A DNA stretch of 36,865 bases. Source: Clostridiaceae bacterium. Lineage in GTDB: Bacteria > Bacillota > Clostridia > Oscillospirales > Acutalibacteraceae. Shown here one piece after another: positions 1-36,865 of this stretch. Position 1 is the stretch's first letter, and the number at the start of each line of letters is the position of its first letter. Both the position numbers and the translations under genes were made by a program. The stretch lies in assembly GCA_016288315.1 (NCBI GenBank), contig JAEEYU010000015.1, forward strand, positions 1 through 36,865, given 5' to 3'. The notes below the pieces were generated by a model. That model had not been told where the DNA came from, did no database searches, and worked only from the letters and a program-made list of their open reading frames with translations.

Positions 1-119
1 AAAAAGGGTATATTTTCAATAAACGCACAGAGATAATATACACACTTTGCTGTTAATTCCAACCGGTTATTATTCATAAATATTGATATCGGGTAATAAT
101 TGATTTGCTTATTATGCAA

Positions 120-148
120 TTGACAAGTGTATCGATTTCTGCTACTAT
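120..148 (+). promoter_or_regulatory. Sigma-70-type promoter, no gene behind it
   Basis: TTGACA (120-125), a 17-bp spacer, then TGC-TACTAT with an extended -10 (143-148). A transcript would start near 155, at the first base of an inverted repeat (ACGGTTTTT 155-163 with AAAAACCGT 196-204), and run through the tRNA-like segment to the terminator near 340. No ORF with a ribosome binding site follows, so the product would be a short non-coding or remnant transcript. Confidence 0.5.
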
Positions 149-242
149 TAATACACGGTTTTTACCCCACGGAAATTACTACCCCAGGGCGCCCCAAAAA
201 CCGTATTAAAACACAGCTGAAACGCTTGTATATCAAGACTTT

Positions 243-304
243 GAGGTACTCCTAGACTGCTGCAAAACCGAGATTCCCCAGTTCAAATCTGGGTGGTACC
301 TCCA
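243..304 (+). pseudogene. Broken tRNA-Cys-like gene (3' half)
   Basis: The 3' part looks like a real tRNA. It has a perfect T-stem CCCAG/CTGGG around a TTCAAAT loop (279-293), an acceptor strand TGGTACC (294-300), discriminator T and encoded CCA (302-304), followed directly by a terminator. A 5' strand GGTAC lies at 245-249. A TGCAAA stretch with GCA, and the T discriminator, would fit tRNA-Cys. Only about 26 bases separate the acceptor and T-arm pieces, so the D-arm and a proper anticodon stem are missing. It is probably a deletion remnant or the tRNA 3' end left at an integration site. Confidence 0.5.
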
Positions 305-309
305 AAAAG

Positions 310-340
310 AAAAAGTCGCGAAAGCGGCTTTTTCCTTTTT
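310..340 (+). terminator. Terminator after tRNA-like end
   Basis: Stem AAAAGTCGC (311-319), GAAA loop, GCGGCTTTT (324-332, one G-T pair), then a T-rich tail to 340. It follows the CCA by six bases, as is usual for a tRNA gene. Confidence 0.7.
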
Positions 341-407
341 GTACTCTTCATTTTTCACTCTTCATTCTTATTTCTTCTCTCCGTTCTCTCCCGCGACTTT
401 TTCCAAT

Positions 408-435
408 GAAAAGATAAGAGAGAAAAGATAAGAGA
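408..435. repeat. Tandem 14-bp repeat
   Basis: GAAAAGATAAGAGA occurs twice back to back (408-421 and 422-435), just upstream of a small hairpin (GCTTTGC 443-449 with GCAAAGC 453-459) and the promoter of the next gene. No function is evident. Confidence 0.7.
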
Positions 436-460
436 ATCGGTTGCTTTGCTTAGCAAAGCG

Positions 461-506
461 TTGATTATATCAAATGACTCTGGTATAATATATAATACGG
501 AGGTGA
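461..506 (+). promoter_or_regulatory. Promoter and RBS of the four-helix-bundle gene
   Basis: TTGATT (461-466), 17-bp spacer, TATAAT (484-489). A ribosome binding site GGAGGTGA (499-506) lies four bases before the ATG at 511. The leader is very short. Confidence 0.7.
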
Positions 507-510
507 ACAC

Positions 511-858
511 ATGGATAACCCTTTACTTGATAAATCACTGGATTTTGCTGTTCAAATCGTTCTGTTTTACGAGAATTATTCCAAATCAAAAAAAGACACA
601 ACAATTCCTAAACAACTGCTTCGTTCTGCAACTTCAATCGGCGCAAATATCAATGAAGCCGTTTACGGAAACAGCAAGGCGGATTTTATTGCCAAACTCC
701 ACATCTCTTTAAAGGAGACCGGCGAGAGCATTTATTGGTTGACACTTCTGAAACGAACTGGGTTTTTTGAATATCAGTATGATCCTTTGTTATCACAAGC
801 AGAAGAAATTAAACGTATGTTGATATCATCCATCAAAACAGCAAAAGGCGGGATATAA
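511..858 (+). CDS. Four helix bundle protein (23S rRNA intervening-sequence protein family)
   Basis: The 115-residue protein has the layout of the four-helix-bundle family first found as ORFs in 23S rRNA intervening sequences: an amphipathic first helix (LDFAVQIVLFYENY), then the family-typical phrase LLRSATSIGANINEA at about residues 36-50, then KADFIAKLHISLKETGES (about 56-73) and a long C-terminal helix. Members form oligomeric bundles; their role is not established, though a basic surface has led to nucleic-acid-binding proposals. Here it is not inside an rRNA gene. The ATG at 511 is set by a strong GGAGGTGA site and a promoter at 461-489. The downstream acetyltransferase starts two bases after the stop, so the two are probably translated together. 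Confidence 0.85.
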   Translation: MDNPLLDKSLDFAVQIVLFYENYSKSKKDTTIPKQLLRSATSIGANINEAVYGNSKADFIAKLHISLKETGESIYWLTLLKRTGFFEYQYDPLLSQAEEIKRMLISSIKTAKGGI

Positions 859-860
859 TT

Positions 861-1301
861 ATGGATTATTCAGAGCCAAAGATTCGAGCATCTTTCGCTA
901 CTGATGCCGGTGATATTCGTGACATTTGTGAATTCAGTCTCGGTTATCCGTGTGAATCGGCGCTTGTCAAATATCGCTTGGAGCAATTGAACCGTGAGGA
1001 AGAAATTGTTTTAGTCGCAGAATTTGACGGCAGGGTTGTCGGGTTTGTTCACGGAGAAAAATATCGTTGCTTATATTATGAAACAGCGTTAAATATTCTG
1101 GGGCTTGCTGTTTTACCGGATTATCAAAAATGCGGTATTGGTTCAAAACTTATGATGGCAATTGAAATGTGGGCAAATGATAATTCCATCCGAATAATCA
1201 GATTGAATTCCGGCGCACACAGAACGGAAGCTCATACTTTTTATAGAAACATCGGTTATGTGAATGAAAAAATGCAGCTTCGGTTTTTAAAAGAAATTTA
1301 A
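861..1301 (+). CDS. GNAT family N-acetyltransferase
   Basis: This 146-residue protein is a single GNAT domain. The acetyl-CoA pyrophosphate-binding motif A is visible as LAVLPDYQKCGIGSKLM (about residues 82-98, with the Q-x-x-G-x-G signature), and the C-terminal motif B region follows with AHTFYRNIGYV (about 124-134), the usual substrate-pocket helix and strand. The acetylated substrate cannot be read from sequence. It starts two bases after the stop of the four-helix-bundle gene and has only a weak GGCGGG site, suggesting translational coupling. No clear terminator directly follows; the next hairpins on this strand are at 1404-1425 and 1531-1553. Confidence 0.88.
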   Translation: MDYSEPKIRASFATDAGDIRDICEFSLGYPCESALVKYRLEQLNREEEIVLVAEFDGRVVGFVHGEKYRCLYYETALNILGLAVLPDYQKCGIGSKLMMAIEMWANDNSIRIIRLNSGAHRTEAHTFYRNIGYVNEKMQLRFLKEI

Positions 1302-1327
1302 GTTGTCAAATCGTATTCTTAATTTTT

Positions 1328-1389
1328 CAGTTTTCATTATTCATTAAAACAACAGGATTTTTAACAGAAAAATGAATACTGAAAAACTG
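1328..1389. repeat. Imperfect inverted repeat, MITE-like
   Basis: CAGTTTTCATTATTCATT (1328-1345) pairs with AATGAATACTGAAAAACTG (1371-1389) with one or two interruptions and a 25-base loop. It carries no ORF and could be a small mobile repeat or part of a 3' untranslated structure. Confidence 0.5.
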
Positions 1390-1530
1390 TCAAATTAAAA
1401 ATGTCGGGTGGCCGCCTACACCCGATAATTATGGAATTATTCATTTACTCAGAAACCGATTCTGTATTATTCTGCGCTGTATGTCTGTTCATTAACAAAG
1501 TTGCACTTTAGTGAAACAGGCACAGACAAT

Positions 1531-1553
1531 CCGATGCTTTGCATCGGGTTTTC
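1531..1553 (+). terminator. Probable terminator
   Basis: CCGATGC (1531-1537), TTT loop, GCATCGG (1541-1547), then GTTTTC. It is the likeliest end of transcription for the acetyltransferase unit, though it lies 230 bases past the stop. Confidence 0.55.
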
Positions 1554-1602
1554 AATTTAGTCTCCGCTTGCGGTGCCGGTTATTACTATAACCTGAAAAA
1601 AC

Positions 1603-1628
1603 AAAACCCTGCCGACCGGCAGGGTTTT
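1603..1628. terminator. Bidirectional terminator
   Basis: Perfect 11-bp stem AAAACCCTGCC (1603-1613) / GGCAGGGTTTT (1618-1628) with a 4-base loop. On the minus strand the stem is followed by further T runs, so it ends transcription of the DtxR-type gene; on the plus strand it can stop read-through. Confidence 0.75.
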
Positions 1629-1639
1629 CCGTTCATATC

Positions 1640-2011
1640 CTATTTGTCAAATTCCTTGAGATGTTTTTTGATAGCATTAAATGTCTTATCGCTTATGAAA
1701 TGCTCTATTCTGCACGCATCGTCAGCGGCGGTCTTTTCATCAACGCCCAGCTTCATAAACACAGCCGTCAGGGTAGTGTGGCGGTCATAAACCCTTTTTG
1801 CAAGCTTTTTGCCCTCGGCAGTCATCGTGATATTACCCGCCTCGTCAACCTCTACAAGCCCGCGCTTTTCAAGCAGACTTATGCCCCTTGTGATGGAGGG
1901 CTTGGCGTAGTTGAGGTGTTTGCTTACATCAACCTTACGGACATTTTCCTGCTGCTTTGAAAGAACATATATTGTTTCAAGATACATTTCAGCGGATTCT
2001 GCGTTTGCCAT
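1640..2011 (-). CDS. DtxR-family iron-dependent repressor
   Basis: This 123-residue protein has a winged helix (about 8-65) and the DtxR dimerisation and metal-binding domain (about 66-123), but no C-terminal SH3 domain, as in short MntR-like members. Ligand positions look like those of iron-type DtxR/IdeR rather than manganese MntR. Met9 stands where DtxR has Met10 (MntR has Asp), and the block CRIEH gives Cys100, Glu103 and His104, matching DtxR Cys102/Glu105/His106; His78 is also present. It faces feoAAB, and palindromes near that promoter are its likely operators. The ATG at 2011 is preferred over GTG at 2020 because AGAGG lies eight bases before it and overlaps the GTG. Its own promoter is at 2036-2064. 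Confidence 0.88.
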   Translation of the reverse strand: MANAESAEMYLETIYVLSKQQENVRKVDVSKHLNYAKPSITRGISLLEKRGLVEVDEAGNITMTAEGKKLAKRVYDRHTTLTAVFMKLGVDEKTAADDACRIEHFISDKTFNAIKKHLKEFDK

Positions 2012-2035
2012 TGTGTTCACCTCTTTGTTTGTTCC

Positions 2036-2064
2036 ATATTAGCACAAAATCCGCAATAATTCAA
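2036..2064 (-). promoter_or_regulatory. Promoter of the DtxR-type gene
   Basis: Read on the minus strand: TTGAAT (2064-2059), 17-bp spacer, TAATAT (2041-2036). Half-sites TTAGCA (2039-2044) and TGCTAA (2067-2072), related to the feo operator half-site, flank it, so weak autoregulation is possible. Confidence 0.6.
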
Positions 2065-2112
2065 GATGCTAAAAAAACAAATAAGATTACAAATAAAATT
2101 ATTAAAAACATC

Positions 2113-2141
2113 TTGACAAGTTAGCACAAACTAACTATAAT
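2113..2141 (+). promoter_or_regulatory. Consensus promoter of the feo operon
   Basis: A perfect -35 TTGACA (2113-2118), a 17-bp spacer and a perfect -10 TATAAT (2136-2141). The spacer is almost wholly the palindrome GTTAG-N6-CTAAC (2120-2135), so a bound repressor would sit between the two promoter elements. Confidence 0.85.
2120..2135. promoter_or_regulatory. Operator 1 (DtxR-type palindrome in promoter spacer)
   Basis: GTTAGCACAAACTAAC, inverted arms GTTAG/CTAAC. It occupies the -35/-10 spacer of the feo promoter. The resemblance to the core of DtxR/IdeR boxes (GGTTAG/CTAACC) is known biology; binding by the divergent repressor is inferred. Confidence 0.75.
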
Positions 2142-2149
2142 AACAATAG

Positions 2150-2165
2150 GTTAGCGGGTGCTAAC
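2150..2165. promoter_or_regulatory. Operator 2
   Basis: GTTAGCGGGTGCTAAC, a perfect 6-bp inverted repeat with a 4-base centre, near the expected transcription start of the feo operon. Confidence 0.75.
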
Positions 2166-2183
2166 ATTTATTTTAAGCTACAG

Positions 2184-2199
2184 GTTAGCTGTGACTAAC
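2184..2199. promoter_or_regulatory. Operator 3
   Basis: GTTAGCTGTGACTAAC, same 16-bp architecture, in the leader immediately before the feoA ribosome binding site (2204-2210). Confidence 0.72.
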
Positions 2200-2214
2200 A
2201 GACGGGAGGGCTTT

Positions 2215-2427
2215 ATGATACCGCTTGCAGTTCTCGGAGACGGCAACGAAGGCATAATCAAAAAAGTTGCCGGTAAGCCGGAAGTTAAAAAACACCTTGA
2301 AAACCTCGGCTTTATAGTCGGCGATACCGTCAATGTAATCACCGAACAAAACGGCAATATAATCGTCAAGGTCAAAGAGGCAAGAATTGCCGTCAGCAAA
2401 GAAATGGCAATGAAGATTTATGTTTGA
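2215..2427 (+). CDS. feoA: FeoA-like protein (first copy)
   Basis: This 70-residue protein is the size of FeoA, a cytoplasmic SH3-like domain thought to interact with the FeoB transporter. The order of elements fits the family: a hydrophobic start with a Gly-rich turn (LAVLGDGNEGIIKKV), a helix ending in LENLGFIVGDTVNVI (about 34-48), a strand IIVKVKEARIAV and a final short helix with EMAMKIYV. An ATG at 2215 with GGGAGGG five bases upstream is preferred over a longer frame that would begin at 2158 inside operator 2. It is the first gene after the iron-box promoter. It is divergent from the second copy, so the two may have distinct roles. Confidence 0.85.
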   Translation: MIPLAVLGDGNEGIIKKVAGKPEVKKHLENLGFIVGDTVNVITEQNGNIIVKVKEARIAVSKEMAMKIYV

Positions 2428-2442
2428 CAAGGAGGAGAATAT

Positions 2443-2661
2443 ATGACACTCAAAGATGTTAAAATCGGCAGCACCTGCACTGTAAAACGCATTCACGGCG
2501 AGGGTGCCCTCAAGCGCAGAATTATGGATATGGGCATAACCAAGGGCGTTGAGATTTACGTCCGCAAGGTTGCGCCTCTCGGCGACCCTGTTGAAATAAC
2601 CGTTCGCGGCTATGAACTTTCAATCCGCAAAAGCGACGCAGAGCTGATCGAAATCGTTTAA
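2443..2661 (+). CDS. feoA: FeoA-like protein (second copy)
   Basis: A second 72-residue FeoA domain starts 15 bases after the first, with an AAGGAGGAG site. It shows the classic pattern: MTLKDVKIGSTCTVKRI, then ALKRRIMDMGITKGVEI (about 23-39, the conserved R-x-x-D-M-G-I-x-x-G block) and PVEITVRGYELSIRKSDA (about 50-67). This copy matches ordinary FeoA better than the first. Tandem feoA genes upstream of feoB are common in clostridia. A further iron-box-like palindrome (2685-2700) lies between its stop and feoB. Confidence 0.92.
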   Translation: MTLKDVKIGSTCTVKRIHGEGALKRRIMDMGITKGVEIYVRKVAPLGDPVEITVRGYELSIRKSDAELIEIV

Positions 2662-2684
2662 TCGTTTATTTTTTTGTTTCAGAA

Positions 2685-2700
2685 GTTAGCTCAGACTAAC
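2685..2700. promoter_or_regulatory. Operator 4 inside the operon, before feoB
   Basis: GTTAGCTCAGACTAAC lies in the 56-base gap between feoA2 and feoB, 17 bases before the feoB ATG. It could act as a roadblock operator or control an internal promoter; no clear -35/-10 pair was found around it. Confidence 0.65.
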
Positions 2701-2717
2701 TCGGAAAGGATTATGAT

Positions 2718-4877
2718 ATGAGTATTCGCATAGCGCTCGCGGGCAACCCCAACAGCGGCAAAACAACACTTTTCAATGCTCTCACCGGCTCAAACCAGTA
2801 TGTCGGCAACTGGCCGGGCGTAACTGTTGAGAAAAAAGAGGGCAAGCTCAAAAAGAACAGTGATGTCACAATCACCGACCTTCCCGGCATCTACTCGTTA
2901 TCTCCATACACAATCGAGGAGGTTGTCGCGAGAGATTATCTTATCGATGAGAAGCCCGACGCAATAATCAACATCGTTGACGGCACAAACCTTGAAAGGA
3001 ATCTCTACCTCACCACACAGATTGTCGAACTCGGAATCCCGGTGGTTGTTGCCGTTAATATGATGGATGTCGTCAAAAAGAACGGCGACGTCATTGACAT
3101 CAACGAGCTTTCACGTCAGATTGCCTGCCCCGTCGTTGAAATATCCGCACTCAAGGGCACGGGAATCGACAAAGCGGTTGAGACGGCAATTGAAGCGGCA
3201 AAGGGTAAGCCCGGCGTTCCCCAGCACAGCTTCAGCGGGGCGGTTGAACACGCCCTCGCCCACATTGAAGAGAGACTGCTTCACGATATGCCCTCCGAGC
3301 AGCAGAGATGGTATGCCGTCAAACTCTTCGAAAGTGATGAAAAGGTTATTGAAAAGCTTAAAATAAGCGCAGATGACCTCGCTCATATAAAAGAAGATAT
3401 TGAAGCGGCGGAAAACGAGCTTGACGATGACGCCGAGTCAATCATTACAAACGAAAGATATGTTTACATTTCATCCGTAATCAAATCCTGCTACAAAAAG
3501 GCAAACAAGGGCAAGCTTTCCACCTCGGATAAAATCGACAAAATCGTCACCAACCGTTTTCTCGGCCTTCCGATTTTCGCCGCGGTTATGTTCCTTGTTT
3601 ATTATATCGCCATGCAGACAATAGGCGCATTTGCAACCGACTGGGTTAATGATGTTCTCTTCGGCGAGTGGGTTCCCAACGGAGTGAGCGCCCTGCTTGA
3701 AAGCCGTGTTCCCGAATGGCTCTTCGGCCTTATCAACGACGGTATTGTTGCAGGTATCGGTGCCGTTCTCGGCTTCGTTCCTCAGATCCTTGTTCTCTTT
3801 GTTATGCTTGCCTTCCTTGAGGGCTGCGGTTATATGGCGCGTGTCGCCTTCGTAATGGACAGAATCTTCCGTCATTTCGGTCTTTCAGGCAAATCGTTCA
3901 TCCCGATGCTTATCGGCACGGGCTGCGGCGTTCCCGGCGTTATGGCGTCAAGAACAATTGAGAATGAACGCGACCGCCGTATGACTATAATGACAACAAC
4001 CTTCGTTCCCTGTTCCGCAAAACTGCCGATAATCGGTCTTATCGCCGGCGCACTGTTCGGCGAGTCCGGTCTTGTGGCAACCTCGGCATATTTCATCGGC
4101 GTTGCGGCGATTATCGTTTCGGGCATTATGCTTAAAAAGACAAAGCGCTTCGCAGGCGACCCCGCACCCTTCGTAATGGAACTTCCCGCCTACCACCTTC
4201 CCACCGTCGGAACTGTTCTCCGCTCAACCTGGGAGCGCGGCTGGTCGTTCATCAAAAAAGCGGGCACCGTCATCCTCCTTTCAACAATCGTCATCTGGTT
4301 CTTCCTTTCATTCGGCTTTGAAAACGGCTTCGGTATGGTTGAAGATGTTGACAATTCTCTTATGGCAAAAATCGGCAATGTCTTCGCGTGGCTCTTCATT
4401 CCGCTCGGCTTCGGCAGCTGGAAAACAGCTGTTGCCGCCGTCACAGGCCTTATTGCAAAAGAAAACGTCGTAAGCACATTCGGTCAGCTTTACCACTACG
4501 GCGGAGAGCTTGCCGAGAACGGCGACGAAATCTGGTCGGCGCTTGCAGCGGATTTCAACGCAATGAGCGGCGGTCACGGAGCACTTGCAGGTTATTCGTA
4601 TCTCATATTCAACCTTCTCTGCGCTCCCTGCTTTGCGGCAATCGGCGCTATCAAACGTGAGATGAACAACGCAAAATGGACCTGGTTCGCAATCGGCTAC
4701 CAGTGCGGTTTTGCCTACCTCATTTCGCTCATCGTCTTCCAGTTCGGCTGCCTTTTCACGGGCGATTTCACAAGCCACATAATCGGCATTATCGCTGCGG
4801 TCGCTGCATTTGCAGGGCTCTGCTATATGCTTGTCAGAAAGAACAAATACAACGAAAACCACCTCTTGGTTAAATAA
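2718..4877 (+). CDS. feoB: Ferrous iron transporter FeoB
   Basis: FeoB imports Fe(II) across the cytoplasmic membrane. The 719-residue length is normal for the family. The N-terminal G-domain shows G1 GNPNSGKTT (9-17), the FeoB-specific run VGNWPGVTVEKKEG (about 29-42) covering G2, G3 DLPG (54-57), G4 NMMD (114-117) and G5 SALKGTG (143-149). A helical guanine-dissociation-inhibitor region follows (to about 270), then the membrane domain with two gate repeats containing the Cys-bearing segments GTGCGVPGV and LLCAPCFA. The gene has a GGAAAGG site before ATG 2718. It is co-transcribed with two feoA genes and the small Cys-rich protein. Control by the divergent iron repressor is inferred from four matching palindromes. 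Confidence 0.97.
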   Translation: MSIRIALAGNPNSGKTTLFNALTGSNQYVGNWPGVTVEKKEGKLKKNSDVTITDLPGIYSLSPYTIEEVVARDYLIDEKPDAIINIVDGTNLERNLYLTTQIVELGIPVVVAVNMMDVVKKNGDVIDINELSRQIACPVVEISALKGTGIDKAVETAIEAAKGKPGVPQHSFSGAVEHALAHIEERLLHDMPSEQQRWYAVKLFESDEKVIEKLKISADDLAHIKEDIEAAENELDDDAESIITNERYVYISSVIKSCYKKANKGKLSTSDKIDKIVTNRFLGLPIFAAVMFLVYYIAMQTIGAFATDWVNDVLFGEWVPNGVSALLESRVPEWLFGLINDGIVAGIGAVLGFVPQILVLFVMLAFLEGCGYMARVAFVMDRIFRHFGLSGKSFIPMLIGTGCGVPGVMASRTIENERDRRMTIMTTTFVPCSAKLPIIGLIAGALFGESGLVATSAYFIGVAAIIVSGIMLKKTKRFAGDPAPFVMELPAYHLPTVGTVLRSTWERGWSFIKKAGTVILLSTIVIWFFLSFGFENGFGMVEDVDNSLMAKIGNVFAWLFIPLGFGSWKTAVAAVTGLIAKENVVSTFGQLYHYGGELAENGDEIWSALAADFNAMSGGHGALAGYSYLIFNLLCAPCFAAIGAIKREMNNAKWTWFAIGYQCGFAYLISLIVFQFGCLFTGDFTSHIIGIIAAVAAFAGLCYMLVRKNKYNENHLLVK

Positions 4878-4904
4878 GAATCATTGCTGAAAGGAGATGT
4901 GAAT

Positions 4905-5078
4905 ATGCTTTCATTTTTACAGAATAACTGGGTAACAATCGTTACAATCGCGGTTCTTGCCGCAATAGTGATACTTGCAACGGTGAAAATCATAAAAGAT
5001 AAAAAATCCGGTATAGGACCGTGCGGAAAAAAGTGCTCGCAGTGTTCGCACTCCTGCGGTATGTATCCTCAGAAATAA
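4905..5078 (+). CDS. FeoB-associated Cys-rich membrane protein
   Basis: A 57-residue protein with one N-terminal membrane helix (about residues 9-31) and a cytosolic tail carrying C-x3-C-x2-C-x3-C (CGKKC-SQC-SHSC). This is the layout of the small FeoB-associated Cys-rich family, found almost only beside feoB and probably a metal-handling or assembly partner. The ATG at 4905 has AAGGAG nine bases upstream; a longer reading from 4884 would start before that site. A terminator follows directly, closing the operon. Confidence 0.88.
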   Translation: MLSFLQNNWVTIVTIAVLAAIVILATVKIIKDKKSGIGPCGKKCSQCSHSCGMYPQK

Positions 5079-5088
5079 AAATACACAC

Positions 5089-5125
5089 AAAAAAGAAGGG
5101 CTGTTAATTCAGCTCTTCTTTTTTG
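5089..5125 (+). terminator. Terminator of the feo operon
   Basis: AAAAGAAGGGCTG (5091-5103) pairs with CAGCTCTTCTTTT (5110-5122), one G-T pair, followed by more T. It separates the iron genes from the next unit. Confidence 0.85.
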
Positions 5126-5140
5126 TATAACCGTTCCCGG

Positions 5141-5169
5141 TTGAAGAAAACGCAAAACTGTGTTAAACT
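5141..5169 (+). promoter_or_regulatory. Promoter of the methyltransferase-like gene
   Basis: TTGAAG (5141-5146), 17-bp spacer ending in TGT, TAAACT (5164-5169), with an extended -10 TG. It supports a start codon downstream of about 5176 for the gene that follows. Confidence 0.55.
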
Positions 5170-5207
5170 TAAAAACGAATAATAATCACAGATTGAAGGT
5201 GAAAGCG

Positions 5208-5879
5208 TTGAACGGCAGAATTCTGTTGAAGGCGGCAGGCAAACTGCTTGCGGGGCTTGTCATAATCGCTCTGCTCCTTTTCCCTGCGGCAGGCACAATA
5301 AAGTTTTATAACGGTTGGCTCTTCATTATCATACTGTTTGTGCCGATGATTATTGCCGGTGTTGTTCTTGTCTTTAAAAACCCGTCTTTGCTTGAAAAAC
5401 GCCTCAACGCAAAAGAAGAACAGAACGAGCAGAAAACCGTTGTTATTTTAAGCGGAATTATGTTCCTCGCCGCCTTTGTCTCGGCGGGCTTAAGCTACCG
5501 CTTCGGCTTCCTCGTTCTGCCGCTGTGGGCGGCAAAAACAGGAGCGGTTTTCTTCCTGTGCGCCTATGTGATGTATGCGGAGGTTCTGCGTGAAAACACC
5601 TATCTTTCAAGAACAGTTAAGGTTCAGGAGAATCAGAAGGTAATCGACACGGGGCTCTACGGAGTTATGCGCCACCCTATGTATTGCGCAACGCTTTTTC
5701 TTTTTCTCTCAATGGGAATAGTCCTCGGCTCGCTCGTTTCATTTGCGTTTCTGCTCCTGTATATTCCAATAATCGCAAAACGCATAAAAAACGAGGAGCA
5801 GGTGCTCGAAGAAGGTCTTGACGGCTACTCCGACTACAAAAAGCGCGTCAGATACAAAGTGATTCCGTTTATCTGGTAA
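5208..5879 (+). CDS. Isoprenylcysteine carboxyl methyltransferase-like membrane protein
   Basis: A 223-residue membrane protein with about five hydrophobic helices and the C-terminal signature of the ICMT/PEMT/NnrU-type methyltransferase superfamily: GLYGVMRHPMYCA (R-H-P-x-Y), then a pair of helices and the acidic EEQVLEEGLDGYSDYKKRV. These residues form the S-adenosylmethionine pocket in characterised relatives. The bacterial substrate is unknown; lipids and small molecules are possible, prenylated protein is unlikely. TTG at 5208 is chosen because GAAGGTG (5195-5201) precedes it at good spacing; a longer frame back to 5160 would begin inside the promoter. It appears to be a single-gene unit between the feo terminator and the hairpin at 5964. 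Confidence 0.8.
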   Translation: MNGRILLKAAGKLLAGLVIIALLLFPAAGTIKFYNGWLFIIILFVPMIIAGVVLVFKNPSLLEKRLNAKEEQNEQKTVVILSGIMFLAAFVSAGLSYRFGFLVLPLWAAKTGAVFFLCAYVMYAEVLRENTYLSRTVKVQENQKVIDTGLYGVMRHPMYCATLFLFLSMGIVLGSLVSFAFLLLYIPIIAKRIKNEEQVLEEGLDGYSDYKKRVRYKVIPFIW

Positions 5880-5963
5880 TCTGCCTTACGGCCTGATTAT
5901 AAATATTATTCAAGGAGCGGACTGTTTGAAAAAGTTCAACTCACCGGAGATTGCGGGCTGACC

Positions 5964-5996
5964 GGGAGGTCTGCCGCATCCGGCACACCTCCCTTT
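5964..5996 (+). terminator. Strong hairpin, probable terminator
   Basis: GGGAGGT (5964-5970) pairs with ACCTCCC (5987-5993), with an inner TGCCG/CGGCA stem. Only three T follow, so it could instead be a leader structure of the next gene, whose RBS lies 17 bases downstream. Confidence 0.5.
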
Positions 5997-6024
5997 GCAG
6001 TCAACAATATCAGGAGGTTAAATA

Positions 6025-6651
6025 ATGAAAACAAATGACTGTGTTATCCGTCGCGAAAAACCGGAAGATTATGACGCGGTTGAAAATCTTGTGCGCGAAT
6101 CTTTCTGGAACGTCTATCGCCCCGGCTGCAGCGAACACTATGTGCTGCACGTTTTAAGAAACGACCCCGCCTTCATAAAAGAGCTCGATTTCGTTATGGA
6201 AAAAGACGGCGAAATAATCGGGCAGAATATGTTTATGAGAACCGTCATCAACTCCGACAGCGGCACCGATGTTCCCGTTCTCACAATGGGTCCCATCTGC
6301 ATAACACCGGCACTTAAACGCAGGGGTTACGGCAAAAAACTGCTGGATTACTCGCTTTCTGAAGCCGCGAAACTCGGTTTCGGAGCGGTTTTGTTTGAAG
6401 GCAACATCGCCTTTTACGGCAAAAGCGGTTTTGATTACGCAGGCAGGTTCGGCATAAGATACCACGACCTGCCCGAGGGCGCAGACTCCTCGTTCTTTCT
6501 CTGCAAAGAGCTTGTCCCCGGTTATCTCGGCGGCGTTACCGGAGTTTATCAGACTCCTCAGGGCTATTATGTCAGCGATGCCGATGTTGAAGAATTTGAC
6601 AAAGCTTTTCCGTTTAAAGAGAAACTGAAACTTCCGGGGCAGATTTTTTAA
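6025..6651 (+). CDS. GNAT family N-acetyltransferase (YhbS-like)
   Basis: This 208-residue protein has an N-terminal GNAT domain: IRREKPEDYDAVENLV at the start (about 8-23), an extended strand with VLTMGPICITPALKRRGYGKKLLDY (about 84-108, with the R-R-x-Y-G acetyl-CoA loop) and VLFEGNIAFYGKSGF (about 122-136). The phrase GPICITPALKRRGYG is typical of the YhbS-type acetyltransferases. A C-terminal extension of about 70 residues has no recognised motif. The substrate is unknown. The ATG at 6025 follows CAGGAGG at ideal spacing. The gene sits alone between two hairpins. Confidence 0.88.
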   Translation: MKTNDCVIRREKPEDYDAVENLVRESFWNVYRPGCSEHYVLHVLRNDPAFIKELDFVMEKDGEIIGQNMFMRTVINSDSGTDVPVLTMGPICITPALKRRGYGKKLLDYSLSEAAKLGFGAVLFEGNIAFYGKSGFDYAGRFGIRYHDLPEGADSSFFLCKELVPGYLGGVTGVYQTPQGYYVSDADVEEFDKAFPFKEKLKLPGQIF

Positions 6652-6672
6652 AAAAGGATAACAGCAACGAAG

Positions 6673-6706
6673 CGGGCAGGGGAGAAATCCTCTGCCTGTT
6701 TCTTTT
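6673..6706 (+). terminator. Terminator after the GNAT gene
   Basis: An 11-bp stem (6673-6683 with 6688-6698, two G-T pairs) closed by a GAAA loop, followed by TTTCTTTT. Confidence 0.85.
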
Positions 6707-6715
6707 AAATAAAAA

Positions 6716-6744
6716 TTGAATTATATAAATCATTATGATAAAAT
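6716..6744 (+). promoter_or_regulatory. Promoter of the 6.8-12.6 kb operon
   Basis: TTGAAT (6716-6721), 17-bp spacer, TAAAAT (6739-6744). CCGGAGGA precedes the ATG at 6776. All genes up to the terminator at 12641 are closely spaced, so this probably drives six genes. Confidence 0.65.
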
Positions 6745-6775
6745 ATAAAATAATTGATTATCCGGAGGATGGTTT

Positions 6776-7543
6776 ATGAACAGCAGTCGGAAAAATTCCT
6801 CTGTATGGCAGAAAAAATCAACGGGAGCGTTCCTGATGATTCTCGGCTGCCTGCTTATTCTTTCCGTAATTCTGCGCGTCAGTTTTTACAGGTTTGAATA
6901 TAACGAAAAATTCACAACGGTTGATTACGGCAGATTTAATTATTTCTCATATTTCACCGTCCAGTCAAACCTTTTCGCCGCGTTTTACTGCGTGCTGGCG
7001 GCACTTTCGATGTTCGGTGTTAAAAAGCTCAAATCCCTTCAGAAGCCCGCCGTCGGTCTGTTCGTCACAACATACGTCATAATAGCGGGCATCGTCTATT
7101 GCAGCGGCTTTCCTATGGGGCTCACCCCTCCGCTTGTGTGGGATACCGCCTACCACCGCCTGCTCAATTCAACGCAGGTGCTCCATCATATGGTAAACCC
7201 CGTTGCGTTGCTTGTCTTCTGGTTAAAACAAGGCACAGAGCCCGTGATTAAAAAGCGCATTCTTCCTGCGGTCGGTATATACCCGTTTGTGTATTCGCTT
7301 TTCTGTATTGTCCGCGGAGCGTTTTTTAAACCGACCTTTTACGCTTATCCGTTTTACAATCCGTATTTCATCCTTGATGTTATAGCCAAAAACAAGGATG
7401 TCAGTCCCGTGTGGGGCTATGCCGCAATGCTGCCCCTTCTCATTTTCGGCATAAGCGTGTTTATATGTATGGCGGCCGTTCTGCTTGCCGTTCACAACAG
7501 GCAGGCGAAGAATAACAGCAAAACCGGAGGAAGAACCGTATGA
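6776..7543 (+). CDS. Pr6Pr family integral membrane protein
   Basis: A 255-residue protein with about six hydrophobic helices: about 18-37, 58-80, 89-110, 137-150, 161-180 and 214-240. The phrase NYFSYFTVQSNLFAAF (about 55-70) and the later NSTQVLHHMVNPVALLVFW (about 131-149) match the Pr6Pr family of six-helix bacterial membrane proteins, which is distantly related to the FAR-17a/AIG1 hydrolase fold. Biological function is unknown. The gene overlaps the next one by four bases (ATGA), so it is translationally coupled to the secreted hydrolase fusion. Confidence 0.7.
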   Translation: MNSSRKNSSVWQKKSTGAFLMILGCLLILSVILRVSFYRFEYNEKFTTVDYGRFNYFSYFTVQSNLFAAFYCVLAALSMFGVKKLKSLQKPAVGLFVTTYVIIAGIVYCSGFPMGLTPPLVWDTAYHRLLNSTQVLHHMVNPVALLVFWLKQGTEPVIKKRILPAVGIYPFVYSLFCIVRGAFFKPTFYAYPFYNPYFILDVIAKNKDVSPVWGYAAMLPLLIFGISVFICMAAVLLAVHNRQAKNNSKTGGRTV

Positions 7544-9390
7544 TAAAAAGAATACTGAGTTTGATTCTTACCTGCATCCTTCTGTTTACCGCCTGTGTTC
7601 CGGCTTTTGCCGTCGCGGCGCCGCAGGATGAAAACTCCTCCGCATCCTTTTTTGAAGATGCGGGAAATAAAATTTCGGAGTTCTTTGAAAAACTTTTCTC
7701 CCCGTTAATTAAACTATGGAGGCGTATTGTGGCATATTTTGAGGTTAAAAGCGAGCACGTTCAGTGCACAAAAAACAGAAACGCCGTTCATATGCTCAAA
7801 TCCGTTACCGACACAATCTGCGACAGCTTTATTATCACAACCGATGACGGCAAGGTAATTGTCATTGACGGCGGTCACAGGACAGAAACGGACTATTTTA
7901 TCGAATATCTCAAAGCCGCAACGGGCGACAAAAAACCGCATATTGACGCCTGGTTTCTCTCACACGCCCACGACGACCACTGTGAGGTATTTCTCGAGGT
8001 TGTTGAAAACAGAGGCAGCGAGCTTACCTTTGACCGCGTTTATGCAAACTTCCCCGAAGCGTCGTTTTATGACGGGAGCGACGAATGGGCAGTTATGGTT
8101 ATTACCGAATACAACCGCCTTATGCCGTCTTTCAGAGACAAGGCGGCTCAGCTTTCCGAGGGCGATGTCTTCAACATCGGCTCGGCGAAATTCACAGTCT
8201 TCTACACCTTTAATCCCGAATGGAAAAACTGCAACGAGGGCTCAACAATCATGCGTATGGACCTCGGCGGAGTCAGCGTTATGTTTACGGGCGATGCCGG
8301 CGTAAACGCAGGCAACTATGTTGTTGAAAAATATGCGGGCACAGGAGTTCTTGACTGCGATATCTGCAAAATGGCGCATCACGGTCAGGACGGCGTTGAC
8401 AAAAACTTCTATGAGGCGGTTTCACCTGAAATCTGCCTGTGGTCCACTCCCTCCTGGGTATGGGATAACCGCAACGGCAACCTCAAAACCCTTGAGGTCC
8501 GCGCATGGATGGAAGAGCTCGGCGTCAGAATGAACTATATTGCCAAAGACGGCTCATCAATGAGATACCTCTATAACCCGCGCATAGTCACCACAACCGA
8601 TGTTTTCGAGGAGGGCTATAATGCAGAAACAGCGATTGAACGCCTTGCGCGCCTCGGCTTCGAAGGTATAGATATGGGCTTCGACTACTGGGTTTTTGAC
8701 GGTTCTCCCTTCTTTAAAGATGATTATCTCGACTGGGCAGGAGCCCTCAAAGCAAAAGCGGATGAAGCGGGAATCGCCTACACCCACGCTCATGCTCCGG
8801 GAGAGGCGGATTCCGGCGATGTCATCGGCAGGTCGATTGAAGCGGCGGCTGTGCTCGGCGCAAAATATCTTGTCGTTCACCCCGTCTGGAAAGACGAAAA
8901 CGGCGACATAATCGACAATAAATCCAAGTTTATTTCGGTAAACGCCGAGGCAATAAAAAAATGGCTCCCCCTGGCGGAAAAATGCGGAGTCATCCTGCTT
9001 TCCGAAAATATTCTCTGGGGTGCTTCAAAAGACCCGAGAATTATTGCACAACTCGTCAAAGAGGTGGGCTCCGATTACTTCGGCTGGTGCTTCGATACAG
9101 GCCACGCCCACTGCAGCGGCTATAAAATGTCTGTTCTTGAAAAATGCGCCGTTGTTCCTCTCTCCCTTCATATTCAGGATAATGACGGCAGCGGCGACGG
9201 TCACCTCATACCCGGCGACGGCACGGTCAACTGGGATGAATTCATAAGCGTTCTCAAAAAAATCGGCTACTGCGGCGACTGTGTAATGGAGGCGCACCAC
9301 CAGTCCTTAGTCGCCCCCGATAATGAGAGAGACGCAATTCTTACACGTTTGCTTGAAGAAGCGAAAAAACTCCGCGACCGTATGCCGTAA
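7540..9390 (+). CDS. Secreted metallo-beta-lactamase domain fused to a sugar isomerase/epimerase-like TIM barrel
   Basis: The 616-residue protein starts with a signal peptide (about 1-27, ending CVPAFAVAA). A metallo-beta-lactamase fold (about 75-345) follows, with VIVIDGG (106-112), the zinc motif HAHDDH (142-147), FTGDAG (249-254) and AHHG (279-282), in the ComEC-like subgroup. From about 348 it runs straight into an AP-endonuclease-2/xylose-isomerase-like barrel: GFEGIDMGF (373-381), AAVLGAKYLVVHP (436-448), SENI (Glu489), CFDTGHAH (Asp519, His522), LHIQDND (His544) and VMEAHH (Glu584), a full metal-site set. Barrels of this family are usually separate cytoplasmic enzymes, so an exported fusion is odd; it may be functional or a deletion product. 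No stop or frameshift is seen. The substrates are unknown. Confidence 0.85.
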   Translation: MIKRILSLILTCILLFTACVPAFAVAAPQDENSSASFFEDAGNKISEFFEKLFSPLIKLWRRIVAYFEVKSEHVQCTKNRNAVHMLKSVTDTICDSFIITTDDGKVIVIDGGHRTETDYFIEYLKAATGDKKPHIDAWFLSHAHDDHCEVFLEVVENRGSELTFDRVYANFPEASFYDGSDEWAVMVITEYNRLMPSFRDKAAQLSEGDVFNIGSAKFTVFYTFNPEWKNCNEGSTIMRMDLGGVSVMFTGDAGVNAGNYVVEKYAGTGVLDCDICKMAHHGQDGVDKNFYEAVSPEICLWSTPSWVWDNRNGNLKTLEVRAWMEELGVRMNYIAKDGSSMRYLYNPRIVTTTDVFEEGYNAETAIERLARLGFEGIDMGFDYWVFDGSPFFKDDYLDWAGALKAKADEAGIAYTHAHAPGEADSGDVIGRSIEAAAVLGAKYLVVHPVWKDENGDIIDNKSKFISVNAEAIKKWLPLAEKCGVILLSENILWGASKDPRIIAQLVKEVGSDYFGWCFDTGHAHCSGYKMSVLEKCAVVPLSLHIQDNDGSGDGHLIPGDGTVNWDEFISVLKKIGYCGDCVMEAHHQSLVAPDNERDAILTRLLEEAKKLRDRMP

Positions 9391-9424
9391 ACGTTTTCTT
9401 CTGTGTTCATAAAGGAGAATTGTT

Positions 9425-9817
9425 ATGAAAAAAGTGATTTCCGCGTCTCTTGCAATCTGCCTGCTTTTCTGCCTTTCCGGCTGTTCCGGCTACAGGTCGC
9501 ATTACAGAGCCGTCGGCTTTGCACATTCAAATGTCTCCGACTCCGCTTTTATGAGCTTTTACTCCTTTGACGGCACAAATGTATTTAAGCTCAAAAGCAA
9601 AAATGCGGGCGAAAAGTTAAAATATTCCGCTAAGCTTGAAACGGGCGCAATAAAAGTGTATTATGGGACGGACGGAAGCAGGAGGGAACTCTTTTCCGTC
9701 GGCGCGGGTGATGAAGTTTCATCCTCGCTTGACCTTGACTCAACAGGCAGGGTTTATATTATCGTCGAAACAGACGGCAATTGCCGGAACGGCGATTTGC
9801 GTTTTGAAATAGAGTAA
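9425..9817 (+). CDS. Small predicted lipoprotein of unknown function
   Basis: This 130-residue protein has a lipoprotein signal: basic MKK, hydrophobic core, and lipobox LSGC with Cys20. The mature part is about 110 residues with alternating hydrophobic residues and Gly/Asp turns (TGRVYIIVETDGN), suggesting a small beta-sandwich. No family is recognised. It lies between the secreted hydrolase fusion and a lipoprotein carboxypeptidase, with an AAAGGAG site before ATG 9425 and a 15-base gap to the next gene, so an extracytoplasmic role alongside them is plausible. Confidence 0.75.
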   Translation: MKKVISASLAICLLFCLSGCSGYRSHYRAVGFAHSNVSDSAFMSFYSFDGTNVFKLKSKNAGEKLKYSAKLETGAIKVYYGTDGSRRELFSVGAGDEVSSSLDLDSTGRVYIIVETDGNCRNGDLRFEIE

Positions 9818-9832
9818 CAAGGAGGATCTTTT

Positions 9833-10864
9833 ATGAAAAGAACTGTATTTGCGGTTATCGCATTGTTTGCGGCGCTCTGTCTTGCCGCAGGCTGCACGGC
9901 AAAAACTCCCCTGAAACCTGCCGATACAACCGCTGCCGGAAACGACGGAATAGATTACCTTGTTCTTGTAAACAAACTTAACCCGCTGCCCGGCGACTGG
10001 GAGCAAAAACTCGAAACCACTCATATGACAAATTCTCTCGGAGACGATGTTGAGGTTGAAAGCAAGGCTTACAACGCATATCTTCAGCTCAAGTCGGCTC
10101 TTGCCGAAGAAGGCATTTACGTTGACCTTGACAATGCCCGCCGCAGTGTTGCCGAGCAGGAGGATTTGGCAAAACGGTTTACCGAAAAATACGGCGAGGC
10201 GTATGTTGCAAAATATGTTGCGGTGCCGGGCTATTCCGAGCATCACACCGGGCTTGCTCTCGACCTCTACCTGAACATTGACGGTGAGGATGTCTATCAT
10301 AACGAAGATATGGAGCAGTATCCCGAAATCTGGGCAAAGATTCACGCAAAGCTCGCCGATTACGGCTTTATTCTGCGCTACCTTGAAGGCAAGGAACATA
10401 TTACGGGCTACAGCTATGAGCCCTGGCATATCCGCTATGTTGACTCGGTTGACATCGCAAAGGAGATTATGTCAGAAGGCATCACGCTTGAAGGCTATCT
10501 CGGAGCAGTCACCGAAACGGATGTTACCGTTGATTTAGGCAGCTCGGAGATTTATTCCGAAGAAGATCTCGCCGATGCGGTATCTCAGATTAAATGCAAA
10601 TTCGCTTCGTTCAAAGGCTGCGAACTTCACAGCCTGAAATATGCGGGTGATGAATGCGTTACCGACGAAAACCTTAAATGGGTAAATGAGAAGGATGAAG
10701 AAACAACCTACACTCAGGTCGTCGAATTCGTCAGTGATTTCCATTCGCCGGTTGAGGATGACGGTCAGAATGCGTGGAACATTGACGAGGAATATACAGA
10801 CTGGCAGTGGTGGCTTGCCCGTTCCGAAGACGGCGGCTGGGATGTCGTTGATTGGGGTTATTGA
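9833..10864 (+). CDS. M15 (VanY-like) D-alanyl-D-alanine carboxypeptidase lipoprotein
   Basis: A lipoprotein signal with lipobox LAAGC (Cys21) leads into an M15B peptidase domain (about 40-205). The zinc site is complete: S-x-H-x-x-G-x-A-x-D as SEHHTGLALD (His137, Asp144) and E-x-W-H as EPWH (Glu196, His199), plus the Arg-bearing substrate segment NARRSVAEQ (about 101-109). Such enzymes remove the terminal D-Ala from peptidoglycan stem peptides outside the cell. Residues about 215-343 form an extra acidic, Trp-rich C-terminal region not usual in VanY, ending in WWLARSEDGGWDVVDWGY. No VanR/S, VanH, VanA or VanX neighbour is present, so vancomycin resistance is not implied. A CAAGGAGG site precedes ATG 9833. 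Confidence 0.92.
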   Translation: MKRTVFAVIALFAALCLAAGCTAKTPLKPADTTAAGNDGIDYLVLVNKLNPLPGDWEQKLETTHMTNSLGDDVEVESKAYNAYLQLKSALAEEGIYVDLDNARRSVAEQEDLAKRFTEKYGEAYVAKYVAVPGYSEHHTGLALDLYLNIDGEDVYHNEDMEQYPEIWAKIHAKLADYGFILRYLEGKEHITGYSYEPWHIRYVDSVDIAKEIMSEGITLEGYLGAVTETDVTVDLGSSEIYSEEDLADAVSQIKCKFASFKGCELHSLKYAGDECVTDENLKWVNEKDEETTYTQVVEFVSDFHSPVEDDGQNAWNIDEEYTDWQWWLARSEDGGWDVVDWGY

Positions 10865-10896
10865 TTCCCATTGAACAATACGGAGAAAGTGATAAA

Positions 10897-11421
10897 ATGA
10901 AAAAATTTCTTGTTGCCGTTGATTTACAAAATGATTTTGTCAACGGCGCTCTCGGCACGAAGGAAGCCCTTGCGATTATTCCTGCGGCCGCCGAAAAAAT
11001 CCGCAGCTTTGACGGCGGAATATTTGTAACCTTTGACACCCATGGCGAAAACTATCTCAATACCGCCGAGGGCAGAAAACTGCCCGTCGTTCACTGCGTA
11101 AAGGGCAGCGGCGGCTGGCAGCTGAACGAAGATATCGCCGCCGCGCTTGAGGGCAAAAATTACACCACCGTTGAAAAGCCGACCTTCGGCTCCGTCAGAC
11201 TTCCCCGCCTTATTGAAGAGGCGGCACAGGGCGAAGATTTCAGCGTTGAACTAATCGGGCTTTGCACCGATATCTGCGTTGTCTCAAACGCTCTTTTGAT
11301 TAAAGCAAACTTCCCCGAAATGCAGATTTCCGTTGACTCCGCCTGCTGTGCGGGCGTCACTCCCGAAAAGCACAATGCGGCGCTCGAAACAATGAGAAGC
11401 TGCCAGATTGATATACTTTAA
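10897..11421 (+). CDS. pncA: Nicotinamidase-like isochorismatase-family cysteine hydrolase
   Basis: This 174-residue protein has the cysteine-hydrolase catalytic triad: Asp9 in VDLQNDF, Lys94 in VEKPTFGS, and Cys127 in CTDICVVSNA. Relatives hydrolyse nicotinamide to nicotinate. The metal-binding stretch is seen as TFDTHGENY (about 45-53). The function is strongly supported by the next gene, nicotinate phosphoribosyltransferase, 15 bases downstream; together they form the NAD salvage route from nicotinamide. The ATG at 10897 with CGGAGAAA upstream is chosen; a longer frame from 10852 would begin inside the preceding gene. Confidence 0.88.
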   Translation: MKKFLVAVDLQNDFVNGALGTKEALAIIPAAAEKIRSFDGGIFVTFDTHGENYLNTAEGRKLPVVHCVKGSGGWQLNEDIAAALEGKNYTTVEKPTFGSVRLPRLIEEAAQGEDFSVELIGLCTDICVVSNALLIKANFPEMQISVDSACCAGVTPEKHNAALETMRSCQIDIL

Positions 11422-11436
11422 AAGAGGAATATTGTT

Positions 11437-12630
11437 ATGAAACTCAATCCCATTGTTGTATCCCTGCTTGACACCGACCTTTACAAGTTCAATATGGATC
11501 AGGTCATCTTCCACAAGCACACAGACCTTTGCGGTCAGTATTATTTCAAGTGCCGCAACGAAGGCATTGTTTTCACTCCCGAAATGGTTGAGGAAATCAA
11601 CGCTCAGATTGACTATCTCTGCGCCCTGAGGTTCAGAAAAGAAGAACTCGACTACCTTCGCTCAATCCGTTTCATAAAAAAGGACTATGTGGAGTTTCTC
11701 CGCCTCTGGCACCCGATAAGAGATTATGTCAGCGTCAGTCTGTCAGAAAAAGGCGAGCTCTCCGTCGTGGTTGACGGTCCTCTTTTCTCCGCCATGCAGT
11801 TTGAAATATACCTCCTCGAAATAATCAACGAGGTCTATTTCCGTATGGCTTATGATTATGACGAGCTCCGCAAGTCCGCCGAAGAAAAGCTCGACGCCAA
11901 AATAAAGGCAATGAACGACGGCACCTACACCTTCAAGTTTGCCGAATTCGGCTGCCGCCGCCGTCTCTCACGCGAGTGGGAGGATGTTGTCGTGCGCCGT
12001 TTCGCAACCGAGACAAACAACTGTGTCGGCACCTCAAACGTATTCCTCGCAATGAAGCACAACCTCACACCCATAGGCACCTACGCTCACGAGTTCGTGC
12101 AGATGTATCAGGGCATTGACTCCATTCCGCTTGCCTACACCAATCACTACGCCATGAAAGACTGGTTTGCCGAGTATGACGGCGACAACGGAACCGCCCT
12201 TACCGACACTATAACAACAGACCTCTTCCTGCTTGATTTCAATCGCTCCAACGTCAACAACTATTCAGGTGTCCGCCACGACAGCGGCGACCCTTACGAG
12301 TGGGGCGAAAAAATAATCAGCCACTACAAAAAATACGGCGTTGACCCCAAAACAAAGCTTCTTCTTTTCAGCGACAGTCTTGACTTTGACCGCGCACAGG
12401 AGCTTTATGACTATTTCTGCAACAAAACAAAGGTCTCGTTCGGCATAGGCACCTTCGTTTCAAACGACACCTGCGTCGGCTCACTCAACATCGTCATCAA
12501 ACTTCAGTATGTCAACGGCAGACCTGTTGCAAAACTCTCCGACGCACCCGGCAAGGCGATGTGCCGGGATGAGAATTATCTCAAATACCTCAAAAGCTCC
12601 GTCGAGTTCAGACTTGACAGAGAAAAATAA
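11437..12630 (+). CDS. pncB: Nicotinate phosphoribosyltransferase
   Basis: PncB couples nicotinate to PRPP, forming nicotinate mononucleotide in the Preiss-Handler route to NAD. The 397-residue length equals the classic enzyme. Visible family landmarks are DTDLYKFNMDQVIF (about 12-25), the core EFGCRRRLS, GTSNVFLA and GTYAHEFVQMYQ (about 225-236, with the conserved active-site His), SGVRHDSGDPYEW (about 279-291, ribose-phosphate binding) and FGIGTFVSND followed by KLSDAPGK near the end. It lies 15 bases behind the nicotinamidase gene with an AAGAGG site, and ends the operon at a strong terminator. Confidence 0.97.
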   Translation: MKLNPIVVSLLDTDLYKFNMDQVIFHKHTDLCGQYYFKCRNEGIVFTPEMVEEINAQIDYLCALRFRKEELDYLRSIRFIKKDYVEFLRLWHPIRDYVSVSLSEKGELSVVVDGPLFSAMQFEIYLLEIINEVYFRMAYDYDELRKSAEEKLDAKIKAMNDGTYTFKFAEFGCRRRLSREWEDVVVRRFATETNNCVGTSNVFLAMKHNLTPIGTYAHEFVQMYQGIDSIPLAYTNHYAMKDWFAEYDGDNGTALTDTITTDLFLLDFNRSNVNNYSGVRHDSGDPYEWGEKIISHYKKYGVDPKTKLLLFSDSLDFDRAQELYDYFCNKTKVSFGIGTFVSNDTCVGSLNIVIKLQYVNGRPVAKLSDAPGKAMCRDENYLKYLKSSVEFRLDREK

Positions 12631-12640
12631 AAACATATTA

Positions 12641-12680
12641 AAACGGCGGAGCTCAAAAGAACTCCGCCGTTTGCATTTTT
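12641..12680. terminator. Bidirectional terminator between pncB and murI
   Basis: Perfect 11-bp stem AAACGGCGGAG (12641-12651) / CTCCGCCGTTT (12662-12672), then GCATTTTT on the plus strand. It serves the convergent pnc and murI transcripts. Confidence 0.85.
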
Positions 12681-12681
12681 G

Positions 12682-13449
12682 TCAGTATTTTCCGAGCAGT
12701 TCAAAAAACCGCTCTTTTTTCTTTAAGCGCATACCCTCATCCGCTGATGAATCAACAAACTCCACTCTGCCCTGTTTTCCGCTTCCGCAAAGCAAATCCT
12801 TTTCGGCGAGAACCGATTTTATCCTTTTCGCCACGCCCTGCGCGCCGTCAAAAAATTTGATTTCACCGAGAATATCCTTTATAATATCTTTGGCAAGCGG
12901 GTAGTGCGTGCAGCCCAGAACAACATTTTCAGCCCTGCCCGCATATCCGCAAAGCAGATTTTCAAGGTAGGCGCGAAGCTCCTCCTGCCTGTTCTGTTCA
13001 ATCAGGTCAGCAAGCCCAGCACAGGGCAGAAGCACCGTCTTGTTGTTATTGTATTTGTAATAAAGACGGTTGAATTTTTCGCTCTCAATGGTGCCCCTCG
13101 TCGCCATTACAAGCGTAAAACCGTCGGGGTTTAAGTCGTGCACCATCTTGTAGGCGGGCTCAATGGCAATAATCGGCAGTGTGTATTTGCCCCTCAGAAA
13201 CTCCGCCGCTTTAGCGGAAGCTGTGTTGCAGGCGAGCACAACCGCCTTGCACTTTTTTTCATTTACCAGCATATTGACGATTTCGTCGCAACGTGCGATA
13301 ATTTCCTCATCGCTTTTATCACCGTAGGGGTTGTTTGCCGAATCGCCGAAAAAGAAATAGCTTTCATCCGGGAGCAGGTTCTGTGCCGGTTTAAGCACCG
13401 TCACCCCGCCTATTCCCGAGTCGAGAAATCCTATCGGAGCGTTATTCAT
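12682..13449 (-). CDS. murI: Glutamate racemase
   Basis: MurI converts L- to D-glutamate for peptidoglycan. The 255-residue protein has the two-Cys racemase site: Cys74 in ACNTASA and Cys180 in LGCTHYPL, with Asp10 in FLDSGIGG and the signature FFGDSANNPYGDKS (about 33-46). The ATG at 13449 follows GGAGGTGA at eight bases; a GTG frame start at 13461 overlaps that site and is rejected. A promoter is visible at 13490-13518. It is transcribed convergently with pncB. Confidence 0.95.
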   Translation of the reverse strand: MNNAPIGFLDSGIGGVTVLKPAQNLLPDESYFFFGDSANNPYGDKSDEEIIARCDEIVNMLVNEKKCKAVVLACNTASAKAAEFLRGKYTLPIIAIEPAYKMVHDLNPDGFTLVMATRGTIESEKFNRLYYKYNNNKTVLLPCAGLADLIEQNRQEELRAYLENLLCGYAGRAENVVLGCTHYPLAKDIIKDILGEIKFFDGAQGVAKRIKSVLAEKDLLCGSGKQGRVEFVDSSADEGMRLKKKERFFELLGKY

Positions 13450-13489
13450 TTCGGCAATCACCTCCGCTGATGATTAAAATACAATTACT

Positions 13490-13518
13490 ATTATATCATT
13501 TTAAAATCCCGATGTCCA
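13490..13518 (-). promoter_or_regulatory. Promoter of murI
   Basis: On the minus strand: TGGACA (13518-13513), 17-bp spacer, TATAAT (13495-13490). The predicted start is about 34 bases before the ATG. Confidence 0.65.
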
Positions 13519-13540
13519 GCAATAACGAAAGAGCAGAAAA

Positions 13541-14350
13541 ATGAAAGATTATAAAATAATTGATTTTCACACCCATACCTTCCCCGAAAAAATCGCCGCC
13601 AAAGCCATTTCAAAGCTCGAAGCCGGCGGCAGGTCGAAGGCGCATCTTGACGGAACCCTCGCCTCCCTTGTCGATTCAGACAGACGTGAGGGCATAGATT
13701 ATTCTGTCTCTCTGCCCGTTGCCACAAGCGCAAAACAGGTGCACAGCATTAACCGCCTCTCCGCAGAGCTTAACGGCAAAAACGGAGTTTTCTTCGGCGG
13801 AGCAATCCACCCGGAATGTGAAAACGTTGAGGAGATTCTCGATTATCTTAAAGAATCGGGAATAAAAGTCATCAAAATTCATCCCGATTACCAGGGCACC
13901 CGGTTTGATGACGAAAGATATTTAAAAATCCTTCGCGAAGCGGCAAAGAGAGATATCGTCACAGTCACCCACGCGGGCGTTGACCTCGACTATCCGGATG
14001 ACATCCACTGCACCACGCAGATGATTCTCAACGTGCTCGATGCCCTCGGCGGCGTAATTGATAACAAACTCGTTCTTGCGCATTTCGGCGCAAACGAGTT
14101 TCCCGATGAGGTGCTCAGCAGAATCTGCGGCAAGCCCGTCTTTTTCGATACCGCCTATTCTCTTCTGAATTACCCCGGAAAATGCCGTGAGATTATCAGA
14201 AAACACGGCGCCGGTAAAATATTGTTTGCCACCGATTCTCCCTGGGTTGACCGCACGCAGTATCTTAAAGCGTTTTTCTCGCTGGGGCTCAGTGAAGACG
14301 AAAACAGAAAAATCCTCGGCGAAAACGCCGCCGCAATTCTCGGAATATAA
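13541..14350 (+). CDS. Amidohydrolase-family metal-dependent hydrolase
   Basis: A 269-residue TIM-barrel enzyme of the amidohydrolase-2 type. Metal-site residues are visible in order: H-x-H in DFHTHTFP (His10, His12), IKIHPDYQG (Lys112, His114), THAG (His144), AHFGAN (His181) and FATDSPW (Asp232). Members include decarboxylases and hydrolases of small organic acids, so the reaction is not predictable. It is divergent from murI and ends at its own terminator. The ribosome binding site is weak (GAAAGAG before ATG 13541). Confidence 0.88.
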   Translation: MKDYKIIDFHTHTFPEKIAAKAISKLEAGGRSKAHLDGTLASLVDSDRREGIDYSVSLPVATSAKQVHSINRLSAELNGKNGVFFGGAIHPECENVEEILDYLKESGIKVIKIHPDYQGTRFDDERYLKILREAAKRDIVTVTHAGVDLDYPDDIHCTTQMILNVLDALGGVIDNKLVLAHFGANEFPDEVLSRICGKPVFFDTAYSLLNYPGKCREIIRKHGAGKILFATDSPWVDRTQYLKAFFSLGLSEDENRKILGENAAAILGI

Positions 14351-14360
14351 AAGACTCAAA

Positions 14361-14396
14361 AAGAAAAGGGACCTGAGAAGGTCCCTTTTCTTTTAC
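14361..14396 (+). terminator. Terminator of the amidohydrolase gene
   Basis: Perfect 13-bp stem AAGAAAAGGGACC (14361-14373) / GGTCCCTTTTCTT (14380-14392). It touches the stop codon of the convergent glycosidase gene, and being symmetric may terminate both. Confidence 0.88.
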
Positions 14397-16825
14397 TTAA
14401 TATACGGGTTAACCGCTATTGAAGCTATATCCGGCGAGGTCGTCACTCTGCCGTTGAAGGAGTTGTAACCGCTGTTTGAGAGCGTGACGGTGTTTTCACC
14501 CTCCTCAAGGTCAACGTATGCGACCGCAGTCAGAAAATTCATTTCACTGTATGTGTTTACGCACCAGAGATTGTATTCATTTCCACCTGCCGTTATGGTA
14601 ATGTATTCTTCAATCAGGTCAACGTTGTAGTCGTGAAGACCGCCCTCTTCATTGTTGGAATAAAGGAAGGTCACCGCATATTTTCCCGCCTTGGGAGCGG
14701 TAACTCTGAACTCCGCTTTTCCGCCCTCACTCGTTATTCCCGAAAGGCAGCGCCTGCCGCCTGTCTCTTTAATCCGGGCGGTGCCGTAAAGCCCGAGCTC
14801 ATCGGTTGCGGCAACATAAAAATCATCATAACCGCAGGGGCGGACAGTCAGTTCACCGCCGTCTCCCAAAACATAGTTGAATCCCTTTTTAAGGTAGAGC
14901 GTTTTACCGGTGTTCAGACTGTAATATCCGTCGTCCGGCGCAACAACAAGGTATTCTCCGGACTGCTTTTCATATTGATTATAAACTTTTCTTTCTTTCG
15001 CCGTCCTGACAAGCAGACTGTCAAGCACAAAGGTGCCGTCTTTGTGCTTCAGCGTTATTGTGTGTTCGCCCGCGTCAAGATCTTTTGTGAAATCATATTT
15101 TCGCGTGTATTCGCTTTTTATTGTGTTCGGCAGTGAAATTATATCCTCTTCACCGTCAAAAATGAGAACGGCCTTCGCATCTTTTCTGTCTGCGGGGGAG
15201 GGACCGTCGTTGCATTTGCCGTAAATCAGCGAAAGGTCATATCTGCCTTTTTGCGGCACCGTGAACTTCAGCGTTATTCCGTCGCCCTCTTTTTCAAACC
15301 CACCGCACATACCGTTTACCTCACCCGTAGTGCCGTAGGCGCTGTCGTAGGTGTAAGCGCTGCCAAGCAGTGTGCCGTGTTCAAACTCAAATCTTGCGGG
15401 CAGTGTGTCCGCCTCTTCAAAGGGCGCTGAATCGTCGGGCTTTATCGTGACGTGATAAACCGCATTTTTGTCGGGAGATTTAATCTTTATTTTAAGCGAG
15501 TCCGTCGCCTTCACGCTGTAATCGGCAATAACCGTCGGAGCAAAAACCTCGCCCGTCAGCCCCTCGTATGTTACGGCTTCTGTTTTTATTCTCAGTTTTT
15601 TGCTTCCGATAAGCTTTTTCGCATTTTTTACCGCCAGCTGAAAATCGTAGTCACAGCCGCCGCAGATTATGTCTGCCGTTTTGCTCTCATCGTCGTAGGC
15701 GCCGAAGGCGTCAAACTGCGTGTAGTGAAATTTGTCTCTTGCATATTTCACGGTGTTTTCAAAATCCGAGTGCATAAGGTCGATAATTTGTGAATTAACA
15801 AACCTGCCGTTCATGTCGCAATACCACTTGTAAAGCCACCAGTTGCTGTTAGGACAGTTCGCGTTGGTTACCGTGTCGCAGAGATTGTCAGCAAGGCGCC
15901 AGAAGGCAACATTGCCGTAAACGCCCGATGCTTCAATGGATTTAATGTAGTGCAGCATATATTCCGGCACGCCGCATTCAAACATACAGCCGTATTCAGT
16001 TACAATAACCGGTAGTTCGCTTATTCCGAGCGCCTTTTCCAGACGTCTGTATTCTTCAACATGGTCCTGCCACCAGACTGCGGATGTGTCATACAGCTCG
16101 TGATATATCATAACATCGGGCAGGCAGTCGTTGTCTTTGCAGAATTTCAAAAAATGCGTGATTTTGTCAATGTTATAGTCACAGTAGCCGGGTCCGCCTA
16201 TTTTTGCTCCCGGATGTATCGATTTTATAATGTCATACGCCTTTTTCCAAGCGTCATAGAATCTTGCCTTTGCCGCATCGTCAAACTCCGGCCAGCCGTC
16301 GGCGTTCACAGTGCCGAACCACACGCCGTTGTCGCATTCGTTGTATGGGCAATAGACGATTTTATCCGCATATTCCTTTTGCGAAATCTCCGAGGCGCAC
16401 CGCCTGACCTTCGGCAGAAAATCGGTTTTCACAAACTCCTCACAGTCGTAAGTGCCGTTTTTTCGCATTTCCTCAATTTCTTTATGGTTGTAATACCAGG
16501 TCGGGTAACAGTCCTGCAAATATACAACAACATAATCGCAGTTATAAAACTGTTTTGAAACGTCGTCTGCATCGCCGATCGGGTGCTGCAAGCCACCCGG
16601 AACCTTCTGCGAAAGACTTGAAATGTCAAGTGTCCGGACTGCCTCGGATGAAGGCACCTCTTCCTGCGCCAGACCGTAAAGATACCCGCAGGCGCGTGAT
16701 GAAATCTCATCGCCCGTATTTTTCAGGTCAAATTCAGCCGTAGGCGTGAAAAAATAAGGCAGTCCCTGAAGCGCCAGCCCCACGGCTATAAAAAAAGATT
16801 GAATTATGCTTATGATTTTAATCAT
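14393..16825 (-). CDS. Secreted GH39-like glycoside hydrolase with C-terminal carbohydrate-binding-type modules
   Basis: An 810-residue exported enzyme. A signal peptide (about 1-22) leads to a clan GH-A (beta/alpha)8 domain (about 30-400), with acid/base Glu163 in PYNECDNG and nucleophile Glu277 in IVTEYGC; KIGGPGYCDY (about 208-217) is the GGP-type strand seen in GH39 and relatives. The rest (about 470-810) looks like two CBM6/35-type beta-sandwich modules with a linker: YDLSLIYGKC...AGEHTITLKHKDGTFVLDS in the first, and YAVTFLYSNNEEG...EEGENTVTLSNSG in the second. Related families include xylosidases and iduronidases; the substrate is not predictable. A near-consensus promoter (16844-16872) precedes it, and it is monocistronic. 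Confidence 0.78.
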   Translation of the reverse strand: MIKIISIIQSFFIAVGLALQGLPYFFTPTAEFDLKNTGDEISSRACGYLYGLAQEEVPSSEAVRTLDISSLSQKVPGGLQHPIGDADDVSKQFYNCDYVVVYLQDCYPTWYYNHKEIEEMRKNGTYDCEEFVKTDFLPKVRRCASEISQKEYADKIVYCPYNECDNGVWFGTVNADGWPEFDDAAKARFYDAWKKAYDIIKSIHPGAKIGGPGYCDYNIDKITHFLKFCKDNDCLPDVMIYHELYDTSAVWWQDHVEEYRRLEKALGISELPVIVTEYGCMFECGVPEYMLHYIKSIEASGVYGNVAFWRLADNLCDTVTNANCPNSNWWLYKWYCDMNGRFVNSQIIDLMHSDFENTVKYARDKFHYTQFDAFGAYDDESKTADIICGGCDYDFQLAVKNAKKLIGSKKLRIKTEAVTYEGLTGEVFAPTVIADYSVKATDSLKIKIKSPDKNAVYHVTIKPDDSAPFEEADTLPARFEFEHGTLLGSAYTYDSAYGTTGEVNGMCGGFEKEGDGITLKFTVPQKGRYDLSLIYGKCNDGPSPADRKDAKAVLIFDGEEDIISLPNTIKSEYTRKYDFTKDLDAGEHTITLKHKDGTFVLDSLLVRTAKERKVYNQYEKQSGEYLVVAPDDGYYSLNTGKTLYLKKGFNYVLGDGGELTVRPCGYDDFYVAATDELGLYGTARIKETGGRRCLSGITSEGGKAEFRVTAPKAGKYAVTFLYSNNEEGGLHDYNVDLIEEYITITAGGNEYNLWCVNTYSEMNFLTAVAYVDLEEGENTVTLSNSGYNSFNGRVTTSPDIASIAVNPYIK

Positions 16826-16843
16826 TATATAATCACCGCTTTC

Positions 16844-16872
16844 ATTTTACATACTGCAATAAATCTTGTCAA
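16844..16872 (-). promoter_or_regulatory. Promoter of the GH39-like gene
   Basis: On the minus strand: perfect TTGACA (16872-16867), 17-bp spacer, TAAAAT (16849-16844). Confidence 0.7.
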
Positions 16873-16884
16873 CGGCGACAAAAG

Positions 16885-16913
16885 AAAAAGCACGTCCTCC
16901 GACGTGCTTTTTT
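16885..16913. terminator. Terminator of the dnaD-dnaI-tex unit
   Basis: AAAAAGCACGTC (16885-16896) and GACGTGCTTTTT (16901-16912) with a CTCC loop; symmetric, with a T or A run on either side. It directly follows the tex stop on the minus strand. Confidence 0.85.
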
Positions 16914-16921
16914 ATGTTATA

Positions 16922-19096
16922 TTACGCCTCTTTCTTCTGCGGTTCAAGCATCGTCAGCGAGATTCTGCCCTTCGCCGTGTCAACGGCAATTACCCAGACC
17001 TTTACTATCTGCCCGACCTTCAGAACATCCATAGGGTGCTTTATAAACTTGTTCGTGATTTTGGAAATGTGAACAAGTCCGTCCTGATGAACGCCGATGT
17101 CTATAAACGCACCGAAATCGGTAACGTTTCTGACCGTTCCCGTCAGTTCCATGCCCGGCTTGAGGTCCGAAATCTCCATAACGTCAGTTCTCAGAACGGG
17201 GGCGGGGAGCTCGTCTCTCGGGTCTCTGCCCGGTTGCAGAAGCTCCTTGACAATGTCTCTGAGAGTGGGAACGCCCGTGCCGATTTTACCGGCAACCTTC
17301 TCTTCGCCGAAGAGCTTTACCTTTGCATCCAGATCGCCTATATTCCCGTCTTTTACATCTTTTTTGTCATAGCCGCACAGTTCGAGAAGACCGTTTGCCG
17401 CATCATAGCTTTCGGGGTGAACGCCCGTGTTGTCAAGCACGTTTTTGCTCTCGGCTATTCTCATAAAGCCGGCGCACTGTTCAAACGCCTTTGCACCGAG
17501 CTTGGGAACCTTTTTAAGCTGAGCGCGTGATGAAAAAGCTCCGTTTTCCTCACGGAAGGCAACAATGTTTTTCGCTATGGATGAGTTTATTCCGGAAACT
17601 CTTGAGAGCAGGGGAGCGGATGCCGTGTTGAGGTCAACGCCTACCGAGTTTACCGCATCCTCGACCACGCCGTTAAGCGCTGCGTCAAGCTCCTTCGGCG
17701 GCATATCGTGCTGATACTGACCGACGCCTATTGCCTTGGGGTCGATTTTAACAAGCTCCGCAAGCGGGTCCTGCAGGCGTCTTGCAATCGAAACAGCGCT
17801 TCTCAGCGAAACATCATACTGCGGGAACTCCTCCGCCGCAAGCTTTGATGCCGAATAAACCGAAGCGCCCGCCTCGCTGACTACCATATATGAAATGCCG
17901 GCATTCAGCTCTTTTATGAGACCGGCAGCAAACATCTCAGTCTCCTTTGATGCTGTGCCGTTGCCGATTGAAATACAGGTAACCCCGTATTTTGCAATAA
18001 AGCCCTTGAGCAGCTTTTTCGCCTGCTCCTTCTGAACGTCCGAATGCATGTTGGTAACATAGATAACGCCCGTGTCAAGCACCTTGCCCGTCGGGTCAAC
18101 AACGGCAACCTTGCAGCCCGTTCTGTAGCCGGGGTCAAGCCCGATAACCGTTCTGCCCTTGAGCGGTGGCTCAAGAAGAAGATTTTTCGTGTTGCCTGCA
18201 AACACTTTTATCGCCTTTGCGCAGGCGGCTTCGGTGAGCATATTTCTTGTCTCGCGCTCAACCGAAGGGTAAATAAGGCGCGTGTATGCGTCGGCGCCCG
18301 CCTCGCGCACCGCCTCGGTGCAGGGGGAGCCGTTTGACGCCAGGGTAACGCTCGTGATAACGTTTGAAGCTTTTACACTGTCAAGAGTTACGCTGACCTT
18401 GAGGAATTTTTCACGTTCGCCGCGGTCGATTGCTAGCACTCTGTGTTCCGCTATTTTTTTGACATCCTCTTTGAAATCGTAATATGTTTCATAAACGCTC
18501 TCGGCATTCGGGTCAACTGCAGTAACATTTACAACGCCCGCAACCTCAAAAAGATTGCGCAGCCGTCTGCGAATGTCGGCATTGTCCGAGATGTTTTCGG
18601 CAATTATATCCATAGCGCCCGCAAGCGCTTCCTCAGCCGTTGCAACGCCGAGCTCTTCATTGATATATTCCTTTGCCATGTCAATCGGGAATCCGCTGTC
18701 CGCCCTCTGCTCATAGATAGCATCCGCAAGCGGCTCGAGACCCTTTTCTTTAGCTATTGATGCCCTTGTTCTTCTCTTGGGACGGAACGGACGGTAGATG
18801 TCCTCAATCTCCGCGAGCGTTTTTGCGTTGTCAAGAGAAGCGGAGATTTCATCCGTCATTTTCTCCTGCTGAGTTATGAGGTTACGCACTTCCTCGCGCC
18901 TGTTTTCAAGGTTACGCAGATATTCCAGACGCTCCGAAATCTGCCTGATAATCTGGTCGTCAAGTGTGCCGTGCGCCTCTTTTCTGTATCGCGCAATAAA
19001 CGGCACCGTGTTGCCGTCGTCAAGCAGGGCAACCGTGTTTTCAACCTGCCAGCGCTGTAAACCGAACTGCTGTGTAATCTGGCCGATAATATCCAT
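16922..19096 (-). CDS. tex: RNA-binding transcription accessory protein Tex
   Basis: A 724-residue Tex/Spt6-like protein of normal length. The N-terminal helical region opens with VENTVALLDDGNTVPFIARYRKE (the conserved block near 18-40 spans the family start). A YqgF/RNase H-like domain is seen at VIGLDPGYRTGCK (317-329), helix-hairpin-helix motifs at SVGVDLNTASAPLLSRV and nearby, and a C-terminal S1 domain with GTVRNVTDFGAFIDIGVH and DGLVHISKI (about 650-678). Tex associates with RNA and the transcription machinery. It starts 15 bases after the dnaI-like stop, with GGAG before ATG 19096. Confidence 0.97.
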   Translation of the reverse strand: MDIIGQITQQFGLQRWQVENTVALLDDGNTVPFIARYRKEAHGTLDDQIIRQISERLEYLRNLENRREEVRNLITQQEKMTDEISASLDNAKTLAEIEDIYRPFRPKRRTRASIAKEKGLEPLADAIYEQRADSGFPIDMAKEYINEELGVATAEEALAGAMDIIAENISDNADIRRRLRNLFEVAGVVNVTAVDPNAESVYETYYDFKEDVKKIAEHRVLAIDRGEREKFLKVSVTLDSVKASNVITSVTLASNGSPCTEAVREAGADAYTRLIYPSVERETRNMLTEAACAKAIKVFAGNTKNLLLEPPLKGRTVIGLDPGYRTGCKVAVVDPTGKVLDTGVIYVTNMHSDVQKEQAKKLLKGFIAKYGVTCISIGNGTASKETEMFAAGLIKELNAGISYMVVSEAGASVYSASKLAAEEFPQYDVSLRSAVSIARRLQDPLAELVKIDPKAIGVGQYQHDMPPKELDAALNGVVEDAVNSVGVDLNTASAPLLSRVSGINSSIAKNIVAFREENGAFSSRAQLKKVPKLGAKAFEQCAGFMRIAESKNVLDNTGVHPESYDAANGLLELCGYDKKDVKDGNIGDLDAKVKLFGEEKVAGKIGTGVPTLRDIVKELLQPGRDPRDELPAPVLRTDVMEISDLKPGMELTGTVRNVTDFGAFIDIGVHQDGLVHISKITNKFIKHPMDVLKVGQIVKVWVIAVDTAKGRISLTMLEPQKKEA

Positions 19097-19111
19097 AAAT
19101 CATTCTCCGTG

Positions 19112-20101
19112 TCAGTAATTCTTTTTTATCTGTCTTATATCGCTTCCGAAAAACTGAATGTATCGGTAGTTGCCGATAATTCTTGACGCTATGCGCTCGG
19201 AATAAATCTTTTCAACCGCCTCAATGTCAAGGTTGCTGTTGATTATTACGGGAAGATTCCTGTTGAGGCGCGAGTTGATGACATTGTAAACCGCCGAGAC
19301 CGTAAACTGCGTGCAGAACTCCGTTCCGAAATCGTCGATTATCAGCAGGTCACACCTTATGAGCTCGTCCTGCGCACCGTCGTTTGCGTTGTCCCTCGAA
19401 CTTGAAAAATGCTCTTTTTCAAGTCTTCTGAGCAGGTTTGAGGATGAGTCGAAAATAACCTGATATCCGTTTTTTGCAACCTCTCCCGCTATTGCGGATG
19501 CAAGGTGAGTCTTGCCGAGCCCCGTGCTGCCCCAAAGATAAAGACTGTCGGAGTCAAGGTCAAAATCCTCCGCATAATTTTTGCAGAAATTGTAAACCTG
19601 CTCCATCCTTGCGCGCGGCGAAACTCCTGTTGCCTCATCCGGTTCGTCAGGGTAATAGTCAAGACGGAAATTGTCAAAAGAAGCCCTGCCCACAGGGGAG
19701 TTGGAGCGCAGGGAGCCGAAAGCAACTTCTTTGAGAAGCGCCAGACGGCAGGAGCAGCTGTCTCCGTTTATGTAGCCGGTGTCTTTGCAGTCGGGGCAGG
19801 TATATTTTGTTTCAAGAAAATCCCGCTCATATCCTTTTGCCTCAAGAAGGTCGCCGATTTCTTTTTGTATTTCAAGATTTTTTTCGGAAATATCTTTTAT
19901 CAGACTGCCCGCATCACCGCCCGAGCCGAGACTTTTTATAACCTCGGTCATGGTGCTTGCAAGCTTTCTGCGCAAAACCGCAACAGCGGGTATTTCTGCA
20001 ATAATCTGCTCCGTGCGCTCAAGCTGCTGCGATTCCGCAGCCGTTTTTCTCTCTGCAAGAATCCGCTCGACAGCCGCAAGTGTTTCACGGGTGTAACTCA
20101 T
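19112..20101 (-). CDS. DnaI/DnaC-like helicase loader ATPase
   Basis: A 329-residue AAA+ ATPase. A coiled N-terminal region (about 1-98) is followed by a Cys4 zinc-finger-like segment (Cys102, Cys105, Cys116, Cys118), Walker A GSTGLGKTH (191-199) and Walker B LLIIDDFG (252-258). This matches clostridial DnaI-type proteins that load the replicative helicase. It overlaps dnaD by four bases (ATGA), the classic primosome pairing in Firmicutes. The ATG at 20101 has AAAGGA upstream. Confidence 0.9.
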   Translation of the reverse strand: MSYTRETLAAVERILAERKTAAESQQLERTEQIIAEIPAVAVLRRKLASTMTEVIKSLGSGGDAGSLIKDISEKNLEIQKEIGDLLEAKGYERDFLETKYTCPDCKDTGYINGDSCSCRLALLKEVAFGSLRSNSPVGRASFDNFRLDYYPDEPDEATGVSPRARMEQVYNFCKNYAEDFDLDSDSLYLWGSTGLGKTHLASAIAGEVAKNGYQVIFDSSSNLLRRLEKEHFSSSRDNANDGAQDELIRCDLLIIDDFGTEFCTQFTVSAVYNVINSRLNRNLPVIINSNLDIEAVEKIYSERIASRIIGNYRYIQFFGSDIRQIKKNY

Positions 20102-21159
20102 TTTTTCTTCTTCCTTTCATATTGCAGGTCGTCATTGAGAGCCGCCTGCTTGAATGCCTCAAGGTCGTATGAAGCGCCACTTTTTCTGTTCTTTGTTTTT
20201 TCGGGCTTTGCCGTTTCCTTCTTTGCGTCGGCTGCCGCCTTCTTGTGCGCTTCAAGCAGAGCCGGTGTGCTTATTCCCTGCTCATGCCAGTTTGTCAGAA
20301 CCTTATCCATATACGGGAAGCTCATTTTCGTCGTGTGGTCCGCCATCTCCTCATAAGCGAGGTAAATCATATCGGGCGTGAATTTGTATTCGCCGTTCCA
20401 TTTTGCGAGCAATTCCGTCTGTGTCTTTGTCGGGCGCGGATTTGTTATGTTTGCCATTTCGGCAAATTCCTTCCACACTCTGTCCGCACTGCGGAGCTTT
20501 GCGATTTTTTCATCCGCCTTCTCAATTGTGTCAATCTCATTTTCTCCCCAGTTTCTTCCGACAGATGAAAGGTAGGAGTTGTTTGTTTTGCCGATTGAAA
20601 CACAGTAGTCAAGCAGCATGAAAATAACCTCAACGGGCAGACCGTCGTAATCATGCATCATCAGCAGAACGCACTGCATATCATAGCCGATTGTTTTGCC
20701 GAGCTTGACCTGCGCCTCGCGGAACAGATAACTTATCTCCGATGATTCCTCCGCCCTTTGAGCAATCTCGTCAATGGAGGGCTTTGAATATTCACGCTCA
20801 GCGGCGTCAGGCACAGCCGCAGCAGCGGGAGCGGCAGGGACGGCGGGTGCGGCACTGACTTTTGAGGAAGCCGCCCTTGAAGCCGGTTTTGCGTCGGAAG
20901 CCGGCTTTGCGGGTGCAGGGGAGTCATCACATAACAAAACCCCCGTCAATACCCAGTATTGCAGGTAGTCGTAAGCGTCGTCCGCCTTCATTTTAAGCGC
21001 CTTGCACATCTCGTCAATGTCGGGGTTGTCGGGCGAGTTGCGCATTATCCATAAAAGCACCTTCAGTTGGTGCTCGTTTGCAAGCCTTATGTGCTTGTCA
21101 ACTATGGATGAAGGAATCCTGAAAGAGGAGTCCATCTCATTCTGATTGATTCTGAACAT
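20098..21159 (-). CDS. DnaD-domain replication initiation protein
   Basis: A 353-residue DnaD/DnaB-type primosome protein. An N-terminal winged helix (about 10-80) contains IPSSIVDKHIRLANEHQLKV (about 16-35 region). An Ala/Pro-rich linker (about 80-125) follows, then two DnaD-like C-terminal helical domains (about 130-215 and 225-300) with the family motif YLSSVGRNWGENEI (about 196-209) and FPYMDKVLTNWHEQGI (about 283-298, the YxxxIxxxW-type helix). The basic tail ends in KKKK. The ATG at 21159 is chosen because GGAG (21168-21171) lies upstream; the GTG at 21168 overlaps that site. It heads a three-gene unit with the loader and tex. Confidence 0.92.
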   Translation of the reverse strand: MFRINQNEMDSSFRIPSSIVDKHIRLANEHQLKVLLWIMRNSPDNPDIDEMCKALKMKADDAYDYLQYWVLTGVLLCDDSPAPAKPASDAKPASRAASSKVSAAPAVPAAPAAAAVPDAAEREYSKPSIDEIAQRAEESSEISYLFREAQVKLGKTIGYDMQCVLLMMHDYDGLPVEVIFMLLDYCVSIGKTNNSYLSSVGRNWGENEIDTIEKADEKIAKLRSADRVWKEFAEMANITNPRPTKTQTELLAKWNGEYKFTPDMIYLAYEEMADHTTKMSFPYMDKVLTNWHEQGISTPALLEAHKKAAADAKKETAKPEKTKNRKSGASYDLEAFKQAALNDDLQYERKKKK

Positions 21160-21464
21160 TAAAAACACTCCGGGATTAAACCGCTTCTACGGCATTATAT
21201 TATACTGCTATATTATACTAAAAACCCGGAAAAAATAAAACAGCAAAATCTCAAATAAAAGCATTTTCGTTATTCCCCGAAAAAAGCAGAAAAAAACAAC
21301 AATCTGTAGGGTCGGATTATCCGTCAACCACAATTTATTCGGCAAAATTCATAAAAAACAGCACATCACCCGTTCTGTCGCAAAGATTTCTGTGCACATT
21401 GAATTGTAAAACCGGTTATGATATAATCATCAATACCGAATGAGTTTTAACGGGGTGATGCTCT
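21160..21464. other. Divergent intergenic region, dnaD / rhamnosidase
   Basis: These 305 bases hold no gene. Near dnaD there are two tandem TATAATATA-like -10 sequences on the minus strand (about 21205-21222), flanked by a CCGGG/CCCGG inverted pair. The plus-strand promoter for the rhamnosidase is at 21399-21427. The middle is AT-rich with no recognisable structure. Confidence 0.6.
21399..21427 (+). promoter_or_regulatory. Promoter of the rhamnosidase-esterase unit
   Basis: TTGAAT (21399-21404), 17-bp spacer, TATAAT (21422-21427). A Shine-Dalgarno GGGGTGAT (21452-21459) follows, five bases before the ACG at 21465. Confidence 0.75.
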
Positions 21465-23831
21465 ACGAACAGAATTATTTCATTCTTTCTGGCGGTAATC
21501 GCATTTTTTTCATCTCTTTTCGGAGGAGGGCTTGACATAAAACCGTATTTTAAAAATGATTACAAAATTCCCGAAAGTGTTGTGCCGTATTCACGCATTG
21601 ACACAGCGCCGAAAACCGATTGGAAGGCGAATTTCATCTGGGATTCATCCGACGGCAGTGAAGAAAACGTCTGGATGTGCTTCCGCAAAACCGTTGACCT
21701 TGCCGAAGCGCCCGGAACGCTTACGGCGTTTATTTCCGCCGATTCAAGATACTGGCTTTACATCAACGGCAAAGCCGTTGTGTTTGAAGGCAGTGTCAAA
21801 AGAGGTCCGACACCTGCCGACAGTTATTTTGACAGCGTTGACATCGGTCCTTATTTAAAATCAGGCAAAAACATAATCTGTGCGCTTGTGTGGTATTGGG
21901 GCAAGAATACCAGCTTCTCCAACACTGACAGCGGCAAAGCCGGCTTCCTTTTTGAAGCGGGCAACACAGTTTCCGACAGTAGCTGGAAGGTCTGCCGCCA
22001 CCCCGCATACCTGAAAGATAACGGTCTCTCTCAGCCCAATTACAGACTGCCCGAATCAAATATTTATTTTGATGCACGTAAGGATATCGGCGACTGGACT
22101 TCTCCCGGCTTTGATGACAGTGCCTGGAAAAACGCAAAAGAAAACGGAAAGGGCGGCTGCGCTCCGTGGGGCAGATTATACCCCCGCGGCATCCCTCTTC
22201 TCAAAGATTACGGTCTGAAAGATTATAAAAACTCCGACCTTTATAAGGGTCGCACAATACTTGTCAAAAAAGCAATAACCCTCGATATTCCATATAATGC
22301 GCAGTGCACTCCCTATCTTAAAGTCGAATCAAAAGCCGGCAAAAAGATAAGAATTTTAACCGAGAACACCTGGCTGGGTTCCGTCAGCGACACATATATA
22401 ACAAAAGACGGCGTGCAGGAATTTGAGGCGCTCGGCTGGTTTAACGGTGAGCATATAACCTATGAAATGCCTGCGGGGGTTAAGATTCTCGAACTGAAAT
22501 ACAGAGAAACCGGATATAACACGGAATTCTCGGGTATGTTTGAATGCGGAGATGAAAAACTCAATTCACTCTGGCAGAAATCCCTGCGCACTCTCTATGT
22601 TACCATGCGTGACAATTATATGGACTGCCCCGACAGAGAAAGAGCCCAGTGGTGGGGCGATGTAACAAACGAAATGGCAATGACGATGTATTCGCTTGAC
22701 GCAAACGCTTATCTTCTCTACCAGAAGGGCGTCGCTTCAATGCTCGGTCACATAGACGCTTCCACAAACGTTTTGCAGACAGTTGTTCCCTCAACAGAAG
22801 GCTATTTTGAACTCCCCGTTCAACAGCTTGCGGGTGTCTGCGGTTTCTGGACTTACTATCTTTATACGGGTGACAGAGATTTCATAAGCTCGGTTTATGA
22901 TGCTGCAGTCAACTATGTCAACCTCTGGTCAATCGCAGACAATAACCTTGTCAATCACCGCGCCGGCTCATGGGACTGGCTCGACTGGGGCAGCTTTGCC
23001 GATGTTGCCGCCATCGAAAACGCCTGGTATTACTACGCCCTTTCCTGCATAAAAAACATGGCTGAGGTTCTCGGCAAAAACAGCAGCGACCTCGAAGCAA
23101 AAATGAGCAGGATTAAAACAGGCTACGCCTCCCTCTGGACGGGCGGCGGCTATAAAAGCAAAGATGTTATTTCTCCCGACGACAGGGCAAACGCACTCGC
23201 CGTCATTTCGGGACTTGCCGAAAAAGAAAAATACGGCGTAATCACTTCCGTCCTGACAAAAAAGAAAAATTCAAGCCCTTATATGGAGTTCTATGTGCTT
23301 GAAGCGCTTTGCCGTATGGGAAAATACGAAGAGGCACGGGCGCGTATGCTGCAGAGATACGGCGATATGATAGAAGAGGATTACTCCACTCTCTGGGAGG
23401 GCTGGACCAAGGCGGACGGCACCATGAATCACGCCTGGTCGGGCGGACCTATGGTTATTATGAGCAAATACTTTGCGGGCATAAGACCTTTGAAAGCGGG
23501 CTATTCCGAATTCATCATAAAACCTCAGATGTCAGAGCCCGATACAATTAAATGTGTTGTTCCGTCGGTCATAGGTTATATAACCGTAACCGAAACCAGA
23601 ACCGGTGCTTCTTTTGTTCTTGATGCATCAGTGCCTGCAGGCACAAAGGCGCTTGTCTGTGTGCCGTATTCCGACGGGCAGTCGGTAAAGCTCAACGGCA
23701 GCGTTATTTGCAAGAACAACAGCTTTGCCGGAGCGGATAACGTCGCTTTCGTCGAAGCGGACGGCGGCTTTGCCGTGTTTTCTGTAACCGCCGCTGAAAA
23801 CACCGACCTGCATTTTGAAGCGGTCGGATAA
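21465..23831 (+). CDS. Secreted GH78-like alpha-L-rhamnosidase with apparent ACG start
   Basis: From 21465 the frame encodes 788 residues. A basic start (NR) and hydrophobic IISFFLAVIAFFSSLFGGG form a signal peptide, followed by N-terminal beta domains and an (alpha/alpha)6 barrel with DCPDRERAQWWGD (about 387-399), the GH78 signature carrying the general acid Glu. WEGWTKADGTMNHAWSGG and a C-terminal beta domain follow, as in bacterial rhamnosidases. The enzyme would release rhamnose from plant glycans outside the cell. No ATG, GTG or TTG exists at the signal-peptide start: only ACG (21465-21467), five bases after GGGGTGAT. The first regular in-frame start, GTG at 21582, has no ribosome binding site and would remove the signal peptide. 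The start may be genuine ACG, a mutation or a base-calling error. Confidence 0.8.
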   Translation, partial: TNRIISFFLAVIAFFSSLFGGGLDIKPYFKNDYKIPESVVPYSRIDTAPKTDWKANFIWDSSDGSEENVWMCFRKTVDLAEAPGTLTAFISADSRYWLYINGKAVVFEGSVKRGPTPADSYFDSVDIGPYLKSGKNIICALVWYWGKNTSFSNTDSGKAGFLFEAGNTVSDSSWKVCRHPAYLKDNGLSQPNYRLPESNIYFDARKDIGDWTSPGFDDSAWKNAKENGKGGCAPWGRLYPRGIPLLKDYGLKDYKNSDLYKGRTILVKKAITLDIPYNAQCTPYLKVESKAGKKIRILTENTWLGSVSDTYITKDGVQEFEALGWFNGEHITYEMPAGVKILELKYRETGYNTEFSGMFECGDEKLNSLWQKSLRTLYVTMRDNYMDCPDRERAQWWGDVTNEMAMTMYSLDANAYLLYQKGVASMLGHIDASTNVLQTVVPSTEGYFELPVQQLAGVCGFWTYYLYTGDRDFISSVYDAAVNYVNLWSIADNNLVNHRAGSWDWLDWGSFADVAAIENAWYYYALSCIKNMAEVLGKNSSDLEAKMSRIKTGYASLWTGGGYKSKDVISPDDRANALAVISGLAEKEKYGVITSVLTKKKNSSPYMEFYVLEALCRMGKYEEARARMLQRYGDMIEEDYSTLWEGWTKADGTMNHAWSGGPMVIMSKYFAGIRPLKAGYSEFIIKPQMSEPDTIKCVVPSVIGYITVTETRTGASFVLDASVPAGTKALVCVPYSDGQSVKLNGSVICKNNSFAGADNVAFVEADGGFAVFSVTAAENTDLHFEAVG

Positions 23832-23866
23832 AACATTGATTCATCTTAAAAAAGTGAGAATAAAAT

Positions 23867-24913
23867 ATGCAGATTGAAAAAATCGACAAAAACTTCACGG
23901 TCAGGTCTCCCGACGGCTCGCAGACAGTTTTCTTCGATGTGTCGGAGCCGCCGTTCACCGTTCACGGTCTTTTAAAGGATAACGACGGTTATTACCGCCT
24001 GCCTTATGATGTGGCAGCCGCATCCAATGAAGGCGTGAAAGGGCTTAATATTCACACTGCAGGCGGGCGCGTCCGCTTTTGCACCGATGCAGAGAAAATA
24101 ACTCTGCGTGCAGAAATGCGCGCAGTAATAAAGATGCCGCATATAGCTCTCACCGGCTCGGCGGGATTTGACCTTTACTCTGACAATGTTTATAAAGGCA
24201 CATTTATTCCGCCTGTGGATATGGAGAACGGCTTTTCCGCCGAGCTTCAGCCGGGCGACGGCAATATGCACGAAATCACCGTTCACTTCCCGCTTTACAG
24301 CGGCGTGACAAAGCTTGAACTCGGTTTTCCGCAGGGCAGTAAGATTGAAAAATCCGCCCCATACCCCGTGGAAAAACCGGTCGTCTATTACGGCTCGTCA
24401 ATTACCCAGGGCGGGTGCGCTTCACGCCCGGGCAACGCTTATCAGAACATCCTCTCGCGTCTTCTTTCGTGCGACCACATCAATCTCGGCTTTTCGGGCA
24501 GCGCAAAGGGCGAAAAATGTATGGCGAAATATATTGCAGACCTTCCGATGTCCGTCTTTGTCATGGATTATGACCACAACGCTCCCGACCCGAAATACCT
24601 CCGCAAAACACATTATCCGTTTTTTGGTATTATCCGCAAAAAGAACCCGGAACTGCCTGTCATTATGCTTTCAAGACCGCAGCCGAATCCCAACGGGACA
24701 GACCTCGCAATGCGGGATATTGTCAAAGAATCTTATGAGAAGGCGCTCCTGAGCGGAGATAAAAACGTTTTTTTCATTGACGGAATTGAGATTATGAATA
24801 TCTTCGGCGGCGACTCGGGAACGGTGGATACCTGCCACCCCAACGACCTCGGCTTTTACTGTATGGCAAAAGCTATCGAGCCCGTGCTCCGGACCGCCCT
24901 GCAAAAACAATAA
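23867..24913 (+). CDS. SGNH/GDSL esterase with GxDLY-type N-terminal domain
   Basis: A 348-residue hydrolase. An N-terminal beta-sandwich (about 1-160) includes the GFDLYS motif (100-105) that names the GxDLY domain. The SGNH domain (about 168-345) has block I YGSSITQGG (nucleophile Ser178), block II GFSGSAKGE, block III-like DYDHNAPD and Asp321/His324 in DTCHPNDLG. Relatives are often carbohydrate acetylesterases. It lies 35 bases behind the rhamnosidase in the same transcript, fitting removal of acetyl groups from the released sugar or glycan. No signal peptide is seen, so it probably acts inside the cell. Confidence 0.87.
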   Translation: MQIEKIDKNFTVRSPDGSQTVFFDVSEPPFTVHGLLKDNDGYYRLPYDVAAASNEGVKGLNIHTAGGRVRFCTDAEKITLRAEMRAVIKMPHIALTGSAGFDLYSDNVYKGTFIPPVDMENGFSAELQPGDGNMHEITVHFPLYSGVTKLELGFPQGSKIEKSAPYPVEKPVVYYGSSITQGGCASRPGNAYQNILSRLLSCDHINLGFSGSAKGEKCMAKYIADLPMSVFVMDYDHNAPDPKYLRKTHYPFFGIIRKKNPELPVIMLSRPQPNPNGTDLAMRDIVKESYEKALLSGDKNVFFIDGIEIMNIFGGDSGTVDTCHPNDLGFYCMAKAIEPVLRTALQKQ

Positions 24914-24918
24914 TTATT

Positions 24919-24954
24919 AAACCGTCGGGACAGTATTTGCCCCGATGGTTTTTT
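24919..24954 (+). terminator. Terminator of the rhamnosidase-esterase unit
   Basis: AAACCGTCGGG (24919-24929) pairs with CCCGATGGTTT (24941-24951), one G-T pair, followed by a T run. It isolates this unit from the hyp cluster. Confidence 0.85.
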
Positions 24955-24993
24955 ACTTCGCTTTTTAATTTTAAACCCATTTTGCGATTATTG

Positions 24994-25022
24994 TTGACTT
25001 TTATTATATATTTTAATATAAT
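24994..25022 (+). promoter_or_regulatory. Promoter of the hyp cluster, leaderless arrangement
   Basis: TTGACT (24994-24999), 17-bp spacer, TATAAT (25017-25022). Seven bases separate the -10 from the hypB ATG (25030), so the predicted start of transcription is the A of that ATG. No Shine-Dalgarno sequence fits. Confidence 0.75.
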
Positions 25023-25029
25023 TCAATTT

Positions 25030-25695
25030 ATGGAAATATTTACAATAAAAGAGGATATCCTCTCAAGAAACAATGAACAGGCAAAAGATGTCCGCGCTCT
25101 GCTTGACGGCAAAGGCATATTCTATGTCAATCTTATGTCGTCGCCCGGCGCAGGCAAAACCACCGTTTTGTCAAAACTCATTCCCCGCCTCTCAGATGAT
25201 TTCAGAATCGGAGTCATAGAGGCGGATATTGACTCAGACAAAGACGCGCTCGCTATTGAGCGCGAAACGGGAGCAAGGGTTATTCAGATTCATACCGCAG
25301 GCGCGTGCCACATAACCTGCCAGATGTCGCTCGAGGCGCTTCAGGCACTTGGCACAGACGGTCTCGACCTCATTTTCCTTGAGAATATCGGCAACCTCGT
25401 CTGCCCCGCCGAATTTGACACGGGAGCAGATATGAATTTAGTGCTGTTAAGCGTTCCCGAAGGCGACGACAAGCCACTGAAATACCCTCTTATGTTTGAG
25501 GTGGCACACGCAGTTGCCGTCACAAAAACCGATGTGGCGCCCATATTTGACTTCAGCTTCGAAAATGCCGAAAAAAACATCAGAAAGCGTAATGACTCGG
25601 CAAAAATCTTCTTTACATCCGCTCTGAACGGCAAAGGCATTGACGAACTTGAACAATACATCAGAAGCGAAACTGTCAGAAAAATCAAAAAGTAA
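25030..25695 (+). CDS. hypB: HypB-type nickel-chaperone GTPase (first copy)
   Basis: HypB is a SIMIBI GTPase that, with HypA, delivers nickel to metalloenzymes. This 221-residue copy has P-loop SSPGAGKTT (37-45), EADIDSDKDA (64-73), the G-domain metal site with Cys93-His94 in GACH and Cys125 in NLVCPAE, switch motif LENIGN (117-122) and TKTD (165-168). It lacks the N-terminal His-rich nickel store and the CxxCGC motif of the E. coli protein. It begins a five-gene run ending in hypA. The start is unusual: it lies at the predicted transcription start, with no ribosome binding site, so it may be translated from a leaderless mRNA. The upstream frame to 24937 begins inside the previous terminator and is rejected. 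Confidence 0.92.
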   Translation: MEIFTIKEDILSRNNEQAKDVRALLDGKGIFYVNLMSSPGAGKTTVLSKLIPRLSDDFRIGVIEADIDSDKDALAIERETGARVIQIHTAGACHITCQMSLEALQALGTDGLDLIFLENIGNLVCPAEFDTGADMNLVLLSVPEGDDKPLKYPLMFEVAHAVAVTKTDVAPIFDFSFENAEKNIRKRNDSAKIFFTSALNGKGIDELEQYIRSETVRKIKK

Positions 25696-25720
25696 TAAAT
25701 CAGAGGAGGAGAATAGATTT

Positions 25721-27178
25721 ATGGCTGACAAAAACGAAAGAATCTGTATCATCGGCGGAGGTCCCGCAGGTCTTTCCTGCGCAATGTATCTCGAAAAAAA
25801 GGGTTACTCGGACTATGTTATTTATGAAAAGCTCGGCAAGGTCGGCGGCAAATGCTGGTCGCCCAAGCTAAAGGTAAAGCACAACGGCGTTGAAGAAGAA
25901 AGAAGCTTTGAAACCGGCGCAATCATGGGCGCAATCACCTATCACGCAGTAAGCGAAATGGAAGAATTCGGCGGCTACTACCACAAGGGTCCCGATTTCA
26001 AACACGGCGAGCCGAATATGAGAAGAGAATTCCGCAACCTTGACGGAACGGTGGACCATCCCTTCGAGCCCAAAGTGAATTTCTCCATCGGCAAAATGCT
26101 CAAACTGCTCAAACTCAAAAAGCAGATGAAAAAGCTCAACGAGCTTATGCAGACCAAATATGTCGGCTATGACTGCTACGGTCACCTCGGCGTAGCCAAG
26201 GGCGAATACTACGGCATTTCCAAGGGCGTTGACGGCTATTGCGGAGCCACAAAAGAGAGCTCCTTCCCCAACTATATCAAGGGCACAAACCCGAACCTCA
26301 AAGACCTCGCCCTTCCTTTCTCGGAGTTCTGCAAAATAAACGGCGTTGAAGAGGTTCAGAGAATCTGGATAGCTCCCTTCACCTCCTTCGGCTACGGCTT
26401 CTTCGATGAGATTCCCGCCGCTCTTGTTATGAAATATCTCGACGTTACCACCGCTCTTGAGTTTGTCAATATGAAGCTCTGGACCTGGCAGGACGGAACG
26501 CAGGAGATTTACGAGAGCGTCAACAGAAAGCTTATGCACCCCGCAGTGCTCGAGACAGAGGTTGTCAAGGTTGACCGCGCAGACGGCAAAGTCACCGTCA
26601 CAATCAGAAAGAACGGCGAAGAGAGCACCGAGACCTTCGACAAGCTTATCGTTACAACTCCTCTTGATTATTTCAAGGATTATGCCGATGCAACCGAGGA
26701 AGAAAAAGAACTCTTCGGCAAAATCATCCACGAAAGATACTGCGACTACATAGCCACGTTTGAGCCCGGCAAGAGCCCCAACATCTCCGGCTATATGGTT
26801 GACAATATGGTTCCCGAAAGACTCGGTCACGCAATGGTTTATTACAACAGATGGCAGCACCTTGACAGAGACTGCCCCGCAACCGTCTATGCGCTTGCAA
26901 ACCATACGGGAACACCCGATGTCGATTATGACACCGTAATGAAAACAATGGATGAGGATATGAAAAAGGTCGGCTTCCCCATCAAAGAGAAGCTCTATGC
27001 CCAGGAGGTTTATTACTGCCCGCACGTATCTCCCAAGGATTACGCCGACGGCTGGTATGACAAGCTTGAAGCTCTCCAGGGCAACCTCAACACCTACTAC
27101 GCAGGCGAAATCATTTCCTTCGGCGATATGGAAGACACCTGCGCCGCCAGCAAAGATATTATCGGAAGATTCTTTTAA
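25721..27178 (+). CDS. FAD-dependent oxidoreductase of the flavin amine oxidase-like superfamily
   Basis: A 485-residue flavoprotein. The N-terminal Rossmann motif ICIIGGGPAGLSCAMYLEKKG (dinucleotide loop GGGPAG near 12-17) binds FAD, followed by VIYEKLGKVGGKCW (about 33-46), the second conserved FAD contact of NAD(P)-binding-8/amine-oxidase-like proteins. The C-terminal FAD motif is near YYAGEIISFGDMEDTCAAS (about 460-478). No membrane segment or Fe-S motif is visible. Its substrate is unknown. A strong GAGGAGG site precedes ATG 25721, 25 bases after hypB; the next hypB follows almost at once, so it is embedded in the nickel-chaperone operon. Confidence 0.85.
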   Translation: MADKNERICIIGGGPAGLSCAMYLEKKGYSDYVIYEKLGKVGGKCWSPKLKVKHNGVEEERSFETGAIMGAITYHAVSEMEEFGGYYHKGPDFKHGEPNMRREFRNLDGTVDHPFEPKVNFSIGKMLKLLKLKKQMKKLNELMQTKYVGYDCYGHLGVAKGEYYGISKGVDGYCGATKESSFPNYIKGTNPNLKDLALPFSEFCKINGVEEVQRIWIAPFTSFGYGFFDEIPAALVMKYLDVTTALEFVNMKLWTWQDGTQEIYESVNRKLMHPAVLETEVVKVDRADGKVTVTIRKNGEESTETFDKLIVTTPLDYFKDYADATEEEKELFGKIIHERYCDYIATFEPGKSPNISGYMVDNMVPERLGHAMVYYNRWQHLDRDCPATVYALANHTGTPDVDYDTVMKTMDEDMKKVGFPIKEKLYAQEVYYCPHVSPKDYADGWYDKLEALQGNLNTYYAGEIISFGDMEDTCAASKDIIGRFF

Positions 27179-27184
27179 TTGACT

Positions 27185-27847
27185 ATGCAGGAAGTCAGAA
27201 CAATCCTTTTGTCCAAAAGCGTTTTTGAAGACAATGATGCGCAGGCGGAGCTTTTCCGCTCCGGCCTGCGCAAAAAAAGAATCTGCCTTGTCAACGTCAT
27301 GTCCTCCCCGGGAAGCGGAAAAACCACGCTCCTTGTTGCGCTTATCAATGCTCTTAAAGAGTCGTTCAATATAGGCGTTATGGAGGCGGATATTGACTCC
27401 GACAAGGATGCCGTCACGGTTGCCGAAAAAACCGGAGTGCGTTCAGTCCAGCTTCATACGGGCGGTATGTGCCACCTTGACGCGGGAATGACGCAGCAGG
27501 GGCTTTCTGCGCTCGGCGACGGGCTCGACCTCGTTTTCCTTGAAAATGTCGGCAATCTCGTCTGCCCTGCGGAATACGACACGGGCGCTACCGTGAATAT
27601 GGTTATTCTCTCCGTGCCGGAGGGCAATGACAAGCCGCTCAAATATCCGCTTGTTTTTGAAAAGAGCGAGCTTGCCGTAATAAGCAAAACAGACACTCTG
27701 CCTTATTTCAATTTTGATATGGATGAGTGCAGGCAATACATAAAGGCAAGAAATGCCGATGCCTCGGTTATTGCGGTTTCGGCAAAAACCGGCGAAAATA
27801 TGGATGAACTCATAAACTGGTTTGTCCGAAAACTATCCGAGAGGTGA
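27185..27847 (+). CDS. hypB: HypB-type nickel-chaperone GTPase (second copy)
   Basis: A second, clearly diverged HypB of 220 residues. It has P-loop SSPGSGKTT (40-48), EADIDSDKDA (67-76), Cys96-His97 in GMCHLD, ENVGNLVCPAEYDTG with Cys127, and SKTD (167-170). All catalytic and metal-site residues are kept, so it is not a dead copy. It shares about half its residues by eye with the first. It follows the flavoprotein stop by only a few bases and has no good Shine-Dalgarno sequence. ATG 27185 or TTG 27179 may be used by re-initiation. Its 3' end contains the GAGAGGTGA ribosome binding site of the next gene. Confidence 0.9.
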   Translation: MQEVRTILLSKSVFEDNDAQAELFRSGLRKKRICLVNVMSSPGSGKTTLLVALINALKESFNIGVMEADIDSDKDAVTVAEKTGVRSVQLHTGGMCHLDAGMTQQGLSALGDGLDLVFLENVGNLVCPAEYDTGATVNMVILSVPEGNDKPLKYPLVFEKSELAVISKTDTLPYFNFDMDECRQYIKARNADASVIAVSAKTGENMDELINWFVRKLSER

Positions 27848-27851
27848 ATAT

Positions 27852-30710
27852 ATGCTTAAACAGAGCAAAGCCGTCCGAAGCGAATATCAGAACGAAAAAG
27901 ATTTTCAGAAGAATTACGCAAAACTCGGCAAAAGAATTACAGATGTTGTAGTTCACAAAATAGGCGGAGTTTCCGCCGATGACCCCGAATACTGGGGCCT
28001 TCGCGAAGTGCTCACCCCCGAAATGGTTGACCTTTGCAACAAAATGAAGCTTCGCAAACACTACACTCTCGACGACCTCATCAAGCTTCACAAGGGCGTT
28101 GACCCGAAGCACCTTGAAGAGGTCTATGAGCAGATGTCCGTTATCGGCATTATCGAATATGATTACGGCGATAACTACACTCACAATCTTAAAGACGACC
28201 ATCCCATAAAGGACGCTCCCAAAATCAAGCGTTACCGTCTCCCGTTCTTCGTGCCCGGCTCAGCGGAGCTCTTCAACTCCTCGCTCGACCGTATCGAGAA
28301 GAACCCAGCAGTAACAAGCTTTTTTGAGAGAATGACCTATATTCCTCTTGCCGGCATCACCCATATGGTTGCCCCGGGCGGTATGGGCATCGGTATGCAC
28401 GTCATTCCCGTTGAGCAGGCAATCAACGCTCAGCAGGAGGCAATCACTCTTGAAAAAATTTCATACTGGCTTGAAAAATATGACGGTCACATAGCCGCCG
28501 GCATCTGCTCGTGCAGAGCGTCAAGGGCAGTGCTTGACGAGGGCTGCACGGATGACTGCAACGACTGGTGCGTTCAGCTCGGCGATATGGCGGATTATGC
28601 AGTTGAAACCCACCGCGCCCACTATATCACCAAAGAGCGTGCGCTCGAAATATTCGAGCTCGCCGAAAAGAACGGCTACGTTCATCAAATAACAAACATC
28701 GACGGTGAAAACAAGATTTTCGACATCTGCAACTGCAACGTGCGAATCTGCAACGCTCTTAGAACGTCAATGCTTTTCAACACTCCTTACCTTTCAAGGA
28801 GCGCCTACACATCAAAGGTTGACCGCGACAAGTGCGTCGCCTGCGGCAAGTGCGTTGAAATCTGCCCCGCAGGTGCCGTAAAACTCGGTCAGAAGCTCTG
28901 CAAAAAAGACGGTTCTCCCGTTGAATACAAACACGCCATCCTTCCCGACAAAGTCCGCTGGGGCGAATACGCCTGGGATGAAAACTACCGCGACACCAAG
29001 GTTATGTCAAACACCTACGCACAGGGCAGTGCGCCATGTAAAGCCGCCTGCCCGGCTCACGTTCCCATCCAGGCATACCTCAAGCTTGCCCGCGACGGCA
29101 AATACCGCGAAGCGCTGGCTATGATAAAAACAGAAAATCCCTTCCCCTCAGTCTGCGGCCGTGTCTGCAACAAGCGTTGCGAAGACGCCTGCACAAGAGG
29201 TCTTGTTGACGCTCCCGTCTCAATTGATGAGGTTAAAAAGTTTGTAGCCGACCTTGAACTCAGAAGCGAAGACCGCTACATCCCCGAAAAAACGGTTCAG
29301 TCCGTTTACGGCAAATGGGATGATAAAATAGCAATAATCGGCGGCGGTCCCGCAGGTCTGTCAGCGGCTTACTATCTCGCGGAGATGGGCTACACACCCA
29401 CAGTGTTTGAGAAGAATCCCACTCCCGGCGGTATGCTCACATACGGCATTCCGAGCTACAAGCTTGAAAAGGATGTCATTGAGGCAGAAATAGATGTTTT
29501 ACGCAAACTCGGCGTTGAAATCAGATGCGGTGTCAACGTCGGCGAAGATGTCACAATCGACGAACTGCGCAAGCAGGGCTATAAAGCATTCTATATCGCA
29601 ATCGGCTGCCAGGGCGGCAGACGCCCGGGAGTTGCAAACGATGACGCACAGGGCACCGACATAGCCGTTTCATACCTTCGCAAGAGCTATGAAAACAGAG
29701 AATCTTTTACCGGCGACGTGGTTGTGGTCGGCGGCGGCAACGTCGCAGTTGACTGCGCGCGCAACGCCCACCGTCTCGGCGCCTCGAGCGTCAAAATGTT
29801 CTCTCTCGAGTCCCGCGATATTATGCCCGCCACAAAGCAGGAAATAGCCGAAACACTTGAAGAGAATATCGAAATCTGCAACAGCTGGGGTCCCAAAGAG
29901 GTGCTCACCGATGATTCGGGCAAGGTTACCGGTATCATCTTCAAACGTTGCACCTCCGTCTTTAATTCAGACGGCAAATTCGCCCCCGAATATGATGAGA
30001 ACGAAACAATCGAAGTCAAGGCAGACAAAATCGTTTTCGCAATCGGTCAGACAATCGAATGGGGCAAGCTTCTTGACGGCACAAAGGTCGAATTCTGGCA
30101 CGGCAATTACCCCGTGGCAGACAAATTCACCTATCAGACCGCGCAGGAAGATATATTCGTAGGCGGCGACGTTTACACAGGTCCCAAATTTGTCATTGAT
30201 GCCATTGCGGCAGGTCACGAGGCGGCGGAGAGCCTTCACCGTTTTGTCAGACCCAAGGCGGATATGACAATCGGCAGAAACAGACGCGCCTATACTCCTC
30301 TTGACAAAGACGACATAACCTTCCCCGATTACGATAAAGCCGGCAGGCAGGAAGCGGGTATGGATAATTCCGAAGACCATAAGATGTCTTACAAGGATCT
30401 CCACCTCACCTTTACGGAGGAGCAGGTCAGAACCGAAACCGCAAGATGTCTCTCCTGCGGCGCATCCTATGTTGACCCAAATCTCTGCATCGGCTGCGGT
30501 CTCTGCACAACCAAGTGCCAGTTTGACGCCATCCACCTCATCAGAGACAATCCGAAGTGCTCCGATATGCGTGTGGCTGAAGACAAGGTAACGAATCTTA
30601 TGAAATATGAGATTGCCCGTCTCGGCAAAATTATCGCAAATTCCGGCTCCGAAGAGGCAAAAATTATGCGTGAAAAACGCAAACAGTGGAAAAGGGCGCA
30701 GAAAGACTGA
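27852..30710 (+). CDS. 952-residue multi-cluster Fe-S / GltD-like NAD(P)H flavoprotein
   Basis: Modules in order: an N-terminal domain (about 1-320) with eight Cys in two groups (219, 221, 232, 236, 240 and 293, 295, 300); a 4Fe-4S ferredoxin motif CVACGKCVEICP (Cys328, 331, 334, 338); a GltD-type N-terminal cluster region (Cys396, 400, 435, 439, 443, 447); FAD loop IIGGGPAG (495-502); an NAD(P)H loop VVVGGGNVA (624-632); the FAD-closing motif IFVGGDVYTGP (768-778); and a C-terminal ferredoxin-like pair (Cys866, 869, 879, 882, 885, 889). The core resembles the glutamate synthase small subunit and related electron-transfer flavoproteins, without a GltB partner here. It probably moves electrons from NAD(P)H or ferredoxin to an unknown acceptor. 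ATG 27852 overlaps closely with hypB2. Confidence 0.88.
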   Translation: MLKQSKAVRSEYQNEKDFQKNYAKLGKRITDVVVHKIGGVSADDPEYWGLREVLTPEMVDLCNKMKLRKHYTLDDLIKLHKGVDPKHLEEVYEQMSVIGIIEYDYGDNYTHNLKDDHPIKDAPKIKRYRLPFFVPGSAELFNSSLDRIEKNPAVTSFFERMTYIPLAGITHMVAPGGMGIGMHVIPVEQAINAQQEAITLEKISYWLEKYDGHIAAGICSCRASRAVLDEGCTDDCNDWCVQLGDMADYAVETHRAHYITKERALEIFELAEKNGYVHQITNIDGENKIFDICNCNVRICNALRTSMLFNTPYLSRSAYTSKVDRDKCVACGKCVEICPAGAVKLGQKLCKKDGSPVEYKHAILPDKVRWGEYAWDENYRDTKVMSNTYAQGSAPCKAACPAHVPIQAYLKLARDGKYREALAMIKTENPFPSVCGRVCNKRCEDACTRGLVDAPVSIDEVKKFVADLELRSEDRYIPEKTVQSVYGKWDDKIAIIGGGPAGLSAAYYLAEMGYTPTVFEKNPTPGGMLTYGIPSYKLEKDVIEAEIDVLRKLGVEIRCGVNVGEDVTIDELRKQGYKAFYIAIGCQGGRRPGVANDDAQGTDIAVSYLRKSYENRESFTGDVVVVGGGNVAVDCARNAHRLGASSVKMFSLESRDIMPATKQEIAETLEENIEICNSWGPKEVLTDDSGKVTGIIFKRCTSVFNSDGKFAPEYDENETIEVKADKIVFAIGQTIEWGKLLDGTKVEFWHGNYPVADKFTYQTAQEDIFVGGDVYTGPKFVIDAIAAGHEAAESLHRFVRPKADMTIGRNRRAYTPLDKDDITFPDYDKAGRQEAGMDNSEDHKMSYKDLHLTFTEEQVRTETARCLSCGASYVDPNLCIGCGLCTTKCQFDAIHLIRDNPKCSDMRVAEDKVTNLMKYEIARLGKIIANSGSEEAKIMREKRKQWKRAQKD

Positions 30711-30713
30711 TAT

Positions 30714-31079
30714 ATGCACGAACTCGGTATAGTTATGAATGTCGTTGAGCAGGTGGATAAAATAGCCGCCGACAACGGCGCACAAAAGGTAGTCGGAATC
30801 ACAATGGAAATCGGCGAAGTCAGCACCATTGTGCCCGAGCTCTTTCTCGATGCTTTCAACTGGGCAAAAAAGCGGACCTCCTATCTGCAGGAAGCCGAGC
30901 TTGAAATGATAATAATCGAGGGCAGAACCTACTGCCGCGCCTGCGGTGAAACCTACAGAACCACCGAATACGGCAAAAAATGCCCGCACTGCGACAGCCC
31001 CGAAACATATCTCCTGACAGGCGATCAGGTAGTCATCAAGGATATTTCCGCCGTCTTTGAACAGGAGAAAACGGAGTAA
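30714..31079 (+). CDS. hypA: HypA-type nickel metallochaperone
   Basis: This 121-residue protein has the invariant nickel-binding N-terminus MHELGI (His2, Glu3) and a zinc site of two C-x2-C pairs (Cys74/Cys77 and Cys90/Cys93) in a rubredoxin-like knuckle. HypA binds nickel and hands it on with HypB. It starts three bases after the 952-residue flavoprotein stop, so it is in the same operon; the weak GAAAGACTG stretch is the only candidate ribosome binding site. There are no hypC, D, E or F genes and no Ni-Fe hydrogenase or urease genes within the window. Confidence 0.94.
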   Translation: MHELGIVMNVVEQVDKIAADNGAQKVVGITMEIGEVSTIVPELFLDAFNWAKKRTSYLQEAELEMIIIEGRTYCRACGETYRTTEYGKKCPHCDSPETYLLTGDQVVIKDISAVFEQEKTE

Positions 31080-31108
31080 CAAAAAACTTCAGAAAAACCG
31101 CAATTCAT

Positions 31109-31155
31109 AAGCGGCGGAACCTGCTTTAACGCAGATTCCGCCGCTTTATCATTTT
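31109..31155 (+). terminator. Terminator of the hyp cluster
   Basis: Perfect 11-bp stem AAGCGGCGGAA (31109-31119) / TTCCGCCGCTT (31136-31146), extended by an inner CTGC/GCAG, then TATCATTTT. Confidence 0.85.
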
Positions 31156-31188
31156 CTTCAGATATTCAGTTTACCGTTTGTTCTGCGT

Positions 31189-32553
31189 TCAATGAATGTC
31201 GTTCATCGACGAGTCATCATAAGGCACGCAGTCCGTGCGGTCCTGAGTGAGCCGCAGCCCGTCCCTGTTCATTTCAATAATATACATCGCATTTCCCGCA
31301 TAAAGCATGTGGGCCTTGTCATAGAAAAGCCGTGCGGATGCATTTCCGGGCAGCCACGCTCCTCTGCCTTCTGACATGGGGCAGAGCACATACTCGGCGT
31401 CGGCGTAATCATAAATAACTGCCACAGGATTATAAAGATGGTGCGCCGCCTGCAAAACATCGCACCTTATCTCATCTTTTTCGTGAATTGAAAGGATTTT
31501 GTCCTGTGCGAGCACGTCAATGTCGCCTGTAACAAGAAATCTCTTACCCGCCGCCGTTATGCGGCATACGGTCGAACCGTCGTTTGCGTTCTTAACGGGA
31601 GTTTTGCCCGTGAGAGCGTTTACCGCATCCTCATGCGTGTAGAGAACGTCAATTTCAGTGTTGGCAATGTTAAAACGCATTCCCGTATGCGGGCAGAGAT
31701 ATTTTACATCGGGGTAAAGCTCGCCCAACCTGTTGCGATACATGTCGATTCTTTCGTCGTGCTCAACAAGCGAAAGCGACGGGTAGTTGAACATTGCTCT
31801 TTCAAGGTTTATTTCATCGTGATAATAGCCGATGAGCTTGTAAAAAAATGTCACGTGGTCGCTGTGTCCGTGTGTTCCGAACCAGAGCGCAACATTTACC
31901 TTTTCTCCCTCTTTTGTGCCGGTGATTTTCCGCATAAGCTTCATACACTCGTCAATGTTTTTATCCGACGACTGCCTTATGGAGCCGCCGTCAACCACAA
32001 TAAGACTGTTGTCGGCAAGCTTTATAATATACATCATTCCGTTGGTGGAATAGATTTCTTCATCCCTGTGCTCTCCGAAATCGGCATACGGGTAGTCAAA
32101 CTGATAAACCGTCACCCCTTCGCCCTCATTGCACGAATAACCGAAATCTTCAAACGAACGGGTGTTGTTATCCTCAATTATTCTCACTTCATTTTTATTG
32201 ACCGTAAAATATGTGTAGTAAAGCTTTCCGCCGTGCCTGTATGCGTTGCAGTCAATTCCGCCCGTTGTGCCGGAAAAGACGTTTTCATATCCCGATTTTT
32301 CAAGCTCGTCGCAATATTGAGCGTATTCCTCCGCAGTGGTGTATTTTACAAGCTCCATCCTGCTCTCGGTTCCGACGGGACCTTCGGCATCGCTGATAAT
32401 TCCCGAGCCGTCAAGATAAACCTCGTCGCAGATTCTCCCGCCTTCATAAACGGGAATGTCGAGCGCCCAGTTGTCCGCACCGTTTTGCAGAATCCCCGCA
32501 GACGCAAAAAACATGTAAATGACGGTGAACAAGTATGCGAAAATTTTTACCAT
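31189..32553 (-). CDS. Exported metallo-beta-lactamase-fold hydrolase
   Basis: A 454-residue protein with an N-terminal signal or anchor (about 1-22), a region of about 140 residues without a clear domain, and a ComEC-like metallo-beta-lactamase fold (about 165-435). Zinc residues are seen in THGHSDH (227-233), and VTGDIDV and AAHHLYNP follow. Order and spacing resemble the N-terminal half of the fusion at 7540-9390, so both belong to one exported group. The substrate is unknown. GAGAGGTTGA precedes ATG 32553. Confidence 0.85.
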   Translation of the reverse strand: MVKIFAYLFTVIYMFFASAGILQNGADNWALDIPVYEGGRICDEVYLDGSGIISDAEGPVGTESRMELVKYTTAEEYAQYCDELEKSGYENVFSGTTGGIDCNAYRHGGKLYYTYFTVNKNEVRIIEDNNTRSFEDFGYSCNEGEGVTVYQFDYPYADFGEHRDEEIYSTNGMMYIIKLADNSLIVVDGGSIRQSSDKNIDECMKLMRKITGTKEGEKVNVALWFGTHGHSDHVTFFYKLIGYYHDEINLERAMFNYPSLSLVEHDERIDMYRNRLGELYPDVKYLCPHTGMRFNIANTEIDVLYTHEDAVNALTGKTPVKNANDGSTVCRITAAGKRFLVTGDIDVLAQDKILSIHEKDEIRCDVLQAAHHLYNPVAVIYDYADAEYVLCPMSEGRGAWLPGNASARLFYDKAHMLYAGNAMYIIEMNRDGLRLTQDRTDCVPYDDSSMNDIH

Positions 32554-32606
32554 AGTGATTTCAACCTCTCTTCAGCCGGATATAACATTATTATCTGTCA
32601 ATCCGT

Positions 32607-33212
32607 TTATTCATCTATGCGGTAAAGAACAAAACCGCCCCGCCGCTCATAACCGGTGTTCCACAGTTCGTCAAGATTAAGCCACTCATAACTGCCGTAG
32701 GTCACCGTTTTTACCTCAAAACCGTTTTCCGTATCGTTATATCCGTTAATCAGAAACCAGTGCCAGACATAGTCACGCAGCTTTCTGCTGCGGTGGTTGA
32801 GAATAAGCGTCGCAACGGGGTAACCTGCGTCAATCTGCCGCACAACCGCCGCCCTTGCCTCCTCATACGGCTCGGTGCCGTTTAAATGCGTCATTTTCAG
32901 GCGTGTCTCACCGCATTCACGAAGATATTTCGCATAACCTTCCGTGTATATGTCAAGACGGTCGATTCCCGAAATCCGCGGTGAAAGATAAGGCCGCATT
33001 TTGCCGGCAAACTCCGTGTATTCCTCTTTGGTAAGCGCCGAAACATTTTCGGGTGCGATTTTTGTAAGACCGCGGTGCAACGCAAAAAAGACACTGCTGT
33101 CGCAGGCAGTCTCTGCCGCGCAGCCGCCGACACGCATCATAAAGGATGAAAACCAGTCCTGATTTCCGCCGTATGAAGCACCTATATAAAAATGCTGCAG
33201 TTCACGCTTCAC
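32607..33212 (-). CDS. Putative C39-like (papain-fold) cysteine peptidase-type protein
   Basis: This 201-residue protein has an N-terminal Cys in GGCAAETACDSSVFFAL (Cys31 at the start of a helix) and a later His in YVWHWFLINGYND (His151), followed by a YGSYEWLNLDELW segment. That order (Cys-helix, then W-H-[WF] strand, then N/D) is the pattern of C39-like papain-fold domains, and the resemblance is the only basis for the call. No signal peptide is present. A GTG start at 33212 is supported by AAGGAG seven bases upstream. It is followed closely by the exported hydrolase gene and preceded by a redoxin, which may work with a Cys enzyme. Confidence 0.5.
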   Translation of the reverse strand: MKRELQHFYIGASYGGNQDWFSSFMMRVGGCAAETACDSSVFFALHRGLTKIAPENVSALTKEEYTEFAGKMRPYLSPRISGIDRLDIYTEGYAKYLRECGETRLKMTHLNGTEPYEEARAAVVRQIDAGYPVATLILNHRSRKLRDYVWHWFLINGYNDTENGFEVKTVTYGSYEWLNLDELWNTGYERRGGFVLYRIDE

Positions 33213-33244
33213 TTTTTGTTCTCCTTTTCGGGGAATACTCTCGG

Positions 33245-33526
33245 TTATTGCCCGGCAGCCGCTTTCAGAGCGCTTTCAAACTGCCGCTTGATTTCGCTGT
33301 AATTATCCGCAGGGCTGCACTCATAGAGCTTATCGCTGCCGCAGAAAATGCAGGGCACATAATAATAGTTGTATTTGTCCGCAATTTCCGGGCGCCGCGA
33401 TTCTTCAATCCACTGTATTTCAACCTTTTTATAACCGGAGTTTTCGCTTTTCAGTTCCTTTAACGCATCCTCCGCCTTGCGGCAGTAGGGGCAGTCTTCA
33501 AGATAAAAAATTGTAAGCTTTTTCAT
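33245..33526 (-). CDS. Thioredoxin/glutaredoxin-like protein (CPYC)
   Basis: A 93-residue redoxin. It begins MKKLTIFYLEDCPYC with Cys12 and Cys15 forming C-P-Y-C, and YYVPCIFCG supplies the cis-Pro loop (about 56-64) with two more Cys after it, followed by a helix and acidic end. Small proteins of this type act as thiol-disulfide exchangers. It lies upstream of the C39-like gene on the same strand with an AAAAGGAG site before ATG 33526. Confidence 0.8.
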   Translation of the reverse strand: MKKLTIFYLEDCPYCRKAEDALKELKSENSGYKKVEIQWIEESRRPEIADKYNYYYVPCIFCGSDKLYECSPADNYSEIKRQFESALKAAAGQ

Positions 33527-33564
33527 TGCTTTATTCTCCTTTTTGCTTATAAGACAAAATACGT

Positions 33565-36027
33565 TTACTGCTTTATTACCGAAAGCCGGCAGGAACTGTC
33601 ATCGGGCAGATGACCGTCAATATATATGCAGTATGTTCCCGGATAAACTCTGCGCACGCCGTCTTCGCCAAACAGCGAAAAACTCTCGTCATTGAGATTA
33701 AATGCAACGGTCTTTGATTCTCCCGCCCTGAGATGAATTCTTTTAAAGCCCTTTAACCTGAGGCGCGGCTGGTCGGGGATGCCGGCAGAGTCAATATACA
33801 GCTGAACAACTTCATCCGCATCCATATTGCCCGTGTTTGCAACCTTTATTTCCGCACCGTCCTTCGTCTGACGGATGTCTTCATATTCAAATGAAGTGTA
33901 AGACAGACCGTAACCGAACTCAAACAGAGGCGACGTCCTGCGATACATATAGGTTCTGCCGTTTTTCATTTCATAGTCGTCAAAAGCGGGCAGATCCTCC
34001 GTATTTTTCGGGAATCCGAGCGGAAGCCGCCCCGACGGAGACACCTTGCCGAAAAGCAGGTCGGCTATTGCCGTGCCGCCGCGCTCACCGGGATACCACA
34101 CTTCCAGAACGGCATCCGCATTTTCAGCAATCCACGGTATAGCAACGGCACTGCCGTTTTCAATAACAACAATCAGATTACCGGTTGCTTCTCTGAGTTT
34201 TTTCAGCATTGCAATCTGCTCGCGCGGCAGTGACAGGTCAGTCTTGTCGCGTCCTTCGCGCTCATATTCAATACCGAGACCGACAACCGCAATCACCGCA
34301 TCCGCGCCTGCCGCCGCTTCGGTTTCAGCGGCAAAAACATCGTCAGCCGCCTCGTCGGGCGTAATCTGCCAGGTGAGTGTGCAGGCGGGCTTGTCCGTGT
34401 TTTTGACATAACGCAGAATAAAATCCATGTGCTCTCCGCGCTCAAGACGGATTTCTTCACCGCTTTCATAATCGCCGCGGCTCAGAAACAGCTCGGGCGG
34501 AGTGCATTCGGCGCTGCCTGCCGCACGCACGCTGAACCGGTATGTTCCGGTGCAGGGGGCTTTGATTTCGCCTCTCCAGATTATCGAAAATGTCGGCGAA
34601 TCAATAAACGGGTCGGGCATCTGGTCATCCCATTTAAAGTCCAGAACGCTGTCTGTCCGCTTTTTCGGCAGCCCTGCAAAGTGCGGGTTGTCATAATATG
34701 AACCTTCTGCGCCCGGCTCATTGTTGCAGTAAAGATATGCAGCCGGCACGGTTTTGAAATCTTCGCCCGTTTCGGTGAACTGCCAGGGTGCAAACCGCAC
34801 ATTTACATCTTTATATGCACTTATGCCTTCAAGCGGAGTGACGGGTGCGTGCACGGGCACACCGCTGTAATCGCCGAATTGCGCAACATTTGCGTTGTTG
34901 CCGCATACGGCTACGGTAATATTTTTATCTTTTAAGGGCAGAACGCCGTTGTTTTTCAGAAGCACTGCCGATTTGACGGCCGCCTCATACGCAAGCTTTC
35001 CGTGCTCCTCGCAGCCGATTACAGAGAACGGTGTTGAATACCACGGCAGTTTTTGCGGGTCGTCAAGCTGACCGGCTTTAATACGCGCGGTCATAACTCT
35101 CGTTACCGCTTCGTCTATGCGCTCCTGCTTGACCATTCCTTTTTCAAGCGCTTCTTTAAGATATTTTTTAAAAAAGTGTTCGCCGCACTCAAGATCGATT
35201 CCCGCGTTGAGCGCCGCAGAGGCAGCGGAGACCTCGTCTGGCTCCTTATGGTGTGAATCCCATAAACTGCTTACACCGCCGCAGTCTGAAACAACGTAGC
35301 CGTCAAAACCCCACTCGCCGCGCAGAATATCAGTCAGCATACGGCGGTTTTCATGGCAGGGCACGCCGTTTACCGCATTGTAAGCCGCCATAACCGCCTC
35401 GGGATGTCCCTCCTGCACGGCAATGCGAAACGGCTCCAGATGATATTCCCGAAACGTTTTTTCACTCATAACCGCATTACAGGAGAATCTGTTGTGCTCT
35501 TCATTGTTGGCGGTAAAATGCTTCGGAGTCGCAACCGCTTTCAGGTAATTATCATCACTGCCCTGAATGCCGCGCACAAAGGCGGCACCGCACTTGCCCG
35601 CAAGGAACGGGTCTTCGCCGTAGGTTTCGGCTGTTCTTCCCCAGCGCGGATCGCGCGCAAGGTTAAGGTCGGGGCTCCAGAAGGTCAGCAAACCGTTATA
35701 TAAACCCTCGTATGGCTCGCCTGCGTTTTCTTCCTTTTCACCGTAGAAATATTTTGCCCTTGCCTCTGTTGAAATGGCTTTTGCAATAGTTTCAAGAAAT
35801 GTGTCGTCAAACATGGCGCCGAAAGCGATTGCCTGCGGAAAAACGGTGAATTTTCCGGGGCGCACAATTCCGTGCAGCGCCTCGTTTCCGTGGTAGTATT
35901 TCGGAATACCGAGCCGCTCAACCGCATCGGCAGTCTCCACAATCAGACTGAGCTTTTCTTCAAGAGTGAGCTTCTCAACCAGCGCTTTTGCGCGTGCTCT
36001 TGCCTTGTCTGTCATCGCCTTCGGCAT
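33565..36027 (-). CDS. GH3 beta-glucosidase/xylosidase with PA14 insert
   Basis: An 820-residue GH3 enzyme. The N-terminal barrel (about 15-320) has ATPKHFTANNEE (166-177) and nucleophile Asp248 in VVSDCGG. The alpha/beta sandwich (about 345-420 and 570-680) is split by a PA14 beta-barrel (about 430-560: YRFSVRAAGSAECTPPELFL). The acid/base lies in GIEYEREGRDKTDLSLP (about 585-601), then the C-terminal fibronectin-III-like domain (about 715-810). PA14-bearing GH3 enzymes cleave terminal glucose or xylose; the exact sugar is uncertain. No signal peptide is seen, so it acts in the cytoplasm or by import. GGGGGA lies upstream of ATG 36027. Confidence 0.93.
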   Translation of the reverse strand: MPKAMTDKARARAKALVEKLTLEEKLSLIVETADAVERLGIPKYYHGNEALHGIVRPGKFTVFPQAIAFGAMFDDTFLETIAKAISTEARAKYFYGEKEENAGEPYEGLYNGLLTFWSPDLNLARDPRWGRTAETYGEDPFLAGKCGAAFVRGIQGSDDNYLKAVATPKHFTANNEEHNRFSCNAVMSEKTFREYHLEPFRIAVQEGHPEAVMAAYNAVNGVPCHENRRMLTDILRGEWGFDGYVVSDCGGVSSLWDSHHKEPDEVSAASAALNAGIDLECGEHFFKKYLKEALEKGMVKQERIDEAVTRVMTARIKAGQLDDPQKLPWYSTPFSVIGCEEHGKLAYEAAVKSAVLLKNNGVLPLKDKNITVAVCGNNANVAQFGDYSGVPVHAPVTPLEGISAYKDVNVRFAPWQFTETGEDFKTVPAAYLYCNNEPGAEGSYYDNPHFAGLPKKRTDSVLDFKWDDQMPDPFIDSPTFSIIWRGEIKAPCTGTYRFSVRAAGSAECTPPELFLSRGDYESGEEIRLERGEHMDFILRYVKNTDKPACTLTWQITPDEAADDVFAAETEAAAGADAVIAVVGLGIEYEREGRDKTDLSLPREQIAMLKKLREATGNLIVVIENGSAVAIPWIAENADAVLEVWYPGERGGTAIADLLFGKVSPSGRLPLGFPKNTEDLPAFDDYEMKNGRTYMYRRTSPLFEFGYGLSYTSFEYEDIRQTKDGAEIKVANTGNMDADEVVQLYIDSAGIPDQPRLRLKGFKRIHLRAGESKTVAFNLNDESFSLFGEDGVRRVYPGTYCIYIDGHLPDDSSCRLSVIKQ

Positions 36028-36140
36028 CGTCTTAATCCCCCAATCTCATTCTCCGCCGTTTTCATATCCGCTTGCCGTTCTTTCCGGACATCACACCTTT
36101 CGGCACTGTCGGAAATTCAACCGCTGTCAGGCGTTTAAAT

Positions 36141-36146
36141 ATTATA
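36141..36146 (-). promoter_or_regulatory. Candidate -10 of the GH3 gene
   Basis: TATAAT on the minus strand, about 110 bases before the GH3 ATG. No convincing -35 lies at standard spacing; TTGTGT is 19 bases upstream. Confidence 0.35.
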
Positions 36147-36231
36147 TAAATATCATATCACACGCACACAACAAAATTCAATAAGAGAAATGTAGCAAAG
36201 AATTTTTATAAAATGTTGTCAAAATAATAAT

Positions 36232-36253
36232 AGCCATTCCTTTTGGAATGGCT
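36232..36253. terminator. Perfect hairpin
   Basis: AGCCATTCC (36232-36240), TTTT loop, GGAATGGCT (36245-36253). Not followed by a clear T run on either strand, so termination is only one option. Confidence 0.45.
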
Positions 36254-36305
36254 GTTACCGATGGTTTTTGCGATTTTTCATATCTAAAGTATATAAGTAA
36301 AAAAC

Positions 36306-36332
36306 AGAATCCCTTGAAACACAAGGGATTCT
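36306..36332. repeat. Perfect 11-bp inverted repeat
   Basis: AGAATCCCTTG (36306-36316), AAACA, CAAGGGATTCT (36322-36332). An exact hairpin 50 bases past the previous one. Similar CCCTTG/CAAGGG arms recur as CAAGG at the att-like modules. Confidence 0.55.
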
Positions 36333-36385
36333 GCATAATTTGTTCTGATTTGTTATCTCTTTGAGAATTTTTTCGATTTTCAGCC

Positions 36386-36399
36386 CTTATATATCAAGG
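36386..36399 (+). repeat. Att-like core repeat A
   Basis: CTTATATATCAAGG. The same 14 bases recur at 36507-36520, and a near match CTTGTATATCAAG occurs at 225-237 beside the broken tRNA end. Arms of the CTT(G)/CAAG type around an AT centre resemble tyrosine-recombinase core sites. Confidence 0.5.
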
Positions 36400-36430
36400 C
36401 CTCGCGGGATTTGGTCCCTATTTGATAGCG

Positions 36431-36491
36431 AATTGAGACCCGTAAAATCGAGCTCAAAAAATCTTTTTTGAGAAAATCCGGGGTCTCAATT
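36431..36491. repeat. Nested inverted repeats
   Basis: Outer arms AATTGAGACCC (36431-36441) and GGGTCTCAATT (36481-36491) are perfect. Inside, CTCAAAAAA (36453-36461) and TTTTTTGAG (36464-36472) form a second perfect hairpin with a 2-base loop. Confidence 0.7.
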
Positions 36492-36506
36492 TGAGAACTG
36501 GGGTTG

Positions 36507-36542
36507 CTTATATATCAAGGGATTTCGCCGATATTGAGACCC
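36507..36542 (+). repeat. Att-like module B
   Basis: CTTATATATCAAGG (36507-36520) followed by GATTT and ATTGAGACCC (36533-36542), repeating the elements of module A (36386-36441) in the same order but with shorter spacing. Confidence 0.5.
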
Positions 36543-36865
36543 GGACAGGCAAAAAGCTGATGCGTATTGCCTTCTTTTTTGGCCTCTGTACCCCAAGGCT
36601 TATTTGAGTGATAACTTAAAACCGAAAAAAACAACTAAGTTTTTTCTGCTGAGAAACTGGGGTGGGATAACCTGTTTTTACATCGTTTAACCTAAACCGA
36701 TTGAGCTTGCGAAGGAATAAAACAGATTAAACAGCCGGACAATAAAGCTTATAACAGGCTCAAAGAATGACTTTTCTTTTGCCCAGAATTCCTCGTCATT
36801 CCTCTGCGAGGTGATATGTGTGGGATTTTTGCCCATATCTTCGGCGCTCGCAATGTTCTTTCTCT

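Follow-up and report, generated by a model that had tools for sequence, protein, structure and literature searches.

A HypA/HypB gene cluster with two flavoproteins and no hydrogenase: a possible nickel-dependent fatty-acid biohydrogenation operon with relatives largely from ruminant-gut bacteria

The window, a 36,865-nucleotide stretch of DNA from a Clostridiaceae bacterium (contig JAEEYU010000015.1), contains five consecutive genes, all on the + strand and separated by 25, 0, 4 and 3 bases (Table 1). A preliminary description, made from the sequence alone, had read these in the order hypB, FAD oxidoreductase, hypB2, 952-residue flavoprotein and hypA, and profile matches bear this out. The single promoter and single terminator that it had placed around them can also be recognised. 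The former is a sigma-70-like site that is only suggestive as the operon promoter, since shuffled sequence also yields such sites (11 in the region against 6.0, sd 2.8, in shuffles); the latter is a long inverted repeat with a T-rich tail, read by eye and absent from the list of the signal scan that gave the promoter. The second hypB may start at TTG 27179 or ATG 27185. Rfam had no hit at gathering scores and, in line with the preliminary description, Pfam gave no match to a nickel enzyme, hypC-F or a nickel transporter among 27 window proteins scanned. In the organism's own genome (2.15 Mb, 78% complete) these two HypB proteins are the sole HypB over the cut-off, and no NiFe hydrogenase large subunit was found in this one genome. 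The observation of a five-gene hyp/flavoprotein cluster without a hydrogenase is therefore confirmed.

Table 1. Genes, domains and candidate signals of the cluster, with positions in the window
Feature	Position	Strand	Evidence
Sigma-70-like promoter, TTGACT-17-TATAAT	24994..25022	+	11/12 consensus positions matched
hypB1, nickel-chaperone GTPase	25030..25695	+	TIGR00073 220.1 bits (cut-off 121.2), 2.4e-65
PAI-like FAD enzyme, predicted polyunsaturated fatty-acid double-bond isomerase	25721..27178	+	PF01593; ATG at 25721
hypB2, second nickel-chaperone GTPase	27179..27847	+	TIGR00073 214.5 bits, 1.2e-63 (over cut-off)
IsrA-like Fe-S/FAD oxidoreductase, 952 aa, predicted nickel-dependent conjugated-diene reductase	27852..30710	+	PF14691, PF07992, Fer4
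N-terminal domain of the 952-aa protein, residues 1-345, likely nickel client	27852..28886	+	
Candidate Ni-Fe-S site of the 952-aa protein: C219, C221, C240, C293, C295, C300	28506..28751	+	Invariant cysteines
hypA, nickel metallochaperone	30714..31079	+	PF01155 101.3 bits (gathering cut-off 28.9), 4.1e-29
Possible terminator: long inverted repeat, then T-rich tail	~31109..31147	+	Read by eye

The metal sites named in the preliminary description are all in place. Both HypB copies have a P-loop of the form SSPG[A/S]GKT and the CH...C nickel site (C93-H94/C125 and C98-H99/C129, respectively), and the translation of hypA contains MHE and two CxxC motifs. Among 85 HypB proteins the CH...C pattern matches 84, and a looser P-loop pattern matches all 85 (a stricter first pattern matched 2). 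Against TIGR00100, HypA scores 71.5 bits, under the cut-off of 88.1. Comparison may be made with Helicobacter pylori: HypB1 matches the H. pylori-type HypB 4lps at 3.1e-43, sharing its CH...C site and its lack of a long N-terminal metal-binding extension, and HypA shares MHE and the CxxC pairs with its H. pylori counterpart (2kdx and 6g81 being among the HypA/HypB structures). The present locus differs in that no hydrogenase or urease was found as client and in that two divergent HypB copies lie together. These copies belong to two separate clades which are jointly kept, a pattern with which the HypB1-HypB2 heterodimer suggested earlier would be compatible.

The FAD protein encoded between the hypB genes is matched across its full length, in both sequence and fold, by 2b9w, a structure of the polyunsaturated fatty-acid isomerase (PAI) of Cutibacterium (Propionibacterium) acnes (PDB 2b9w-2bac), with 43% identity over 414 aligned residues. 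This match disposes of a plain amine-oxidase reading. PAI is described as isomerising linoleate to t10,c12-CLA; here, by contrast, the gene shares an operon with one for a reductase-like protein, and its product is some 60 residues longer. By sequence alignment, R103, F224 and F249 (numbered from position 25718; from the ATG at 25721 each is one less) correspond to R88, F168 and F193 of PAI, functional residues of that enzyme. All three are invariant in 20 alignment rows, and in the model of the PAI-like protein they sit in or at low-confidence stretches. An identity of 43% leaves the substrate unfixed, and PAI-family proteins may take other substrates.

The 952-residue protein comprises, in order, an N-terminal domain, a ferredoxin motif (residue 328), PF14691, PF07992 and a C-terminal ferredoxin motif (residue 879). 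Residues ~390-800, covering the Fer4_20 and FAD/NAD(P) domains, match Nfn, GltD and dihydropyrimidine dehydrogenase (9n5u, 5jca, 4ylf), whereas the N-terminal ~300 residues, which carry the candidate metal site, have no match in those modules and no PDB counterpart by sequence search. A plain GltD or Nfn reading was rejected on this ground. Two CxC motifs, C219xC221 and C293xC295, lie 74 residues apart, and the six cysteines of the candidate site are invariant in 18/18 rows of the family alignment and likewise in the 18 full-length, hand-chosen rows of a wider alignment. The AlphaFold model of this protein is too poor (mean pLDDT 56.7, pTM 0.42) to show the geometry of the six cysteines.

These features recall IsrA, the putative isoprene reductase of Acetobacterium wieringae ISORED-2, for whose family a role as nickel-dependent alkene (isoprene) reductases was put forward in 2023 (PMC10134865). 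In that paper, IsrA is an FAD/NAD(P)H oxidoreductase of ~900 residues with an N-terminal Cys6 site ('cluster V'), PF14691, PF07992 and a ferredoxin motif at each end, and the 952-residue protein is alike in each respect. The 74-residue spacing of C219 and C293 is identical to that of C180 and C254 in IsrA, where the CxC motifs are C180/C182 and C254/C256, and the ferredoxin motif is shifted relative to IsrA by 39 residues, as are the CxC motifs (PMC10134865). Adjoining hypA and hypB genes, a genome with no NiFe hydrogenase and a proposed nickel client are shared as well (PMC10134865). The gene content differs: as described there, the isoprene-induced isr operon has isrA, two hypA, one hypB and a 4Fe-4S ferredoxin gene, and lacks a PAI-like gene (PMC10134865), whereas the present cluster has one hypA, two hypB and, instead of a separate ferredoxin gene, one of PAI type. 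Its relatives, unlike the isr operon, are largely from ruminant-gut Clostridia and Bacilli. Judged by gene content, the cluster is a relative of the isr operon, not an isr operon. The unrecognised nickel redox enzyme of the preliminary description is not wholly unrecognised, a family with its features having been proposed in 2023. Neighbourhoods of 988 IsrA homologues were reported to contain HypA in 73% and HypB in 56% of cases, and terpenes and other unsaturated hydrocarbons were named as possible substrates of homologues (PMC10134865). The main text of that paper contains neither 'linole', 'isomerase' nor 'rumen', and mentions 'fatty acid' solely in unrelated contexts. In the literature, covered without preprints and mostly at the level of listings, no paper was found tying IsrA or HypA/HypB to fatty-acid hydrogenation.

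Related loci, taken as the best 80 of 172 confirmed, were compared for gene order by tblastn, gene calling having missed a few genes (e.g. in L083). All five genes occur in identical order in 14 of the 80, six more carry the first four up to the contig end and one (L085) the first two, so that the order is not a matter of chance. From these loci 50 were chosen by hand, for longer contigs and diversity, as a genome set. Its 30 best-matching IsrA-like loci have hypA within 1.5 kb in every case and hypB in 29. Among 30 more distant full-length copies, also hand-chosen, 21 lie no more than three genes from a hypA or hypB and nine have no hyp gene within that distance; this sample excludes L126 (IsrA-like genes missed or cut in calling), L139 (no copy in the stretch) and L145 (an incomplete copy). 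Some loci share contigs (L138/L093, L143/L090 and L144/L087). Relatives of the N-terminal domain also occur standalone, and at three of 22 such loci (L154/L188, L155/L189 and L159) they adjoin hypA-hypB. No residues distinguishing linked from unlinked domains were seen by eye, the three linked ones sharing CxCR and CNCCxCCC motifs with most of the others.

The IsrA-like gene is present in 48 of 50 genomes with the PAI-like gene, in 12/12 PAI-like relatives against 9/136 relatives without it, and, in a phylum sample, in 5/6 PAI-like genomes against 3/392 others (Fisher test), relatedness being ignored in all three counts. The phylum sample holds 398 genomes; in eight of them the IsrA-like gene is full-length, with an open frame of 899-964 aa (read by hand). 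HypB is present in 47 of the 50 genomes, as a single copy in eight. In two genomes (G185 and G173) the PAI-like gene occurs with neither IsrA-like nor HypB, another (G195) has both flavoprotein genes without HypB, and in G218 a distant PAI-like gene is present but no IsrA-like match; four of the 12 PAI-like relatives have only 56-59% versions in a different gene setting. One locus (L127) combines a PAI-like gene, an acyl-ACP thioesterase gene (PF01643), two IsrA-like genes, two hypB and hypA, with carrier-like and ligase-like genes recognised by eye. At another (L129) a LarC-type gene (PF01969) lies 31 bases from the IsrA-like gene, and LarB-like (AIRC) and LarE-like (PP-loop) genes come next. 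Of the 80 locus titles, 21 name a ruminant or a ruminant gut, 30 more bear RUG/RUI labels, denoting rumen, and 29 have neither. A plasmid search gave a single partial relative, covering 43% of the query, in a Subdoligranulum variabile record, the remaining matches being short and mostly annotated hypB.

We consider it somewhat probable that the operon encodes a two-step fatty-acid biohydrogenation pathway, with a PAI-like isomerase and an IsrA-like reductase that is nickel-loaded by HypB1, HypB2 and HypA. This reading draws on gene order, homologies, conserved residues, co-occurrence, the absence of hydrogenase and urease from the genomes searched, and the hypA-hypB pairs beside standalone N-terminal domains. 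Acting on dienoic acids whose double bonds are methylene-interrupted, linoleate being one example, the PAI-like enzyme would shift a double bond and so produce a conjugated diene. The IsrA-like enzyme would accept electrons from NAD(P)H at its GltD/Nfn-like FAD domain, and these would run via four canonical [4Fe-4S] sites to the six-cysteine site of the N-terminal domain, to which the HypB proteins and HypA would bring nickel. There the conjugated diene would be reduced to a monoene, comparable to the reduction of isoprene and butadiene by Acetobacterium strains. The pathway might serve as an electron sink or in fatty-acid detoxification.

The listing of nickel enzymes proposed in the preliminary description gave NiFe hydrogenase 0/50, urease alpha subunit 0/50, Ni-CODH over the cut-off 0/50 (two sub-cut-off matches, 27.7 and 25.3 bits) and LarC 10/50. 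The first three are discarded as clients, the window's own genome also having no NiFe hydrogenase, and the preliminary description was right about a nickel-insertion set without a hydrogenase. Their absence supports the IsrA-like protein as client. The idea that both flavoproteins might be clients survives in part: one is a likely client, but their roles are unlike, the 952-residue protein being tied to hypA/hypB across genomes and the other being related to a fatty-acid isomerase. The client of HypA and HypB might instead be some other nickel enzyme encoded elsewhere, their place beside the flavoproteins being incidental; LarC is found in the window's three nearest relatives in the set (G148-G150), and the LarC search covered the 50 genomes, while the genome of the window itself is 78% complete. 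We regard this as very improbable, given that LarC is missing from 40 of the 50 genomes whereas HypB is present in 47, and that linkage persists over different gene orders and taxa and, at three loci, with the N-terminal domain alone. That the cluster represents the incomplete remains of an operon for hydrogenase maturation can practically be dismissed. HypB scores over, and HypA near, the cut-offs of hydrogenase models, but hypC-F have no match among the 27 window proteins scanned, the duplicated HypB clades are conserved, and the idea is already contradicted by the lack of a hydrogenase in this and the 50 other genomes.

Rather unlikely, but deserving consideration, is an IsrA-like nickel-dependent alkene reductase acting on a terpene, carotenoid, sterol or other conjugated lipid that is not a fatty acid, with the PAI-like protein as isomerase or desaturase of the same substrate. 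The PAI fold is shared by a broad family, the structural matches after PAI being oxidases and related flavoenzymes, and distant PAI-like partners (24-28% to the window protein) adjoin IsrA-like genes in L179, L180, L183 and L186; terpenes are among the substrates suggested by the IsrA authors (PMC10134865). The reverse assignment, in which terminal reduction falls to the PAI-like flavoenzyme and the 952-residue protein only supplies electrons from NAD(P)H, nickel or another metal being structural or in electron transfer, appears improbable. The GltD/Nfn-like electron-input architecture would suit it, FAD enzymes of the PAI-like fold do hydride chemistry, and 19 of the 22 standalone N-terminal domains have no hyp gene nearby and resemble ferredoxins. 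Against it, nine of 21 relatives with the IsrA-like gene lack the PAI-like gene, as does the isoprene-induced isr operon described above.

The saturated, trans and conjugated fat found in milk and meat bears the imprint of biohydrogenation in the rumen. Rumen reviews and studies, in the portions available, name isomerase and CLA-reductase activities and no reductase gene of the IsrA-like kind. If correct, the isomerase-reductase pathway would provide candidate genes for the isomerisation as well as for the initial reduction, and would help to account for the saturation of dietary fat by rumen microbes. The IsrA family would gain a plausible role in animal guts, and fatty acids would join the substrates of nickel enzymes, linking rumen lipid chemistry to nickel supply. 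Nickel drives the industrial hardening of fats. We advance only tentatively, at a little short of even confidence, that nickel catalysis drives the saturation of polyunsaturated fat in the rumen, through an operon with its own two-GTPase nickel loader spread in ruminant-gut bacteria; were this so, fat saturation by rumen microbes would parallel the industrial process.

The preliminary description placed five genes in one operon, and this order was borne out: all lie on the + strand with almost no gaps between them. A promoter-like site is present upstream of hypB1; here, within window 25017-25032, a -10-like hexamer ends 8 bases ahead of the hypB1 ATG, so the message may be leaderless or have another start codon. 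The operon's closest neighbours encode a rhamnosidase, a GDSL-type esterase and a protein with a weak metallo-beta-lactamase-fold match. As had also been claimed, no nickel enzyme, HypC-F or nickel transporter was matched by any of the 27 window proteins scanned. The sole metal transporter among these is a FeoB ferrous-iron transporter (window 2718-4877). The organism's own assembly (GCA_016288315.1), which is 78% complete, contains only these two HypB proteins over the cut-off, and no NiFe hydrogenase; a hydrogenase just outside the window, with a complete hyp set, would have spoken against the preliminary description.

Genes of the operon, with window coordinates and outcome of family searches
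Gene	Position	Strand	Family cut-offs
hypB1	25030-25695	+	TIGR00073 passed
FAD protein (PAI-like)	ATG 25721 to 27178	+	
hypB2	27179-27847	+	TIGR00073 passed
952-aa Fe-S/FAD protein (IsrA-like)	27852-30710	+	
hypA	30714-31079	+	Pfam passed, TIGR00100 missed

The hyp genes track the IsrA-like protein (in three loci, its N-domain, residues 1-345, alone) and not the PAI-like protein. A contig scan with the PAI-like alignment, A1, gave 172 confirmed relatives, the best 80 loci being kept. All five genes occur in the window's order in 14 of these 80; six more have the first four genes and then the contig end, L085 has the first two only, and the remainder are rearranged or have the FAD gene alone within the fetched stretch. 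IsrA-like matches are present in 35 of the 80 stretches and HypB matches in 33. In whole-genome searches of 50 of the 80 locus genomes, an IsrA-like gene was found in 48 and HypB in 47, of which 38 carry exactly two copies. A check for the alternative nickel enzymes named in the preliminary description found NiFe hydrogenase, urease and over-cut-off Ni-CODH in 0/50 each; LarC is present in ten, including G148-G150, the window's three nearest genomes in this set.

Even when the FAD gene sits at another place, the hyp genes stay close: of the 30 best-matching IsrA-like loci listed from the 50-genome search, all 30 have hypA and 29 have hypB within 1.5 kb. Of 30 hand-picked, distant full-length copies (40-65% identity), 21 have hypA or hypB no more than three genes away; L127_02, L129, L130, L138, L140, L141, L143, L178 and L184 have neither within that distance. 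Of 22 fetched loci that encode a standalone N-domain protein, three (L154/L188, L155/L189 and L159) carry hypA and hypB immediately next to it, possibly a minimal nickel-client unit. These proteins are about 360 aa long (L188 around 8989-10071, L189 around 9175-10266, also L159). In locus L129 (G083:C15, 8590-15002) a LarC-type gene (PF01969), preceded by LarE-like (PP-loop) and LarB-like (AIRC) genes, is followed after 31 bases by the IsrA-like gene, in a cluster also containing a phosphoglucomutase; here the IsrA-type protein is tied to nickel-pincer cofactor genes.

HypB1 and HypB2 form separate clades, retained together across PAI-linked loci, in a tree of 85 HypB sequences (FastTree, midpoint root, no support values, some loci entered twice), a pattern compatible with two specialised subunits. 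The L044, L045 and L047 copies were labelled HypB2 by BLAST yet fall inside the HypB1 clade, and the L087/L144 copy, labelled HypB1, falls outside it. Further tandem hypB pairs occur at L126, L127, L132, L136 and L139.

PAI-like and IsrA-like genes are themselves associated. Of 148 relatives, 12 have a PAI-like gene; in eight its identity is 93-100%, and in four, where the gene setting differs, 56-59%. All 12 also have an IsrA-like gene, against 9 of the remaining 136 (Fisher p 2e-12, relatedness ignored). In a phylum-wide sample of 398 genomes, a PAI-like match occurs in 6, a full-length IsrA-like protein in 8 and both in 5 (p 4e-9, relatedness again ignored). Locus L127 (1602-15786), like L126, holds an enlarged cluster in which a PAI-like gene is joined by hypA and by two copies each of hypB and the IsrA-like gene. 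Its PAI-like protein matches 2b9w, the Cutibacterium acnes isomerase PAI, at 1.9e-137, and it adds an acyl-ACP thioesterase, a ferredoxin-reductase-type gene, a second amine-oxidase-type FAD protein and, assigned by eye, ligase-like and carrier-protein-like genes around the PAI-like gene; the L127/L126 cluster may synthesise a special lipid or modify one. At L180, which L179 and L183 resemble, the PAI-like protein is more distant (it matches 2b9w at 7.3e-54), and its gene adjoins hypA, a DUF5692 gene and one for an IsrA-like protein.

The PAI-like protein of many Bacilli/Erysipelotrichaceae-labelled assemblies (L016-L095) shares 80-89% identity with its window counterpart, against about 54-71% for HypB and the IsrA-like protein, which may reflect stronger constraint on the PAI-like protein or its later transfer. 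A Spirochaetaceae-labelled assembly (L071, G185) has a PAI-like gene (79%) and no IsrA-like or HypB match, through transfer, loss or contamination. The relatives' genomes are mostly metagenome assemblies, and the absences seen in G173, G185 and G195 may be either genuine or due to missing data. Locus titles name a ruminant or ruminant gut in 21/80, bear RUG/RUI labels in 30 and neither in 29. In the 0.8-Mb assembly G153, contigs C3 and C7 carry two copies of the operon genes with equal scores and mirrored order, perhaps an assembly duplication.

No Pfam family matches the first 320 residues of the 952-aa protein; a GltD/Nfn-like NAD(P)H-FAD module with PF14691 occupies residues about 390-800, with ferredoxin motifs on both sides. 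CxC motifs lie at 219/221 and 293/295 and a ferredoxin motif at 328, all offset by 39 from the positions published for IsrA (180/182, 254/256 and 289; PMC10134865). C219, C221, C240, C293, C295 and C300 are invariant in 18/18 rows of the IsrA-like alignment, A2, and in 18/18 hand-picked full-length rows of a wider one. Beside distant relatives (two copies tested) the DUF5692 membrane-protein family recurs. IsrA itself, a 901-aa, isoprene-induced oxidoreductase (Kronen et al. 2023, PMC10134865), shares its operon with genes for two HypA proteins, a single HypB and a ferredoxin; the passages of that paper describing these genes give no hyp-gene link for the isr ferredoxin. Its authors found HypA near 73% and HypB near 56% of 988 IsrA homologues, and proposed IsrA as a nickel client, the site being a six-cysteine 'cluster V' that includes the two CxC motifs.

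A pathway can be drawn from the observed homologies, residues and linkage. PAI converts linoleate to a conjugated diene. Isoprene and butadiene, reduced by isoprene-reducing Acetobacterium strains (PMC10134865), are conjugated dienes like the PAI product. The simplest pathway is isomerisation followed by diene reduction. We infer nickel, substrate, electron direction and step order: HypB1, HypB2 and HypA would place nickel at the six-cysteine site, linoleate would be isomerised to a CLA and the CLA reduced to an 18:1. These would be the first two steps of biohydrogenation, which may serve the organism as an electron sink or in detoxification.
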